Shown: positions 1 through 64,000 of the stretch, piece after piece
Position numbering within the stretch: the stretch's first letter is position 1
Layout of the letters: each line of letters begins with the position of its first letter
Notes under the pieces: generated by a model
The model's input: only the letters and a program-made list of their open reading frames with translations
Databases searched by the model: none
What the model was told of the DNA's origin: nothing
Assembly: GCF_000772955.1 (NCBI RefSeq)
Contig: NZ_JPVO01000054.1
Span: 248,001-312,000, forward strand
DNA length: 64,000 bases
Origin: Ureibacillus sinduriensis BLB-1 = JCM 15800
GTDB taxonomy: Bacteria; Bacillota; Bacilli; Bacillales_A; Planococcaceae
Direction of reading: 5' to 3'
Made by a program: the position numbers and the translations under genes

Positions 1-434
1 TAATACAGCTTATCCGTAAGCTGGAGATGGAAAGTCGGCTACATATTCGTTTTACCCTCGAAAAAGGGGTGCTGTCATTACCTCTTTCCAATAAGCAAAG
101 TGTTGTTGTTTATAGGGTTTTGCAGGAAAGTCTAACAAATGCCATGAAATATAGTCATTCTAAGGAAGTTGAAGTTGTTTTAGGTATCAATTCACTGCAA
201 AACGTGCAATTTCAAGTGAAGAATAAAATGATGACAGATAAACCAATCATCAAGGGGTTTGGTTTGAGCAGTATGGAGGAACGGCTTAAAGAAATCGGGG
301 GGGAACTGACCATCGTAAGAACCGAACAACATTTTATACTAAGGGGTTCCTTTCCTATGAAAAAACACAAAAATACGGCGGAAACTGTAGAAGAAGGAGT
401 AACTGAAAATGACGGTTCGAATATTGCTCGTTGA
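1..434 (+). CDS. Sensor histidine kinase, C-terminal fragment (LnrJ/YfiJ-like)
   Basis: The reading frame is open from the window edge, so the N-terminus (sensor, membrane helices, phospho-acceptor His) lies outside. What remains is the HATPase part of a NarL-class (HisKA_3) kinase: an N-box around LQESLTNAMKYSHS and a G-box GFGLSSMEERL. The gene overlaps the next one by 26 bases, the usual coupling of a kinase with its response regulator. The kinase-regulator-ATPase-permease-permease order matches B. subtilis lnrJKLMN (yfiJKLMN, linearmycin resistance). That kinase senses membrane-active polyketides; the ligand here is an inference from layout only. Confidence 0.85.
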   Translation, partial: IQLIRKLEMESRLHIRFTLEKGVLSLPLSNKQSVVVYRVLQESLTNAMKYSHSKEVEVVLGINSLQNVQFQVKNKMMTDKPIIKGFGLSSMEERLKEIGGELTIVRTEQHFILRGSFPMKKHKNTAETVEEGVTENDGSNIAR

Positions 435-1053
435 GGATCAGGCCATTGTCCGCAATGGATTGAAATTGATACTTGAACAAGACGAAGAGTTTCAGGTTAT
501 AGTAGAAGCCGGCAATGGGATCGAAGCTTTAAGCCGACTTGAACATACTCATGTGGATCTTGTTTTGATGGATGTTCGCATGCCGGAAATGAATGGAATC
601 GAAGCGACAAAACGTATTAAATCCCTTTACCCGAACTTGAAAGTCATTATTTTGACTACTTTTGAGGATGATGAATATGCCTATCAAACTTTAAAAGATG
701 GGGCAAATGGCTTTCTACTTAAATCTTCTGAACCTGAAAAACTACTTTCTTCCATTCATAGTGTATTGAGCGGAGGATTAGTATTGCAAGAAGATATTGC
801 TGCCAAATTAATGCCAAAATTATTGCGGCAAAGTGTTGTAGCGAAAGATGTGGAAATTCAACTGTCATTAACTGAACGTGAGTTATCAATAGTTAAGTTG
901 GTTGGTGAAGGAAAGTCAAATAAGGAAATCGCAAATAGCTTATTTTTATCAATCGGAACAGTAAAAAACCATATTACTAATATTTTGCAGGAGTTGGATT
1001 TGCGCGATCGAACACAATTAGCCATCTATGCTGTGAAAAATGGTTTAGTCTAA
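409..1053 (+). CDS. NarL/LuxR-family response regulator (LnrK/YfiK-like)
   Basis: A full-length 214-residue two-component regulator. The receiver domain (residues 1-120) has the acidic pair E9-D10, the phospho-acceptor D55 in LVLMDVRMP and a conserved Lys in FLLKS. A LuxR-type helix-turn-helix fills the C-terminus (LTERELSIVKLVGEGKSNKEIA, about residues 149-205). The ATG lies inside the end of the kinase gene and is preceded by a GAAGGAG ribosome site. By context it should be phosphorylated by that kinase and switch on the ABC exporter downstream; a terminator separates the two, so it probably acts at a promoter in the 1080-1180 gap. Confidence 0.9.
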   Translation: MTVRILLVEDQAIVRNGLKLILEQDEEFQVIVEAGNGIEALSRLEHTHVDLVLMDVRMPEMNGIEATKRIKSLYPNLKVIILTTFEDDEYAYQTLKDGANGFLLKSSEPEKLLSSIHSVLSGGLVLQEDIAAKLMPKLLRQSVVAKDVEIQLSLTERELSIVKLVGEGKSNKEIANSLFLSIGTVKNHITNILQELDLRDRTQLAIYAVKNGLV

Positions 1054-1079
1054 GCGGGTATTCTACACCGCTTTTTTTA
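1052..1079 (+). terminator. Rho-independent terminator after the response regulator
   Basis: A 6-bp stem AAGCGG/CCGCTT is followed by a run of seven T. It separates the two-component genes from the transporter genes and implies a separate regulated promoter for the latter. Confidence 0.65.
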
Positions 1080-1093
1080 TTTGGAGGATAAAA

Positions 1094-1162
1094 ATGACTT
1101 TGGTCACAATGTTTCGTGACGACAGCTACTTAGCATTTTTTTACCAAATTGTTAAAGTATAA
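1094..1162 (+). CDS. Possible 22-codon leader peptide ahead of the ABC exporter
   Basis: An ATG with a very good ribosome site (TTGGAGG, 6-base spacing) opens a 22-codon frame, MTLVTMFRDD then SYLAFFYQIVKV, that stops 19 bases before the TTG start of the ATPase gene. Leader peptides are common ahead of antibiotic-resistance genes in Firmicutes, so translational attenuation is possible. No homologue is recognised. The frame also spans the inverted repeat at 1103-1120, so it may be fortuitous. Confidence 0.3.
   Translation: MTLVTMFRDDSYLAFFYQIVKV
1103..1120. promoter_or_regulatory. Inverted repeat GTCAC-N8-GTGAC, candidate regulator operator
   Basis: A perfect 5-bp dyad with an 8-base spacer sits in the short gap between the terminator of the regulator gene and the exporter genes. 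A NarL-type dimer binding such a dyad upstream of the transporter promoter would fit the known behaviour of LnrK/LiaR-like systems. The assignment rests on position only. Confidence 0.3.
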
Positions 1163-1181
1163 CTAGAAAGGGTGAGTCAAT

Positions 1182-2114
1182 TTGATCGAAGTGGTGAATT
1201 TATCCAAAAATTTTAAAAGGGTAACAGCGGTAGAGCAGGTGAATTTATATATAGAGCCAGGGGAAATTGTCGGCTTACTGGGCCCAAATGGTGCCGGGAA
1301 GTCGACAACGATTGCAATGCTCTCCACACTGATTTCTCCAACTGATGGAGATGTTTTGCTTAATCATAAAAGTATCCTTAAGAATCCTTCAGAGCTTAGG
1401 GGGGTATTAGGCGTCGTTCCGCAAGAGATTGCATTATATGAAGATTTAACGGCCAAGGAGAACCTCCAGTTTTTTGGCAGCATACAGAAAATGCCTAAAC
1501 AGCTATTAGCCGAACGCATTGACATTGTGCTGGAGCAAATCGGATTACAAGATGAACCAAAAAAATTAGTAAAGCACTATTCTGGTGGTATGAAAAGGCG
1601 TCTCAATATAGGGGTGGCTATGCTTCATGAACCGAAATATCTCATAATGGATGAGCCGACTGTTGGAATTGATCCACAATCAAGGAATCATATTCTGAAA
1701 ACAGTTAAAACATTGAATGAAAATTCGAACATGGCAATTATCTACACGAGTCACTACATGGAAGAGGTCGAATTCTTATGCAATAGAATTTACATTATGG
1801 ATAAAGGGAAAATCATTGCATCCGGTACAAAAGAAGAAATAAAAGCAGTACTCTCATCGGAAAATACTGTACATGTAAAACTTGAATTCCATTCAAAAAG
1901 TTTCATAAATGATCTGATGGATCAGCCAATGTTATCCAATATCAATGCAAAGGAAGCCGAGATTACGTTTACTGTCGCCAAAGGGATGGATTTTTTACCG
2001 ATGTTGCTATCACTATGTGAAAAAAATAATGTCATTTTAAAAAGTTTCCAAGTTGAAGAGCCGACCCTTGAAGATGTATTTTTACATTTAACCGGTCGAG
2101 CGTTGCGAAATTAG
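1182..2114 (+). CDS. ABC exporter ATP-binding protein (LnrL/YfiL-like)
   Basis: A 310-residue ATPase of the drug-exporter (DrrA/CcmA) type. Visible motifs are Walker A GPNGAGKST (about 34-42), the signature YSGGMKRR, Walker B YLIMDEPTVGID, and the H-loop in YTSHYMEEVE. A C-terminal tail of about 90 residues is typical of this subfamily. The start is TTG, chosen because AGAAAGGGTGAG lies just upstream and MIEVVNLSKNF is the normal N-terminus. It is followed after 15 bases by the first permease. Together with the two permeases it should form an exporter for amphipathic antibiotics, by analogy with B. subtilis linearmycin resistance; the real substrate is unknown. Confidence 0.9.
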   Translation: MIEVVNLSKNFKRVTAVEQVNLYIEPGEIVGLLGPNGAGKSTTIAMLSTLISPTDGDVLLNHKSILKNPSELRGVLGVVPQEIALYEDLTAKENLQFFGSIQKMPKQLLAERIDIVLEQIGLQDEPKKLVKHYSGGMKRRLNIGVAMLHEPKYLIMDEPTVGIDPQSRNHILKTVKTLNENSNMAIIYTSHYMEEVEFLCNRIYIMDKGKIIASGTKEEIKAVLSSENTVHVKLEFHSKSFINDLMDQPMLSNINAKEAEITFTVAKGMDFLPMLLSLCEKNNVILKSFQVEEPTLEDVFLHLTGRALRN

Positions 2115-2129
2115 TATGGAGGGGAAACC

Positions 2130-3386
2130 ATGTTTATAGCACTTATAAAAAAACAGATAAAGCTTTTACTGCGAAGTCCCTCTGAAATTTTGACCTTATT
2201 CGTAATGCCGATTGTTCTGATACTTATATTAAGTTATGCTTTAGGACCCCTAATGGAAGGGGACTCAGAGATGACAATCATCGAACTCGCTATTATCCAT
2301 CATGAGGATGAGGAGGAACAAATCCAGGGGTTTATTGACGCTCTTCCGCCAAATGTAGTCTTGGACCAGAAAACATCTGGTAATATTGAAAACTCATTGC
2401 CGGTTTCTATGCTTGTGAAGGAATTGGAAAACAATAATGAAATGAAAGAATTGATTCATGTAACACAACTGGACGCCAAAAGCTTGGCTGAGGTAAAAAA
2501 GAGTGGGGATTATGATGTTGTTTTGGAAATACCCAGCAACTTTACCAAAGAGTATTTGGACGCCAAGTTTTTTGATCAAGAAAAACCAGCTTTTAATGTG
2601 TATTTAAATGAAAGTGAACAGATCACTTCTACAATTGTCAAAGAAATTATCGATTATTTTCAGCAGCAATATACATTGCAATCCGAATTATCGGAAAGTG
2701 GTGTCATCATAGATCATACAGCACTCTCTTCGCAGAAAATACATTCAACAATTCGTTCTGTCGATTCTTTGGAAGAGGTACCTTCAAGTGTCTACTACAC
2801 TTTCAGTATGACAGTCATGTTTATGTTATTTATTGCGGGTACTCTAGCGAGTCAATCGTTCATTGAAAAGAATACTCATATTTTTGATCGCATCTTGCTG
2901 GCACGAATTCACTCAAGCACCTACTTGTTGAGCATTATTGTTTCTTCAATACTATTTTCACTGCTGCAAGTGTTTGTTCTGTTTACATTCTCGTATTTTG
3001 TATTCAATATTAGCTTTGCAAATTGGGAACTGTTTTTATTGCTGAGCATACTTTTTTCAATCGTTATTGGAGCAATAGCGGCCCTGTTGTCCTCGATTAA
3101 TTATCGGTCCAATTCTGCCGGTGCTTCCAATTTATTTTCAACAGCAATTGTAGCAATTTTGGCATTTTTCGGAGGCAGTTATTTTAATATTAGCAGTTTG
3201 TCGCCATTTATTGTCAATGTTGGAATGCTGACTCCTAATGGCGCAGCACTGGATGGCTACTTAAAGATTGCGCAAAACGGCAGTTTAAATGATCTACTGC
3301 CCAATATTACAGTTCTTTCAAGTTTAGCATTTTTGTTAATGCTGATTGCATTTCTTCTGTTCCCGAAAAGAGGTGGCATTGTTTGA
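2130..3386 (+). CDS. ABC-2 type permease, first subunit (LnrM/YfiM-like)
   Basis: A 418-residue ABC-2 permease. One N-terminal helix (about residues 20-40) is followed by a large extracytoplasmic segment of about 180 residues, then five hydrophobic helices from about residue 225 to the end, the standard layout of this family. The ribosome site GGAGGGG precedes the ATG. The stop codon overlaps the next gene by 4 bases, indicating translational coupling and a heteromeric transporter. Related to YhgE/Pip-like and NatB-like permeases, but operon position favours the linearmycin-type exporter. Confidence 0.88.
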   Translation: MFIALIKKQIKLLLRSPSEILTLFVMPIVLILILSYALGPLMEGDSEMTIIELAIIHHEDEEEQIQGFIDALPPNVVLDQKTSGNIENSLPVSMLVKELENNNEMKELIHVTQLDAKSLAEVKKSGDYDVVLEIPSNFTKEYLDAKFFDQEKPAFNVYLNESEQITSTIVKEIIDYFQQQYTLQSELSESGVIIDHTALSSQKIHSTIRSVDSLEEVPSSVYYTFSMTVMFMLFIAGTLASQSFIEKNTHIFDRILLARIHSSTYLLSIIVSSILFSLLQVFVLFTFSYFVFNISFANWELFLLLSILFSIVIGAIAALLSSINYRSNSAGASNLFSTAIVAILAFFGGSYFNISSLSPFIVNVGMLTPNGAALDGYLKIAQNGSLNDLLPNITVLSSLAFLLMLIAFLLFPKRGGIV

Positions 3387-4486
3387 AACATATATTTAAA
3401 ACAAAACTATTATTATTGGCACGCCAACCGGCAAGTTTTATAATTATCACCATTATTATTTGTGCATTTGCCTATGTCCTTGGACTCGGTTCTCAATCTA
3501 AATTGCCGATAGCCGTTTTTTCAGACTTGAAAGATGAGCAAACAAAAATTTACATGGCCGAATTCGGCAATATCCCGGAAACGGAATTCACCTTGGTGAA
3601 AGAGGAAAGAGCAATTTCGCTTGTAGAAAAGGGAGAATATGATGTTGCAGTGCACTTAATGGGTGATGGATTTGAGCTGATCACTTCTCCGGATTTTATG
3701 GATTCTGCATTGATCAACAATGAACTGACTATGATCTATAGCAGACTCACGCAAAAAGAAGCCATTATCAATGCAACCCCTACAAGCGAACAAGATGAAG
3801 TAGAACGAATTATAGACAAAGCTGCAGAAAATCCAAGCTTTCATATAAAGTATTCAAGCTTTACAAATGATGGGGATTTTATTTGGGATTCGAAGCTCCA
3901 CGGCTTGTTCGGATTTAGTTTGTTTATGGTAATTTATACCGTATCGAACGGAGTTTATCCGATAATCATGGATAGAAGAAAGCGTATATGGGACCGATTG
4001 ACAGTTTCTTCTATTGGTAAGACGGAAGTTTATTTGGCAAATATTTTATATAGTTTTTTAATTGGCTATCTACAGGTAGTTCTCGTTCTAAGCATATTCC
4101 ACTTCATTGTCGGTGTAGATTTTTATGGAGGCTTCTATAATAGTTTGTTGATGGTGATTCCATATTTACTTTGCATTGTCTCACTCTCTATATTTATTGC
4201 GTCCGTGGTAAGTACGCAAGGGAAATTCAACGCGGTGATTATGGTGATTGCTGTACCTTTCGCAATGTTGGGAGGTGCCTATTGGCCACTAGAAATTGTA
4301 ACCTCCGATGTCATTTTGGCGCTCTCGTATATCTCGCCGATTACTTATGGGTTGGAATTATTAAATGGTGTAACGATAAATAATAGTTCTTTTGTAGATT
4401 TAATACAACCGCTTGGAGTATTGCTCTTCATATCAGTAGTCTTGATGGGGATTGGTATTAATGTAATGGAGCGACGAGAACAATAG
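3383..4486 (+). CDS. ABC-2 type permease, second subunit (LnrN/YfiN-like)
   Basis: A 367-residue permease paralogous to its neighbour: an N-terminal helix (about 17-35), an extracytoplasmic domain, and five C-terminal helices with a typical AMLGGAYWPLEIV segment. It starts at a TTG inside the stop of the first permease (TTGA overlap), so the two subunits are made in step. It is the last gene of the exporter operon; the following 410 bases hold a terminator but no further convincing gene. Confidence 0.87.
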   Translation: MKHIFKTKLLLLARQPASFIIITIIICAFAYVLGLGSQSKLPIAVFSDLKDEQTKIYMAEFGNIPETEFTLVKEERAISLVEKGEYDVAVHLMGDGFELITSPDFMDSALINNELTMIYSRLTQKEAIINATPTSEQDEVERIIDKAAENPSFHIKYSSFTNDGDFIWDSKLHGLFGFSLFMVIYTVSNGVYPIIMDRRKRIWDRLTVSSIGKTEVYLANILYSFLIGYLQVVLVLSIFHFIVGVDFYGGFYNSLLMVIPYLLCIVSLSIFIASVVSTQGKFNAVIMVIAVPFAMLGGAYWPLEIVTSDVILALSYISPITYGLELLNGVTINNSSFVDLIQPLGVLLFISVVLMGIGINVMERREQ

Positions 4487-4510
4487 TCCCGTTTTCTATG
4501 AACTCCTCAA

Positions 4511-4627
4511 ATGGATGATACCAAGGATGGCATCGAAATGCTTGTACTCAACAAACTTGGGAAGGCAAAAACTACCGTTAAAATCCTGGGAAATCAAGCA
4601 GGTTGGATATATCCAAAAGGTGATTAA
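4511..4627 (+). other. Unexplained 38-codon open frame in a 410-base gap
   Basis: Between the exporter operon and the PBP gene lies an ATG-started frame of 38 codons (MDDTKDGIEM..., ending NQAGWIYPKGD) with protein-like composition but no ribosome site. It ends 7 bases before the stem of a strong terminator. Short self-complementary pieces (GCAT-CGAA-ATGC; CCTG...CAGG) mean it could equally be part of a small RNA or a gene remnant. No family is recognised. The rest of the gap is AT-rich and carries the PBP promoter. Confidence 0.15.
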
Positions 4628-4634
4628 TACTATG

Positions 4635-4664
4635 AGGATGGAAGTGATATTTCCATCCTTTTTT
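4635..4664 (+). terminator. Rho-independent terminator
   Basis: A 9-bp perfect stem AGGATGGAA/TTCCATCCT with a 7-base loop, followed by T residues. It ends transcripts from the exporter operon or from a small transcript in the gap. Confidence 0.75.
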
Positions 4665-4832
4665 GCCGTTGTCATAAATTTTACTTCAATCTATTTTTTG
4701 ATATTTATCTAAAATCGTTGGGGAGATGTCCATTAGCGAAATATACTCAGGATAGGTGGAACCATTTTCAAATTTTACCGTCACAAAACATGAAGATTAA
4801 GACCTTCAGTGCTTTTTAATCATCTGGTCAAA

Positions 4833-4841
4833 TGCTATACT
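4833..4841 (+). promoter_or_regulatory. Extended -10 promoter of the PBP gene
   Basis: TGCTATACT combines a TGn extension with a 5/6 match to TATAAT, 56 bases upstream of the TTG start. The -35 region is only T-rich, which an extended -10 element tolerates. Confidence 0.45.
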
Positions 4842-4896
4842 AAAATGTATGTATTTATCCTGAAAAGTCAAATTCAGAAAGGGGGAGACATTTCAA

Positions 4897-7110
4897 TTGC
4901 GAAAGAAAACAAAAACTCAACGTGCATCCAGTGTGAAAGCAAAATACCGGGCTAGTTTGTCATTTCGTATGAACGTCCTTTTCTTTTCCATTTTCCTATT
5001 ATTTTCCATGCTTATTTTCCGATTGGGCTATTTACAGATCGTAAAAGGCGAGGATTATGTACGGGCTCTAGAAAGAACCGAGGAAGTTGCGGTGAATACG
5101 AGCGTACCTCGGGGAAGGATATATGATCGGTACGGTAGAGTATTAGTTGATAATGAGCCGGAAAATGCCATTACATATACGAAAATGCAGACAACCACTA
5201 CTTCTGAAATGCTGGAAATTGCTGAACAGCTGGCCATGCTGATGGAGCAGCCGATAGATCGGGTTACATTGCGCGACAAGCAAGATTTCTGGATTATGAA
5301 GAATAAAGAAATCGCTTATGAGAAAGTAACAGAAAAAGAGCAAGAAAAACTAAGAGAAAATGAAGAGCTCGAAGAAAAAGAAATTCAAGCTGAAATAGAT
5401 CGCTTAGTACGTGAACGTATTACGGAAGAAGATTTGGCACAGTTAACACAATTTGATTTGGAAGTGTTGGCCATTTATCGCGAAATGACATCCGGTTATA
5501 ATTTATCTCCTCAAATCATCAAAAGCGAGAATGTAACTGATGAAGAGTTCGCCCGCGTATCAGAAAGATTATCCGACTTGCCTGGGGTGAATACAACAAC
5601 AGATTGGAAACGTGTGAAACTTTCCTCGCTGGCAATTTTGGGCAGAACAACAATACCGAGCAAGGGGATACCAAAATCTAAACTGAACTATTACTTGGCA
5701 AGGGATTACTCGCGGAATGACCGCGTTGGGGAGAGTTATTTCGAAGCAAGCTATGAAGAACTTCTTCAAGGCCAAAAATCTGTAGTGAAAAATATAACGA
5801 ACAAACAAGGGCAAGTAATTGATACTTTAACTACCTATGAAGGCGAACCTGGCAGCGACTTAGTTACAACGATTGATATTGAGTTGCAGGAAGCGGCAGA
5901 CCGTATTGTGGAAGAAAAACTTCTGGAATTAAAATCAATGAGCCAATCCCACCTATTGGATAGAGCATTTTTTGTGATGATGAATCCAAACACCGGGGAA
6001 TTACTATCGGTAGTGGGCAAGAAACTTGAAACGGATAAGGAAACAGGCAAAAAATATATTGTTGATTACTCCTATGGATCGTTCACAACTGCATATGAAG
6101 TTGGTTCAACTGTCAAAGCAGCCACATTGTTGATGGGGTATTCCGAAGGGGCTATTAAGCCTGGAGAAGTGATGATTGACCAACCCATCAAGCTGGCCGG
6201 CACAAATGTAAAGAGTTCTATCTTTAACCGTAATGGCAGAATTGCATTGAACGACCAAACCGCGCTGGAACGTTCGTCAAACTCGTATATGTTCCAAACC
6301 GCAATAAAAATTGCGGGTTCGACCTATAGCTATAATATGCCATTCAGAATTAAAGAAGGCACATTGCAAACGATGAGAAATGCGTATGCACAATTTGGAC
6401 TTGGGGTTAATACAGGGATCGATCTGCCGAACGAATTTGCTGGATTTGCTGGTGAGTTGACGGATAACGGTAAAATTTTGAATCTTGCTATTGGGCAATT
6501 TGATACTTATACGCCTCTGCAAATGGCGCAATATATTTCAACTGTTGCTAATGGCGGCTATCGGATCGAACCACGGATGTTGAAAGAAATCCGGGAACCA
6601 TCGGAGGATGGGGAAATGTTGGGTCCTTTAGTTGAAGAAGTAACACCGAAAGTATTAAACCGAATTTCCAATTCAACTGATGAAATTAACAATGTGAAAG
6701 AAGGCTTAAGAAAAGTTTATGTGGGTTCCCGAGGATCAGCACGTTCCTATTTTGCGGATGCCCCATATAGTGCGGCAGGTAAAACAGGAACCGCGGAGGT
6801 TGTTTACTACGGTCCGAATCGGGAAGAATGGGCAACAGAAACTATCAATATTGCGCATGTCGGTTTTGCACCATACGAAAACCCGGAAGTAGCTTACGCC
6901 GTTATTTTCCCATGGGCAACAACGAATTATAATATTTCATTGCCGCATGCAAGCCAAACGGCCAGAGAAATTTTGGATGTATATTTTGAGCTGAAGCAGA
7001 AATATGCCAAAGAAGGAAGAACTTCAAGCTCGGTGAAACAAGAAATTTTGCCAACAACAACAGGCGAAAAAATAGATGAAGATACAGCAGATGAAACAGT
7101 AACTGAATAA
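4897..7110 (+). CDS. pbpA: Class B penicillin-binding protein (PbpA/PBP2-type transpeptidase)
   Basis: A 737-residue membrane-anchored D,D-transpeptidase that cross-links peptidoglycan. A cytoplasmic basic tail and one helix (about residues 27-48) are followed by a dimerisation domain with the RGRIYDRYGRVL motif, a charged helical insert (about 145-185), and the transpeptidase domain. Catalytic motifs are S404-TVK, SSN at 460-462 and KTG at 629-631. There are no PASTA repeats, so it is the PbpA/PbpH elongation type rather than SpoVD/PBP2B. The start is TTG with a strong GAAAGGGGGAG site. Its place immediately before pstS is the same as in B. subtilis (yqgF-yqgG). Confidence 0.9.
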   Translation: MRKKTKTQRASSVKAKYRASLSFRMNVLFFSIFLLFSMLIFRLGYLQIVKGEDYVRALERTEEVAVNTSVPRGRIYDRYGRVLVDNEPENAITYTKMQTTTTSEMLEIAEQLAMLMEQPIDRVTLRDKQDFWIMKNKEIAYEKVTEKEQEKLRENEELEEKEIQAEIDRLVRERITEEDLAQLTQFDLEVLAIYREMTSGYNLSPQIIKSENVTDEEFARVSERLSDLPGVNTTTDWKRVKLSSLAILGRTTIPSKGIPKSKLNYYLARDYSRNDRVGESYFEASYEELLQGQKSVVKNITNKQGQVIDTLTTYEGEPGSDLVTTIDIELQEAADRIVEEKLLELKSMSQSHLLDRAFFVMMNPNTGELLSVVGKKLETDKETGKKYIVDYSYGSFTTAYEVGSTVKAATLLMGYSEGAIKPGEVMIDQPIKLAGTNVKSSIFNRNGRIALNDQTALERSSNSYMFQTAIKIAGSTYSYNMPFRIKEGTLQTMRNAYAQFGLGVNTGIDLPNEFAGFAGELTDNGKILNLAIGQFDTYTPLQMAQYISTVANGGYRIEPRMLKEIREPSEDGEMLGPLVEEVTPKVLNRISNSTDEINNVKEGLRKVYVGSRGSARSYFADAPYSAAGKTGTAEVVYYGPNREEWATETINIAHVGFAPYENPEVAYAVIFPWATTNYNISLPHASQTAREILDVYFELKQKYAKEGRTSSSVKQEILPTTTGEKIDEDTADETVTE

Positions 7111-7122
7111 TGACTGAAATTG

Positions 7123-7157
7123 AAATCCCTTAGGAATAAATATCCTAAGGGATTTTT
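7123..7157 (+). terminator. Terminator between the PBP gene and the pst operon
   Basis: A perfect 13-bp stem AAATCCCTTAGGA/TCCTAAGGGATTT followed by T residues. It isolates the pst operon from PBP transcription. Confidence 0.9.
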
Positions 7158-7282
7158 TCTATATTCCGAAATGGTCCGAAGCCGCTCATGCATCCATCAA
7201 CCAAAAATGTGAGGTAATGCAGGTTCAAAACTAGTTTTCCATCATATAAAGAAATTCCTAAATTTACAAAATTCGATAGCGA

Positions 7283-7336
7283 TTTACAATTTCTTAACAA
7301 TGCGTTTATATGAAATCAACAAACTAGCTTTATAGT
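7283..7336 (+). promoter_or_regulatory. PhoP-dependent promoter: four tandem Pho boxes plus -10
   Basis: Four hexamers lie at an exact 11-base period: TTTACA (7283), TTAACA (7294), TTTATA (7305), TCAACA (7316). This is the TT(A/T/C)ACA-N5 arrangement bound by phosphorylated PhoP in Bacillus. A -10 element TATAGT (7331-7336) follows the last box, placing the boxes at about -60 to -22 as in the B. subtilis pst promoter. An extra TTTACA at 7263 is out of register. It predicts induction of pstSCAB-phoU under phosphate starvation. Confidence 0.85.
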
Positions 7337-7384
7337 TTTAACTGTAAGACAAACTTACTATGAATTTGATGGAGGAAATAAGAG

Positions 7385-8377
7385 ATGAAAAAGTGGAAGT
7401 ACTTAACAATGACAGCCGCACTAGGCGCGACCTTTGTTTTAGGTGCGTGTGGATCAGAGGACGCGGATACTGAAACAGAAACAGAAACAGAAGATGGAGC
7501 GGCAACAGGTAGTGAAACTACTGATAACGCTGATTCAGGTGATGCAAAATTATCTGGTGAAGTAATAGGTGATGGTTCATCGACTGTAGCACCAATTACT
7601 GAAGCTCTTGTTGAAGAGTATGCCGGAGTTCAACCGGATGTAAAAGTGTCTGCGGGTGTTTCAGGTACTGGCGGTGGTTTTGAGAAATTTATCGCTGGCG
7701 AAACGGACTTCTCTAACGCATCCCGTCCAATAAAAGAAGAAGAAATTGCTGAATTAGAAAAAGCTGGTATTGATTATACAGAATTTCAAGTAGCTTTTGA
7801 TGGTTTGACAGTAGTCGTTAACCCAGAAAATGATTGGGCTACAGACCTAACAGTAGATCAATTGAAACAACTTTGGATTGAAGATGGTACTACTAAAAAA
7901 TGGTCGGATATTGATCCGTCATGGCCAGAAGAAGAGGTTGTTTTCTACTCGCCAGGTACTGATTCAGGTACTTACGATTATTTCGATGAAGTAATTTTGG
8001 ATGGTGCCGACTTAGCAAAGGCAGCAACATTGTCTGAAGATGATAACGTATTGGTTCAAGGTGTTGCCGGAGATAAAAACGCAATCGGATTCTTCGGTTA
8101 TGCTTACTACCTTGAAAACCAAGATAAGTTAACTGCTGTAAAAATCGATGGTGTTGAGCCAAATAACGAAACAATCGAATCTGGAGAATATACTCCTCTA
8201 TCTCGTCCACTATTCGTTTATGCGAAAAACACTGCTTTGCAAGAAAATGAAGCATTTTATGATTTCATGAAATTTTCTCTAGAAAACGCTGGTGAAATGG
8301 CTGAAGCTGTTGGTTATGTAAAATTGCCAGATGAAAAGTATGAAGAAGGTTTATCAACACTGGAAGGCTTAAAATAA
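7385..8377 (+). CDS. pstS: Phosphate-binding lipoprotein PstS
   Basis: The extracellular phosphate receptor of the high-affinity Pst ABC importer. It is 330 residues with a lipoprotein signal peptide ending in the lipobox LGAC (Cys22), then an acidic, Thr/Glu-rich linker (about 25-55). The PBP-like fold carries the typical phosphate-binding stretches GDGSSTVAPITEA, SGTGGGFEKF and SPGTDSGTYDYF. GGAGGAAATAAGAG precedes the ATG. It is the first gene behind the Pho boxes and is separated from pstC by a stem-loop, which may give it higher expression than the membrane genes. Confidence 0.96.
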   Translation: MKKWKYLTMTAALGATFVLGACGSEDADTETETETEDGAATGSETTDNADSGDAKLSGEVIGDGSSTVAPITEALVEEYAGVQPDVKVSAGVSGTGGGFEKFIAGETDFSNASRPIKEEEIAELEKAGIDYTEFQVAFDGLTVVVNPENDWATDLTVDQLKQLWIEDGTTKKWSDIDPSWPEEEVVFYSPGTDSGTYDYFDEVILDGADLAKAATLSEDDNVLVQGVAGDKNAIGFFGYAYYLENQDKLTAVKIDGVEPNNETIESGEYTPLSRPLFVYAKNTALQENEAFYDFMKFSLENAGEMAEAVGYVKLPDEKYEEGLSTLEGLK

Positions 8378-8401
8378 TAAGCATTAGAAAGTAAATAACA
8401 T

Positions 8402-8445
8402 AAATGTGTGGGAGCCGCCACTTAGGTATCTCGCACATTTTCTCA
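8402..8445 (+). terminator. Intercistronic stem-loop between pstS and pstC
   Basis: An imperfect hairpin pairs AAATGTGTGGGAG with CTCGCACATTT across a 14-base loop, followed by a broken T run. It could act as a partial terminator or as a 3' stabiliser of pstS mRNA, giving more binding protein than permease. The effect on expression is an inference. Confidence 0.5.
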
Positions 8446-8469
8446 CGTATTTTGAAGGGAGTTTGTACA

Positions 8470-9417
8470 ATGGCTTCTCAAGGCTTAGGGAAAGAGCAAT
8501 CCATTCAAGAAATGATTGCACGATCCCGTAACAATAAAGGTAAAAAGTTTATAGAAAAATTAATGCCCATTATTCTAGTTATAACTGCACTAATATCTGT
8601 ACTTACTACAATTGGCATCGTTTTTACATTAATTTTTGAAACATTTGAATTTTTTCAGAGGGTATCAATTACTGACTATTTATTTGGTAAAGAGTGGTTG
8701 CCTTTCTCAGGTAGTGAACCATTATACGGTATATTACCCTTAGTGCTGGGGACATTAAAAGTTTCGGTTATTGCAGCATGTGTTGCTGTACCATTGGGGA
8801 TTGCAGCTGCAATTTATTTAAGTGAATATGCGTCAGATAAAACGCGTCGAACGATTAAACCAATCCTGGAAGTTTTAGCTGGTGTACCGACAATTGTTTA
8901 TGGTTTCTTTGCCTTAACGTTTGTTACACCATTACTTCAAGAATTGATACCGTCGCTGAAAATATTCAATGCCCTTAGTCCAGGGATTGTTGTGGGGATT
9001 ATGATCCTGCCAATGATTGCTTCCTTATCTGAAGATGCCATGAGTTCAGTACCAAACTCAATTAGGGAAGGGGCATTGGCCCTGGGTGCCACGAAGTTGG
9101 AGGTTTCCATTAAAGTTGTATTACCAGCTGCCATATCTGGAATAATAGCCTCTGTTGTTTTGGCTGTTTCACGAGCAATCGGGGAAACAATGATCGTTTC
9201 ACTTGCCGGTGGAGCTACGCCTACATTTGACTTTAATGTGACAGGCTCTATCCAAACAATGACTGCCTATATTGTCCAGGTTTCTTCAGGTGATGCTGGT
9301 TATGGTACAACAATCTATTACTCAATCTATGCGGTTGGCTTCACATTATTTGTATTTACTCTAATCATGAATTTACTCGCACAATACATTTCTAAACGCT
9401 TCAGGGAGGAGTATTAA
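8470..9417 (+). CDS. pstC: Phosphate ABC transporter permease PstC
   Basis: One of the two membrane subunits of the Pst importer. An upstream in-frame ATG exists at 8404, but it lies in the intercistronic hairpin without a ribosome site. The ATG at 8470 follows GAAGGGAG and gives MASQGLGKEQS and 315 residues, close to the family length. Six hydrophobic helices are visible and the permease EAA loop is present in EGALALGATKLEVSIKVVLPA. The gene ends one base before pstA. Confidence 0.94.
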   Translation: MASQGLGKEQSIQEMIARSRNNKGKKFIEKLMPIILVITALISVLTTIGIVFTLIFETFEFFQRVSITDYLFGKEWLPFSGSEPLYGILPLVLGTLKVSVIAACVAVPLGIAAAIYLSEYASDKTRRTIKPILEVLAGVPTIVYGFFALTFVTPLLQELIPSLKIFNALSPGIVVGIMILPMIASLSEDAMSSVPNSIREGALALGATKLEVSIKVVLPAAISGIIASVVLAVSRAIGETMIVSLAGGATPTFDFNVTGSIQTMTAYIVQVSSGDAGYGTTIYYSIYAVGFTLFVFTLIMNLLAQYISKRFREEY

Positions 9418-9418
9418 C

Positions 9419-10297
9419 ATGAAATATATCGATGATACTGTTGTAATGAAGCGTATGAAATCGCGATTAAAATATAATTCGTTATGGAAATTGATCTTTC
9501 TAATTGCAACATCACTAGCTTTACTTACCTTAGTTATTTTGCTTGTCCGTATTGTGACACAAGGATCTGGACATTTGAACTTGGACTTCTTCAATAATTT
9601 TGGTTCACGCTTCCCAGATAAAGCAGGGATTAAAGCAGCCTTAATCGGTTCCGTGTTATTGATGCTGATTATTGCACCGGTTTCTATGATTCTAGGTGTA
9701 GGAACAGCTATTTACTTAGAGGAGTATGCGAAGAAAAGTAAACTTACTAGTTTTATCCAGATGAATATTTCCAACTTAGCTGGAGTTCCATCAATTGTTT
9801 TTGGTTTACTTGGTCTAACAATATTTGTTCGTATGCTGGTGCTAGGGAAAAGTCTACTAGCCGCAGGATTTACAATGAGTTTACTTATATTGCCTGTCAT
9901 CATAGTTGCTTCACAAGAGGCTATCCGAGCAGTACCAAAGGAGCAACGTGAAGCTTCCTACGGTATGGGGGCGACAAAATGGCAAACGATCACTCGAGTA
10001 GTATTGCCTGCTGCAATCCCTGGTATATTAACTGGTACTATATTGGCGTTATCCCGGGCAGTAGGGGAAACGGCTCCTCTAGTAGTTTTAGGGATTCCGG
10101 TCATTCTGCAATTCTTGCCAGACAGCCTTTTAAGTCAATTTACTACACTGCCGTTGCAGATTTATGATTGGGCAAAACGCCCACAGGAAGAATTCCAGTA
10201 CGTTGCTTCTGCAGGTATTATTGTATTGATGATTCTCCTTGTGATTATGAACTCTATTGCGATATTTATCCGCAATAAGTTCCAAAAACGATACTAA
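9419..10297 (+). CDS. pstA: Phosphate ABC transporter permease PstA
   Basis: The second membrane subunit, 292 residues. Helices are visible from about residue 20 onward, and the ATPase-contact EAA loop is EASYGMGATKWQTITRVVLPA. GGGAGGAG precedes the ATG. It should pair with PstC to form the phosphate channel driven by PstB. A short N-terminal cytoplasmic tail with VMKRMKSRLKYN replaces the longer one seen in some families. Confidence 0.94.
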   Translation: MKYIDDTVVMKRMKSRLKYNSLWKLIFLIATSLALLTLVILLVRIVTQGSGHLNLDFFNNFGSRFPDKAGIKAALIGSVLLMLIIAPVSMILGVGTAIYLEEYAKKSKLTSFIQMNISNLAGVPSIVFGLLGLTIFVRMLVLGKSLLAAGFTMSLLILPVIIVASQEAIRAVPKEQREASYGMGATKWQTITRVVLPAAIPGILTGTILALSRAVGETAPLVVLGIPVILQFLPDSLLSQFTTLPLQIYDWAKRPQEEFQYVASAGIIVLMILLVIMNSIAIFIRNKFQKRY

Positions 10298-10309
10298 GGA
10301 TGTGTAAAA

Positions 10310-11158
10310 GTGGTAGAGCTTATGAATAAAACAAATAAAACAGAAACAATTAAGATAAAAACTCCGTCAGAATTAATCGGTCAATCAACTCCAGCAGTTG
10401 ATAAGAGATCCGTTTTCAATACGAAAAATTTTAATCTTTGGTATGGGGACCACCATGCGCTAAAAGATATCAATCTAGACATTAAGGAAAATGAAGTGAC
10501 AGCTATCATCGGACCATCTGGTTGCGGTAAATCGACATATATCAAAGCATTAAACCGGATGGTGGAATTAGTGCCTATCGTCAAAACGAATGGTGAAATC
10601 AATTACCGTGGACGGAATATTTTAGGCGCATCTTATGAAGTAGAAGAATTACGCACACGCGTAGGTATGGTATTCCAAAAACCAAATCCATTTCCGAAAT
10701 CAATCTATGATAATATCGCTTATGGTCCTCGCATTCACGGAATAAAAAATAAAAAAATTCTTGATGAAATTGTAGAGAAGTCATTACGTGGTGCCGCTAT
10801 TTGGGATGAAGTAAAAGACAGGTTGAATCAAAATGCGTATGGATTATCAGGCGGTCAGCAACAACGTATCTGCATAGCGCGTTGTCTTGCTATTGAGCCG
10901 GATGTCATTCTCATGGACGAACCAACATCAGCGCTTGACCCGATATCAACGTTGAAAGTGGAGGAACTTGTTCAGGAATTAAAGGATAACTATTCGATCA
11001 TTATTGTTACGCATAATATGCAGCAAGCAGCACGTATTTCCGATAAAACGGCTTTCTTCTTAAATGGTGAGGTAGTGGAATTTGATCATACAGATAAAAT
11101 CTTCTCTACTCCAAAAGATCAACGTACAGAAGATTATATTTCGGGCCGTTTCGGATAA
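10310..11158 (+). CDS. pstB: Phosphate ABC transporter ATPase PstB
   Basis: The ATPase of the Pst importer, 282 residues. Walker A is GPSGCGKST, the signature LSGGQQQR, Walker [14 protein letters not shown] and the H-loop THNM; PstB-typical [14 protein letters not shown] is present. The GTG at 10310 follows TAAGGATG at a good distance; an ATG four codons later is the alternative. An N-terminal extension of about 30 residues precedes the first strand [13 protein letters not shown]. subtilis carries two pstB copies at this place; here there is one, followed by phoU. Confidence 0.95.
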
Positions 11159-11179
11159 TTAGAAGGGATTGGTTTATTC

Positions 11180-11839
11180 ATGGCAGCTAGAGAGCGCTTT
11201 GATCATGAAATTCAGGCCATTCAATCAGAACTATTAAAGCTTAGCAATCTCAGTATTCAAGCTTTAGAAATTTCATTCACTGCATTTATCGAAAAAGATT
11301 TTGATAAATCGAAATTAGTTATAGAACAAGACGTCGTAATTAATCGTTTGGAAGAAGAAATCAATGACCGCGTCATTCTAGTGATGACTCGCCAACAGCC
11401 AGTTGCCAAGGATTTGCGCCGGTTGGTTGTCTTATTAAAGGCTGCAGCTGACATGGAACGTGTTGGCGATTATGCTGTAAATATTGCCAAAGAATCAATT
11501 CGGATTGGAAACGAACGATTCATCACTTCTGTCGAGTTGCTGGAAGATATGTGCTTTAAAACTACCGTAATGCTACGACAAGTAATTGAAGCATTTGTAG
11601 ATGAGAATATGAGCAAAGCAAAAGAAATAGCGGAGTATGATGATCAAATTGATGAAATGTACGGCAACATCATTACACATTTGATGAGATTAAGTTCGGT
11701 TGCACCTGAAAGTATTTCGCAGATTACCTATTTATCCTTTATTTGTCGCTATATTGAGCGTTGTGCAGACCATGCTACAAATATCGCGGAATATCTACTC
11801 TACCTTAAAAAAGGTCAACGATTTGATTTAAATCAATAG
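11180..11839 (+). CDS. phoU: PhoU, negative regulator of the phosphate response
   Basis: A 219-residue all-helical protein made of two PhoU repeats, each with the metal-binding pattern E/D-x-x-x-D seen in AADMERVGDYAVNIA (about residues 91-105) and in CRYIERCADHATNIAEY near the C-terminus. PhoU links the Pst transporter to the PhoR kinase and limits phosphate uptake. It lies 21 bases after pstB with an AGAAGGGA site and is the last gene of the operon, before a clear terminator. Confidence 0.95.
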   Translation: MAARERFDHEIQAIQSELLKLSNLSIQALEISFTAFIEKDFDKSKLVIEQDVVINRLEEEINDRVILVMTRQQPVAKDLRRLVVLLKAAADMERVGDYAVNIAKESIRIGNERFITSVELLEDMCFKTTVMLRQVIEAFVDENMSKAKEIAEYDDQIDEMYGNIITHLMRLSSVAPESISQITYLSFICRYIERCADHATNIAEYLLYLKKGQRFDLNQ

Positions 11840-11844
11840 TCTAA

Positions 11845-11878
11845 GGGGAACTTCATGAAAACCATGGAGTTCCTTTTT
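11845..11878 (+). terminator. Terminator of the pst operon
   Basis: An 11-bp stem GGAACTTCATG/CATGGAGTTCC (one T-G pair) with a short AAAAC loop and a run of T. Confidence 0.85.
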
Positions 11879-11979
11879 GATATGAAACGTTTACGTAATA
11901 GGTTGTTGTTTATCATGGGTACATTCAATATTAAACTAATTAAACAGAAAGTGAGAAGAAAAATGATTTTGGTTTAAAA

Positions 11980-12150
11980 TTAGAAATTGCATAATAGGTG
12001 GCGTTCTTGGCTCACATTACCATCTGAATCTACCATAATATGATTAACAGTCAATTTATTGCGACTGTAAAACTTATCTAAGAAATTCCTTGAAATTGTT
12101 TGAATAGAAGGAAAATTTATTATAAAATAATTAAAAGTAAATAATTCAAG
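11980..12150 (-). other. Open frame without a start, possible gene remnant
   Basis: On the minus strand 57 codons stay open, ending HIMVDSDGNVSQERHLLCNF. The second half reads like ordinary protein, the first half is AT-rich. There is no credible start or ribosome site, and in AT-rich DNA this length can arise by chance. No family is recognised. The rest of the 11,879-12,150 gap shows nothing else. Confidence 0.15.
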
Positions 12151-12391
12151 CTATGATGAAAAAGAGTAATATTATGAAGTGGCATAGAGAGCTAGCGGTT
12201 GGTGGAAGCTAGAACATGACATAATATGAATGGGCTTTCTAGCTACTAGTATTGAAATGACAGTAGGTACTAGCGTGACGTTACGTTAAAAACAGTTAAG
12301 TGGACTAAAATGGTTAAATGAACCGTCTTTTAGTCAATGAAGGTGGCACCACGGCTTTTCCGTCCTTTTTGTTGATGGAAGGGCCTTTTTA
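12150..12391 (+). promoter_or_regulatory. T-box riboswitch, tryptophan specifier
   Basis: A complete T-box leader precedes trpE. Stem I shows AGAGAG followed by the GGTTGGTGGAAGC apical region (about 12,187-12,209). The specifier loop reads GAA-TGG-GC with TGG (Trp) at 12,231-12,233. The T-box sequence AAGGTGGCACCACGG is at 12,340-12,354. The terminator arms GGCTTTTCC (12,353) and GGAAGGGCC (12,377) are followed by five T. Uncharged tRNA-Trp should stabilise the antiterminator and allow trpEG transcription. Confidence 0.93.
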
Positions 12392-12470
12392 TATTGTTTG
12401 ACGTGATTAACAACCACGTTAAACTAGTGCAAAGTTGAGTTGAGAAGAGTAGAGAAAAGGAGAGACTAGT

Positions 12471-13859
12471 ATGACTGTTGAAGTTAAAAATTATGCGGTT
12501 CACGAAGTACAGGGAGATATGATGACGCCGATTTCCATTTTTGAGAGTTTAAAAGGAAAAAGGAAAGTATTATTTGAGTCATCTGCAAAACACGAAGAAA
12601 GTGGCCGATATTCATTTATCGCCCTAAATCCCGTTGCAGAATTAAAAGGGGATAAAGAAAATTACTTTTATCAACATGGAGAGGATAAACCACAATTTGG
12701 AGAAGGTTCCGTGCTGGAAAAACTCCGTAAAGTGTTACCCATTCACGATAAAAGTTATCCCTTTACCTTCTTTGGGGGGGTAATCGGTTATTTTGGGTAT
12801 GATACAGCCTTTTACTATGAGGAAATTGGAGAAACACTTGAAGATGAGCTGAATATGCCGGATGTGCACCTGTATTTTTACGATACGTTTATCGTTTTTG
12901 ATCATTTAACTCAAAAAGTGGTTATCGTTTCGCTAGATTTATTCAAAAATGGAAGAACAGAAGATGATATGAGAAAGTCTGTGCTAAGTATCCTGGAAGA
13001 TATCAAACAAGGAAAGACATACTCGGAAGAGAATGCTGTTCCTGTTCAGTTTGAACCGACAATTGAAAAAGAAGAGTTTATTGAAATGGTGGAAAGAGCG
13101 AAAAGGCATATTGAACGGGGAGATATTTTTCAAGTTGTTTTGTCTCAGCGGTTCAGAACAGGCTTCTCGGGCAATCCTTTTACCTTATATCGCAAATTAC
13201 GTACTTCTAACCCATCACCTTACATGTTCTACCTTGAGTTCGAAGGGTATACAATACTGGGGACCTCACCTGAAAGTTTGGTGAAAGTGGAAAACCGGAA
13301 AGTGACAACAAATCCGATTGCCGGGACAAAACCAAGAGGCAAAACAAAGAGAGAAGATGAAAAGTTTGCTGAGATGCTAAAGCATGACGAAAAAGAGATT
13401 GCAGAACATCGGATGCTGGTCGATCTCGGGCGCAACGATATAGGGAGAGTAAGCAAGGTAGGTACGGTTCAAGTTTCGAAATATATGAATATTGAACGAT
13501 ACAAACACGTTATGCATATTGTTTCTGAAGTAACAGGGGAATTAACCGAAGATTGTCATGTTTTGGATGTGTTGACTTCCTGTCTGCCAGCTGGAACTGT
13601 TTCTGGAGCACCGAAAATTAGAGCCATGCAAATTATCAACGAATTGGAGCGGTTAAAAAGAGGCGTCTACTCTGGTGCTGTCGGTTATATTTCATCAAGT
13701 GGGGATATGGATTTGGCATTGGCGATACGTACAATGATCGTGAAGGACAAAAAGGCTTACGTGCAGGCAGGTGCTGGAATTGTATATGATTCAATTCCAG
13801 AATCCGAATACGAGGAGACTCTCAATAAAGCAAAAGCTCTTCTGGAGGTGCACAGATGA
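12471..13859 (+). CDS. trpE: Anthranilate synthase component I
   Basis: Converts chorismate and ammonia to anthranilate, the first step of tryptophan synthesis. It has 462 residues. The chorismate-binding domain contains QRFRTGFSGNPFTLYRKLR, TSPESLV, NPIAGTKPRG and AGTVSGAPKIRAM (about 374-386). The AGTVSGAPK form marks TrpE rather than PabB, which usually reads GGSITGAPK. The N-terminal LFESS...GRYSFIA matches the Trp feedback site region. AAAGGAGAG precedes the ATG. The tryptophan T-box upstream independently supports TrpE. It overlaps trpG by 4 bases. Confidence 0.93.
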   Translation: MTVEVKNYAVHEVQGDMMTPISIFESLKGKRKVLFESSAKHEESGRYSFIALNPVAELKGDKENYFYQHGEDKPQFGEGSVLEKLRKVLPIHDKSYPFTFFGGVIGYFGYDTAFYYEEIGETLEDELNMPDVHLYFYDTFIVFDHLTQKVVIVSLDLFKNGRTEDDMRKSVLSILEDIKQGKTYSEENAVPVQFEPTIEKEEFIEMVERAKRHIERGDIFQVVLSQRFRTGFSGNPFTLYRKLRTSNPSPYMFYLEFEGYTILGTSPESLVKVENRKVTTNPIAGTKPRGKTKREDEKFAEMLKHDEKEIAEHRMLVDLGRNDIGRVSKVGTVQVSKYMNIERYKHVMHIVSEVTGELTEDCHVLDVLTSCLPAGTVSGAPKIRAMQIINELERLKRGVYSGAVGYISSSGDMDLALAIRTMIVKDKKAYVQAGAGIVYDSIPESEYEETLNKAKALLEVHR

Positions 13860-14449
13860 TTCTACTAATCGATAATTACGATTCATTTACGTATAACTTG
13901 TATCAACAAATTGCGACTCTCAAGAAGTCAGTTAAAGTGGTGCGAAACGATTCCTTATCAATCGAGGAAATTCGAAAAATGGAGCCCGAGGCAATTGTTT
14001 TATCACCAGGTCCCGGTACACCTTCGGAGGCGGGAATTACAGTTGAGGTCGTTCGAGAATTGTATAAAGAATTTCCGATTCTCGGGATCTGCCTTGGTCA
14101 CCAGTCCATTGGGGAAGCATTTGGTGGCAAGGTGGTGCGTGCACAAAACATTATGCACGGAAAACGATCTAATTTAAATTATAAAAAAAGGGGTATGTTT
14201 GAATCACTGGATGAACTGGATGGTGAAATTCAAGTCATGCGATACCATTCACTAGTAATTGATCCACAAACGTTACCGAATGAATTACAGGTAATAGCAA
14301 CTTCACAAGATGATGGTGAAATCATGGCTATACAGCATAAAGAATTTCCTCTATTTGGCTTGCAGTTTCATCCAGAGTCGATTGGAACAAAGTATGGTAC
14401 AAGGATGATTCAATCATTTCTGAAACAAACCGACTTATTGGAAGTCTAG
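13856..14449 (+). CDS. trpG: Anthranilate synthase component II, glutamine amidotransferase
   Basis: Supplies ammonia from glutamine to TrpE. It is a 197-residue class I amidotransferase with catalytic Cys79 in GICLGHQS, the oxyanion region SPGPGTPSEAG, and the His172-Glu174 pair in QFHPES. The start overlaps the trpE stop (ATGA), giving coupled translation. In Bacillus the same subunit often serves PabB as well (pabA); whether this copy is shared cannot be told here. No trpD, C, F, B or A follows. Confidence 0.92.
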   Translation: MILLIDNYDSFTYNLYQQIATLKKSVKVVRNDSLSIEEIRKMEPEAIVLSPGPGTPSEAGITVEVVRELYKEFPILGICLGHQSIGEAFGGKVVRAQNIMHGKRSNLNYKKRGMFESLDELDGEIQVMRYHSLVIDPQTLPNELQVIATSQDDGEIMAIQHKEFPLFGLQFHPESIGTKYGTRMIQSFLKQTDLLEV

Positions 14450-14693
14450 CAATAAATAAGGATGAGGAATAGTAATTTGAAAGAATAGGTTTGTATTACG
14501 AAAATTTTCCAAACTATGTAAAATGTAATAGGTATTGGAAATGTCCTATTTTATAATTCACCCCAAAAATACTACCTGTCTATGTTCATATGGCATAATT
14601 GCATTTTAAGTTGGGCTTCCAGGTTGAACCACTTAATCGATGAACGACTTGTTATATTGAAAGAGAAGGGTGTAACCATAAGTAAAGAATAAA

Positions 14694-14720
14694 GGACGCG
14701 AAATTTTGTTCGCGTCCTTT
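14694..14720. terminator. Bidirectional terminator between trpG and the peroxidase gene
   Basis: A perfect 9-bp stem GGACGCGAA/TTCGCGTCC flanked by A-rich and T-rich sides works on both strands, for trpG (plus) and gpx (minus). Upstream, 14,450-14,693 shows nothing recognisable. Confidence 0.85.
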
Positions 14721-14725
14721 ACATG

Positions 14726-15196
14726 TTATAAATATTTTGCGATGTCGTTTTCAAACTTTGATGGTTTATCTGTTGGAGCATAACGTTTTACGACATTCCC
14801 ATCACGGTCGACTAAAAATTTTGTGAAATTCCATTTGACACTTTTGCCTAAAAGGCCTTTCGTTTCCTCAGTTAGATACTTGAAGAGAGGATGGGCACTT
14901 TCTCCATTTACTTTAATTACTTCATGCATTGGGAAGGTCACGCCATATGTTAGGCGACAAGCTTCAGCGGCTTCATTGCCTGAGCCTAACTCCTGTTTGA
15001 ATTGATCCGATGGGAATCCGAGTATTTCGAGCCCTTGATCATGATATTTCTTGTAAACTTCCTCCAACTCTTCGAATTGGCCTGCAAGACCACACTTAGT
15101 TGCGGTGTTTACAATTAGTAGAACTTTTCCTTCGAATTTTTTCAAGGAATATGGAGCACCATTTTCATCTTTTACATCAAAGTCATATATGTTCAT
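14726..15196 (-). CDS. Thioredoxin-type glutathione peroxidase (BsaA-like)
   Basis: Reduces peroxides, in this family usually with thioredoxin or bacillithiol-linked donors. It has 156 residues. The peroxidatic Cys35 sits in NTATKCGLAGQ, with Gln65 in FPSDQF and W122-N123 in KWNFTKFLVD completing the active site. The usual PCNQF is PSDQF here, so one of the two common extra cysteines is missing; Cys80 in EACRLTYGV remains as a possible resolving residue. It lies 36 bases downstream of the MFS gene on the same strand, so the two may be cotranscribed. A GAAGGA site precedes the ATG. Confidence 0.92.
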   Translation of the reverse strand: MNIYDFDVKDENGAPYSLKKFEGKVLLIVNTATKCGLAGQFEELEEVYKKYHDQGLEILGFPSDQFKQELGSGNEAAEACRLTYGVTFPMHEVIKVNGESAHPLFKYLTEETKGLLGKSVKWNFTKFLVDRDGNVVKRYAPTDKPSKFENDIAKYL

Positions 15197-15232
15197 TGTA
15201 ATCCTTCTTTCCCTTAGGCAATTTTAAGTATT

Positions 15233-16429
15233 CTAAAACTTCCTAGCTTTTCGCGTCAACAATACTATTGTAACAGCTAGGGTGAAGGCTGTAACTATAC
15301 AAGCACTTATAAATGCAATGACCCCATACCATCCCCAACATGACCAGAAAAGTCCCCCGGTTGTACCCCCTATACTCGAACCGAAATAATAGGCAAAGAG
15401 ATAAAGAGAAGATGCCTGTGCTCTATCTTTTTCAGCTCGAACACTAACCCAGCCGCTTGCTGTGGAGTGGGAACCAAAAAAACCAAATGTAAATACAACG
15501 ATGCCGATAATTTTGATAACTAGGTTAATAGGTAGTGTCAATAATGTACCACTAAACATAATCGCAATCCCGGTGAGCAACACTTTTTGACGTCCGTATT
15601 TATCAGAAAGACTACCGAACCAAGTGGAACTAAATGTTCCAACTAAATAGACAATAAATATCCATCCAACAACAGTATTGCTTAAGTTATATGGAGGTTC
15701 TAGGAGTTTGTAACTAATATAATTATAGAGTGTGACAAAACCACCCATCAACATAAATGAAATTCCAAATAAACAAAGTAATCCGGGATCCTTAAGTTGA
15801 TGAACTAAGGATTTTGCCAATGCTTTAATTTCAAGTTTTTTCGGAATAAAATGCTTGGAGGGCGGGAGCGCCCAAACAAAATAGAGACAGATTAGCAAGC
15901 TTAGCAGTCCAGTAAATATCAATCCCATCCGCCAACTGAAAAGGTCATTCATTGTACCCATGATAATTCGTCCGGATAATCCGCCAATCGAATTCCCACT
16001 AATATAAAGACCCATTGCGATTCCTAGACTTTTTGGATCCACCTCCTCACCCAGATAAGCCATGGCAATGGCAGGTACACCGGCAAATACAAAACCTTGC
16101 AGCATCCGTAATAGAAGAAGAGTTTCAAAGGATGGAACAAATGCGAGGAACACTGTCAGGATCGAAGCTGCGAATATTGAGATCGACATCAACTTCTTCC
16201 GACCCCACGATTCTGAAAGAGAGCCGAATAATAGCAAAGCAACAGACAAGACGCCTGTTGATAATGAGAGGGATAGACTTGCCATAGCGGGGGTAACACC
16301 AAAAGTTTCCGAGAATTGGGGGAATAATGGCTGTGTAATATACAGATTGGAAAATGTGATAAAACCTGCAGCAAATAAAGCTAAGTTAGCTAAAGTGAAT
16401 TCTTTTGTTCCTTTTTGTAAATAATTCAT
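15233..16429 (-). CDS. Major facilitator superfamily transporter
   Basis: A 398-residue transporter with twelve hydrophobic segments. The MFS loop 2-3 signature is GSLSESWGRKKLM (about residues 69-81), and a second copy in the C-terminal half is GSLSDKYGRQKVL. The pattern fits the drug/sugar efflux MFS group (YbcL/YwoG-like). The substrate is unknown. An AGAGGCG site precedes the ATG. The 308-base region upstream (16,430-16,737) contains its promoter region and the terminator of the next minus-strand operon, nothing else visible. Confidence 0.88.
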   Translation of the reverse strand: MNYLQKGTKEFTLANLALFAAGFITFSNLYITQPLFPQFSETFGVTPAMASLSLSLSTGVLSVALLLFGSLSESWGRKKLMSISIFAASILTVFLAFVPSFETLLLLRMLQGFVFAGVPAIAMAYLGEEVDPKSLGIAMGLYISGNSIGGLSGRIIMGTMNDLFSWRMGLIFTGLLSLLICLYFVWALPPSKHFIPKKLEIKALAKSLVHQLKDPGLLCLFGISFMLMGGFVTLYNYISYKLLEPPYNLSNTVVGWIFIVYLVGTFSSTWFGSLSDKYGRQKVLLTGIAIMFSGTLLTLPINLVIKIIGIVVFTFGFFGSHSTASGWVSVRAEKDRAQASSLYLFAYYFGSSIGGTTGGLFWSCWGWYGVIAFISACIVTAFTLAVTIVLLTRKARKF

Positions 16430-16697
16430 TTAGATACGCCTCTTTTTCAATAATTAACCTCTTATATATGACCTTTATTTATAATAATGAAGAAAGAGAT
16501 ATAAGGAAGGTTCATTGTTTATAAATGTCCTATAAAATTTGGTAAACGTTTCGAGTAAGCTGGATTTTACTTCACTTTAATATACCACGTGATGTTGAAG
16601 ACATTTTGAGAGTATCGCTCGGCTTCTGGCCGACTATATCAAGGAGTATTTTGAAAGGTCAACATCCGATGCATTAAGAATGTATCTCATTGAATAG

Positions 16698-16732
16698 AAA
16701 AAGGGGAAGCCTGCTCATCTTGCTAGGCTTCC
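16698..16732 (-). terminator. Terminator of the 16.7-17.7 kb minus-strand pair
   Basis: An 8-bp stem GGAAGCCT/AGGCTTCC, with CCCCTTTTTC following on the minus strand. Confidence 0.75.
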
Positions 16733-16737
16733 TTCTA

Positions 16738-17256
16738 TTATTCGGTTGTTCTTCCTGTTATAATGTTGGCTATTTGTTCAATTGACATAGAAGAATTTAG
16801 TTGGAATTGTCCTTTTTGAATGGAAGTTGCATATTCGGGTTGTGCTAAAAACAGCTCCATTTCCACACTGTTCGAAATAATCCCTATGTCTTTCAATTTT
16901 TGTGCAACTTCAGCAGGCGTCAAACCGCCATAAATATAGAGCGTTCCGACTACGTTTTCATCAGTCGGCCCGTTTTCGGAAGCCGTATCTAAGCTATTTT
17001 CTTCCTCAGGCAGTTGCTCATCCATTATGGCATCTTCCGTTCGTTGAGCTGCTTGCTGATCTTCTTTTAAAAGTGTAAGTTGTTCATTCGCTTCATTTAA
17101 CTGTTGCTCCAATTGAACAATTCTGGCTTTATAATTTTCATCGTCTTCTGTTTTTGTCTGGGAAATGAATGGCATACCTGACTTTTGAGAGAGTGTAATG
17201 AGGGCACCGATGACGAAACATGCAATACCAAAGGCACGTAAGGATGATTTTTTCAT
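16738..17256 (-). CDS. Small membrane-anchored protein with an MltG-like LysM-type domain
   Basis: 172 residues: one N-terminal helix (about 7-24), a coiled-coil stretch (about 40-70, ARIVQLEQQLNEANEQLTLLK), an acidic linker, and a C-terminal domain GLTPAEVAQKLKDIGII...GQFQLNSSMSIEQIANIITG. The last part matches the substrate-binding module at the start of MltG/YceG endolytic transglycosylases. The catalytic domain is absent, so it is probably a binding or accessory factor at the cell wall. It overlaps its upstream partner by 4 bases. Its place before rpmG corresponds to that of the unknown gene yqzD in B. subtilis. Function unknown. Confidence 0.75.
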   Translation of the reverse strand: MKKSSLRAFGIACFVIGALITLSQKSGMPFISQTKTEDDENYKARIVQLEQQLNEANEQLTLLKEDQQAAQRTEDAIMDEQLPEEENSLDTASENGPTDENVVGTLYIYGGLTPAEVAQKLKDIGIISNSVEMELFLAQPEYATSIQKGQFQLNSSMSIEQIANIITGRTTE

Positions 17257-17678
17257 CGGGCTCCCCCGTTCTTCAAAATAGTAAGAATCTGCTCTTTTGA
17301 TAATGTGGACATTTTACTAATTTCGTCCACAGGATAACCTTGTTTATTCAGCTGGATAACTTGATTTACGAGTATTTCGTTTATTTGTTGTGTGTTGTTG
17401 GCTGCGTTTGTTTGGCTCGAATGTGTTAGTTGAGCGTTTTTATTATGAATTTCAAATGACTTTTTATCAATAGTGCTTTGCTTAACGGCAAAATTGGGTT
17501 CTAGAAGCAACTCTTCTTCTATAATTTTTAATCGCTTTTTTAATGAATTTGTTTCTTGATAAATACTGATGGATAAGTCTTCTAAATCTTGCTCCACTTT
17601 TTTTGAAGTATCTTTTAGAAAAAATGAAGCAACGATACAGATTATACCGATGATTATTAAAATCGTTGAAAATTCCAC
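17253..17678 (-). CDS. Membrane-anchored protein with C-terminal HTH-like segment (SwrB/DUF6115-like)
   Basis: One N-terminal helix (ILIIIGIICIVASFFL), a charged helical region and a C-terminal segment INEILVNQVIQLNKQGYPVDEISKMSTLSKEQILTIL resembling the HTH-like end of SwrB/DUF6115 proteins. An ATG at 17,702 is in frame, but its downstream sequence contains the ribosome site GGAGG followed 7 bases later by GTG. I therefore place the start at that GTG (17,678), giving 141 residues. It is cotranscribed with the MltG-like protein and sits where B. subtilis has yqzC. Function unknown. Confidence 0.7.
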   Translation of the reverse strand: MEFSTILIIIGIICIVASFFLKDTSKKVEQDLEDLSISIYQETNSLKKRLKIIEEELLLEPNFAVKQSTIDKKSFEIHNKNAQLTHSSQTNAANNTQQINEILVNQVIQLNKQGYPVDEISKMSTLSKEQILTILKNGGAR

Positions 17679-17764
17679 TTTGTTTCCTCCGTTGATGGGC
17701 ATTTTACGCTATTTTACCATAATGAAAGTTAATAATAAATCATGCTAGATTTTTTTTCAGTTTA

Positions 17765-17773
17765 TGTTATAAT
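17765..17773 (+). promoter_or_regulatory. Extended -10 promoter of rpmG
   Basis: TGTTATAAT is a perfect TGn-TATAAT, 66 bases upstream of the ATG. The region at -35 is a T tract without a clear hexamer. Confidence 0.6.
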
Positions 17774-17838
17774 GATTTAGTCGTATAAATCATGCTCAAA
17801 TGTAATACAAGTCTTGATATAGAGTGGGAGGGTTAATA

Positions 17839-17988
17839 ATGCGCGTAAACATTACTTTAGCTTGCACAGATTGTGGCGAACGTAACTACATTTCTAAAAA
17901 GAACAAACGTAACAATCCAGAGCGTCTTGAACTTAAAAAATATTGCTCTCGCGAGAAGAAATACACTCTTCACCGTGAAACTAAGTAA
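17839..17988 (+). CDS. rpmG: 50S ribosomal protein L33
   Basis: A 49-codon gene beginning [20 protein letters not shown] and ending YTLHRETK. It matches the L33 family over its full length, including the [15 protein letters not shown] core. GGGAGGG precedes the ATG. It has Cys9, Cys12 and Cys36 but not the fourth zinc ligand (KYCSREKK instead of KYCxxC), as in several Bacillus copies, so zinc binding is doubtful. The position before yqgN is that of rpmGA in B. subtilis. Confidence 0.95.
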
Positions 17989-17996
17989 GCATTATT

Positions 17997-18026
17997 GCCA
18001 AAACCACTTGTGGTTTTGGCTTTTTA
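17997..18026 (+). terminator. Terminator of rpmG
   Basis: An inverted repeat GCCAAAACCAC/GTGGTTTTGGC followed by five T. Confidence 0.9.
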
Positions 18027-18063
18027 ATTATAACAGCAAATACTTTAGAGGGAATGAATTGAA

Positions 18064-18651
18064 TTGGATAAGAAACTTTTAAGAAATCAAGTTAGAAGCT
18101 CCTTAAGGGAAATGGCCCCCCAACAGTTTAAACTTTCATCTCTACATATAAAGGAAAATTTATTGAAAGAGCCTTCTTTAATGGAAGGGAAGACGATTGC
18201 TATCACGATTTCCAATAAACAAGAAGTTGATACAAAAGAAATAATCGAATCACTTTGGCACCTTAAGAAAAAAGTAGTAGTGCCAAAGTGCAATTCGGTT
18301 GATCGTTCCATGGAATTCTATGAAATCAATCATTTCAATCAACTTGAAAATGTATATATGGATTTATTGGAACCGAATCCACAATGCACCGAACTTGTTC
18401 CCCGTGAACATGTCGATTGCATAATCGTGCCAGGAATCGTCTTTGATAAGAAGGGATATCGAATCGGCTATGGCGGCGGTTACTATGATCGCTATCTTGC
18501 TCAATTCAAAGGAATGCGGATTTCATTGGCATTCAATATACAAATAAGAAATAGTGTACCGGTCGAGGAGTTTGACATACCGGTAGATTTAATAATAACA
18601 GAAACCGATAGAATTGATTGCATGAAGAACCGAAGGGAGTTTGATCTATGA
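18064..18651 (+). CDS. yqgN: 5-formyltetrahydrofolate cyclo-ligase (YqgN)
   Basis: ATP-dependent conversion of 5-formyl-THF to 5,10-methenyl-THF. It has 195 residues. The substrate/ATP motif is GIVFDKKGYRIGYGGGYYDRYL (about 127-148), and the N-terminus MDKKLLRNQVRSSLREM holds the conserved basic helix. The start is TTG with AGAGGGAATG upstream. It ends in a 4-base overlap with yqgQ. The product clears 5-formyl-THF, a by-product and inhibitor of serine/glycine one-carbon enzymes, so it fits functionally with gcvT and folD elsewhere in the window. Confidence 0.92.
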   Translation: MDKKLLRNQVRSSLREMAPQQFKLSSLHIKENLLKEPSLMEGKTIAITISNKQEVDTKEIIESLWHLKKKVVVPKCNSVDRSMEFYEINHFNQLENVYMDLLEPNPQCTELVPREHVDCIIVPGIVFDKKGYRIGYGGGYYDRYLAQFKGMRISLAFNIQIRNSVPVEEFDIPVDLIITETDRIDCMKNRREFDL

Positions 18652-18860
18652 AAACGATGAAAGATATCTATGATTTGTTAAAACAGTACGGAACATTTAT
18701 TTATACGAGAGATCGATTAGGGGATGTCCTTTTGATGGAGGATGAAATACGGGAGCTCTATAAAGCGAAAGTATTGGAACCGAAGGAATTTCAGGCAGCC
18801 ATGTTGATTTTGAGGCAAGAAGCTTCGCGAATTGAAAAAGATGAGAAAAACCTCCTTTAG
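18648..18860 (+). CDS. yqgQ: YqgQ family protein (DUF910)
   Basis: 70 residues, helical, beginning MKTMKDIYDLLKQYGTFIYT with the family pattern GDVLLMEDEIRELYKA. Structure known for relatives, function not. It overlaps the 5-formyl-THF cycloligase gene by 4 bases. B. subtilis has yqgO and gluP before it and glcK after it; none of these is present here. Confidence 0.88.
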   Translation: MKTMKDIYDLLKQYGTFIYTRDRLGDVLLMEDEIRELYKAKVLEPKEFQAAMLILRQEASRIEKDEKNLL

Positions 18861-19246
18861 TCCTTAAGTGGGAATGGAATTAATTATATTTATTGGAAAA
18901 ATTTAATTCTTATGTTTGAAATAAGCGTTTAATGTTAATAAATGTTAAATATATGTGAAAATTAATTGCAATGTAATCGACAGTGGAGGTTTTCCGCTGT
19001 TTTCATTTGGGAACTTTTATGTAAACAATACGTAAATATTCATAGGTAATTATAAAATTGCAAACTAGACGTAGTTTAATGTAGTTTTGTGTCGATTAGT
19101 TTTTGATTGGATAGTATTGCTAAATAAAGTAAAAAAGATTAAGATAAATTTTGTTTATTATTATCTTTATTGATTCATTGTAAAATTCATTTCACTAGAG
19201 ATGTATTCCACCAATAGATAAATTTTGTAGGAAAGGATGTTTTGGA
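18861..19246 (+). other. 386-base AT-rich intergenic region with one weak hairpin
   Basis: No open frame is convincing. The only structure seen is a 7-bp stem ACAGTGG/CCGCTGT (18,980-19,000, one T-G pair) followed by TTTTC, which may terminate the yqgN-yqgQ transcript. The remainder should hold the promoter and leader of the LTA synthase gene. Confidence 0.5.
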
Positions 19247-21151
19247 ATGAAGTCATTTAAATGGCCTAAACATTCGATACTAGCGATTGCAATAATTGCA
19301 ACTTGGCTTAAAACGGTCATTGTATATCACACGAGCTTCGAGCTGGACATCGAGAATGCCATGCAGGAGTTGATATTGTTTATCAACCCTTTAAGTTTCA
19401 TCTTATTTGCGTATGGTATATCCTTATTTTTCAAAACGACAAAGGTACGAAACCGTTTCCTGATAACCGTAAGTATGATATTAGCGATTGTGCTATATGC
19501 AAACGTTGGTTTCTATCGATTCTATAATGATTTTATAACCTTTGCTGTTTTATTCCAAACTAGTAACTTTGGCGATTTGGGGAATTCAGTTGTGGATATT
19601 ATTAGCTTTACGGACATACTTTACTTTACAGATGTGATCGTTTTGATTTTGGCGATCAAGTTTATCCCAAAAGTAGAAGGGCTCAGTCCTGTAAGAATAG
19701 AATTGCGACGGGCTTATTTTATCTTGTCGATGGCAATGGTATTCCTGAACTTAGGTTTGGCCGAAACGGAACGTCCGGAGCTATTAACACGAGCTTTCGA
19801 CCGTGAGCTGCTTGTGAAAAACATCGGTACGTATAACTATCATTTGTATGATATTTATGTACAATCCAAATCGAGTGCGCAGCGTGCTTTAGCAGACGGC
19901 AGTGAATTGGTCGAGGTAGATAACTATGTTCAAGCCAATCAAGCAGCTGTAAACGAAGAGATGTTCGGTAAGTATAAGGGACGCAACCTGATTCTTGTCC
20001 AACTTGAGTCATTACAAAGCTTCGTAATCAATAATGAAATGAATGGAGAAGTTGTTACTCCGTTTTTAAATTCATTGACAAATAATAAAGATACGTATTA
20101 TTTTAATGACTTCTATCACCAGACGGGTCTGGGTAAAACGAGTGATTCTGAGTTCATCGTCGAAAATTCGCTATTTGGATTGGGCCGTGGAGCTGTGTTC
20201 TTCACCCATGGCGGCAATACTTATAATACAATGGCGGAAAAACTAGGGGAGAACGGATACTTCACTAATGTAATGCACTCCAATAATTCATCGTTTTGGA
20301 ATCGCAATGAGATTTACGAATCATTTAATATTAACCGGTTCTATGATGTGGAATCTTATGATGTAACCGACGAGAACTCGGTAAACTGGGGATTAAAAGA
20401 TATTCCATTCATGGAACAATCCGTAGATTTGATGACTGAAATGCAGCAGCCATTCTACTCAAAAATGATTACTTTAACAAACCATTATCCATTTACTTTG
20501 GAAGAAGAGGATATCATGATACCGGAGTATAACTCAAATTCCGGGACGCTAAACCGCTACTTCCAGACAGTTCGTTATTTGGATGAATCGATCAAAGTGC
20601 TCTTTGACGAGTTGAAAGAATCGGGCCTGTATGATAACTCTATCATTGTGATGTATGGAGATCACTACGGTATTTCGGAAAACCATAATAAGGCAATGGC
20701 AATGTATTTAGGCAAAGAGGAAATTACTGCTTATGATAGTGCTTTACTTCAATCTGTGCCTTTATTCATCCATGTACCTGGTTCAGGGGATGGGGAAGTA
20801 ATCGAGGACGCTTCCGGTCAAATTGACCTGCGCCCGACATTATTGCACTTATTGGGTATTGAAACGTCTAATGACATGCAACTAGGTGCGGATCTTTTTT
20901 CTAAAGAACATGAGGATTTCGTAATTTTCCGTGACGGTCGATTTGTAACAAATGATTTAGTTTACGCCGGTGAAGTTTGCTATGATCGGGAATCAGGAGA
21001 AGATATAGGAATAGAAGCATGTCAGCCATATATTGATCGTTCCTTAGTCGAGCTCGAATATTCAGACGAAATCATCAATGGTGACTTACTGCGTTTCTAC
21101 GATGAAGAAACAGGTAATTTACTTCATGATGCACTAGATGGCGAGGAATAA
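19247..21151 (+). CDS. Lipoteichoic acid synthase (LtaS family)
   Basis: Polymerises glycerol-phosphate from phosphatidylglycerol onto a glycolipid outside the membrane. It has 634 residues. Five N-terminal helices (to about residue 175) are followed by a linker and a sulfatase-like extracellular domain. The nucleophile is Thr298 in HQTGLGKTSDSEF; other metal and substrate motifs are QLESLQSF, FFTHGGNTYNTM, MHSNNSSFWNRN and MYGDHYG. B. subtilis has four paralogues; position relative to yqgQ and yqgW corresponds to yqgS, but the sequence alone does not say which role it has. AAAGGATG precedes the ATG. Confidence 0.93.
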   Translation: MKSFKWPKHSILAIAIIATWLKTVIVYHTSFELDIENAMQELILFINPLSFILFAYGISLFFKTTKVRNRFLITVSMILAIVLYANVGFYRFYNDFITFAVLFQTSNFGDLGNSVVDIISFTDILYFTDVIVLILAIKFIPKVEGLSPVRIELRRAYFILSMAMVFLNLGLAETERPELLTRAFDRELLVKNIGTYNYHLYDIYVQSKSSAQRALADGSELVEVDNYVQANQAAVNEEMFGKYKGRNLILVQLESLQSFVINNEMNGEVVTPFLNSLTNNKDTYYFNDFYHQTGLGKTSDSEFIVENSLFGLGRGAVFFTHGGNTYNTMAEKLGENGYFTNVMHSNNSSFWNRNEIYESFNINRFYDVESYDVTDENSVNWGLKDIPFMEQSVDLMTEMQQPFYSKMITLTNHYPFTLEEEDIMIPEYNSNSGTLNRYFQTVRYLDESIKVLFDELKESGLYDNSIIVMYGDHYGISENHNKAMAMYLGKEEITAYDSALLQSVPLFIHVPGSGDGEVIEDASGQIDLRPTLLHLLGIETSNDMQLGADLFSKEHEDFVIFRDGRFVTNDLVYAGEVCYDRESGEDIGIEACQPYIDRSLVELEYSDEIINGDLLRFYDEETGNLLHDALDGEE

Positions 21152-21178
21152 TTAGACAAGTGGCAAAGGCAATTCAAA

Positions 21179-21216
21179 AATATCAAATTTCTCTCATGAG
21201 AAATTTGATATTTTTT
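21179..21216 (+). terminator. Terminator of the LTA synthase gene
   Basis: A perfect 15-bp stem AATATCAAATTTCTC/GAGAAATTTGATATT with a TCAT loop and a T run. Confidence 0.92.
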
Positions 21217-21272
21217 CTTGGGCCATAAGTAAAGTCTTCAGGCGAAGTCGGTAAATAAAAGAACGGAAAAGA

Positions 21273-21305
21273 AAAAACGAGGTATCTTTGAGATACCTCG
21301 TTTTT
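21273..21305 (-). terminator. Terminator of yqgW
   Basis: A perfect 15-bp stem AAAAACGAGGTATCT/AGATACCTCGTTTTT immediately after the minus-strand yqgW stop. Confidence 0.88.
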
Positions 21306-21308
21306 ATC

Positions 21309-21491
21309 TTAGTGATGTAATTGTGGCGGATAGCCTTGATTTAAAATTGTCATCACTACAAACCAACCAAAAATTGCTGCAGTAGCAACACTAAAAACTA
21401 AAGCAAGAATATTCTTTTCTTTAATTGCTTGGAAGAAGTTTACTACTGCGAAAATTGCTACTAAAGCGAAAATAACCATTAATAAGTTCAT
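21309..21491 (-). CDS. yqgW: YqgW family small membrane protein (DUF2759)
   Basis: 60 residues with two hydrophobic helices (LLMVIFALVAIFAVVNFFQA and ILALVFSVATAAIFGWFVV) and a short polar end. It matches the DUF2759 family in length and pattern; no function is known. AGGAGTG precedes the ATG. It lies between the LTA synthase and yqgX as in B. subtilis. Confidence 0.82.
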   Translation of the reverse strand: MNLLMVIFALVAIFAVVNFFQAIKEKNILALVFSVATAAIFGWFVVMTILNQGYPPQLHH

Positions 21492-21656
21492 TAAAAAGAC
21501 ACTCCTTTCGACATCAGTAAATGCATGTCGATAAACAATATTCCTTCTTTATTGTAAATCACCTTATCCTTTTTGTCGAGAAGAAATAATTTGATTGTTG
21601 GACTATACAATGTAATTTTTACCTAATCCGTGTATAATTACCGAGAGGTGATTCCA

Positions 21657-22301
21657 ATGTTAAATGTTAAATCATATAGTTTAGGACCAATCCAAACAAA
21701 TTGTTATATAGTTAGTAATAAGCAAAAAGACTGCATCCTATTCGACCCAGGAGAAGAATCTTCAAAAATAATTAAAGCGATTCGTACAAATCAACTGAAT
21801 CCTAAAGCCATTTTTTTGACACATGCACATTTTGATCATATTGGTGCCGTAGAAGATTTGAGGGAGCTATTTAGTATTCCTCTATATGTTCATAGTAAGG
21901 AAGTAGCTTGGCTTTCTGACCCGATGAAAAATGGATCTGGAAGATATGCCGAACTTCCGGATTATATTGTAAAAAAACCAGAGGACGAGCATATAATTCA
22001 TAACGAACAATATTTTAATGTAGCTGGAATTAAATTTAAAGCGGTTTTTACACCTGGTCACTCTCCGGGAAGTATTTCGTATATATTTGAGAAAGATGGA
22101 TTCGCGATCGTAGGAGATACATTATTTGAAGGAAGTGTTGGAAGAACAGACCTACTTGGAGGTTCTCACGAGATGCTTTTAAAGTCCATTCATGAAAAAA
22201 TATTAGTACTACCCGAAGAGACGATTATTTACCCCGGACATGGAAGTTATACGACTCCAGCCCAAGAAATGGAAAGCAATCCCTTCTTAAATGGATTTTA
22301 A
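21657..22301 (+). CDS. yqgX: Metallo-beta-lactamase fold hydrolase YqgX (glyoxalase II-like)
   Basis: A 214-residue hydrolase. Metal ligands are visible in THAHFDHIGA, TPGHSPGS, GDTLF and YPGHGSYT, the glyoxalase II-like set. The frame opens at 21,630, but that ATG overlaps a TATAAT element at 21,633-21,638. The ATG at 21,657 follows GAGAGGTG and gives the family N-terminus MLNVKSYSLGPIQTNCY, so I chose it. B. subtilis YqgX belongs to the same family; it may act on bacillithiol conjugates of methylglyoxal, an inference from relatives. Confidence 0.9.
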   Translation: MLNVKSYSLGPIQTNCYIVSNKQKDCILFDPGEESSKIIKAIRTNQLNPKAIFLTHAHFDHIGAVEDLRELFSIPLYVHSKEVAWLSDPMKNGSGRYAELPDYIVKKPEDEHIIHNEQYFNVAGIKFKAVFTPGHSPGSISYIFEKDGFAIVGDTLFEGSVGRTDLLGGSHEMLLKSIHEKILVLPEETIIYPGHGSYTTPAQEMESNPFLNGF

Positions 22302-22307
22302 AAGAGT

Positions 22308-22347
22308 CAAAACGATTCAACTTTGTTTGAGTCGTTTTGTTTTTTTG
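22308..22347 (+). terminator. Terminator of yqgX
   Basis: A 13-bp imperfect stem CAAAACGATTCAA/TTTGAGTCGTTTTG followed by a run of T. Confidence 0.88.
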
Positions 22348-22420
22348 TTTGAGGGTTTTTGGGGGACACAATATATGTTATTTAGCAGTGTAGAAAGATA
22401 GGGAACTTGAACTTCAAGAA

Positions 22421-22453
22421 AAAACACCGACTGAGGATATCAGTCGGTGTTTT
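22421..22453 (-). terminator. Terminator of yqgY
   Basis: A perfect 14-bp stem AAAACACCGACTGA/TCAGTCGGTGTTTT just beyond the minus-strand yqgY stop. Confidence 0.88.
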
Positions 22454-22456
22454 TGA

Positions 22457-22699
22457 TTAGTGGCCGGCACCAGGTACGTGGATAAACGTAGTATAGTACG
22501 TAAATCCTGCGAAGAATATTGTTAAATAAGCTCCGAAAATGTACATGTACATGCGCTCTGTTAGGTTTAAGAAGCCTAATAATAAGAATAATATTGTATT
22601 ACCAACGAATAATAGCGAAACCTCGTACATATCACCAAGGTAGAACATAACAGCAAAAACACCTGTCCAGAAAGCCATAACTTTATACATGTTACTCAT
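22457..22699 (-). CDS. yqgY: YqgY family membrane protein (DUF2626)
   Basis: 80 residues with three hydrophobic helices and the conserved end TTFIHVPGAGH; it matches DUF2626 over the whole length. Function unknown. AAGGAGGGA precedes the ATG. It is convergent with yqgX, as in B. subtilis. Confidence 0.85.
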   Translation of the reverse strand: MSNMYKVMAFWTGVFAVMFYLGDMYEVSLLFVGNTILFLLLGFLNLTERMYMYIFGAYLTIFFAGFTYYTTFIHVPGAGH

Positions 22700-22864
22700 G
22701 TAGAATCCCTCCTTTTGCCAATCGACACAATAATATCATCTTTTATTATAAATGATTTGAAACTATAATGTAAACTCAAACTTACATTAAGTTTGTGACA
22801 ATACAGTAGAAAATACTAGAGCTTTATATTTCGGCATCTATCTCATTTACACAATTATAATTAG

Positions 22865-23008
22865 AATCGGTCTTCGTGGTTGAAAGAAGTCGTTCAAGCA
22901 GAATTTGAATCAATTGGGTTACCATATAGATTCACGCGAAATACAACCTCATTATCTGTAAAAAATCGTTTTTTAAACTTAGGAATTAGTAAGTTGAGAA
23001 ATGATTAA
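22865..23008 (+). pseudogene. Possible gene remnant: 47 codons with a protein-like end
   Basis: In the 549-base gap between yqgY and comGA a frame without a start codon reads SSWLKEVVQAEFESIG then LPYRFTRNTTSLSVKNRFLN and LGISKLRND before its stop. Composition is strikingly protein-like (amphipathic, well mixed). It looks like the C-terminal end of a lost gene; in B. subtilis this slot holds yqgZ/mgsR, but the sequence does not resemble it. The remaining gap (23,009-23,248) should hold the comG promoter; no clear ComK box was found. Confidence 0.35.
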
Positions 23009-23248
23009 TTATCATTTTCCCTAATATTGATAATTATAACAGCGCCATCAGTTAAGAAAGTTGGTTTTTGTTATTAGATTTGCTGACATCAACTATTCAT
23101 TATAGTCACCGATAATTGAGATTTAAGTTTGTTTTCTATACCCAAAAATTAAACTTGCAAAAAGGGGTTTCTTATTTGAAAACACCAAGATATACTAACT
23201 GTAAACAAATGCGGTCAATGATTTCTCTAAAAACAGGAGGTGTAGTTT

Positions 23249-24259
23249 ATGGAGATAGAATCGGTTGTCGAGAATAAAAGCATGCAGCTATTGTTGAAGG
23301 CACTTCACTTCGGTGCATCTGACATCCATATTATTCCTGGGCAAGCTAGCTACTCCATTCATTTCAAAAAATATGGGAAGTTATTTCCAACAAGCAATTT
23401 ACCTATTGAACTAGGCGATAGAATTATTTCCTTTTTCAAGTTTTTATCAGCTCTCGATATTAGTGAGAAAAGGAAGCCTCAGAGCGGATCATTCCAAAAA
23501 GAGATATTAAACCGATTATATGCGTTCCGCGTGTCTACCTTGCCTTCCATTTTTAAAAGAGAAAGTATCGTTATTAGGATCCTCGTCCAGAACGCCCGCC
23601 TTCCCATTTCTTCTATTTCCTTAAACCCAAACTCAGCGGAAAAATTAATCCAGCTTGTATCAAACCGACAAGGGCTGCTGCTATTTTGTGGACCTACCGG
23701 TTCTGGAAAAACGACCTCATTATACTCCTTAGTCAATCATGCAAGCGAAATACTTGCTCGTCATGTTATATCACTAGAAGATCCAGTCGAAAGCAACCAA
23801 TCCAATTTACTGCAAATTCAAGTGAATGAGCGTGCAGGAGTCACATATGCAACTGGTCTAAAGGCGATACTGCGGCATTCTCCGGATGTTATTATGATAG
23901 GTGAAATAAGAGATCGGGAAACGGCCAAAATTGCTGTTGAAGCAGCGCTCACAGGTCATTTAGTACTTTCCACTATCCATGCGAAGGACACTGTCAATTG
24001 CATTTACCGGCTATTGGATTTGAATATATCACTCGAGGAAATTAGACAAGCTGTCATTGGAATAGTTGCCCAGACTTTAGTGCAGGTAGGGGAAGAGGAA
24101 AGAAAAGCTATATATGAAATTTTAAGCGATATTAATTTAGTTGACGCGGTAGCGGCAACAATGAGGGGGGAACAGTATTCGTTGCCACATTCGGAAAGAT
24201 TATCGAATCAGCTAGCTACATATGGGGTGAGAAAAAGAAATGCATCTACCACTTCATAA
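23249..24259 (+). CDS. comGA: Competence traffic ATPase ComGA
   Basis: The PilB/GspE-type ATPase that powers assembly of the competence pseudopilus for DNA uptake. It has 336 residues. Walker A is GPTGSGKTTS (about 150-159), the Asp box covers EDPVES, Walker B is VIMIGEIRDRETA, and the His box is LVLSTIHAKD. No zinc tetracysteine is present, normal for ComGA. A strong AGGAGGTG precedes the ATG. It overlaps comGB by 20 bases and heads a tightly packed comGA-GG operon. Confidence 0.95.
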   Translation: MEIESVVENKSMQLLLKALHFGASDIHIIPGQASYSIHFKKYGKLFPTSNLPIELGDRIISFFKFLSALDISEKRKPQSGSFQKEILNRLYAFRVSTLPSIFKRESIVIRILVQNARLPISSISLNPNSAEKLIQLVSNRQGLLLFCGPTGSGKTTSLYSLVNHASEILARHVISLEDPVESNQSNLLQIQVNERAGVTYATGLKAILRHSPDVIMIGEIRDRETAKIAVEAALTGHLVLSTIHAKDTVNCIYRLLDLNISLEEIRQAVIGIVAQTLVQVGEEERKAIYEILSDINLVDAVAATMRGEQYSLPHSERLSNQLATYGVRKRNASTTS

Positions 24260-25310
24260 TATGAAAAATTTCTTGTTGCGTTCTGACCATAATAACAAGG
24301 TTTATCAATTGCCTTCATTTCTAAATCGGATTAGTACTTTATTGAACGAAGGGTATACATTCCCCGATTCCCTTTATATGTTGCTGCCATATCACGTCGC
24401 CAATCCTGCTGAGATGCGCAAGCTAGTGGAGGAGAAATTGAAAAATGGGGAGGGTTTAATCGATATATTGCAGTGTTTTTCCATTCCAAAGCACTTTTTA
24501 ATTGCCATCAGCATATCAGAAGAAAACGGAAAGCTTGCCCAATGTTTACATTCAATTTCTCAGCAATTAAATTTTAATGAAAAAATGCGTAAAAAAGTAA
24601 TTCACTTATTGAGCTATCCTATTCTCTTGACGATTGTTTTAATAAGTATCTTTATTGCGTTCCGCCTCTATTTTCTTCCAAATATAACGGAAATTCTACA
24701 ATCCCGCACCGATACTAGCAGTAATTCAACCGTGTTTATCTCCTCTATCTTTCTCAGGCTGCCAGATATTCTGTTTTTTGTTCTTGTTTTTGTACTTTGC
24801 CTCATCATCATCTCAATACTTTACATTAAGAGACAAAAAGTCCATGAACAATTGCTTTTAATGTTGAAAATCCCAATAGTTAGTTACTTTTTCAGAATGC
24901 ACATCACAAATCAATTGGCAAGAACATTGGGGGATTTATTAGCCGGAGGATTTTCGTTGCAACATGCCCTTACGATACTGCAAAATCAAAAATTAAATAA
25001 GACATTATCCTATATGGCCAATGAAATTGAAAGGCATGTCATTTACGGGGAAGCGCTCTCTTCGGCTGTCTGTAACCTTGGCTGGTTCTCGCCCAAATTT
25101 GAAGAATTTATAAGACATGGTGAAAAAAGCGGCTATTTGGGAAGGGAACTATTAATATACAGTGAATTGATTGATGAAAAACTGCAACAGCTGATTAAAA
25201 AAGGAGTCTCGATCATACAGCCCCTTTTCTTCGTCATTATTGCCTTAAGTATAATTGCGGCGTATTTAAGTATCCTGCTTCCCATGTACGAACTAATTGA
25301 AATAATCTAG
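24240..25310 (+). CDS. comGB: Competence pseudopilus platform protein ComGB
   Basis: A GspF/PilC-type inner-membrane platform protein, 356 residues. Two cytoplasmic GspF domains alternate with three membrane helices (about 120-145, 170-198, 325-350). It recruits ComGA and the pseudopilin subunits. The chosen ATG lies within the end of comGA after GGGGTGAG; a second ATG seven codons on is possible. The next gene starts after 18 bases. Confidence 0.93.
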   Translation: MHLPLHNMKNFLLRSDHNNKVYQLPSFLNRISTLLNEGYTFPDSLYMLLPYHVANPAEMRKLVEEKLKNGEGLIDILQCFSIPKHFLIAISISEENGKLAQCLHSISQQLNFNEKMRKKVIHLLSYPILLTIVLISIFIAFRLYFLPNITEILQSRTDTSSNSTVFISSIFLRLPDILFFVLVFVLCLIIISILYIKRQKVHEQLLLMLKIPIVSYFFRMHITNQLARTLGDLLAGGFSLQHALTILQNQKLNKTLSYMANEIERHVIYGEALSSAVCNLGWFSPKFEEFIRHGEKSGYLGRELLIYSELIDEKLQQLIKKGVSIIQPLFFVIIALSIIAAYLSILLPMYELIEII

Positions 25311-25328
25311 GAGGAGTGTGTGTATTAA

Positions 25329-25667
25329 TTGAGAAGAAATGATAAGGGATTTACCCTAATTGAAATGCTAATCGTTCTACTGATCATATCAATCCTTATA
25401 CTCGTAACCATACCGAATGTGACTAAACATTTTTCAACAATCGATAACAAGGGTTGCGAAGCCTATTTGAAAATGGTGCAGGGGCAGGTCGAAGCCTATA
25501 AGATAGATCATAAGAGATTGCCTACATTAAGTGAGTTAAAAACAGAGGGTTACTTGAAGGATGACGAGGATACTACTTGTCCAAACGGAGACCCGATTGA
25601 AATACAAAGTGATGGAAATGTGGTTGCGATGAAGAAATCGACTTCCGGGAACGCGAGTGGAAGGTAA
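25329..25667 (+). CDS. comGC: Major competence pseudopilin ComGC
   Basis: 112 residues with the type IV prepilin signature KGFTLIEM (processing between G and F by ComC), followed by one long hydrophobic helix LIVLLIISILILVTIPNV and a soluble C-terminal domain with a Cys pair. The start must be TTG, since an in-frame stop lies just before it and no earlier start exists; AGGAGGAG is unusually far upstream (about 14 bases). It forms the pseudopilus shaft that brings DNA to the membrane. Confidence 0.93.
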   Translation: MRRNDKGFTLIEMLIVLLIISILILVTIPNVTKHFSTIDNKGCEAYLKMVQGQVEAYKIDHKRLPTLSELKTEGYLKDDEDTTCPNGDPIEIQSDGNVVAMKKSTSGNASGR

Positions 25668-26121
25668 TTTGCAAATACAAAGTCATCTGAAGAATCACTC
25701 CGGTTATACATTAATTGAAATTCTCCTCGTATTATCCATTGTCCTTCTCACGACTTCAGCAATCTTTCAAATAACGTTAACACTATCGGAAAAACGCATT
25801 ATAGACCAGTTCTTTCATCAATTAATTCTGGATATAGAGGAAATGCAAGCTAGGGCTATTGAAAATGAGGAAACAATCTTCATTCAATTCAATAATGACA
25901 ATCGTTATAGAGCCCAAAGTGTATCCTCAGGGGAAGTTTTATTGGAAAAAAATTTTCCGAATAATATTGAACTTGATATTTACAGCAATTTGAAACGTTT
26001 CGTGATAAGTCCGAAAGGGGAAGTTTCACACTTCGGAACCATAAGATTTGATACCCCGGATGGAGGGAAAAATCTAATCATTTATATTAAGGAAGGGCGG
26101 ATGAGGTTAGTTGAACAATAA
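25657..26121 (+). CDS. comGD: Minor pseudopilin ComGD
   Basis: 154 residues with the prepilin signature SGYTLIEILLVLSIV. The GTG start overlaps the comGC end; a TTG four codons later, preceded by GGAAGG, is equally plausible. Overlaps with both neighbours fit the compact comG layout. Minor pseudopilins initiate pilus assembly. Confidence 0.88.
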   Translation: MEGNLQIQSHLKNHSGYTLIEILLVLSIVLLTTSAIFQITLTLSEKRIIDQFFHQLILDIEEMQARAIENEETIFIQFNNDNRYRAQSVSSGEVLLEKNFPNNIELDIYSNLKRFVISPKGEVSHFGTIRFDTPDGGKNLIIYIKEGRMRLVEQ

Positions 26122-26419
26122 AGGAGTCGCATTTGTGGAAACATTGTTGACCGTTGTCATCGTTTTGGTCATTACGGGTACACTGGTCCCGTTAACGTAT
26201 CAAATGAAAGCTGCCCTATACAATAAAAAACTGGAACTATATGCATCCGAAACGGCTTTGGAGGCGGCAAAACTGGTCAAATCCCAAATTGCGTTTAGTG
26301 GTATCAACTCTATTGAACAGAATGATTATCAGTGGACGTATGATGGAGTGCAAATCTGCGTGCAATTTAACAATTTAAATGGAGAGCGAATGAAATGTAT
26401 CAGTCAAAATGGAGGATAA
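26111..26419 (+). CDS. comGE: Minor pseudopilin ComGE
   Basis: 102 residues with a degenerate prepilin start NNKGVAFVETLLTVVIVLVITG, in which VAFVE replaces FTLIE but the Glu is kept. The TTG start overlaps comGD by 11 bases. The identification rests on position and the N-terminal helix; the C-terminal part is poorly conserved in this family. Confidence 0.78.
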   Translation: MNNKGVAFVETLLTVVIVLVITGTLVPLTYQMKAALYNKKLELYASETALEAAKLVKSQIAFSGINSIEQNDYQWTYDGVQICVQFNNLNGERMKCISQNGG

Positions 26420-26856
26420 TACAAAGCAATCATGGCTATACACTACTGGAATCACTTTTTTCTTTTGTCGTTTTTGTCCTTCTTTCCCAAGTATTATTAC
26501 TGGTCGTTTTCTGGATAAAGCAGATGGATACGACCTTCTTAACTAGGGAACATGCCCAATGGGAGCTGTTTGTACAAGATGTGCAATCGTTTTTTATAAA
26601 TGTTGAAGAAGTTAAAATATCAAATCAATCCCAAACATTGGAAGTGTTCTATAAAAACCCATATGAATCGGTAAAATTAAATCGTAGTGGCGATGTCCTT
26701 CGCCAATTGATTAATAATCAAGGGAATATTCCTTTGCTGGTAGGGGTTGATCATACTTTGTTTGATTGGGATGGGAATTTTATTACAATATCCGTTAAGT
26801 TTCAAAATGGAATGGAAAAGGAGAGGAGGTTTTTTGTTCAGACGGATACAAAATGA
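26395..26856 (+). CDS. comGF: Minor pseudopilin ComGF
   Basis: 153 residues. The prepilin-type start NHGYTLLESLFSFVVFVLLSQ is followed by the ComGF domain (LNRSGDVLRQLINNQGNIPL). The ATG overlaps comGE by 25 bases. It is assigned by the recognised ComGF pattern plus place in the operon. Confidence 0.88.
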   Translation: MYQSKWRIIQSNHGYTLLESLFSFVVFVLLSQVLLLVVFWIKQMDTTFLTREHAQWELFVQDVQSFFINVEEVKISNQSQTLEVFYKNPYESVKLNRSGDVLRQLINNQGNIPLLVGVDHTLFDWDGNFITISVKFQNGMEKERRFFVQTDTK

Positions 26857-27022
26857 AAGGGGAGCAACTTTCGCCCTTGCCATCATGATGCTATTTGTAG
26901 TAACTTCGTTGGTTTCTTTCTATTGTCTATCTTACGTATCGCAAATAAAAATGTATAATTCATTGGAATTCGCCAATGTTCGTGCTACGATAAACCTACT
27001 GAAGGAAATTGGTAGTAAGTAG
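26834..27022 (+). CDS. comGG: ComGG-like short protein at the operon end
   Basis: The frame is open further upstream, but GGAGG followed by TTG at 26,834 is the best start and gives 62 residues, MFRRIQNERGATFALAIMMLF onward. A GA-T-F-A-L motif and one hydrophobic helix resemble the ComGG N-terminus. B. subtilis ComGG has 124 residues, so the soluble C-terminal half is missing. It could be a natural short form or a truncation. The overlap with comGF is 23 bases. Confidence 0.6.
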   Translation: MFRRIQNERGATFALAIMMLFVVTSLVSFYCLSYVSQIKMYNSLEFANVRATINLLKEIGSK

Positions 27023-27057
27023 TAGATAGATTTTGGAGAGTCAAAGAAGGTGATAGC

Positions 27058-27573
27058 ATGCGAAAAATATATTTAGTAGGCTTCATGGGATGTGGTAAAA
27101 GCGCTATCGGACGAAGGCTAAGTTATTTTTTAAGACTGCCATATTACGACATGGATCATGAAATTGTCCGCCTGCAAGGGATGACGATACCTGAAATATT
27201 TGAAAAATATGGGGAAGCTCATTTTAGGGCTTTGGAGACAGAATTCCTTCTTAATTTCCGTGACGAAGCATGTATTATAGCAACTGGCGGCGGAGTGGCA
27301 ATGAGCGAAGAGAATTGCAAAATAATGCGGCGTTCCGGATTGGTCTTTTTTTTAGATGCAACTTTCGAAGATATTTATGTGCGCATTAAAAATGATAAAA
27401 ATCGACCAATTGTGCAACGTTCTACAAAAGATGAGTTAGAACAATTGTATCAAACAAGAAGAAAATTTTACAGACTTACAGGGCATATCCGAGTATTGAC
27501 AGAAGGCCGGACACTTCGTCAAATTGTAGAGTATATTGGATTCCAAGTTAATCGTCTGAAAGGCGAACAATAA
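27058..27573 (+). CDS. aroK: Shikimate kinase
   Basis: Phosphorylates shikimate at the 3-OH, the fifth step of the chorismate pathway. It has 171 residues. Walker A is GFMGCGKSAIGR (about 8-19), shikimate contacts are in DMDHEI, FRALETEFL and ATGGGVAM, and the lid Arg is in KNRPIV. GAAGGTGATAG precedes the ATG. It follows comGG by 35 bases and may be read through from the com operon. aroQ lies 11 kb downstream. Confidence 0.93.
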   Translation: MRKIYLVGFMGCGKSAIGRRLSYFLRLPYYDMDHEIVRLQGMTIPEIFEKYGEAHFRALETEFLLNFRDEACIIATGGGVAMSEENCKIMRRSGLVFFLDATFEDIYVRIKNDKNRPIVQRSTKDELEQLYQTRRKFYRLTGHIRVLTEGRTLRQIVEYIGFQVNRLKGEQ

Positions 27574-27699
27574 TTGGTTATATATAATTATCGTTCGTAT
27601 TCCAACTAAAATTAAAAAAAGATTGCCTTTTCATAATAAGCAATGTTAGGATATAGCCAAGAGAGGTTGTATCTAGTACATTGATTTTTGAATATCGCG

Positions 27700-27945
27700 C
27701 GGATGATTGTGCGGGGAGAGAACGTGAAGAGCGTCGCCGAAGGAGCAAGTAGTAAAAAGCTATGAATCTCTCAGGCAAAAAGACTCGTACAGGACGCATC
27801 TCTGGAGAGTGCTGTTTCGGTTGAATCAGCCACCAAAGGGGAAAGCCAATTTTTTCGATTCCAAACCATAAAAATCGATTTGGTGTAACTTTCAGGTACA
27901 AGGACAGGGGATTCCTAGAAATAGGGATTCGTCTGTCCTTTTTTT
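27700..27945 (+). promoter_or_regulatory. Tandem glycine riboswitch with terminator
   Basis: Two glycine aptamers in a row. The first (about 27,713-27,808) contains GGGGAGAGAA, CGCCGAAGGAGCAA, GAATCTCTCAGGCAAAAAGA and ends with CTCTGGAGAG. The second (about 27,809-27,911) contains CCACCAAAGGGGAAAGCC and AACTTTCAGGTACAAGGACAG. The expression platform is a terminator with arms AAGGACAG (27,900) and CTGTCCTT (27,933) followed by seven T. Glycine should prevent termination and switch on the glycine cleavage genes. Confidence 0.95.
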
Positions 27946-28070
27946 GCGGAATGAATACGGTTGGATTAATAAATATCCGCTGCTAGATACAGCATTAACT
28001 CAACCAATTTGGGTCGAATTGTATATTTTTCTAGTGTATTAAAAATGGATAATACTAGGGGGACATGAAA

Positions 28071-29174
28071 ATGGGGAATGAATTAAAACGAACGCCATTA
28101 TTTGAAGAGTATTCAAAATACGGCGGGAAAACAATTGACTTTGGAGGCTGGGATTTACCTGTCCAATTCTCTACCATTAAAGAAGAACATGATGCTGTTC
28201 GTCACCGTGCTGGCCTTTTTGATGTATCCCATATGGGTGAAATTTTTGTAGAAGGAAAAGATGCATTGAAGTATTTGCAGCATTTATTAACCAATGATAT
28301 AGCAAAAATTGAAATTGGTGGAGCACAATATAATGCAATGTGCTATGAAAATGGTGGAGTTGTCGATGATCTACTAGTTTATCGATTAAGTGAAAATCAA
28401 TATTTATTATGTGTAAATGCAGCGAATATCGAAAAAGATTTTGAATGGATGAATTCTTGCATCAAAGGTGATGTCGAAGTGACGAACAAGTCAGATGATT
28501 ACGCACAGATTGCCTTACAAGGCCCTCTATCGGAGGAAGTACTTCAGACTTTGACAGAAGTAGACTTAAGCTCTTTAAAATATTTTAAATTTATAGATAA
28601 TGCAGGGATAGCGGGCCATTCTGTCCTGCTTTCGCGTACGGGATATACGGGAGAAGATGGCTTTGAACTTTATGGAAAGCCAACTGCAATCGTGGATCTT
28701 TGGTCAAAGATTTTGGAAGCTGGTAAGGATAAGGGTGTCGTGCCAGCAGGTTTGGGGGCACGTGATACTCTAAGATTTGAAGCCTGCCTTCCTCTTTATG
28801 GGCAAGAGTTGGGGCGCGATATAACTCCACTTGAAGCGGGGATCGGTTTTGCCGTCAAGCTTCAAAAGGAAAGCGACTTTATTGGAAAAGATGCTTTAAT
28901 AGCACAAAAGGAAAATGGGATTCCCCGAAAACTCATCGGTGTGGAAATGATTGATAAAGGTATCCCTCGACATGGCTATAAAGTATTTAAAGACGGTGTT
29001 GAAATCGGCGAAATTACGACAGGAACTCAATCGCCTTTAACGAAAAGGAATATCGGTTTAGCCTTAATTGATGCAAAATTTGCGCAATTGGACACTGAGG
29101 TGGAAATAGAAATCCGCAATAAAAGATTGAAGGCGCAAACGTGTGCAACACCTTTTTATAAACGCTCAAAATAA
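28071..29174 (+). CDS. gcvT: Glycine cleavage system T protein (aminomethyltransferase)
   Basis: Transfers the methylene group from the aminomethyl-lipoyl H protein to THF, releasing ammonia. It has 367 residues. Family motifs include [25 protein letters not shown], the THF-site Asp in [12 protein letters not shown] and [11 protein letters not shown]. Two ATGs compete: 28,065 is one base after AGGGGGA, 28,071 is seven bases after it, so I chose 28,071. First gene behind the glycine riboswitch. Confidence 0.95.
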
Positions 29175-29197
29175 ATTGTGAAAAGAGGCTTAATAGT

Positions 29198-30544
29198 ATG
29201 GTACATCGTTATCTTCCTATGACGGAACAAGACAAAAAAGATATGCTTGCAACGATTGGTGCAGAAAGTGTGAACGAACTGTTTTCGGATATCCCTGAAA
29301 GTGTTCGATTCAAAGGGTTATACAATATAAAACCTGCAAAATCAGAATCGGCTCTACTAAAAGAATTAAAGCAGCTTGCTGCTAAAAATGAAGATACGGA
29401 TTCAAATGTTTCTTTCTTAGGTGCTGGAATTTATAACCACTATAAACCGATAATTGTAGATCATGTAATTTCTCGTTCGGAGTTTTATACTGCCTACACA
29501 CCGTATCAACCTGAAATTTCACAAGGTGAACTGCAAGCGATTTTTGAATTTCAGACAATGATTGCAGAATTGACTGGGATGGATCTAGCGAACTCATCAA
29601 TGTACGATGGGGGTACGTCATTAGCGGAAGCGGGGATGCTTGCTGCCGGTCATACTCGCCGAAAGAAATTGCTTGTTTCTGAATCGATTCATCCTGAATA
29701 CCGTGATGTAGTTGCTACCTATGCATACGGTCAATCTATCGAGGTTGTATCAGTACCGACGAAAAATGGTGTTACAGATGTTGAAGAACTAAAAGGTCTA
29801 ATAGACGACAATACAGCTGCTGTCATGGTGCAATATCCAAACTTCTTTGGCCAAATTGAAGATCTGCAAACAATAGGGGATATAGCTCATGAAGCGAAGG
29901 GGTTATTTATCGTTTCTGCAAATCCACTTGCTTTAGGCATTCTGACACCACCGGGTAAACTAGGGGCGGATATTACCGTGGGGGATGCACAAGTTTTTGG
30001 TATACCTGAAAGCTTTGGCGGCCCTTACTGTGGTTACTTTGCAACTACTTCCAAACTGATGCGTAAGGTACCGGGTCGTTTAGTGGGTGAAACGGTCGAT
30101 CAGGATGGACGCCGTGGGTATGTTTTAACTCTACAGGCACGTGAGCAACATATACGTCGAGAAAAAGCAACGTCTAATATTTGTTCAAACCAAGCGTTAC
30201 TGGCTCTTGCAGCTTCTGTTGCCATGACTGCTCTCGGTAAAAAGGGAGTTCAAGAGATTGCGAAACAAAATATTGTGAAAACCCGCTATGCAAAAAATGC
30301 ATTTGAAGCAGCAGGGTTCACAGTTGTATTCCAAGGTGCACACTTTAATGAAATTGTTGTGAAAACAACTAAACCTGTCAATGAAATGAATAAACAACTA
30401 ATTCAAGATGGTATCATTGGTGGTTTCGACTTAGGAACAGTCTATCCCGAGTTGGAAAATCATGTATTAATTGCTGTTACAGAATTGCGCACAAAAGAAG
30501 AAATCGACGTATTAGTTGAGAAAATGGGGGCTTACAATGCATAA
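29198..30544 (+). CDS. gcvPA: Glycine dehydrogenase (decarboxylating) subunit 1
   Basis: The first half of the split P protein, 448 residues, N-terminal [20 protein letters not shown]. Motifs include [21 protein letters not shown] and [12 protein letters not shown]. It is catalytically inactive alone and supports the PLP-bearing partner. It lies 23 bases after gcvT; its end overlaps the gcvPB start by 8 bases, matching 1:1 production of both subunits. Confidence 0.95.
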
Positions 30545-32006
30545 CGAAAATCAATCACTCATTTTTGAATTATCCAAAGAAGGTCGAGTAGGATATAGCT
30601 TGCCAGAATTAGATGTGCCGGATTTCGATCTATCGGATTTATTGCCTGAAGGATTTGTTCGCAAAGAGGCTGCAGAATTACCTGAAGTTGCCGAGTTGGA
30701 CATTATGCGCCATTATACAGCTCTATCGCGCCGAAATCACGGAGTAGATTCGGGATTCTACCCACTTGGTTCCTGTACAATGAAATACAACCCTAAGATC
30801 AACGAAAATGTAGCGAGACTTTCAGGTTTTGCCAATATCCACCCTTTACAAGATGAAGCTACTGTTCAAGGGGCGATGGAATTATTATTTGAACTTCAAA
30901 CATCTTTAGTGGAAATCACGGGGATGGATGAAGTCACTTTACAGCCGGCGGCAGGGGCTCATGGAGAATGGACAGCATTAATGATGATCCGCGCATTCCA
31001 TGAAGCAAATGGTGAAGGGCATCGCAACAAGGTAATTGTACCGGACTCTGCACATGGTACGAACCCAGCTTCAGCAACGGTTGCTGGATTTGAGACAATT
31101 ACGGTGAAATCCAACGAAGATGGGCTAGTGGATTTGGATGATTTACGCCGTGTTGTTGGAGAAGACACAGCTGCATTAATGCTGACCAACCCTAATACTC
31201 TTGGGTTATTTGAGGAAAATATTTTGGAAATGGCCGAAATCATCCATGGTGTTGGAGGTAAGGTTTACTATGATGGCGCCAATTTAAATGCCGTGATGAG
31301 TAAAGCACGTCCGGGGGATATGGGCTTCGATTGTGTCCATTTAAACCTGCACAAGACGTTTACGGGCCCTCATGGTGGTGGAGGTCCGGGTTCTGGTCCG
31401 GTTGGTGTGAAAGCGGATTTGATTCCATTTCTGCCAAAACCTGTGTTAGTGAAAAAGGAAGATGGTTCTTTCCATTTTGATTACAACCGTCCCCAATCAA
31501 TCGGTCGAGTAAAACCATATTACGGTAACTTCGGTATCAATGTTCGTGCCTATACGTATATCCGTACGATGGGTCCTGAAGGGTTGAAAGCAGTGACAGA
31601 ATATGCGGTATTGAACGCAAACTATATGATGCGTCGTCTCGAACCTTTCTTTGATTTACCATACAATCGACACTGTAAGCATGAATTCGTTCTTTCGGGC
31701 CGCCGCCAGAAGAAATTAGGTGTCCGTACATTGGATATTGCCAAACGTCTGCTTGACTTTGGGTACCATCCACCTACAATCTACTTCCCATTAAATGTTG
31801 AGGAGGGAATGATGATTGAGCCGACTGAAACGGAATCCAAAGAAACTTTGGATGCATTTATTGACGCGATGATTCAAATTGCTAATGAAACGGAAGAAAA
31901 TCCTTCAATTGTTCAAGAAGCGCCACATACAACAGTCATCAGTCGTTTAGATGAAACACGTGCTGCCCGTACACCGATTCTTCGCTATACGAAAATGGAA
32001 GGTTAA
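30537..32006 (+). CDS. gcvPB: Glycine dehydrogenase (decarboxylating) subunit 2
   Basis: The PLP-binding half of the P protein. It decarboxylates glycine and loads the aminomethyl group onto lipoylated H protein. An in-frame TTG lies upstream at 30,516, but the ATG at 30,537 follows GGGGG and gives 489 residues, the usual length. The PLP Lys is K273 in [16 protein letters not shown]; the substrate loop is [14 protein letters not shown]. End of the gcv operon; gcvH is not in the window. Confidence 0.95.
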
Positions 32007-32014
32007 CGTAAATT

Positions 32015-32042
32015 GGACGCCTCGACATGGGGCGTCTATTTT
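32015..32042 (+). terminator. Terminator of the gcv operon
   Basis: A 6-bp stem GACGCC/GGCGTC with a 9-base loop, followed by TATTTT. Confidence 0.65.
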
Positions 32043-32233
32043 CTAGTTAAGGATTGAATCTGAAAATCCTAAGAAATCATTGATTTAATTTAGGGAAAAT
32101 TCAATCAAACCGATGTTGCCATTATAATAGGAAGAAACTCTTATTTTTTGTTGGGAAAATAGCGATTTTTTGCGTTGTTAAATAAAGTGGAGTATTGAAC
32201 AAATGATGGATCACTCTACTTCAATTCACTTTT

Positions 32234-32270
32234 AAAGGGACATCTCACTAAACGGAGAAGTCCCTTTTTG
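32234..32270. terminator. Second terminator-like hairpin in the gcvPB-yqhL gap
   Basis: Arms AAAGGGAC (32,234) and GTCCCTTT (32,260) enclose an inner TCTC/GAGA pairing, followed by T residues on the plus strand and by TTTAAAA on the minus strand. The 358-base gap shows no gene; this hairpin may terminate either gcv read-through or the convergent yqhL. Confidence 0.6.
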
Positions 32271-32364
32271 GGTGGAAAGATCGTATAAGCTTCTAGCGAA
32301 ATCCGATTAAGAATAGACATCACCGCGGTCTATTTGGAACGAATTTTCTTTAACAAGTGCGCGT

Positions 32365-32775
32365 TTATGCTTTTGATTTCACTTTACCTGTCCAAGTTTT
32401 GAAACCACCTTGCAATTGGTAAACCTGACTATAGCCTTTTTTCTGCAAGAAAAGAGCAGTACGAGCACTACGGCCTGCATTTTGGCAATACAAGTAGACC
32501 GGCAGATCTGGGCGGATTTCTTTGTAACGTTGGCGAAGTTGTGTGGAGGGGATATTACGTGCACCTAAGATATGTCCCGCTTCAAATTCTTTCACTTCGC
32601 GCACATCAATTAGTTGTGCTTTTCGGTACCCTTGGATAAACTGATCTTGATTTAAGTTTGTCACTGCTTTTTTAAGACGCAGTGTATTTACTAGAACGTA
32701 TACGATGATAAGACCTAGTATGATAGCAATTGTATAAAGTACAGCCACTGCAATATTTCTCCTTTCCTTCTTCAT
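32365..32775 (-). CDS. yqhL: Membrane-anchored rhodanese (YqhL)
   Basis: 136 residues: an N-terminal helix (about 8-30), then one rhodanese domain with the persulfide-forming Cys97 in YLYCQNAGRSAR. The six-residue loop CQNAGR is the classical rhodanese size. Probable role in sulfane sulfur handling at the membrane. It is divergent from lipM as in B. subtilis. GGAGAAAT precedes the ATG. Confidence 0.9.
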   Translation of the reverse strand: MKKERRNIAVAVLYTIAIILGLIIVYVLVNTLRLKKAVTNLNQDQFIQGYRKAQLIDVREVKEFEAGHILGARNIPSTQLRQRYKEIRPDLPVYLYCQNAGRSARTALFLQKKGYSQVYQLQGGFKTWTGKVKSKA

Positions 32776-32855
32776 ACTCCATTATAAAAGAGAAAGTGGC
32801 GTTAGTCCAATCAGTTTGTTAAAATGATATTTAGTGTGTCTTAGGAGATGATGTA

Positions 32856-33689
32856 ATGAAAGCAAAATGGTATTTTATAAATTCAGGACCATGTAGTCCT
32901 TCGTATAATATGGCTTTGGATGAAGCGTTACTAGATTTGCACAGCCAAGGTGCAATTCCTCCGGTAATACGGTTTTATGAGTGGAATCCAGCTACATTAT
33001 CCATCGGTTATTTTCAAAGTGCGGAAAAAGATATAGATTTACAAATGGTAAAAGAACAGAAACTGGGATTCGTGCGGCGTCCAACTGGCGGAAGGGCGGT
33101 TTTGCATGAAAGCGAGTTGACTTACAGTATCATAGTGACAGAACAATATCCCGAAATGCCTGCAAGTGTGACAGAAGCGTATCGAGTACTAAGTGAGGGG
33201 TTGCTGCTTGGCTTCCAAAATTTAGGGCTGGATGCTTATTTTAGTATTCCGGACACCGAAGAAAAGCAAGCTGACTTAAAGAAACCAAAAAGTGCCGTAT
33301 GCTTCGATGCGCCGAGCTGGTATGAATTGGTGGTAGAGGGCAAAAAGGTGGCAGGTAGTGCCCAAACACGCCAAAAAGGTGTTATCCTACAGCACGGAGC
33401 AATCTTACTTGATCTTGATGAAGAGAAATTGCTTTCTGTATTTAAATTTTCTTCACCTGAAGCAAAAGAAAAGATGCGTCAGAAGCTTCCGGAAAAAGCA
33501 GTTGCCATTAATAGATTAACAGATAAAGAAATTACGATTGCCCAATGTATCGAGGCCTTTAAAAAAGGGTTTGAGGAAGCATTGGAAATCGAATTGATTC
33601 CATACCAATTAACTGAAGAACAATTACAATATGTAAAAAGGTTGGAAGAAACAAAATATTTAAATGATGAATGGAATTACAAGAAATAA
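32856..33689 (+). CDS. lipM: Octanoyltransferase LipM
   Basis: Moves octanoyl from ACP to the glycine cleavage H protein, the entry into lipoate synthesis in Bacilli. It has 277 residues. The catalytic Cys149 lies in [14 protein letters not shown], equivalent to Cys150 in B. subtilis, and the Lys in [11 protein letters not shown] is the second active-site residue. [12 protein letters not shown] is the family substrate motif. TTAGGAGATGATG precedes the ATG. The link with the gcv operon next door is functional: lipoyl-H is the partner of GcvP and GcvT. Confidence 0.94.
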
Positions 33690-33825
33690 GAACGTACGTT
33701 TCTCTTACGCCGGAAATTTTTTTATAGAGTTGAAAGTCTTTAATATGAAGGATTTGAACTACTTTTTAAAAAATCAACCCCTTGAAATGATATTTTTTAT
33801 AAGGTAATCTTTTCTAGTGAAAAAA

Positions 33826-33907
33826 TATCTACATCTAGTATTTCCGCTATTTGTCAGACACTATATGTTGTGGTGGTGACTGAAGTAGATTATACTAGAT
33901 GTATTAT
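33826..33907 (+). promoter_or_regulatory. NrdR-box promoter region of the ribonucleotide reductase gene
   Basis: ACACTATATGTTGTGG (33,858-33,873) closely matches the NrdR palindrome ACACTATATATAGTGT. It overlaps a -35 TTGTGG; a -10 TATACT follows at 33,891 with 17-base spacing. Two flanking half-matches form a perfect 12-bp inverted repeat, TACATCTAGTAT (33,830) and ATACTAGATGTA (33,892), centred 32 and 34 bases from the main box. A three-site NrdR arrangement repressing the promoter is the likely reading. Confidence 0.75.
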
Positions 33908-33927
33908 CTATTAAGGGAGGCTGGCAG

Positions 33928-36501
33928 ATGGTATTGGCAAAAGAAACGAAAACAACCATCCTCGTACAACAACTCAACAAAGACATCGAGAAATTTCCTC
34001 AAGTATTTCCGATTACACCCGATATGCATATAACGCATAAAGGGGTTTCTAGATTGGTAATGATTGATCGCTACGCGTTTAAGGATACCGAAAAGAAAAC
34101 TCTAAAGGCTGGAGATTTTGTCGTATTGACGATTAAAGAAGATCCAAAATTCCCCGCACGTGGTCTAGGTTTTATCCAATCGATTGATGTGATGGCAAAG
34201 AAAGCGGAAATTCTCATCGAAGAAGAATACCGCCATGTTTTAGAAGATGCAACAGAACAACAAACGGGTATTATCGTACGCTCATTAGACGTAATTGAAA
34301 AGCCTCTTGAAGTTTTTTATGAACAAATTGCAAAACGTAATGCCTTTGGGTTATCTGCTGTTGAACAGACAGAAGAAAATAGACAAAAATGGTTTGCAAA
34401 ATTCTATGAGCAACTTGTTTCCTTAAAATTCATTCCGGCTGGTCGTGTACTGTACGGTGCCGGCTCTCAAACGGATGTAACTTTCTTCAATTGTTATGTG
34501 ATGCCTTTTGTTGCCGATAGCCGTGAGGGAATTAGCGATCATCGCAAACAAGTCATGGAAATAATGAGCCGAGGTGGCGGAGTTGGAACAAACGGTTCAA
34601 CATTGCGTCCACGCAACACATTGGCGCGCGGTGTAAATGGCAAATCTAGCGGATCTGTATCATGGCTTGATGATATCGCGAAACTGACACACCTAGTTGA
34701 ACAGGGGGGCAGCCGCCGCGGTGCCCAAATGATTATGCTGGCAGACTGGCACCCGGATATTGTGGAATTCATCATTTCAAAAATGCAAAATCCTCGGATT
34801 CTTCGATTCCTGATTGAGAATACGAATGATGAACTAATCTCGCAATTGGCAAATGAAAAACTGAAATTCAAACCTTTAACACAGCAAGAAGAAGCAATGT
34901 ATCAAGGCATTGTTAACTATAAAAATATTCCTGGTATAGGTGGATTCAGCGAATCTATTATCAAGGATGCGGAAACGAAATTACGTGATGGCGGTACTTA
35001 TAGTGTTCACAACCCGGAATTTTTGACGGGTGCCAATATCTCTGTAACATTAACAAAAGACTTCATGACTGCTATCGAGAATGATGAAGACTATGAATTG
35101 CGATTCCCGGATGTTGCAAGTTACACACCCGAAGAAATGGCCATTTATAATGAAAAATGGCACGAAATCGGGGATGTGCGTGAATGGGAAGCACTTGGAT
35201 ATCGAGTTCACACTTACCGCAAGATTAAAGCCCGCGAGCTATGGAACTTAATCAATATCTGTGCAACGTATGCAGCAGAACCAGGTATTTTCTTTATCGA
35301 TAATGCCAACGACATGACTAATGCACAAAGCTACGGTCAGAAAGTTGTTGCAACGAATCCTTGTGGCGAACAACCACTCGCACCATTTTCAGTGTGTAAT
35401 CTAGCAGCTGTAAACTTGGCACAGTTTGCCGAGAAAGAATCAAAAACGGTCAACTTCGACGCACTTCGTGAAACTGTTCAAATCGGCGTACGAATGCAAG
35501 ATAATGTAATCGATGCTACACCTTACTTCCTTGAGGAAAACCGTAAACAAGCTTTAGGCGAACGCAGAGTTGGTCTTGGGGTGATGGGACTTGCCGACCT
35601 CTTAATCTACTGTGAAAAAGAGTATGGCTCACCGGAAGGGAACGAACTTGTCGATAAGATCTTTGAGACGATCGCCGTGGCTGCATATGAAACGTCGATT
35701 GAGCTCGGGAAAGAACGTGGAAGTTTCCCATTCCTTGAAGGGGAAACACCAGAAGAAACAAATCGTTTGAGACAAGCCTTCATAAATACAGGCTACATGC
35801 AAAAAATGCCTGAACATGTCCGACGAGGTGTTCTTGAAAATGGCATCCGTAATTCCCACTTATTAACTGTCGCTCCTACGGGAAGCACTGGTACGATGGT
35901 TGGTGTGGCAACAGGCCTTGAACCTTATTTCTCATTCGTTTATTACCGTTCAGGACGCCTTGGTAAGTTTATTGAAGTAAAAGCGGAAATCGTACAAGAA
36001 TATTTGGAAGCACATCCTGAAGCGGATGAAAACAACCTTCCAGCTTGGTTTGTTTCGTCTATGGAACTATCAGCGGAAGCACATGCAGATGTGCAATGTG
36101 TCATCCAGCGTTGGGTCGATTCGTCCATTTCTAAAACTGTAAACGCACCTAAAGGATATACGGTTGAACAAGTTCAGAAAGTGTATGAACGTCTATATAA
36201 AGGCGGCGCAAAAGGCGGTACGGTTTATGTGGATGGAAGCCGTGATTCACAAGTGCTTACACTAAAAGCAGAATCGTCCCATGATGAGCAGCTTGCTTTT
36301 GATGAAGTACTTGAAGAGGGAGTCAAAGAGAAACAACCCGTAGTTCTAGTAGATACTATTGCACCTCTAGCGACTACAAACGTAACAATTGGATCTGAAG
36401 TTGGAAATACTTGTCCCGTTTGCCGCCAAGGAACGGTGGAAGAATTAGGCGGATGCAACACATGTACCGGCTGTGGTGCCCAACTAAAGTGTGGTCTATA
36501 A
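33928..36501 (+). CDS. nrdJ: Adenosylcobalamin-dependent ribonucleotide reductase (class II)
   Basis: Makes deoxyribonucleotides using coenzyme B12, without oxygen requirement. It has 857 residues. Active-site residues are C189 in FFNCYVMPF (redox Cys), C479 and E481 in NPCGEQPL (thiyl Cys and Glu), and the phosphate-binding APTGSTGT. The C-terminus ends with a Cys cluster (CPVC, CNTCTGCG, KCGL) expected to act in redox shuttling or metal binding. GGGAGG precedes the ATG. It occupies the place of mntR-yqhO-yqhP in B. subtilis. No cobalamin riboswitch was seen upstream; control appears to be through NrdR. Confidence 0.93.
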   Translation: MVLAKETKTTILVQQLNKDIEKFPQVFPITPDMHITHKGVSRLVMIDRYAFKDTEKKTLKAGDFVVLTIKEDPKFPARGLGFIQSIDVMAKKAEILIEEEYRHVLEDATEQQTGIIVRSLDVIEKPLEVFYEQIAKRNAFGLSAVEQTEENRQKWFAKFYEQLVSLKFIPAGRVLYGAGSQTDVTFFNCYVMPFVADSREGISDHRKQVMEIMSRGGGVGTNGSTLRPRNTLARGVNGKSSGSVSWLDDIAKLTHLVEQGGSRRGAQMIMLADWHPDIVEFIISKMQNPRILRFLIENTNDELISQLANEKLKFKPLTQQEEAMYQGIVNYKNIPGIGGFSESIIKDAETKLRDGGTYSVHNPEFLTGANISVTLTKDFMTAIENDEDYELRFPDVASYTPEEMAIYNEKWHEIGDVREWEALGYRVHTYRKIKARELWNLINICATYAAEPGIFFIDNANDMTNAQSYGQKVVATNPCGEQPLAPFSVCNLAAVNLAQFAEKESKTVNFDALRETVQIGVRMQDNVIDATPYFLEENRKQALGERRVGLGVMGLADLLIYCEKEYGSPEGNELVDKIFETIAVAAYETSIELGKERGSFPFLEGETPEETNRLRQAFINTGYMQKMPEHVRRGVLENGIRNSHLLTVAPTGSTGTMVGVATGLEPYFSFVYYRSGRLGKFIEVKAEIVQEYLEAHPEADENNLPAWFVSSMELSAEAHADVQCVIQRWVDSSISKTVNAPKGYTVEQVQKVYERLYKGGAKGGTVYVDGSRDSQVLTLKAESSHDEQLAFDEVLEEGVKEKQPVVLVDTIAPLATTNVTIGSEVGNTCPVCRQGTVEELGGCNTCTGCGAQLKCGL

Positions 36502-36511
36502 AAAGATAGCA

Positions 36512-36543
36512 AAAAGGCAATTTCCATCAGGAAATTGCCTTTT
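36512..36543. terminator. Bidirectional terminator between nrdJ and the TauE gene
   Basis: A perfect 14-bp stem AAAAGGCAATTTCC/GGAAATTGCCTTTT with an ATCA loop, usable from both converging genes. Confidence 0.9.
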
Positions 36544-36546
36544 CAT

Positions 36547-37311
36547 TTAAGCGGACCAATAATCATAAATATTTTTGATAATTAAAATGACGGTTATTAT
36601 AATAAACAACATCCGCACGAAGCTCGTCCCCTTACTGAGTGCAAATTTAGTGCCGAAGAAAGCACCAGCGATCATCGCACCCCCCATTATGAAGCCATAT
36701 AGGAAAACTACTTCCCCAAGTATCAAAAACATGATCAGTGCGGCAATATTACTAATGAAATTTATGAGTTTGGCGTTACCGGCAGCTTGCAAAAAATCGA
36801 ATCCTGCAATTATAAAGACGAACATGATAAAAGAACCCGTTCCTGGCCCGAAAAAGCCATCATAGAATCCTATTAGTAGGAGGCTGGCCACAAAGAGTAC
36901 ACCACGCTTCCAATCGAACGGCTTCCTGTCTTCCAGCTGGCCCCAATTCTTCTTTAATAGCGTGTAGATTAATACGGCTATCAACATGAGGATAATTAAG
37001 GGCCTCAATAGCTCGGAATCCATTAAATGGACTGTCCATGCTCCCAACATCGAGAAAATAAAAACGAAGGGAAGAATAGGTACCAGCAGCTTGATATCTA
37101 TTTTGCCTGCTTTGAAGAAAGTTAAGGAGCTTGTCAAATTCCCCATGGAAGCTGCCAATTTATTCGTGGCAATTGCAGCAGATGGGGGAAGACCTACAGA
37201 TAATAGGGCAGGAAGTGTAATCAATCCGCCGCCGCCAACAGTCGCATTTATAAATGCGCCGACAAACCCGAAAAAGATGATGATGATGCATTTCATTAAA
37301 TCTAGTTCCAT
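36547..37311 (-). CDS. TauE/SafE family membrane exporter (YfcA-like)
   Basis: 254 residues with about eight hydrophobic helices in two repeats. The repeat motifs are FVGAFINATVGGGGLITLPALL and GFYDGFFGPGTGSFIMF, typical of the DUF81/TauE family that exports sulfite or organosulfur anions. The substrate is unknown. The ATG has only a weak ribosome site (TTGGGG); a second ATG five codons inside is the alternative. It is convergent with nrdJ. Confidence 0.87.
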   Translation of the reverse strand: MELDLMKCIIIIFFGFVGAFINATVGGGGLITLPALLSVGLPPSAAIATNKLAASMGNLTSSLTFFKAGKIDIKLLVPILPFVFIFSMLGAWTVHLMDSELLRPLIILMLIAVLIYTLLKKNWGQLEDRKPFDWKRGVLFVASLLLIGFYDGFFGPGTGSFIMFVFIIAGFDFLQAAGNAKLINFISNIAALIMFLILGEVVFLYGFIMGGAMIAGAFFGTKFALSKGTSFVRMLFIIITVILIIKNIYDYWSA

Positions 37312-37400
37312 TTTATAACCCCAAACTTTTAAGATAATGTTGTCATATTATCGAACTAAGCGGAATATGTAAATGGTTCGTCTTAATTTTTTGGGATAAT

Positions 37401-37431
37401 AAAAACGCATTTAGTATTCTACTAAATGCGT
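37401..37431 (-). terminator. Terminator of yqhQ
   Basis: A perfect 12-bp stem ACGCATTTAGTA/TACTAAATGCGT followed on the minus strand by TTTTATT. Confidence 0.88.
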
Positions 37432-37436
37432 CTATG

Positions 37437-38456
37437 TTAATCATGATGTAATTTCATGCCAATTTCAGGGTTTTTTTCAACTTCATGCAATTTCTTAAAT
37501 GAAGCAATTGCCACTTCAACCATTTCATCTTTCGGTTCTTTTGTTGTCAATAGTTGTAGCCATAAACCTGGGTAACCTAAGTATTTTAATACAGGAATGC
37601 CACGGAGTGAATTCGTTGCTTGCAGTACTTCAAAAGATATTCCAAGTACTACGGGAATCAACAGAATTCGAATAACAATACGCAACCATAATGGGTCTGT
37701 AGGGAAAAAGAAATAAACAAACATCCCTATTACTACTGTAAATAAAATAAAGCTGGAACCACATCGATAATGTAGTCTTGATTGTTTTTGGACATTTTGT
37801 ACGGTTATATCTAAACCCGCTTCATAGCAATTAATGACTTTATGTTCTGCACCGTGGTATTGGAAAACTCGTTTTATTAACGGGGTCATCGAGATGACAT
37901 AGAGATAACTTAAAAGCAGTATCAGCTTAAAAAAAGTTTCCAGGAATATTTGAGGGTATTTCCCCGAAATCCAAGGCGAGAATAGTTCAGCCATAAATAC
38001 CGGCACTAACGTAAAGACAAATTTACCGAACAGGAAGGAAATAACTCCAACAACAGCTACACCCAAAATCATTTGAAGCTTGGACGTCTCTTCTGTATTT
38101 TCTTCTTCTGTACCTGGATCCACTTCATAGCGTTCGCTTGAAAATTGCAGATGTTTTGCGCCAAGTCCCGAAGATTCGATTAATGCAATAACTCCCCTTA
38201 CGAAAGGGATTTTTTTCAGTTTTTGAAAAATAGGTTTTTTCGGTTTTTTTGCATAATAGTATTCAATTGAATCATCATTTCTACGTACTGCTGTTACGGT
38301 ATGATCCTTACCTCCAAACATGACACCTTCCAGAAGTGCTTGTCCGCCGTATACAGGTGCTTCATTACCCAAGGTTCTACACCACTCTCTCAAAATATAA
38401 AACTTATAGCTAATCCATTGTACTAAATTTTCGTCAAAAGCTCTACGTTTACGCAT
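37437..38456 (-). CDS. yqhQ: YqhQ family membrane protein (DUF1385)
   Basis: Up to 339 residues. Family motifs are VYGGQALLEGVMFGGK near the N-terminus, QYHGAEHKVINCYE and RLHYRCGSSF, with four to five helices. Function unknown. The ATG at 38,456 has no ribosome site. A TTG at 38,372, preceded by GAGAGAGTGGTG and giving MGNEAPVYGGQ and 311 residues, fits the family better (B. subtilis 318). I keep the longer frame as the outer limit. It is divergent from yqhR. Confidence 0.85.
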   Translation of the reverse strand: MRKRRAFDENLVQWISYKFYILREWCRTLGNEAPVYGGQALLEGVMFGGKDHTVTAVRRNDDSIEYYYAKKPKKPIFQKLKKIPFVRGVIALIESSGLGAKHLQFSSERYEVDPGTEEENTEETSKLQMILGVAVVGVISFLFGKFVFTLVPVFMAELFSPWISGKYPQIFLETFFKLILLLSYLYVISMTPLIKRVFQYHGAEHKVINCYEAGLDITVQNVQKQSRLHYRCGSSFILFTVVIGMFVYFFFPTDPLWLRIVIRILLIPVVLGISFEVLQATNSLRGIPVLKYLGYPGLWLQLLTTKEPKDEMVEVAIASFKKLHEVEKNPEIGMKLHHD

Positions 38457-38504
38457 ATGAATTTTAGATATTGGCGAAACTTGATTTAAAAAGAGGTGCT
38501 GCCC

Positions 38505-38957
38505 GTGGTTTATTTAGCCATACTAACAAGTTTATTTGCTTCTATTTTTCTAACGATTAGCTTAAAGCTCCTGTCACTTTTCCATTTTATCAAATGGAGC
38601 CCGGTAGGCTATGCGAAAAGATTGAATATTTTGGAGTCAAGTCATTGGTCGGTGAAATGGTTTTTTTTACTGATTGCTATTTTTTTAATAACACTATTAT
38701 TTTATTTTGCTATGCAGTTTGTCGAGATGGTACCGAGTTTTCTGACTTCGCTTATAATTGGTTCCATACTGGCCCTTATTTGTGAATGGGTGATATTTGA
38801 TTTGCCGGCTGAACTTTCATCGTTTAAAAAACTTTCTATTCCATTTATGGTGACTGTGGTGATTACTGCAAGATTTGTTTTTGAAACCGCCGTTTTCCAC
38901 TATCGAGCGCATAGTGAACAAAATAAGTTGCCGTATAAGGACTCTGTGGTAAAATAA
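38505..38957 (+). CDS. yqhR: YqhR family membrane protein
   Basis: 150 residues with four hydrophobic helices and KWSPVGYAKR between helices 1 and 2. The frame opens at a GTG at 38,496, but that codon is part of the ribosome site AAGAGGTG; the GTG at 38,505, six bases later, is the likely start. Place between yqhQ and aroQ as in B. subtilis. Function unknown. Confidence 0.82.
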   Translation: MVYLAILTSLFASIFLTISLKLLSLFHFIKWSPVGYAKRLNILESSHWSVKWFFLLIAIFLITLLFYFAMQFVEMVPSFLTSLIIGSILALICEWVIFDLPAELSSFKKLSIPFMVTVVITARFVFETAVFHYRAHSEQNKLPYKDSVVK

Positions 38958-38991
38958 AAGTGGTAATTTCCGTTAATAGAGGAGTATGTTG

Positions 38992-39420
38992 ATGAAGGTT
39001 TTAGTGTTGAATGGACCGAATTTGAATCGCCTGGGCAAACGTGAGCCTGAAATTTATGGAAGTGAAACTTTGGATGATGTGAAGCAAAAATGCATCAGCC
39101 TGGCAGCTCAATTTAATGCGACGATTGATTTTAAACAATCCAATCATGAAGGGGTATTGATCGATTGGATACATGAAGCAGAAGATACGGATGTTGAAGG
39201 TATTGTTTTCAACCCTGGCGCATACACGCATACGAGTATTGCGCTCAGGGATGCAATTGCTGCTGTGAATGTGCCTGTCATTGAAGTGCACATTTCAAAC
39301 ATACATAAAAGAGAATCGTTTCGACATGAATCGAAGTTAGCGGCAGAATGTGTTGGACAGATAAGCGGTCTTGGAACTTTTGGCTATGAGTTGGCTATAA
39401 GGAAGTTCCTGGAACAATGA
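38992..39420 (+). CDS. aroQ: 3-dehydroquinate dehydratase, type II
   Basis: Dehydrates 3-dehydroquinate in the shikimate pathway. It has 142 residues. Motifs are [19 protein letters not shown] with the catalytic Tyr, [33 protein letters not shown] with the catalytic His, and [11 protein letters not shown]. Two ATGs are available; 38,992 is seven bases after GAGGAG and was chosen over 38,986. Confidence 0.95.
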
Positions 39421-39435
39421 ATGGGGGAGCTTTAG

Positions 39436-40497
39436 ATGATTAAATTGGAAAAGTTACGTAAAGCGTTAGTAGAACAAGATGTTGATGGGTTACTGATTAC
39501 AAGCGGAGTTAACCGCCGTTATATGACCGGGTTCACTGGGTCTGCTGGCGTTGCCATTGTATCGAAAGATGATGCAGTGTTCATTACGGATTTTCGCTAT
39601 ACAGAACAAGCTAACAAACAAATTCAAAATTTCCGTATTGTTCAACACGAAGGTACTATTTTTCAGGAAGTAGCGAATACAGTAGCCAAAATGGGTATTA
39701 AAACATTAGGTTTTGAGAAAGATACATTGACTTATTCGATGTATGAAACTTATAAATCGCTTGTATCAGCAGAATTAGTGCCGATTTCTGGGTTAATTGA
39801 AAAAATTCGCTTGATTAAGACCGAACAAGAGATTAATATTATTAAGGTCGCATGTGAGATTGGGGACAATGCATTTTCACATATTTTGGAATTTATTAAG
39901 CCGGGTTTAACCGAGCTTGAAGTCTCGAATGAATTAGAATTTTTCATGCGCCGTCTTGGGGCAACTGAATCCTCCTTTGACATTATTGTCGCAAGTGGAC
40001 TTCGCAGTGCATTGCCGCACGGTGTTGCCACAGACAAGGTGATTGAAAAAGGAGATTTCGTTACACTTGATTTCGGTGCGTTATATAATGGTTATATTTC
40101 GGATATCACACGGACGATTGCTGTTGGACAGCCTTCCGAAAAACTTGTTGATATGTACAATGCGGTTTTAGAATCACAATTGCTGGCATTGGAAAAAGTG
40201 GGACCGGGTATGACAGGGATAGAAGCGGATCGCTTTGCCCGTGATTATCTGGCATCCAAGGGCTATGGTGAGGCATTTGGACATTCGACAGGACACGGAA
40301 TCGGGCTTGAAGTACATGAAGGTCCTGCACTTTCTTCAAGATCCAGCTCAGTTTTGGAACCAAATATGGTTGTAACTATTGAACCGGGTGTATATTTGCC
40401 TGGAATTGGCGGAGTTCGTATTGAAGATGATATTTTAATCACAGAAACAGGTAATGAAAAATTAACTCATTCTACGAAAGAATTAATTATTTTATAA
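39436..40497 (+). CDS. papA: Xaa-Pro aminopeptidase (PapA/YqhT)
   Basis: An M24 metallopeptidase of 353 residues that removes an N-terminal residue preceding proline. An N-terminal creatinase-like domain (to about 130) precedes the pita-bread domain with metal ligands in TLDFGALYNGYISDITRT (two Asp), GHSTGHGIGLEVHEGP (His), TIEPGVYLPG and VRIEDDILI (two Glu). B. subtilis PapA helps clear Pro-containing peptides and supports EF-P function; here it also directly precedes efp with 15 bases between. Confidence 0.94.
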   Translation: MIKLEKLRKALVEQDVDGLLITSGVNRRYMTGFTGSAGVAIVSKDDAVFITDFRYTEQANKQIQNFRIVQHEGTIFQEVANTVAKMGIKTLGFEKDTLTYSMYETYKSLVSAELVPISGLIEKIRLIKTEQEINIIKVACEIGDNAFSHILEFIKPGLTELEVSNELEFFMRRLGATESSFDIIVASGLRSALPHGVATDKVIEKGDFVTLDFGALYNGYISDITRTIAVGQPSEKLVDMYNAVLESQLLALEKVGPGMTGIEADRFARDYLASKGYGEAFGHSTGHGIGLEVHEGPALSSRSSSVLEPNMVVTIEPGVYLPGIGGVRIEDDILITETGNEKLTHSTKELIIL

Positions 40498-40512
40498 TGG
40501 AGGAATACAACT

Positions 40513-41070
40513 ATGATCTCAGTTAATGATTTCCGTACAGGCCTAACAGTGGAAATTGATGGTCAATTATACCGTGTGCTGGATTTCCAACACGTTAAAC
40601 CGGGGAAAGGTGCTGCATTCGTGCGCTCGAAATTGCGTAACCTTCGAAATGGCAACGTAACAGAAAAAACTTTCCGTGCCGGCGAAAAAGTGGAGAAAGC
40701 ACAAATCGACAACCGTAAAATGCAATATTTATATGCACAAGGGGATTCCCACGTATTCATGGATATGGAATCATATGAGCAAACTGAACTAGCAGGAGCA
40801 CAAATTGAAGAAGAATTAAAATACCTTCTTGAAAATATGGAAGTTCATATCCAATCTTATCAAGGCGAAATGTTGGGTGTTGAATTACCGAACACAGTTG
40901 TTCTTGAAGTTGCGGAAACTGAACCAGGTATTAAAGGCGATACTGCTTCAGGTGGTACAAAACCAGCAAAAATGCAAACTGGTTTAATGGTAAACGTGCC
41001 ATTCTTCGTCAATGAAGGCGATAAATTAATCATCAATACTACTGACGGATCATACGTATCCCGTGCTTAA
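40513..41070 (+). CDS. efp: Elongation factor P
   Basis: Rescues ribosomes stalled at polyproline. It has 185 residues and three beta-barrel domains. The loop PGKGAAF carries Lys32, the residue modified in B. subtilis EF-P; the C-terminus shows [32 protein letters not shown] precedes the ATG. It is cotranscribed with papA and followed by a strong terminator. Confidence 0.97.
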
Positions 41071-41093
41071 GTAGAAACGAGTTTGATATTTTG

Positions 41094-41137
41094 GAGTGCA
41101 GAAAAGTCAATTTGGCTTTAGTCTGCACTCTTTTTTG
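41094..41137 (+). terminator. Terminator of papA-efp
   Basis: A 9-bp stem GAGTGCAGA/TCTGCACTC with an inner AAAG/CTTT pairing, followed by six T. Confidence 0.88.
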
Positions 41138-41180
41138 TTTTTACGATTAATAATCGGGCGATGTTCATAATAAAGTTATA

Positions 41181-41215
41181 AAAAAGGTCATCTTCCTATT
41201 AGATGACTTTTTTCT
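41181..41215 (+). terminator. Second terminator just before the spoIIIA promoter
   Basis: A stem GTCATCT/AGATGAC extended by A-T pairs and followed by six T. It isolates the spoIIIA operon from upstream transcription. Confidence 0.75.
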
Positions 41216-41225
41216 TTATCCGTAG

Positions 41226-41254
41226 GTCTATTTTTTTGAACAAGCTCATATATT
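41226..41254 (+). promoter_or_regulatory. Sigma-E-like promoter of the shortened spoIIIA operon
   Basis: GTCTATT (-35) and CATATATT (-10) are separated by 14 bases, close to the mother-cell sigma-E pattern GHATATT-N14-CATACAHT. A start would fall at about 41,261, immediately before the spoIIIAC ribosome site. It indicates that the operon naturally begins with spoIIIAC here. Confidence 0.6.
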
Positions 41255-41277
41255 GCCTTACACAAGGAGGCGTCGTG

Positions 41278-41484
41278 ATGGAGTTACAGGACGTTTTGCG
41301 AGTAGCTGGAGTTGGGCTGATCATTGCACTTCTTCATGTTTTCTTCGAGCAAATCGGCAAAAAGGAATTCTCATTCTTTATATTTTTCATTGCATATCTT
41401 TATATTACAGCGGAACTAATACGATTTTTACGGCTTTTCTTCGGCGATATTCTTACATTCTTCCAGTGGCTGAGTTTAAATTAG
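41278..41484 (+). CDS. spoIIIAC: Stage III sporulation protein AC
   Basis: A mother-cell membrane protein of the SpoIIIA-SpoIIQ channel needed for late forespore gene expression. It has 68 residues, exactly the B. subtilis length, with two helices and the motif RVAGVGLIIALLHVFFEQIGKKE. The frame is open upstream, but AAGGAGG at 41,264 points to ATG 41,278 (or the GTG just before it). The two genes that normally precede it, spoIIIAA and spoIIIAB, are not here. Confidence 0.9.
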   Translation: MELQDVLRVAGVGLIIALLHVFFEQIGKKEFSFFIFFIAYLYITAELIRFLRLFFGDILTFFQWLSLN

Positions 41485-41493
41485 GTTAAATCT

Positions 41494-41871
41494 ATGACAT
41501 TTTTAATTTACGCCGTAATCCTAATGCTCCTTTTACTATTCATCAAGGAAACGATCAACAAACTACATGGAATAATTGTCGTTATCTTCTTTTTCGTCCT
41601 ACTATATTTCTTATTGTCGATGCTCACTATTCCTTTTATAGAGCAGCTCCTTTCATATGTTCAATCAGTGCCTTATGTACCTCAACTTGTGTACTCTGCA
41701 CTTTTTTATCAACTAGGCTTGTTCTTTCAATCAATTTTTGAAGAAGAGGATTATGAAACATTCGGCCAACTCGTAATGTTCTCAATTCGGATCGTACTGT
41801 TATTTTATTGGACTAGCGAACTAGGAAAAATATTGTCAGATTTATCGTCAATTTTAGAAATGCTTCAGTAA
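41494..41871 (+). CDS. spoIIIAD: Stage III sporulation protein AD
   Basis: 125 residues, four hydrophobic helices, including LLFIKETINKLHGIIVVIFFF and SIRIVLLFYWTSELGKILSDL. It is assigned by the SpoIIIAC/AD-like pattern and by position, nine bases after spoIIIAC. B. subtilis SpoIIIAD has 133 residues. Part of the membrane complex in the mother-cell membrane facing the forespore. Confidence 0.85.
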   Translation: MTFLIYAVILMLLLLFIKETINKLHGIIVVIFFFVLLYFLLSMLTIPFIEQLLSYVQSVPYVPQLVYSALFYQLGLFFQSIFEEEDYETFGQLVMFSIRIVLLFYWTSELGKILSDLSSILEMLQ

Positions 41872-41879
41872 GGGGCTAC

Positions 41880-42797
41880 GTGCCAATGCATGAAATACTA
41901 AATATCTTTTTAGACCCATTGAAAATTGCTGGACAATCCATCATTTTTATCCTGATTTATACCATCATGTTTTTGATTGTAGAAGCGTTTGTACCGAAAT
42001 TTAAAAAATGGGCAGATGCATTATTTGTGATTATTCTCGTTTTGACACTTGGAAAAACTGTGGTGGATGCTTTCTCATTGATGGGTGATTTAGTCAATGT
42101 TGCTTCCGATTTCTTTTTAGCAATTACACCAATTCTTACATCGCTATTGGTCGTTTTAAATGCTGTTTTTTCCTTTATAGCATGGAGCCCGGTCATTCTC
42201 TTTATTTTTGAGATGTTGATTTTACTTTGTAAAAAAATTTTAATTCCCGCCATCACGGTGGCATTGATACTCGATTTTTGTACAAGGTTTATTCAAGATA
42301 TTTCTTTTTCCAAGGCATCCGACTTAATACGGGGATCAGTTATGACATTGATTACTGCCTCGCTTATAGCGATGGTCACCGTACTTTCTTTTACGGGGGT
42401 GGCATTCTTTACAATTGACCAAGCCATCGCGAATCCTATAAAAAAGGTAATCGAGCAAACGGTACCTATTGTCGGCTCACTGATTGTTGAGGGCTTTTCG
42501 ATATTCCACAAATATCAATCGACAGCAACAACGGTCGTCGGCTTTGGCGCTATGACTGCTTTTTGGGGGGCTTCTTTCTATCCTGCTGGAAAGCTACTTA
42601 TTCATGCCTTAACATTCAAGTTTATTGCAGCAATAGTTGAACCTTTTACAGGCAGTACCATTAGTGGTTTGTTGGATGATGTGGGCAAGTCGTTATTGCT
42701 GCTTTGTGCAGTGGCCATCTTGTTAGGGATTGCCTTTGTCTTTATTTGGTTGATATTGATGATAATCTTGCAGCTAGGGGTGGGGAAAAGCTTTTGA
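41880..42797 (+). CDS. spoIIIAE: Stage III sporulation protein AE, short form
   Basis: A polytopic membrane protein of 305 residues against 399 in B. subtilis. The helical core is present, ending with the conserved KLLIHALTFKFIAAIVEPF region and DDVGKSLLLLCAVAIL. Missing is the N-terminal part: signal peptide and the soluble segment of roughly 90 residues. The start is GTG (41,880) or ATG (41,886) after TAAGGGG; no upstream extension is possible because spoIIIAD occupies the space. It ends in a 4-base overlap with the next short gene. Confidence 0.85.
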   Translation: MPMHEILNIFLDPLKIAGQSIIFILIYTIMFLIVEAFVPKFKKWADALFVIILVLTLGKTVVDAFSLMGDLVNVASDFFLAITPILTSLLVVLNAVFSFIAWSPVILFIFEMLILLCKKILIPAITVALILDFCTRFIQDISFSKASDLIRGSVMTLITASLIAMVTVLSFTGVAFFTIDQAIANPIKKVIEQTVPIVGSLIVEGFSIFHKYQSTATTVVGFGAMTAFWGASFYPAGKLLIHALTFKFIAAIVEPFTGSTISGLLDDVGKSLLLLCAVAILLGIAFVFIWLILMIILQLGVGKSF

Positions 42798-42931
42798 TCA
42801 AACTAATCGCGATTATTTTAATAGGAAAATGTTTACTACTTTTGGCAGATGAAAAGGACATCCTAGTCTATATAAAACTAGCAACTTTATTAATTTTTTT
42901 AACAACAATCTTAGATTTTCTGAAACTCTAA
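42794..42931 (+). CDS. 45-residue two-helix protein in the spoIIIAF position
   Basis: A TTG inside the stop of spoIIIAE (TTGA overlap) opens MIKLIAIILIGKCLLLLADE and ends ILDFLKL. Two short hydrophobic helices separated by a charged turn resemble the membrane part of SpoIIIAF, but the soluble ring-building domain that makes up most of the 206-residue B. subtilis protein is absent. Translational coupling supports a real gene. It is either a minimal SpoIIIAF or a remnant. Confidence 0.55.
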   Translation: MIKLIAIILIGKCLLLLADEKDILVYIKLATLLIFLTTILDFLKL

Positions 42932-43012
42932 AGCATAGAGTTGGGACTAGCTTCATACAATGTGTTGAAACAGAAAACTTTGTTCAGTAAGGTTGCCATC
43001 AGCTAAGAAGGC

Positions 43013-43534
43013 ATGTTCATTTCACGTATAAAGAGTATGGATGATGCTGAACAAAGGAAAGGCCTTTCGGTAAAATGCCGGGGTGTATTTGATAGAAAGG
43101 GGGCGCCAAGAGAACGTGAGGTGGAAAATAAGTGGAAAAAACAAAAATTAATCTTTATTCCGATTGCCGTATTAGTGTTCATTGCGTACATTTCTGTTAC
43201 GTGGAATGAGACAGATGAAGGGCAAAATCAATCTTCTACAGAAGAAGGCAGACTTGAACAAGTACTCGGTCAAATTCAAGGAGTTGGACAAGTAAAGGTA
43301 TATTTCCATTATGATAACCAAAATCCTAAAGAAAATGACTCGGACAGCTTACTGAATGGATACTTGGGTTCAAGTGACCGGGAAAAATATGTATCAGGAT
43401 TGCTCGTTGTATCGGAAGGGGCCTCTAACCCAGCTATTAAAAAGCAACTTTTAGAAACTATTAGTAGAGTCATGCAAATGCCTACTCACAGAATTATGAT
43501 TGTACCTATGGAGAACAAAGGAGATGAACAATGA
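43013..43534 (+). CDS. spoIIIAG: Stage III sporulation protein AG
   Basis: A single-pass protein that forms the large ring of the SpoIIIA channel in the intermembrane space. At most 173 residues (229 in B. subtilis). One helix (LIFIPIAVLVFIAYISVTW, about 45-63) precedes the ring-building domain EGRLEQVLGQIQGVGQVKVYF...VSGLLVVSEGASNPAIKKQLLETISRVM. The insert between these two pieces is about half the length of that in B. subtilis. The start is uncertain: ATG 43,013 has AAGAAGG too close; ATG 43,037 and GTG 43,121 are alternatives. Confidence 0.87.
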   Translation: MFISRIKSMDDAEQRKGLSVKCRGVFDRKGAPREREVENKWKKQKLIFIPIAVLVFIAYISVTWNETDEGQNQSSTEEGRLEQVLGQIQGVGQVKVYFHYDNQNPKENDSDSLLNGYLGSSDREKYVSGLLVVSEGASNPAIKKQLLETISRVMQMPTHRIMIVPMENKGDEQ

Positions 43535-44067
43535 AAGTTAAAAGAAGAACCGTATGGTTATTAACGCTACTAAGTTTGGCGGCTGTGATTTCAGTTTATT
43601 ATGTATTTGAACCAAATCGAAATGTGGATTTAACAACAATTTTTACTGATGATACACTCCAGGAAACAACTCTGACGGGTGTAACGGAAGAGGAAATTAC
43701 AACAACGACTTCAGAAAGTTACTTATTCGATGAAATGCGCATGGAAGTAAGTAACGAACGTGACCAACTAAGAACACAATTGACTGACAAAATTGCATCC
43801 GATGACTATACAGCAGAAGAAAAGAGTGCAGCATATAATGAAATGAATGCGTTGATTGCACAAGAATCTTCTGAATCTATGCTGGAAATGCTAATTGAAT
43901 CGATCGGCTATTCAGATGCGTTAGTTCGCATAAGCGATGATAAAGTGGCAGTCTCAGTACTAACTGATGAGTTATCTTCGGCGCAAGCAAACGAGATTAT
44001 TTACATCGTAAAATCAGAAATCGAAGATGCACAAGTGACGGTAAACCCAGAATCAAATTACTATTAG
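43531..44067 (+). CDS. spoIIIAH: Stage III sporulation protein AH
   Basis: The mother-cell partner of forespore SpoIIQ. It has 178 residues (218 in B. subtilis): N-terminal helix MKVKRRTVWLLTLLSLAAV, an acidic Thr-rich linker, and the ring-building domain with SSESMLEMLIESIGYSDALVRISDDKVAVSV. AAAGGAG precedes the ATG, which overlaps the spoIIIAG stop by 4 bases. Confidence 0.93.
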   Translation: MKVKRRTVWLLTLLSLAAVISVYYVFEPNRNVDLTTIFTDDTLQETTLTGVTEEEITTTTSESYLFDEMRMEVSNERDQLRTQLTDKIASDDYTAEEKSAAYNEMNALIAQESSESMLEMLIESIGYSDALVRISDDKVAVSVLTDELSSAQANEIIYIVKSEIEDAQVTVNPESNYY

Positions 44068-44119
44068 TACAATAATAAATTTAATATAGTAGTCGAACTG
44101 TTGGCTAGACAGAAATTAC

Positions 44120-44157
44120 GCAGTGCATTCGTTATAGCAACGAAAGCACTGTTTTTT
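44120..44157 (+). terminator. Terminator of the spoIIIA operon
   Basis: A stem built from CAGTGC/GCACTG and TTCGTT/AACGAA with small bulges, followed by six T. Confidence 0.85.
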
Positions 44158-44252
44158 CACGTTTTTCAATAAAAATCTATTTATGTATTTCAAAAAGTAT
44201 TAAAAAAATATAAAATGGTAATTGTAGTTATTAAAGTACAAGGGGTGTTCTC

Positions 44253-44759
44253 ATGTTTAAAGTACAAGAATTGAGAGAGATAATTAAATTAGTGGACAAT
44301 TCATCGATTGATGAATTTGTTTATGAAAATGATGGGGCTAAACTTAAACTGAAAAAAAATAATGGTGTTATTACAGAAGTAGTTGTTCCGGCAAAAGAAA
44401 CTGCTGCAGTTGCACAACAGCCTGCTCCTGTCGCTGCTCCGGTTGTGGCTGAAACACCAAAAGTAGAAGAAGCTAAATCGGAGGAAAAGGCAACACCGGT
44501 CAATGTAAATGATTCGTCATTACATAAAATTACTTCGCCGATGGTCGGAACATTCTATCAAGCACCATCACCTGATTCGCCTGTTTATGTAAAAGTTGGC
44601 GATAAAGTTGGAGAAGATACAATTGTATGTATTGTTGAAGCGATGAAGCTATTCAATGAAATAGAAGCTGAAATCAAAGGTGAAATTGTTGAAATACTAG
44701 TAAAAGATGGTCAATTAGTTGAATACGGTCAACCATTATTCCTAGTGAAACCTGAGTAA
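44253..44759 (+). CDS. accB: Acetyl-CoA carboxylase biotin carboxyl carrier protein
   Basis: Carries the carboxyl group in malonyl-CoA synthesis. It has 168 residues: a short helical N-terminus, an Ala/Pro-rich flexible linker (about 48-90) and a biotinyl domain with K132 in VEAMKLFNE as the biotin attachment site. AAGGGGTG precedes the ATG. accC follows after 14 bases. Confidence 0.96.
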
Positions 44760-44773
44760 GGAGGGCTTCATTC

Positions 44774-46156
44774 ATGAAAAAAGTATTAATTGCAAACCGT
44801 GGTGAAATTGCAGTGCGTATCATTCGTGCATGCAAAGAATTAGGAATTGAAACTGTTGCCGTTTATTCCGAAGCAGACAGCAATGCACTTCACGTTAAAT
44901 TAGCAGATGAAGCTTACTGTATTGGGCCGAAATTATCCAAGGATTCTTATCTTAGTTTCCCGGCTGTTTTAAGCGTCGCCGAAAAAACAGGTGTGGACGG
45001 CATTCATCCAGGATATGGCTTCTTGGCTGAAAATGCGGACTTTGCAGAGAGTTGTGAGCAAGCTGGCATTAAATTTATCGGGCCATCATCAGATTCCATC
45101 AAGATTATGGGGATTAAGGATGTTGCCCGCAGTACGATGGAAGAAGCGGGTGTTCCATTAGTGCCGGGTACAGGTATCGTGCCGGATATAGAAACAGGTC
45201 GTAAATGGGCTAGTGAAATTGGTTACCCGGTAATTATCAAGGCAACTGCTGGCGGGGGCGGTAAAGGAATTCGTGTGGCACGGACAGAAGAGGAATTAGT
45301 AAAAGGCATAGAAATTACACAAAAAGAAGCGGCAGCTGCATTTGGTAATCCAGGTGTCTATTTGGAGAAATTCATCGAGTATTTCCGCCACTGTGAAATC
45401 CAAGTATTGGCCGATTCATATGGAAATGTTGTGCATCTAGGCGAACGCGACTGTACAGTTCAACGCCGTATGCAAAAGCTGGTTGAGGAAGCGCCTTCAC
45501 CTGCTCTTTCAGAACAACGCCGTGCTGAAATGGGGGCTGCAGCTGTGAAAGCAGCACAAGCATGCAACTATGAAGGTGCTGGTACAATCGAATTCATATA
45601 TGACTATCGCGAAGATCGATTCTACTTCATGGAAATGAATACACGGATCCAAGTAGAACATCCTGTAACAGAAATGATTACGGGCGTTGATTTAGTTCAG
45701 CAACAGCTTAAAATTGCTTCCGGTGAGGCGCTGCCGTTTGCACAAGAAGATATCAAAATCAATGGATGGGCGATTGAATGCCGCATCAATGCTGAAAATG
45801 CCTATAAAAACTTCATGCCTTCAGCGGGTACTGTTGAAACTTATATAACTCCTGGCGGATATGGCGTACGTATCGACTCTGCAGTATATGCCGGCTATAC
45901 AATACCGCCTTATTACGATTCAATGGTAGCCAAATTGATTGTTCATGCAGATACTCGTGAAGAAGCAATTGCAAAAATGAGTCGGGCGTTAAGTGAATTT
46001 GAAGTGGATGGACCAGGAATCCACACGACCATTCCATTCCACCATGCGCTAATGAACAATGAAGTTTTCCAATCAGGGAATTTTAATACTAAGTTCCTCG
46101 AAGAAAACGACATTTTAAATGTTTCGAAAAAAGAAGAAGCCACTTCGGTTGAATAG
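44774..46156 (+). CDS. accC: Biotin carboxylase subunit of acetyl-CoA carboxylase
   Basis: ATP-dependent carboxylation of biotin on AccB. It has 460 residues: an N-terminal pre-ATP-grasp MKKVLIANRGEIAVRI, the Gly-rich ATP lid TAGGGGKGIRVA, EMNTRIQVEHPVTE and the C-terminal barrel. AAGGAGGGC precedes the ATG. In B. subtilis yqhY and nusB follow directly; here about 5.7 kb of accessory genes intervene before nusB. Confidence 0.97.
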   Translation: MKKVLIANRGEIAVRIIRACKELGIETVAVYSEADSNALHVKLADEAYCIGPKLSKDSYLSFPAVLSVAEKTGVDGIHPGYGFLAENADFAESCEQAGIKFIGPSSDSIKIMGIKDVARSTMEEAGVPLVPGTGIVPDIETGRKWASEIGYPVIIKATAGGGGKGIRVARTEEELVKGIEITQKEAAAAFGNPGVYLEKFIEYFRHCEIQVLADSYGNVVHLGERDCTVQRRMQKLVEEAPSPALSEQRRAEMGAAAVKAAQACNYEGAGTIEFIYDYREDRFYFMEMNTRIQVEHPVTEMITGVDLVQQQLKIASGEALPFAQEDIKINGWAIECRINAENAYKNFMPSAGTVETYITPGGYGVRIDSAVYAGYTIPPYYDSMVAKLIVHADTREEAIAKMSRALSEFEVDGPGIHTTIPFHHALMNNEVFQSGNFNTKFLEENDILNVSKKEEATSVE

Positions 46157-46196
46157 TATGTGGAATACAACAAAATAACTAGTTGCTTCATTATTA

Positions 46197-46235
46197 CCTT
46201 CTAACTCTAATGATATGGAGTTAGGAGGCTTTTTA
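46197..46235 (+). terminator. Terminator of accBC
   Basis: An 11-bp stem CCTTCTAACTC/GAGTTAGGAGG (one T-G pair) followed by a T run. Confidence 0.88.
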
Positions 46236-46273
46236 TTGTCTTGGAGAAAGGAAAGAGGCAGGGAAATAAGAAC

Positions 46274-46303
46274 AAACCGTCTTCCAATTGTGGAGGACGG
46301 TTT
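46274..46303 (-). terminator. Hairpin downstream of the YHYH protein gene
   Basis: A 13-bp stem AAACCGTCTTCCA/TGGAGGACGGTTT with an ATTG loop; the minus strand continues GTTCTTATTT, a weak T tract. Confidence 0.6.
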
Positions 46304-46352
46304 TGAAAATACTTTCATTATTGGTATATTATCGTTCTGAACTTAATAAGCA

Positions 46353-46961
46353 TTAGTTTTTATTGGTAATGTAGACCGATTGGCTTGAATTCTTCCATTC
46401 AGTTGTAGCGCCCAACGATTCACTAATAAAACGCAATGGCACCATTGTAGTACCTTTATAAATTTCAGCTGAGTTAGTTAATTTTAGATTGATTGTTGCA
46501 CCCTTATTATGAACATAAGCAGTATTATTTCCAACAGTAAGGACAATTTTTGTTTGATCTTTATATGCCGTCACCATTTTGGTAGTATTGTTGTAATCTA
46601 AAGTAGCCCCTAACTCTTCAAATATCGCCCGCATAGGCACCAAAGTTACTCCCTTTTTAACATAAGCACTTGGATTATAATTTTGCAAAATATCATCGAT
46701 ATAGACATCGACTGTGGATAATACAGGTGCAGGTGTACTCACATATTTTGGTTTACTACTACTTGATGATGTTGAGGATGGTTTGCTACTTCCACCATTG
46801 TGATAATGATATTCACCAGTTTCATATCCCCATTTAGCACAATTTGTCTTACAAGTGTGACCCCCGTTGCTGTCGGTTCTTCCAGGATGTGCTTCTGCAA
46901 TTGCTCCTGAAGAAATAACCAAGATAAAAGTAGCTAATAAACCTAAAAGTAGTTTTTTCAT
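46353..46961 (-). CDS. Secreted protein: YHYH motif plus copper amine oxidase-like stalk domain
   Basis: 202 residues with a Sec signal peptide ending near AIAEAHPG. A short His/Cys module follows (HPGRTDSNGGHTCKTNCAKW then GYETGEYHYHNGG), then a Ser-rich linker. The C-terminal half is a stalk domain of the copper amine oxidase N-terminal type (VKKGVTLVPMRAIFEELGAT and GTTMVPLRFISESLGATTEW), a fold found in cell-surface proteins of Bacillales. Function unknown. GGAGGAAAAA precedes the ATG. It interrupts the acc-yqhY synteny. No other gene is visible in the 285 bases upstream. Confidence 0.85.
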   Translation of the reverse strand: MKKLLLGLLATFILVISSGAIAEAHPGRTDSNGGHTCKTNCAKWGYETGEYHYHNGGSSKPSSTSSSSSKPKYVSTPAPVLSTVDVYIDDILQNYNPSAYVKKGVTLVPMRAIFEELGATLDYNNTTKMVTAYKDQTKIVLTVGNNTAYVHNKGATINLKLTNSAEIYKGTTMVPLRFISESLGATTEWKNSSQSVYITNKN

Positions 46962-47247
46962 TTTTTCCTCCTATTACCAATAATGTCATTAACTATACTT
47001 CTTTCTATCGCAAAAGGAAATAAATATTTTAGTAGTGTTTAATTTAACCATTAAATATCGTTGTATAGGTAGGTAATAGAAATTTAGAAGAAAAAATAAA
47101 TAGCCAAAACATTTCTCTTTCCGGCAACTTGAATATTGACTGCATCCTGATTTATTTTGATTTGTTTTCTTTTAAGCGAGCCAAAATAAATGATTCCTTG
47201 CGAAGTTCGTTTTATACTGTGTAGGTATGAGAGGGGGAAACATATTT

Positions 47248-48228
47248 ATGTTGCCAAAATTATCAGTACTTGATTTAGCGCCGGTGCTAGAAGGCAGTAC
47301 GCCTGCTGAGTCATTTAAAAATAGTAGGGAATTAATTCAAGCTGTAGAAAACTTTGGGTATAACCGTTATTGGGTGGCGGAACACCATAATATGAAGGGA
47401 ATTGCTAGTTCAGCAACTGCTGTTTTGATAGGGTATTTAGCAGCTAGCACAAAATCCATCCGTGTTGGTTCGGGTGGTATAATGCTGCCGAATCATTCCC
47501 CATTAATAGTGGCAGAGCAATTTGGCACGCTTGAATCCATGTATCCTGGACGCATTGATTTAGGATTGGGTAGAGCGCCGGGATCGGATATGTTAACCGC
47601 CCGGGCCTTGCGTCGGGATGATCGGGGCGCGTATGAATTTGACCGGCTAGTCGAAGAGTTGAGAGGATATTTTGAAGATGTAGAGCGTCCTGTAGTTGCT
47701 GTTCCGGGGATGGGTATGTCGATTCCTGTATGGCTATTAGGTTCAAGCCTTTATAGCGCACAATTAGCGGGTCAATTGGGCTTGCCATATTCATTTGCAA
47801 GTCACTTCGCACCGGATTTGTTAGATGATGCACTGAACACCTATAGAAGAAATTTCCGACCATCAAACGTGCTTGATAAGCCATATGCGATGGTGGCAAT
47901 CAATGCAGTCGTTGCAGATACAGATGAGGAAGCGGAATTTTTGGCTAGCACCTTATTCCAGCAATTTTTGGGCATCATCCAGGGGAAAAGAGGGAAAACT
48001 CAACCTCCACGGGACATGGCCGGGCTTTGGACAGAAGATCAAAAGAAAGTTGTTCTTCAACAATTGAAATATACTTACTTCGGCTCACCTCAAAAAGTAT
48101 TTGACCAATTGGTTGGATTTATGCAACATCGGGAAATGGATGAACTTATGATTAATAGTCCTATATACAGCATCGATGCACGAAAAAAGTCTTATGAATT
48201 GCTTTCGAATGTTTGGAAGGAAGTTTAA
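47248..48228 (+). CDS. Luciferase-like (LLM class) flavin-dependent oxidoreductase
   Basis: A 326-residue TIM-barrel monooxygenase-like protein. It matches the group beginning [20 protein letters not shown] with [21 protein letters not shown] and [12 protein letters not shown], often annotated as FMN-dependent luciferase family oxidoreductase group 1. The substrate is unknown. An ATG at 47,227 is in frame, but the ATG at 47,248 follows GAGAGGGGGAA and was chosen. Confidence 0.9.
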
Positions 48229-48366
48229 TGAAATTTGGAAATTATAGTGTCCGCTTAAGGCGCTCTGAAGTAAAATGATGTATAATGAATTCAAATAGAT
48301 GACTTTGTAAGTGCTGTTTTGTTTGTTTCATTAGACAGATTTATGAAGTAAGAGAGGATGAAGAAG

Positions 48367-48771
48367 ATGGCTGAGAAAGTAACAAAAGCTTTCATACAAC
48401 CAACTCCTTCTGGTAAAGAAGAACTTGGTCAAATAGAAGTGGCTCCGGAAGTAATCGAGGTGATTGCAGGCATCGCGACAACCGAGGTTGATGGTGTTGC
48501 TGCAACTAGAGGTAATTTTGCTTCAGGCGTAGCTGAACGTTTTGGTAAAAAAGTGCACTCCAAGGGTGTCAAAGCTATCATTACCGAAGAAGGACAAATT
48601 GTCATCGACGTATTTTGTTCGGTGAAATATGGGTTTTCAATACCAAAGGTAGCAAGGGAAGTCCAAACTGTAATTAGACAAGCTATACTGAACATGACTT
48701 CGATTGACACGAACGAAGTGAACGTTCATATTACGGCTATCCAATTCGAACAGACAAAAGATATAGAGTAG
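48367..48771 (+). CDS. yqhY: Asp23/Gls24 family envelope protein (YqhY)
   Basis: 134 residues of the Asp23 fold: GQIEVAPEVIEVIAGIATTEVDGVAATRG and the C-terminal EVNVHITAIQFE. Start ATG 48,367 chosen because AGAGAGG directly abuts the earlier ATG. In B. subtilis YqhY is encoded with accBC and affects acetyl-CoA carboxylase activity; here it is separated from accC by two genes and has its own transcription unit. Confidence 0.92.
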   Translation: MAEKVTKAFIQPTPSGKEELGQIEVAPEVIEVIAGIATTEVDGVAATRGNFASGVAERFGKKVHSKGVKAIITEEGQIVIDVFCSVKYGFSIPKVAREVQTVIRQAILNMTSIDTNEVNVHITAIQFEQTKDIE

Positions 48772-48779
48772 TTAAATAA

Positions 48780-48820
48780 ATGCCACAGAGGGATGAAAAG
48801 AACCTTTGTGGTATTTTTTT
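48780..48820 (+). terminator. Terminator of yqhY
   Basis: An 11-bp stem TGCCACAGAGG/CCTTTGTGGTA followed by seven T. Confidence 0.88.
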
Positions 48821-48846
48821 GCCTCAAAATAAATGGAAATGAAAAA

Positions 48847-48876
48847 CGTATAAACATTCAAATTGATACCAAACTA
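48847..48876 (+). promoter_or_regulatory. Sigma-G-like promoter of tlp
   Basis: CGTATA and CAAACTA with 17-base spacing each differ by one base from the forespore sigma-G pattern (TGHATA, CATACTA). The element lies 35 bases before the tlp start, as expected for a spore protein gene. Confidence 0.5.
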
Positions 48877-48911
48877 AATCAGAATTTGAATTTTAGAGGA
48901 GGCTTTTTCAT

Positions 48912-49139
48912 ATGTCAAAATATCACAAACCAAATCCAGACGACAGATCCGATAATGTTGAAAAGTTGCAAGCTATTGTACACAATACTTTAGAAAATAT
49001 TGAAGCAGCAGAAGAAACCCTTGCTTTTTCGGGGCAGGAAGAAAAGGCTAAAATCCAAGCGAAAAATAAACGTCGCAAAGAGGCAGTAGAAGGGTTACGG
49101 GAAGAAATTAAAGATGAAGCTTCAGATAGGAAGCAATAG
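48912..49139 (+). CDS. tlp: Small acid-soluble spore protein Tlp
   Basis: A 75-residue hydrophilic protein, beginning MSKYHKPNPDDRSDNVEKLQ, with the Tlp family core VHNTLENIEAAEETLAF and EEIKDEA near the end. Tlp is a minor spore-core protein of Bacillus made in the forespore. TAGAGGAGG precedes the ATG. Single gene, with its own sigma-G-like promoter and a downstream terminator. Confidence 0.93.
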   Translation: MSKYHKPNPDDRSDNVEKLQAIVHNTLENIEAAEETLAFSGQEEKAKIQAKNKRRKEAVEGLREEIKDEASDRKQ

Positions 49140-49248
49140 GCATTTGTTGATTTTCTCGGATTAATTTCATGAGTGCTTGTGTTGGGTAAATAAGTGTGAA
49201 GATTATCTAGAATGTGCAAATTAGTATTCAAATAACAATGGTCTTTGA

Positions 49249-49289
49249 GTGTAGACAAAGTCGTAATTGACTTTGTCTACACGTTTTTT
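49249..49289 (+). terminator. Terminator of tlp
   Basis: A perfect 14-bp stem GTGTAGACAAAGTC/GACTTTGTCTACAC followed by G and six T. Confidence 0.92.
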
Positions 49290-49299
49290 AGGTTGTCCC

Positions 49300-49430
49300 T
49301 TGGAATAACGATACAAGTGGGCAGTATAGTGAAGTGCCGAATAGAACTGATGGGCGAACGAGATAACCAACGAGGGATGGAAGCCTTTGTCAACAATCTG
49401 GGAGCATGTCAAATATGACATCCTTTTTTT
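49300..49430 (+). promoter_or_regulatory. glpK promoter and leader with an attenuator-like terminator
   Basis: A weak promoter (TTGGAA, 19 bases, TATAGT at 49,325) is followed by about 70 bases of leader and a hairpin GCATGTCA/TGACAT with outer GG/CC and seven T (49,401-49,430), ending 89 bases before the glpK start. A terminator inside the leader is how B. subtilis glp genes are controlled by the antiterminator GlpP with glycerol-3-phosphate. That mechanism is inferred here; glpP is not in the window. Confidence 0.5.
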
Positions 49431-49498
49431 AGGTTTATTATCCTTTGTTTTTGTCAATCTATTAATAATAATAGAATGTATAGTAAACCAATACATAA

Positions 49499-51013
<1,515 letters not shown>

Positions 51014-51052
51014 TTCAAGGAAGATATCTCAATTTTAGGTTTAATGGTTGGA

Positions 51053-51084
51053 AAAAAGCGTCATCTAAATGGATGGCGCTTTTT
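51053..51084 (+). terminator. Terminator of glpK
   Basis: A 13-bp stem AAAAAGCGTCATC/GATGGCGCTTTTT (one T-G pair). Confidence 0.9.
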
Positions 51085-51141
51085 TCTGAAAATCTACTTT
51101 AGCAAATATCTATGGCAGACATTAAAAGTAATATGTAATAG

Positions 51142-51744
51142 TTAGATATCCATCGCTTTGAAGGAATAAATGAGACTTAGCCTTTGCACACCTCTGGCAG
51201 CATCAATCGCATCGGTAGAGTGCAGCTCGAAAGCTTCCTTATCCTTGTTCTCCGCTGCTATCATCGCCATGATTGCTACGGCCATCCACTCTTTATCGAA
51301 TTTATAGCTTTTTGCACTTTGTATATTCCCTGTTTTTACATTGATTACTGCTTTCGTATAGCTCATAAAAGGTTCTTTTCCAATTTTTTCTGCCGCACTC
51401 CATGCTTCGGCAAAATTATCGGAGAGTAGTTCCCGTAACGCAGAATAATAATAATGGATATGAGGCTGTTTATATTTTTGTATTATTTTATCAAGGGCTA
51501 AAATTTGTTCTTCCAACGAACCAAAGCCTTGGGTATAGACATATTGATAGATAGGTTCCTTTTTCTTGGAAATGATGAACTTCTCAACCTTTTTCATATT
51601 GGTTGAACGATACACAACATAGAGAAATTCACCCATAATCCATAGAGATATGAACATAAGTAGTACTACTGCCAACATAAGAGGAAGCTTGAAAATGGCA
51701 ATTAAAGCTCCGACCATTAATGCACTCACATACTGTTTCCACAT
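51142..51744 (-). CDS. Unrecognised membrane protein with a helical repeat-like domain
   Basis: 200 residues: two hydrophobic helices at the N-terminus (about 8-40) followed by a soluble, mostly helical domain of about 150 residues rich in Ala, Lys and aromatic residues (LDKIIQKYKQPHIHYYYSAL, FAEAWSAAEKIGKEPFMSY), suggesting TPR-like hairpins. The ATG at 51,744 follows GAGGTG; five codons upstream is an alternative without a ribosome site. I do not recognise the family. It stands alone, convergent with glpK and divergent from nusB. Confidence 0.7.
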   Translation of the reverse strand: MWKQYVSALMVGALIAIFKLPLMLAVVLLMFISLWIMGEFLYVVYRSTNMKKVEKFIISKKKEPIYQYVYTQGFGSLEEQILALDKIIQKYKQPHIHYYYSALRELLSDNFAEAWSAAEKIGKEPFMSYTKAVINVKTGNIQSAKSYKFDKEWMAVAIMAMIAAENKDKEAFELHSTDAIDAARGVQRLSLIYSFKAMDI

Positions 51745-51912
51745 ATTAAAACACCTCATTTCTACTCTATCGTAAGCAAATCAGCCTTTAGGGTCAATAG
51801 AATGCAAATTGGATAATGATAAATTTTTTAGGTCGAATTGATTGAAGCGCTGTTCGAAAAGCTAAAATATGTTATTATAAAAACTAATGTTACCAATGAA
51901 GGAGATTTATAC

Positions 51913-52296
51913 ATGAAACGACATGATGCGCGCGAAAAAGCAGTGCAAGTACTGTTTCAGTTAGATAATACAGATCTAACATTACAGGAAGCAATTGGCC
52001 ACGTACTGAACGAAGAGGAATCAGATACATTTTTTGAAAAGTTAGTACACGGCGTTACAGAAAACTTGGAAGAAATTGATGAACAGCTTACGCAAAACCT
52101 GGAAAACTGGTCATTGGGCCGTTTGCCTAAAATAGAAAGAACCGTATTAAGAATTGCTTTATATGAATTGAAATATATGCAAGATACTCCGAACCGTGTC
52201 GTTTTGAACGAAGCAATTGAACTCTGCAAAACATTCGGTGACGAAAAATCGAGTAAATTTGTAAATGGTGTACTATCTAAATTCACACAACAATAG
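51913..52296 (+). CDS. nusB: Transcription antitermination factor NusB
   Basis: Binds boxA RNA with NusE in rRNA antitermination. It has 127 residues, all helical: MKRHDAREKAVQVLFQLDNT, NWSLGRLPKIERTVLRIALYEL and NEAIELCKTFGDEKSSKFVNGVL. The frame is open upstream, but GAAGGAGA precedes the ATG at 51,913, which is the family N-terminus. Confidence 0.95.
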   Translation: MKRHDAREKAVQVLFQLDNTDLTLQEAIGHVLNEEESDTFFEKLVHGVTENLEEIDEQLTQNLENWSLGRLPKIERTVLRIALYELKYMQDTPNRVVLNEAIELCKTFGDEKSSKFVNGVLSKFTQQ

Positions 52297-52317
52297 TCGT
52301 TTGAAAGGATGTAGCAA

Positions 52318-53181
52318 ATGTCAAATGCAATGATTATCAATGGAAAAGAAATTGGGCAAGAAATCCGTCAATCCGTAGCCGAACAAGTATCCAAGTTGAA
52401 AAATCAGGGTGTTACCCCTGGTTTGGCCGTAATTTTGGTTGGCGACAATCCTGCTTCACAAACCTATGTAAGAAATAAACAAAAATCTTGTGAAGCGATC
52501 GGAATCTATTCTGAATTGATTAAACTACCGAAAGAAGTTTCGGAAGACGAATTGCTTGCACAAATTCGATTTCTGAATAATAGCGAGAGTATTCATGGAA
52601 TTTTGGTTCAATTACCGTTACCTGAACACATTAATGAAGATAAAGTCATTGCGACAATTTCTCCTGAAAAAGATGTTGACGGCTTTTCTCCTGTTAGTGT
52701 GGGGAAAATGATGCTTGGACAAGAAACGTACTTACCATGCACTCCATTTGGCGTAATGAAATTACTTGAATACGCAAAAGTCGACATTGCTGGAAAACAT
52801 GCGGTTATCGTCGGAAGAAGCCATATTGTCGGTAAGCCGATGGGCCAACTGCTTCTCCAAAAAGATGCTACTGTTACATATACACATTCAAAAACACCCG
52901 ACCTACCATCCATCACAAAACAAGCAGATATCATTGTGGCAGCTGTCGGCCGACCTAATTTTATTACAAAAGAACATGTTAAGCCTGGTGCAGTTGTAAT
53001 CGACGTTGGAATCAATCGCGACGAAAACAATAAATTGATAGGCGATGTCGATTTTGCCGAAGTAGAGCAAGTTGCATCACATATCACACCTGTTCCTGGC
53101 GGAGTGGGGCCGATGACAATCACAATGCTGCTCTACAACACTGTACAGTCTGCACGGAAGACACTATTGCAGGACAAATAG
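52318..53181 (+). CDS. folD: Methylenetetrahydrofolate dehydrogenase/cyclohydrolase
   Basis: The bifunctional one-carbon enzyme converting 5,10-methylene-THF to 10-formyl-THF. It has 287 residues. Active-site motif YVRNKQKSCEAIGI with the catalytic Lys, PLPEHINED, the substrate loop DGFSP and the NADP site GRSHIVGKPMGQLL, ending TPVPGGVGPMT. GAAAGGATG precedes the ATG. It works with gcvT and the 5-formyl-THF cycloligase. Confidence 0.96.
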   Translation: MSNAMIINGKEIGQEIRQSVAEQVSKLKNQGVTPGLAVILVGDNPASQTYVRNKQKSCEAIGIYSELIKLPKEVSEDELLAQIRFLNNSESIHGILVQLPLPEHINEDKVIATISPEKDVDGFSPVSVGKMMLGQETYLPCTPFGVMKLLEYAKVDIAGKHAVIVGRSHIVGKPMGQLLLQKDATVTYTHSKTPDLPSITKQADIIVAAVGRPNFITKEHVKPGAVVIDVGINRDENNKLIGDVDFAEVEQVASHITPVPGGVGPMTITMLLYNTVQSARKTLLQDK

Positions 53182-53205
53182 TCTAAAAACATGTAGAATA
53201 TAAAA

Positions 53206-53239
53206 AGAAGCTGTTTTTCTAAAGAGAAACAGCTTTTCT
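53206..53239 (+). terminator. Terminator after folD
   Basis: A stem AAGCTGTTT/AAACAGCTT with inner TCT/AGA pairing, followed by TTCTATT. Confidence 0.8.
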
Positions 53240-53321
53240 ATTGAAGAAAATCGGATTCACCTTCTTGGTGAAATCGCAAATTTCTGAATGAATTTAATCT
53301 TCCAATGAAGGAGCCGTACAT

Positions 53322-54674
53322 ATGACAACGTCTTCTTATTTAACCGTAAAAGCGCTAACGAAATATATCAAAAGAAAATTTGATGCTGACCCACATTTAC
53401 GTGAAGTTTATGTAAAGGGTGAGCTTTCCAATGTCAAAATACATAGTTCAGGCCATATTTACTTTACCTTGAAGGAGACGGACGCAAGGATTAATGCGGC
53501 CATGTTCCGGACGCAAGCAAGTAAGCTGAAGTTCAAACCCGAAGAAGGAATGCAGGTTTTTATTCGTGGTGAGGTATCTGTCTATGAATCCTCCGGGAAT
53601 TACCAACTCTATGCCCATACGATGGAACCGGATGGAGTAGGCGGGTTGTTTGTTGCCTTCAACCAGCTAAAGGAGCAGCTCCAAAAAGAGGGGTTATTTA
53701 ATCCCAAGTTTAAACAGACGATACCGAAATTTCCTAAAACGGTCGGCGTACTTACGGCAGTAACAGGGGCGGCTATCCGAGATATTTGCACGACTATTTC
53801 AAGACGTTACCCATTGGCGGAAATTGTCATTTATCCAACGATTGTTCAAGGTAACAATGCAGCACCTAATATTGTCGAAAATATTCGGCTAGCGAACAAA
53901 CAACAACTATGCGACGTCTTAATAGTAGGACGTGGTGGAGGGTCGATCGAGGATTTATGGGCTTTCAACGAAGAAGTTGTCGCAAGGGCGATTTTTGAAA
54001 GCCGCATCCCCATTATAAGTGCGGTTGGACACGAAACAGACACGACAATAGCCGATTTTGCAGCTGATCTTCGTGCACCAACACCAACAGCTGCAGCGGA
54101 GTTGGCCGTGCCCAATCAACATGAATTAATGCAGCAATTGTTGCGCAGCAGGTCTTTGCTGCACCAGATGACTTCCCAAAGATTACAGTATGAGAGACAA
54201 CGTTTGAATAAAGTTCAAGGTGCTTATCCATTAGCAACACCTGAACGACTTTATCGTCCTTTTACAGAGAAGGTCATCCAATTGGATATGCAGTTAGGTA
54301 GAGCATCCCAAGTGTATTTAATGAAAAAATCAAATGAGCTGCAAAAGCTCGTGACGGCCATCAAGCTGCATTCACCGCAGTATGCCATTCAATCGAATCA
54401 TAAGCAAATCGAACAAATGACGAGAATGCTTTCGCGTTCCATTATATCTCTCATAGACAAAAAGAAAGATCTGTATCTGTCAAACATACGTACCCTGGAG
54501 GCATTAAATCCCCTATCCATTATGACAAGAGGATATAGTGTCGCGTATAAGGGTGAACAAGTGGTAAATTCAATTGCAAAGATAACAAAAGATGATGAAA
54601 TTATGATTCATTTCCATGATGGAAAAGCACAAGCGAAAATTTTAAATACGCTTGAACAAAAGGGAGGCGAATAA
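53322..54674 (+). CDS. xseA: Exodeoxyribonuclease VII large subunit
   Basis: Catalytic subunit of the single-strand exonuclease. It has 450 residues: an N-terminal OB-fold (VYVKGELSNVKIHSSGHIYF), the catalytic domain with GRGGGSIEDLWAFN and SAVGHETDTTIADFAADLRAPTPTAAAEL, then a long coiled coil. GAAGGAG precedes the ATG. xseB follows after 3 bases. Confidence 0.96.
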   Translation: MTTSSYLTVKALTKYIKRKFDADPHLREVYVKGELSNVKIHSSGHIYFTLKETDARINAAMFRTQASKLKFKPEEGMQVFIRGEVSVYESSGNYQLYAHTMEPDGVGGLFVAFNQLKEQLQKEGLFNPKFKQTIPKFPKTVGVLTAVTGAAIRDICTTISRRYPLAEIVIYPTIVQGNNAAPNIVENIRLANKQQLCDVLIVGRGGGSIEDLWAFNEEVVARAIFESRIPIISAVGHETDTTIADFAADLRAPTPTAAAELAVPNQHELMQQLLRSRSLLHQMTSQRLQYERQRLNKVQGAYPLATPERLYRPFTEKVIQLDMQLGRASQVYLMKKSNELQKLVTAIKLHSPQYAIQSNHKQIEQMTRMLSRSIISLIDKKKDLYLSNIRTLEALNPLSIMTRGYSVAYKGEQVVNSIAKITKDDEIMIHFHDGKAQAKILNTLEQKGGE

Positions 54675-54677
54675 TAC

Positions 54678-54908
54678 ATGGAGAAGCAACAACCATTTGC
54701 AGAGGCAATGTCGGAGCTAGAGGAAATTGTGCGTAAATTGGAGCTTGGTGATGTGCCACTGGAAGAAGCGATTGATTTGTACAAAAAAGGTATGGAATTA
54801 TCCCATTATTGCCATCAAAAGCTTTCGAATGCGGAGAACCAGTTAATATCCATCGTGAATGACCAAGGTGAAAAGCAACCATTTCAACCTGTGAACGGAG
54901 AGGATTAA
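54678..54908 (+). CDS. xseB: Exodeoxyribonuclease VII small subunit
   Basis: A 76-residue helical hairpin that binds the coiled coil of XseA. Family motif PFAEAMSELEEIVRKLELGDVPLEEAIDLYKKGMEL. AGGGAGGCG precedes the ATG. Coexpressed with xseA and ispA. Confidence 0.95.
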   Translation: MEKQQPFAEAMSELEEIVRKLELGDVPLEEAIDLYKKGMELSHYCHQKLSNAENQLISIVNDQGEKQPFQPVNGED

Positions 54909-54911
54909 TGT

Positions 54912-55796
54912 ATGTCAAAACAGTTGCAACAATTTATTGATGACAATTTACCTAAAATAGAAGAAGAGCTATATGATCTGGTTGAACGAATAAAAGCTCC
55001 AGAGACATTAACAGAATCCATGCTCTATTCATTAAAAGCAGGAGGAAAAAGAATTCGGCCGCTTTTTGTAGTAGCAGTGTGCGATTTGTTTCATAATAAG
55101 CAACATGAAGCTCTTACGGTTGGGGCTGCAGTGGAAATGATTCATACATATTCTCTTATTCATGATGATCTGCCGAGTATGGATAATGATGATATGAGAC
55201 GTGGGAAACCAACGAACCACGTGGTGTTCGGGGAAGCGTTAGCAACACTTGCAGGAGATGCACTAAATACTTTAAGTTTCGGGGTGCTTGCGAGACTTGA
55301 AAACGTGGAACCCCTTAAAAAAGTGGAGTTAATTAATATGTTGAGTATTGCCTCAGGCGCAGAAGGTATGGTTGGCGGCCAGGTATTAGATATTGATGGG
55401 GAAAACCGTCGTTTAAATCTATCGGAGCTTGAGGAAGTCCATATTAACAAAACCGGTGCAATACTGAGATTTAGCATTGAATCCGGTGCCGTTCTGTCGG
55501 ATGCTACGAAAGAGGAGCGAGACGCTTTGGCCGAATATGCACATCATATTGGCCTTGCGTTCCAGATTCAAGATGACATATTGGATATCGTCGGAACAAG
55601 TGAAGAGCTTGGCAAAACGGCGGGAAAAGATGTTGAAAGCCATAAGAGCACATATCCAGCACTTTTGACGCTTGAAGGAGCAAATGCAAAACTGGAAGAG
55701 CATTTTAGCTTAGCCGTTTCAGCACTTGCCAAAATCAGGAAGGATACGTCGTTATTGGAAGAATTTGCTAGGTATATTGTGAAAAGAACCAACTAA
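54912..55796 (+). CDS. ispA: Farnesyl diphosphate synthase
   Basis: Condenses IPP with DMAPP and GPP to C15 isoprenoid precursors of undecaprenol and quinones. It has 294 residues. The two Asp-rich metal motifs are HDDLPSMDNDD and QIQDDILD; GGKRIRP binds IPP. The residues before the first DDxxD (SLI) fit a C15 enzyme. GGAGAGG precedes the ATG. dxs, the first MEP-pathway gene, follows. Confidence 0.95.
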   Translation: MSKQLQQFIDDNLPKIEEELYDLVERIKAPETLTESMLYSLKAGGKRIRPLFVVAVCDLFHNKQHEALTVGAAVEMIHTYSLIHDDLPSMDNDDMRRGKPTNHVVFGEALATLAGDALNTLSFGVLARLENVEPLKKVELINMLSIASGAEGMVGGQVLDIDGENRRLNLSELEEVHINKTGAILRFSIESGAVLSDATKEERDALAEYAHHIGLAFQIQDDILDIVGTSEELGKTAGKDVESHKSTYPALLTLEGANAKLEEHFSLAVSALAKIRKDTSLLEEFARYIVKRTN

Positions 55797-55810
55797 TTCA
55801 AAGGAAATTC

Positions 55811-55839
55811 TTTTGAATCGGAGTTTTCACTGTTATAAT
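55811..55839 (+). promoter_or_regulatory. Promoter of dxs with extended -10
   Basis: TTTTGA and TGTTATAAT (a perfect extended -10) have 17-base spacing. The predicted leader is about 165 bases and contains short stems (GGAAG/CTTCC; GCATG/CATGC) of unknown meaning. No gene is visible in the 215-base gap. Confidence 0.6.
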
Positions 55840-56011
55840 AGTAAATACGTTTTTCTTATTTATGTTTGGCACCGGCGGCTAACTTTTTGGAAGATTTTGC
55901 TTCCATCCACGCATGGAAATCATGCTGGGAAAAATTCGAAGGTTCCATTATTGGAGCTTGGCGAGTCGCTTGCGTTTCTTAGAATAATTATGATGAAAAG
56001 GTGTGTGAGAG

Positions 56012-57916
56012 ATGGATTTAACTAAAATTACTGGTCCATCCTTTTTAAAGAATATGACGAATAAAGAGCTGGAGACGTTAAGTCGTCAAATCCGCTCGTT
56101 CCTTATTGAGAAATGTTCGGTGACAGGGGGACATATAGGTCCGAACCTTGGTGTAGTTGAATTAACAATTGCATTGCATAAAGCTTTTAACAGTCCCAAA
56201 GATAAATTATTATGGGATGTTGGACATCAAGCCTATGTTCATAAAATCTTAACGGGCCGTGCCGATCAGTTCGATACATTGCGTCAATATAAAGGGCTTA
56301 GCGGGTTTCCAAAACGATTAGAAAGTGAGCACGATGAATGGGAAACTGGCCATAGTTCGACTTCACTTTCAGCAGCTATGGGGATGGCCATTGCGCGTGA
56401 TATTAAAAAGGAAACAAATTATGTCATCCCGGTTATCGGGGACGGTGCACTAACAGGCGGAATGGCGCTGGAGGCACTGAATCATATAGGCCACGAAAAA
56501 AAGAACATGATTGTCATACTGAATGATAATGAGATGTCGATTGCACCAAATGTTGGCGCACTCCACAGCATTTTAGGGCGTCTGCGAACAGCCAAAGAGT
56601 ATTCCAAAGCCAAAGAAGAATTGGAAGTTCTTATGAAGAAGATTCCAGTGCTGGGCGGAAAAGTTGCAAGTACAGCCGAACGTGTAAAAGATAGTTTGAA
56701 ATATCTTGTTGTCTCGGGTGTGTTTTTCGAAGAAATGGGCTTTAAATATCTAGGTCCAATCGATGGCCATGATTTTGAAGCATTGGATAAAACATTGGAG
56801 TATGCAAAAAAAGTCAAAGGCCCTGTTATTGTTCATGTCATTACAAAGAAGGGCAAGGGTTATAAACCAGCAGAAGAAGATACGGTAGGTACGTGGCACG
56901 GAACAGGCCCTTACAAAATGGAAACAGGCGACTTTGTCAAATCAAAGGTAACGGGACCCGGATGGAGTAATCTAATTTCTGATTCTGTCCGCAAGCTGAT
57001 GGTCAATGAAGAGAGAATTGTTGCCATTACGCCGGCAATGCCAGTCGGATCGAAGATGGAAGGGATACAACGAGAGTTCCCGAATCGTTTCTTTGATGTC
57101 GGGATTGCTGAACAGCATGCAACAACAATGGCAGCAGGAATTGCCACTCAAGGAATGAAACCGTACTTAGCAATCTATTCCACTTTCCTGCAGCGTGCAT
57201 ATGATCAAGTGCTACATGATATTGCCAGACCTAACTTAAATGTTGTAATTGGAATCGATCGCTCAGGGTTGGTCGGAGCTGATGGTGAGACACACCAGGG
57301 TGTTTTCGATATTTCATTCTTGCGTCATTTACCGAACATGGTATTAATGATGCCCAAGGATGAAAATGAAGGTCAACATATGGTGAAAACAGCGTTTGAG
57401 TATAACGATGGTCCAATAGCTCTGCGTTACCCGCGCGGCAATGGTCTGGGTGTTCCTATGGATGAAGAGATGAAAACCATTCCAATCGGCAGCTGGGAAG
57501 TCCTAAAGGATGGAAGAGATGCATGTATCCTGACATTTGGCACAACAATCCCTATGGCCATGGAGGCAGCAGCACAGTTGGCTGTGTTGGGAATCGATGT
57601 GAAAATCGTCAACGCACGTTTTATAAAACCGCTTGATGAGGACATGCTGCATGAATTATTTGCCAAAAAAATGCCGATTCTAACTATCGAAGAAGCAATG
57701 CTGCAAGGCGGTTTTGGCAGTGCAGTGCTGGAATTTGCTAGCGAAAACAATTACTATGATGTTAAAGTTGATCGTATGGGAATACCTGACCAGTTTATTG
57801 AACAAGGAAGCGTTGATCAGCTTTTAGAGGAGATTCATCTTACAAAAGAAGAAGCAATTGCCCGAATCGAGCAATTGGTCAAAAGTGATAAAGTAATAGG
57901 AACTAAATTAGTATGA
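56012..57916 (+). CDS. dxs: 1-deoxy-D-xylulose-5-phosphate synthase
   Basis: TPP enzyme that joins pyruvate and glyceraldehyde-3-phosphate, entry to the MEP isoprenoid pathway. It has 634 residues. The TPP site is [16 protein letters not shown] to [25 protein letters not shown] and the central domain [15 protein letters not shown] are present. GTGTGAGAG is a modest ribosome site. The end overlaps yqxC by 4 bases. Confidence 0.96.
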
Positions 57917-58731
57917 CAAAACAGATGAAAGAACGAGTGGACATTTTGCTTGTCGAAAGAGGACTATGTGAAACTCGGGAAAAAGCAAAACGCTCGATAA
58001 TGGCGGGACTTGTTTATTCAAATGAAACAAGGATCGATAAAGCGGGCGAGAAAATTTCAATTGATGCACCTCTGCAAATTAAAGGATCGCAGTTGAAATA
58101 TGTCAGCCGTGGCGGTCTTAAACTGGAGAAAGCCTTAGAAATATTTGATATGTCGGTTTCGGGCAAATTGATGTTGGATATTGGCTCTTCAACAGGAGGT
58201 TTTACTGATTGCGCCTTGCAAAATGGAGCAAAGCACTGTTATGCTCTTGACGTAGGATCCAACCAATTGGCATGGAAAATCCGCTCCGATGAACGAGTGA
58301 CAGTTATGGAAAAAACAAATTTTCGATACTCGAAACCCGAGGACTTTACAGAGGGCTTACCTGAATTTGCTTCCATTGATGTATCTTTTATTTCACTTTC
58401 GCTTATCTTGCCTGTCTTGAAAACAATTCTCGTACCAGGTGGAGACGTGATGGCGTTGGTTAAGCCACAGTTTGAAGCAGGTCGAGAGAACGTGGGGAAA
58501 AAGGGGATTGTACGAGATCCAAAAGTACATTTAGATGTACTTGAAGAAACCGCAAGTATGGCGACAAAAGCTGGTTTCATTGTTAAGGATGCTTCTTATT
58601 CTCCTATTACCGGTGGCGAAGGGAATATCGAGTTTTTGTTCCATTTAGTAAACCCAAAAGAAGGTCAAGAAATTGTGCCCTTCACGAACTTCAAGGAAGT
58701 AGTGGACCTTGCTCATAGTGAATTAAATTGA
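57913..58731 (+). CDS. yqxC: TlyA-family rRNA 2'-O-methyltransferase (YqxC)
   Basis: 272 residues: an N-terminal S4 RNA-binding domain ([21 protein letters not shown]) and an FtsJ-like SAM methyltransferase with [21 protein letters not shown] and [16 protein letters not shown]. Relatives methylate 16S/23S rRNA ribose and in some bacteria act as haemolysins. The start overlaps dxs (ATGA). Same order as B. subtilis. Confidence 0.93.
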
Positions 58732-58744
58732 ATTGATCAGCTAG

Positions 58745-58783
58745 AAGTGGATGGCCCTGGAATAGGGACTGTCCACTTTTTCT
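58745..58783 (+). terminator. Terminator of dxs-yqxC
   Basis: A stem AAGTGGA/TCCACTT with inner CCCT/AGGG pairing, followed by T residues. Confidence 0.85.
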
Positions 58784-58845
58784 TGTGGTTTTTTAGGCGA
58801 AATGTTAGTATAAATATACATTAATATTCATAAGAGGTGAACGGT

Positions 58846-59295
58846 ATGAACAAAGGTCAACGCCATATGCGCATTCGGGAAATTGTAACAAATAATGAAA
58901 TAGAAACACAGGATGATTTGGTAGATCGATTAAAACAAGCTGGGTATAATGTAACACAAGCGACGGTTTCGCGAGATATAAAAGAATTGCATCTGGTAAA
59001 GGTGCCGCTGCAGGATGGTCGATATAAATACAGTTTACCTGCAGATCAACGATTTAACCCTCTGCAAAAATTGCAAAGAGCGTTAGCGGACTCGTTTGTC
59101 AGTATTGATGGGGTAGCCCACTTTTTAATGTTGAAGTCACTGCCCGGAAACGGAAATGCGATAGCTGTGTTGATCGACCATTTAGAATGGGAAGAAATAT
59201 TGGGAACACTATCTGGCGATGATACCATCTTAATCATTTGTCGCCGTGAAGAAGACCGTGAAATGATTAAAGAGCGTATAATTGGTTTAATTTGA
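58846..59295 (+). CDS. argR: Arginine repressor ArgR/AhrC
   Basis: A 149-residue regulator, the exact length of B. subtilis AhrC: winged-helix DNA-binding half ([32 protein letters not shown]) and the arginine-binding hexamer domain with [15 protein letters not shown] and [10 protein letters not shown]. The GTG at 58,837 lies inside the ribosome site AAGAGGTG, so ATG 58,846 is the start. TATACATTAATATTCAT just upstream resembles an ARG box, which would allow autoregulation. Confidence 0.94.
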
Positions 59296-59396
59296 TCCAT
59301 GAACCAAAGTCACTTAAAACTCTTACGCATAATCATTTATGCATGAAATAATTCTCATGTACATAGCATAAACCAAATTCTAGAGGTGATGTATGT

Positions 59397-61091
59397 TTGT
59401 TAAAAGAACTAAGTATTCGCAACTTCGCAATCATTGATGATTTAACAGTGGACTTTTCTGAAGGACTGACAGTTTTGACAGGTGAGACCGGTGCGGGGAA
59501 ATCCATCATTATTGACGCTGTTCATCTGCTGGCGGGTGGACGAGCATCACTCGAATTTATCAGGCATGGTGCCAAGAAAGCCGAGTTAACGGGTTTATTT
59601 ATGATCCTAAATGAAAAACATCCTATTTATGAGAAGCTTCAGGAATATGGAATTGAATGTGAGGAAGAAATGATTATTCTTCATAGGGATATTAACGAGA
59701 ATGGAAAGAGTGTATGTCGTGTAAACGGGAAATTGGTCACACTTTCAATCCTTCGGGAAATTGGCTCAACTTTAATTGACATTCATGGGCAACATGAGAG
59801 CCAGGAACTAATGGATGAGAAAAGACATATCTATTTACTGGATCATTTTGCACATTCCGAGCTAGCGCCATTAAAAGAAAAATACACTGAAAAATATCAG
59901 GAATACAAAGAATTCAAGCGTGAAATTGCATCCATCAATATAGATGAACAACGACTTGCTCAAAGAATTGATCTATATCTGTTCCAAATTAATGAGCTTG
60001 AGGAAGCAAACCTCATAATCGGTGAAGAAGAACAATTGGTTGAAGAACGCAGACGATTATCAAATTTCCATAAAATTTTTGAAAGAGCCAATATTGCCTA
60101 TGAATCGATATCCGGTGAATTAAAAGGCCTGGATAATATCGGTGATGCAATGAATGCGCTGGAGGATATTGTTGAGTTGGATGAACAATTCAAGGAATCC
60201 TCCGAAACGGTTAGTTCGGCATTTTATTCATTACAAGATGCAGCTTATCAAATAAAAAATGTGCTTGATGATCTTGAATTTGATGCAGAACGGTTAAATG
60301 AGGTGGAACATCGTTTAGCTCAATATCAGACGATGAAAAGAAAATACGGAAATACAGTCGAGGAAATATTGAATTATCTTGAAAAAATCCAGGATGAATT
60401 AATACAACTGCAAAATCGTGATGAAACGATTCAAAATTACGAGAAGAAATTAGGTAAGATGGAAAAAGAACTGGACCAGCTTGCACTTTCACTGACAAAA
60501 GTTAGAAAACAAAGTGCACTAAAATTAAGTGAAGCAATCATGGTGCAATTGCGTGATTTACATATGGAAAAAGCGAAATTTCTTGTTAATTTTGAAACCT
60601 TACATAGTTTTGATTCCAATGGGAAAGACTATGTATCATTCTATATATCAACAAATGTCGGCGAACCACCTAAATCATTGCCGAAAATTGCTTCAGGTGG
60701 AGAGTTATCCCGTATTATGTTGGCATTAAAAACGATGTTTTCTTCATCCAACGGCATCACTTCCATTATTTTCGATGAAGTTGATACAGGAGTCAGTGGA
60801 CGGGTTGCACAGGCGATTGCTGAAAAAATCGCAGCAATCTCAATCTCCTCGCAAGTACTGTGTATTTCCCACTTGCCACAAGTTGCGGCAATGGCAGATC
60901 AGCATTATTTAATCCGTAAGCAAGTGGAACAAAATAGAACTTATACCACGGTTTCCAATATCAATCTACAGAATCGTGTCGAAGAGATTAGTCGGATGAT
61001 GAGCGGTTCAGAAATAACCGATCTCACATTGCAACATGCTTCCGAACTTTTGAAACTTGCCACTGTAAGAAAAGAAGAAATGAAAAATTAA
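59397..61091 (+). CDS. recN: DNA repair protein RecN
   Basis: An SMC-like ATPase for double-strand break repair. It has 564 residues. Walker A is TGETGAGKSIIIDA (about 28-41), the signature ASGGELSRIMLALK, Walker B SIIFDEVDTGVSG; the middle (about 160-370) is coiled coil. The start is TTG with GAGGTGATG upstream, giving the family N-terminus MLKELSIRNFAIID. Confidence 0.94.
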   Translation: MLKELSIRNFAIIDDLTVDFSEGLTVLTGETGAGKSIIIDAVHLLAGGRASLEFIRHGAKKAELTGLFMILNEKHPIYEKLQEYGIECEEEMIILHRDINENGKSVCRVNGKLVTLSILREIGSTLIDIHGQHESQELMDEKRHIYLLDHFAHSELAPLKEKYTEKYQEYKEFKREIASINIDEQRLAQRIDLYLFQINELEEANLIIGEEEQLVEERRRLSNFHKIFERANIAYESISGELKGLDNIGDAMNALEDIVELDEQFKESSETVSSAFYSLQDAAYQIKNVLDDLEFDAERLNEVEHRLAQYQTMKRKYGNTVEEILNYLEKIQDELIQLQNRDETIQNYEKKLGKMEKELDQLALSLTKVRKQSALKLSEAIMVQLRDLHMEKAKFLVNFETLHSFDSNGKDYVSFYISTNVGEPPKSLPKIASGGELSRIMLALKTMFSSSNGITSIIFDEVDTGVSGRVAQAIAEKIAAISISSQVLCISHLPQVAAMADQHYLIRKQVEQNRTYTTVSNINLQNRVEEISRMMSGSEITDLTLQHASELLKLATVRKEEMKN

Positions 61092-61144
61092 TCGTTTAAA
61101 TGCAATTGTTTTTTTATTGTTTGAAAATATTTGTCATGTAGTTG

Positions 61145-61176
61145 AAGGAGTAGTTATAACAAGCTACTCCTTTATT
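61145..61176 (+). terminator. Terminator of recN
   Basis: A 9-bp stem AAGGAGTAG/CTACTCCTT followed by TATT. Confidence 0.8.
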
Positions 61177-61273
61177 CCACCTTTTTTGAGTAATCCCACG
61201 ACAAATATTTACCTCTCATTATTGATGTACAAGTGACACATAGTAAATGTACAAATCTTAAAGGAGGTGGACT

Positions 61274-62224
61274 ATGAAGTGCCATTTGCGTAATCTGTTT
61301 ACGTTTATCTTGCTCATGGTTTTCATTTTATCGCCAAATGCTGAAGCTTTTGCGAAAAAATTAATTCCGATGGGCGAATCAATTGGGATACAGTTACAAT
61401 TGCCATTTGTTTACGTCGCTCATGATGTGCTGCTGCCAAATGGTCAGTGGCTGAAAAAAGGTGATGTAATCAAAGGAGTTAACGGCTCGGAAGTATCATC
61501 AGTTGATAAAATAAAACAACAATTAGGCACTAAAGAGCTTACGTTATCCGTTAAACAAAAAGCGCAAGAGCCTCGTGATATATCACTGACAAGCGAGCAG
61601 GCAAACAATATTTTGCCCTTTCTGAAAGATGAAACGGATGGCATCGGGACATTAACCTTTATAGATCCAGAATCGAAACAATATGGCGCGTTAGGTCATC
61701 AGATAATTGATGGTGTTTTAAATGAACCACCAGACTTTACAGATGGGTCGATATTCCTAGCCTCCATAGAGCAAATAAAGAAAAGCAGCCCGGGAAATCC
61801 AGGCTATAAGATCTCGGTTATAGAAAATAACAACATTCGATTAGGGAATGTGAAGTCGAATGACTTATATGGTATTTTTGGTAGTTGGGAGAGCGAATTA
61901 AAAAATAATTTACGAAAACCGATTGAAATAATGAAAGATGATGAAATTGCGTTAGGAAAAGCTGAAATTTATACAGCGATTGAAGGTTCAGAAGTAGAGG
62001 CATTTGAAATTGAAATCGTGAAGATTGATGATAATTTCCTGCAATTCGTAGTAACCGATAAAGAACTCCTTGAAAAAACAGGCGGCATTCTACAAGGTAT
62101 GAGTGGCAGCCCAGTTATACAAAACGGTCAATTTGTTGGTGCAGTGACCCATATGTTTGTCGAACAGCCATCAAAAGGTGCTGCAATTACAGTAAATGAA
62201 ATGTTGAAGAAAAAACCGGAATAA
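61274..62224 (+). CDS. spoIVB: SpoIVB signalling protease, short form
   Basis: The S55-family serine peptidase released from the forespore to trigger pro-sigma-K processing. It has 316 residues against 426 in B. subtilis. A signal anchor (about 8-26) leads almost directly into a short PDZ region (GESIGIQLQL...KGDVIKGVNGSEV). Catalytic residues are preserved: H142 in YGALGHQI, D262, and S277 in LQGMSGSPVIQNG. The Asp-Ser spacing of 15 equals that of B. subtilis D363-S378. The N-terminal domain of about 100 residues between membrane and PDZ is missing. A strong AAAGGAGGTGG precedes the ATG. Confidence 0.92.
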   Translation: MKCHLRNLFTFILLMVFILSPNAEAFAKKLIPMGESIGIQLQLPFVYVAHDVLLPNGQWLKKGDVIKGVNGSEVSSVDKIKQQLGTKELTLSVKQKAQEPRDISLTSEQANNILPFLKDETDGIGTLTFIDPESKQYGALGHQIIDGVLNEPPDFTDGSIFLASIEQIKKSSPGNPGYKISVIENNNIRLGNVKSNDLYGIFGSWESELKNNLRKPIEIMKDDEIALGKAEIYTAIEGSEVEAFEIEIVKIDDNFLQFVVTDKELLEKTGGILQGMSGSPVIQNGQFVGAVTHMFVEQPSKGAAITVNEMLKKKPE

Positions 62225-62231
62225 GAATTAT

Positions 62232-62283
62232 AAGGGAAAAAGACTATAGTTTTTAAAAAGTATAGTCTTTTTCCTTTTTTTTT
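62232..62283 (+). terminator. Terminator of spoIVB
   Basis: A 15-bp stem GGGAAAAAGACTATA/TATAGTCTTTTTCCT followed by nine T. Confidence 0.92.
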
Positions 62284-62316
62284 ATTAAAATAAAGGTTAT
62301 GTATGAGCGGACGAGT

Positions 62317-62353
62317 GACTTCCGACACAGTCAATCGTGTCGGTACAGTCAGT
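62317..62353. promoter_or_regulatory. Dyad in the spo0A upstream region
   Basis: CCGACAC (62,322) and GTGTCGG (62,337) form a perfect 7-bp inverted repeat with an 8-base spacer, extended by outer TGACT/AGTCA. It has no T tract and lies about 200 bases before the spo0A start, so it is either a protein operator or part of a structured RNA from an upstream promoter. Confidence 0.4.
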
Positions 62354-62367
62354 CATTCATAAAAATA

Positions 62368-62458
62368 TGTCGATTCAACAAGAAACAATCATACTACATA
62401 ATTATTTTTAGTTGAAAAAAAGGTTTTTCATTAAAAATGTCGAAAATAGAGTTGTCAA
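62368..62458 (+). promoter_or_regulatory. Spo0A boxes and possible sigma-H promoter of spo0A
   Basis: TGTCGAA (62,438-62,444, in AAATGTCGAAAA) is a perfect 0A box. TGTCGAT at 62,368 and TGTCAAG at 62,453 are near matches. The AAAGGTTTT then CGAAAA arrangement between 62,418 and 62,446 is compatible with a sigma-H promoter overlapping the perfect box. This fits the known autoregulation of spo0A. Confidence 0.55.
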
Positions 62459-62541
62459 GTATAGTAAATCTGTGGCATAAATTGAAATGGGATACTATTA
62501 AAGTAGAATATGTGTTGTTTATAATCTAAGGGGGAATTTTC

Positions 62542-63333
62542 TTGGCGAAAGTAAGAGTGGCAATAGCCGACGATAACCGCGATTTAGTCAGAACGATGGA
62601 GCAGTTTTTTGAGAATCATCCTGATATCGAAGTAGTAGCTACTGCATCAAACGGGAAACTTTGTATTAAAATGTTAGAAGAATTTCATCCGGACGTTTTA
62701 CTGCTAGATATTATCATGCCTCATTTGGATGGGCTTGGTGTTCTTGAAGCGATGTATAGTGATGATGGATTTTCAAAAACGCAAGTAATTATGCTCACTG
62801 CCTTTGGACAAGAAGATGTCATGAAACAAGCGGTTACATATGGTGCTTCCTACTTTATGTTAAAACCATTTGAGTTTGACCAACTTGTGCAAAAGATCTT
62901 GCACTGTGCCGGACAGAAAGTTGAAAGCGTAAAAAGGCAAAGTATCCTTCAACCCGAAGGACAGGCTAAAGTGAATCAGCGTCAGTTAGATACAACAATT
63001 ACGGCAATTATTAAAGAGATTGGTGTCCCAGCACATATTAAAGGTTATTCTTACTTAAGAGAAGCTATCCAGATGGTATACTATGATATTGAATTATTAG
63101 GGTCGGTTACAAAGATCCTTTACCCTGAAATCGCGAAAAAATTCGGGACAACGCCTTCACGTGTGGAACGTGCCATTCGTCATGCCATCGAAGTTGCCTG
63201 GAACCGTGGCAATTACGAATCGATATCGCAAATGTTCGGCTACACTGTCCACCACCTGAAATCAAAACCAACGAACTCAGAATTCATCGCCATGATCGCG
63301 GACAAGATCCGGATTGAATTGGTGGCAAGCTAA
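62542..63333 (+). CDS. spo0A: Sporulation master regulator Spo0A
   Basis: Response regulator that commits the cell to sporulation. It has 263 residues. The receiver domain has D10-D11, the phospho-acceptor D56 in [13 protein letters not shown] and a Lys in MLKPFEFD. The C-terminal effector domain (about 145-263) shows [35 protein letters not shown] and [17 protein letters not shown], the Spo0A DNA-reading region. The start is TTG after AAGGGGGAA. It follows spoIVB, as in all spore-forming Bacilli. Confidence 0.97.
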
Positions 63334-63422
63334 TCGCGATGAGTCTGGTTTTCTAGCGTAAAGCTAAGCGGAGAATGTGCGGTAAAATTGTTTTAAATAT
63401 CAATAATACTACGTAATATATT

Positions 63423-63470
63423 ACGCCTAATTAAACGGTTTTTCGCGACTGTTTAGGGAGGCGTTTTTTG
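63423..63470 (+). terminator. Terminator of spo0A
   Basis: Stem ACGCCT/AGGCGT with inner TAAAC/GTTTA and a run of six T. The rest of the 324-base gap to the next gene shows nothing further. Confidence 0.85.
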
Positions 63471-63607
63471 TTTTTTTAAGTCTTCATTTCCAAATCGATG
63501 GGCCGGTATATGCTCGATATTTATAATATTGGATATACATTTCCCCTGGTATTTAATTTTTGCTTAGCTACAAATTAAAAAGGAAAGGGTAATGACTTAT
63601 AGTAAAC

Positions 63608-63642
63608 AAAAAAGCCAAGAAAACAAATGAATGCTCTCTTGG
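63608..63642 (-). terminator. Terminator of the DUF2599-like gene
   Basis: Arms CCAAGA (63,615) and TCTTGG (63,637); the minus strand continues CTTTTTTG. Confidence 0.65.
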
Positions 63643-63657
63643 TATAGATTTTTCTCT

Positions 63658-64000
63658 TTAATTAGGGTTACAATTACCAACAATAACATCCCAATAATTT
63701 GTTGTTGTCCGATGAGGCTCAATATTCCATGGAACCTTACTAGTTCCAGCAAAATCGACATGACATGCAAATTGTTGTTTTAATGATTCATTATTTTTCC
63801 ATCTAGAATCATCTTTAAATCGTTCGTTTAACAATTGAAACGAAAGTTCTTTATGTTTCAATAGTTCATGACCAACGGGTTTATTAACAATATAAGTTTT
63901 TGGATAAATGCTCAATGACACAACTCCAGAACGATTTATCCATTCTACTTTTTCAAAGTAATCATCAAAGTGATATTGATTATAATCGAGTTCCTGTACA
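63658..64000 (-). CDS. C-terminal part of a DUF2599-like protein
   Basis: The frame is open to the window edge, so the gene continues beyond it. The visible 114 residues read EKVEWINRSGVVSLSIYPK, VGHELLKHKELSFQLLNERF, then CHVDFAGTSKVPWNIEPHR and end VGNCNPN. This matches the DUF2599 pattern as I remember it (W-x-N/R-S-G-x-x-S-L near the start, W-N-I/L-E-P-x-R near the end). Such proteins are usually secreted and of unknown function. A GTG inside (63,921) is not needed as a start. Confidence 0.7.
   Translation of the reverse strand, partial: VQELDYNQYHFDDYFEKVEWINRSGVVSLSIYPKTYIVNKPVGHELLKHKELSFQLLNERFKDDSRWKNNESLKQQFACHVDFAGTSKVPWNIEPHRTTTNYWDVIVGNCNPN

Follow-up and report, generated by a model that had tools for sequence, protein, structure and literature searches.

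The window, that is, the whole stretch of 64,000 nucleotides of Ureibacillus sinduriensis BLB-1 = JCM 15800 analysed here, carries a spoIIIA operon that begins at spoIIIAC. The features of the locus are the following.

40513-41070: efp, ending 207 bases before the spoIIIAC start at 41278
41096..41140, plus strand: terminator after efp (fold of -15.8 kcal/mol, z -3.9 against shuffles)
41178..41216, plus strand: second terminator-like hairpin, T-rich on both strands (-13.7 kcal/mol, z -5.3 against shuffles)
41226..41254, plus strand: sigma-E-type promoter motif P1, GTCTATT-N14-CATATATT, directly 5' of spoIIIAC
41278..41484, plus strand: spoIIIAC, 68 aa (TIGR02848 29.8 bits, E 6e-7, below the cut-off of 56.65)
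41494..41871, plus strand: spoIIIAD, 125 aa, very divergent, assigned mainly by position and length
41886..42797, plus strand: spoIIIAE, 303 aa from ATG, N-terminal segment absent (PF09546 98 bits, over the cut-off)
42794..42931, plus strand: spoIIIAF stub, 45 aa, two hydrophobic stretches, with a TTG start that overlaps the spoIIIAE stop
42933..42961, plus strand: internal sigma-E-type promoter motif P2, GCATAGA-N14-CATACAAT, in the spacer between the stub and spoIIIAG
43121..43534, plus strand: spoIIIAG, 137 aa, GTG start (TIGR02830 56.9 bits, cut-off 147.7; 5wc3 E 9e-7)
43531..44067, plus strand: spoIIIAH, 178 aa (PF12685 94 bits, over the cut-off)

The first-pass annotation had described an operon starting at spoIIIAC, 207 bases past efp, behind two terminators and a cleanly placed sigma-E-like promoter, and this description holds: the coordinates run from 41070 to 41278, both hairpins fold far better than their shuffles, and the promoter motif is kept in every distinct upstream sequence compared. 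A pattern scan for terminators lists only the 41178-41216 hairpin, in its minus-strand version. P1 consists of a -35 element (GTCTATT, 41226-41232), a 14 bp spacer and a -10 element (CATATATT, 41247-41254), P1 and P2 alike being judged by the general sigma-E consensus. Among 67 distinct upstream sequences, taken from 91 loci and many of them closely related, CATANNNT is present at -36 to -28 upstream of spoIIIAC in 67/67; CATA occurs in 72 of 1474 same-width control windows (4.9%). The -35 match is at least 5/7 in 56/67 of these sequences (shuffles: mean 13.8, max 21). For P2, CATANNNT is found in 68/68 distinct spacers, 66 of which score 12/15 or better, as against a mean of 3.4 and a maximum of 8 in shuffles, the counts for both promoters being non-independent because sequences within one genus are kin. 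In L138, one of the high-scoring P2 spacers, the best site lies elsewhere, inside the stub. Together, the two motifs divide the operon into an AC-AD-AE-AF(stub) part and an AG-AH part.

The intergenic regions hold other elements. Six of 16 relatives (L037, L038, L039, L041, L042, and L046) have, between efp and spoIIIAC, an ORF that we take to resemble nitronate monooxygenase; where efp falls outside the stretch, this ORF simply precedes spoIIIAC. The remaining gaps among the 16 loci contain an acetyltransferase-like ORF, a possible lipoprotein, or short frames only, and no hidden SpoIIIAA or SpoIIIAB was seen in the relatives with long gaps. Between P2 and spoIIIAG (42977-43056 in the window), 13 of 26 loci (L001-L026) have an extra leader, with spacers of 167-242 nt vs 69-73 nt, most of them containing an inverted repeat like CTTTGTTCAG...CTGAACAAAG. 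This is possibly a structured 5' leader; Rfam gives no match at it. Elsewhere in the window, a T-box leader (12144-12370) and a glycine riboswitch (27703-27796) reach their Rfam gathering scores.

The proteins of the operon were compared, as family profiles, with those of other families, for which 18 outgroup loci were reduced to 17 by omitting L084 (odd AE and AF lengths). The AC, AE, AG, and AH homologues match at hhalign probabilities of 97-100% (97.1% for AC), with the genes in order, outgroup AC being represented by 13 of the 17 loci, AD and accB by 15 each, and the family by 11 of 12 genera for AG; the efp comparison was dropped, as only two outgroup rows existed. SpoIIIAD, which has no NCBIfam match and one irrelevant weak match in Pfam, aligns with outgroup AD over its full length (123 columns) at an hhalign probability of 27.5%, E 6.5e-4, when 10 of 12 genera are used (L034 and L036 out). 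AC, AE, and AG score below their NCBIfam cut-offs, while AE and AH are over those of Pfam. SpoIIIAE gives 76 bits with TIGR02829 (cut-off 247) and covers only profile positions 97-375; it has about 300 residues in the family vs 387-439 in the 17 outgroup rows. In the alignment, the family rows are missing the first, signal-like hydrophobic segment and the stretch after it, and their start corresponds approximately to the second hydrophobic segment of the two outgroup proteins scanned. No internal stops were found in SpoIIIAE among the matches listed. One metagenome-assembled genome (G053; L002/L101 and L121) holds two SpoIIIAE copies, 98% and 44% identical to that of the window, which is likely a contamination of the bin. 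SpoIIIAG is shortened in its turn: with 28 of the 46 distinct family sequences aligned, the block from the first strand to GVLVVA has 25-40 residues in 28/28 family rows (35 in the window) and 68-70 in 17/17 outgroup rows, so that about half of it is gone; the insert of the ring-building domain would lie there, and the flanks of the ring-building motif are kept. A motif inserted in this domain makes up most of the cup of the 30-fold ring, according to two reports (PMC6934232; PMC8092281), and the residues lost from SpoIIIAG would correspond to that cup insert. SpoIIIAH matches known structures well (3uz0, E 5e-18; 3tuf, E 2e-17).

The frame after spoIIIAE has been related to SpoIIIAF by several lines of evidence. 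It consists of the two membrane helices only, the ring-building domain being missing, and its profile matches outgroup SpoIIIAF with an hhalign probability of 96% (E 4.8e-9, alignment positions 3-51); none of the seven remaining SpoIIIA proteins, and no reversed profile, exceeds 3.1%. In hmmsearch with the stub, all 17 outgroup SpoIIIAF proteins outrank every other SpoIIIA protein tested. A two-helix frame that has a standard start and encodes 39-59 residues lies between spoIIIAE and spoIIIAG in 85 of 91 loci, a redundant set with 55 distinct sequences. No such frame with ATG, GTG, or TTG start was found at the expected place in the other six (L034, L132, L134, L135, L136, and L142), all Psychrobacillus-type loci, in which another start codon may serve, since the close relatives L131, L133, and L144 show the frame. 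The stub was also aligned across 26 loci, of which 25 come from genomes that share the window's genus label and one, L002, is a locus 98% identical to it from a metagenome bin. In this set the stub has 45 codons throughout, without gaps, and always ends in the same stop codon; its median dN/dS is 0.11 (297 of 324 pairs usable), and the two other reading frames give 0.58 and 4.1. As judged from these alignments, spoIIIAF is not absent in the family and survives as a stub under purifying selection.

The absence of SpoIIIAA and SpoIIIAB, which the first-pass annotation had considered for the whole genome, has been confirmed at two levels. Neither the SpoIIIAA (PF19568) nor the SpoIIIAB (PF09548) model finds a match in the own genome, which has 4.02 Mb and is 99.98% complete, and both match the B. 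subtilis control. Among 200 genomes from 19 genera of the GTDB family to which the window belongs, none has a SpoIIIAA match and none a SpoIIIAB match over the cut-off; weak SpoIIIAB matches in 3/200 were taken as chance, as they are below the cut-off and lie in frames of 340-2955 residues. A SpoIIIAE relative is present in 151 of these 200 genomes (13 of 19 genera), with no SpoIIIAE match in the other 49. In a class-wide sample of 250 genomes, 177 have SpoIIIAE and 164 SpoIIIAA; SpoIIIAE without SpoIIIAA is the state of all 14 SpoIIIAE-bearing genomes of the family and of none of the 163 others, and one genome (G272) has SpoIIIAA with no SpoIIIAE match. An order sample of 200 genomes also contains no SpoIIIAA, and it adds little because its listed rows are family-sample genomes. 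The locus itself is in the same state in 16 relatives with 11 further genus labels, where AC, AE, AG, AH, and accB are present in 16/16, and efp in 15/16 (in L046 it lies outside the stretch); BLAST finds AD in 14/16. It is also found in 45 named loci, some of them from the same genomes as the 16, which belong to Ureibacillus, Lysinibacillus, Metasolibacillus, Solibacillus, Viridibacillus, Sporosarcina, Psychrobacillus, and Bhargavaea, and include two 'Bacillus' and one unassigned metagenome record; the closest named relatives of the window are Lysinibacillus and Ureibacillus records. In the NCBI taxonomy, Ureibacillus is placed in Caryophanaceae and Psychrobacillus in Bacillaceae. The absence of the two genes is thus as first described, although the change is wider than that, because AF is a stub and the AE N-terminus and the AG insert are reduced as well.

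SpoIID (over the cut-off), SpoIIQ, and SpoIIID (both below it) adjoin one another in the own genome, SpoIIQ being a protein of 229 residues (L094:6724-7413) with 179.7 bits in its model (cut-off 250) and E 1.8e-25 with 3tuf_B. Of the three genes that had been named as signs of continued sporulation, all of them in the window, Tlp and Spo0A are over their cut-offs, whereas SpoIVB stays below (244 of 305 bits). SpoIVB (61274-62224 in the window) is short, with 316 aa, and its N-terminus may also be reduced, because the model matches from position 88 on only. SpoIIM was not found in the own genome; it matches in 18 of the 200 family genomes, 15 over the cut-off. GerM-domain matches occur in 45 of the 200, 31 over the cut-off. 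The sole match of this domain in the own genome, which has 22.7 bits (23.1 when the neighbours are included) and so lies right at the cut-off of 23, was rejected as GerM; it belongs to a 410-residue protein just past an ECF-sigma-like gene, which we take from this context to be an anti-sigma factor.

Rates of evolution distinguish the members of the operon. The median dN/dS of spoIIIAE is 0.05, from 191 of 325 usable pairs, many of them saturated. When mean pairwise identity is compared between the family and other families at a matched accB identity of 55-65% (a second band was dropped, having only 1-2 outgroup pairs), AD has 0.24 in the family vs 0.69 in the others (17 and 30 pairs) and AE 0.31 vs 0.55 (32 and 47 pairs), in both cases with ranges that do not overlap; AG has 0.33 vs 0.42 (27 and 47 pairs), and AH 0.48 vs 0.35 (32 and 47 pairs), with overlapping ranges. 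No weight is placed on AC being more conserved, because one ORF in its outgroup set was probably miscalled, the minimum identity there being 0.16. Fast AD and AE together with a slow AH would fit the loss of a partner for the former and a larger role for the latter. In a tree of AE (15 family and 17 outgroup rows), a single branch with support 100/100 splits the two groups, so there is no sign of a mixed origin, and the simplest account is that the loss probably occurred once, in the ancestor of the family.

The loss of these genes has been reported before. A group of Planococcaceae and Lysinibacillus has been described as lacking SpoIIIAA, SpoIIIAB, SpoIIIAF, SpoIIM, SpoIIB, and GerM and yet forming spores, Jeotgalibacillus malaysiensis being different from this group (PMC7924749), and for L. 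sphaericus a similar list of missing genes was given from a genome that its authors distrusted (PMC3533761). The absence of SpoIIIAA and SpoIIIAB in Planococcaceae is therefore not new (PMC7924749; PMC3533761). According to a search of open-licence papers, what is new is the AF stub, the reduction of AE and AG, the promoter motifs, and the rate shift. Sporulation of B. subtilis falls to 0.001-0.003% when spoIIIAA, AB, AE, or AG is deleted and only to 5% when AH is, the direct H-Q contact being dispensable; the same paper treats the function of SpoIIIA-SpoIIQ as an open question, as it does the matter of whether the ATPase is a pump at all (PMC12720343). Given that requirement, spore formation without SpoIIIAA, for which published accounts exist in members of the family (PMC7924749; PMC5930826, in part), means that the complex has been rewired or is no longer needed. 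Rewiring is favored because purifying selection, open frames, and promoter motifs are kept and AH conservation is raised.

It is thus fairly probable, from sequence comparison, that the locus represents the reduced, ancestral SpoIIIA form of the family and specifies a functional SpoIIIA-SpoIIQ complex without a motor. The motor pair, the SpoIIIAA ATPase and SpoIIIAB, is not encoded, and SpoIIIAC, AD, AE, AG, AH, and SpoIIQ are kept as open frames; the complex would be organized as a membrane unit of AC, AD, AE, and the AF stub and a second unit of AG, AH, and SpoIIQ. The complex might still assemble between mother cell and forespore and support late forespore development, operating with no motor of its own to hydrolyse ATP, perhaps as a conduit that is passive or driven by a gradient, as a zipper centred on AH and SpoIIQ, or as both, and the load might have shifted from AD and AE, which presumably contacted the motor, to AH. 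Several facts go against a working complex of this kind: the fast divergence of AD, AE, and AG could also mean partial decay, AD owes its assignment chiefly to place and size and escaped BLAST in 2 of 16 relatives, there are the 49 family genomes with no SpoIIIAE match as well as the GerM-domain and SpoIIM matches in 45 and 18 of the 200, and the ATPase motifs of SpoIIIAA are required in B. subtilis (PMC2703783, in excerpt). A broader proposal, more tentative than the former and somewhat doubtful, is that the family runs its mother cell-forespore complex motorless in general, having shed the motor, the AF ring, and the AG cup (GerM being reported lost too), with the function residing in SpoIIIAH-SpoIIQ and the small AC-AD-AE-AF(stub) unit. 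If this were true, ATP-driven secretion would be an add-on of B. subtilis and not the core of spore nurturing. A natural version without motor, AF ring, and AG cup offers a direct test of whether the channel needs its motor; if the reduced complex supports spores and replaces that of B. subtilis, the core function must lie elsewhere than in ATP-driven transport. The record of SpoIIIAF absence in these bacteria is also corrected, and models tuned on other families are seen to miss these genes, with NCBIfam scores far below the cut-offs.

Alternatively, another secretion-type ATPase (ComGA, or one of TadA-, PilB- or PilT-like type) could have replaced SpoIIIAA. The own genome does have four T2SSE-type ATPases: ComGA, in the window, is over its NCBIfam cut-off and reaches a weak 22.5 bits with the SpoIIIAA model, whose cut-off is 281.3, a TadA-like ATPase has 335.7 bits (cut-off 373), and the two further ones, beside a PilC-like gene, are presumably PilB and PilT. 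However, each candidate lies among the genes of its own machine, in comG, type IV pilus, and Tad clusters, and none beside a recognised sporulation gene, as far as the neighbouring genes could be recognised; besides, the presumed motor platform, SpoIIIAB, is missing too, and AD and AE have lost constraint. Use of a different ATPase by the channel, as had been suggested at first, is consequently the less likely course, and we regard such a replacement as improbable. We also regard as unlikely that the operon is decaying, the channel being no longer needed for sporulation in the family and the remaining genes being relics. The fast divergence of AD, AE, and AG, the lost domains, and the missing SpoIIIAE match in 49 of 200 family genomes would be expected under decay, but the median dN/dS values (0.05 for AE and 0.11 for the stub), the absence of internal stops in SpoIIIAE among the matches listed, the kept promoter motifs (67/67 for P1 and 66/68 for P2), and an AH more conserved in the family than elsewhere speak against it. 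Finally, a misassembly between efp and spoIIIAC, or a deletion there at the level of the strain, has nothing but the short gap in its favor and is refuted because the reduced state is common to the family, being shared by the 16 relatives from 11 further genus labels and the 45 named loci, partly the same genomes.

With regard to known systems, the motor pair of type II/IV secretion, a secretion ATPase with a GspF/TadB-like platform, is what SpoIIIAA and SpoIIIAB resemble (PMC2703783, in excerpt), and this module is wholly missing at the locus. The loss published for the Planococcaceae/Lysinibacillus group (PMC7924749), and for L. sphaericus (PMC3533761), is alike in that SpoIIIAA and SpoIIIAB are missing, SpoIIM also not being found in the own genome; it differs in that, in the passages of those reports drawn on here, SpoIIIAF is scored absent, where a conserved stub exists, and SpoIIIAG is absent in some places, where a shortened protein exists, the changes in AE, AG, promoters, and rates not being among what those passages describe. 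Compared with the SpoIIIA-SpoIIQ (A-Q) channel of B. subtilis, the locus has no SpoIIIAA or SpoIIIAB, an AE without its N-terminal segment, an AF reduced to a two-helix stub, an AG without most of its insert, and no convincing GerM in the own genome. On the other hand, it shares with that channel the position between efp and accB, the order AC-AD-AE-AF-AG-AH, a SpoIIQ homologue, and an internal promoter before spoIIIAG, which is known, as excerpted, in B. subtilis and in C. difficile (PMC6934232).
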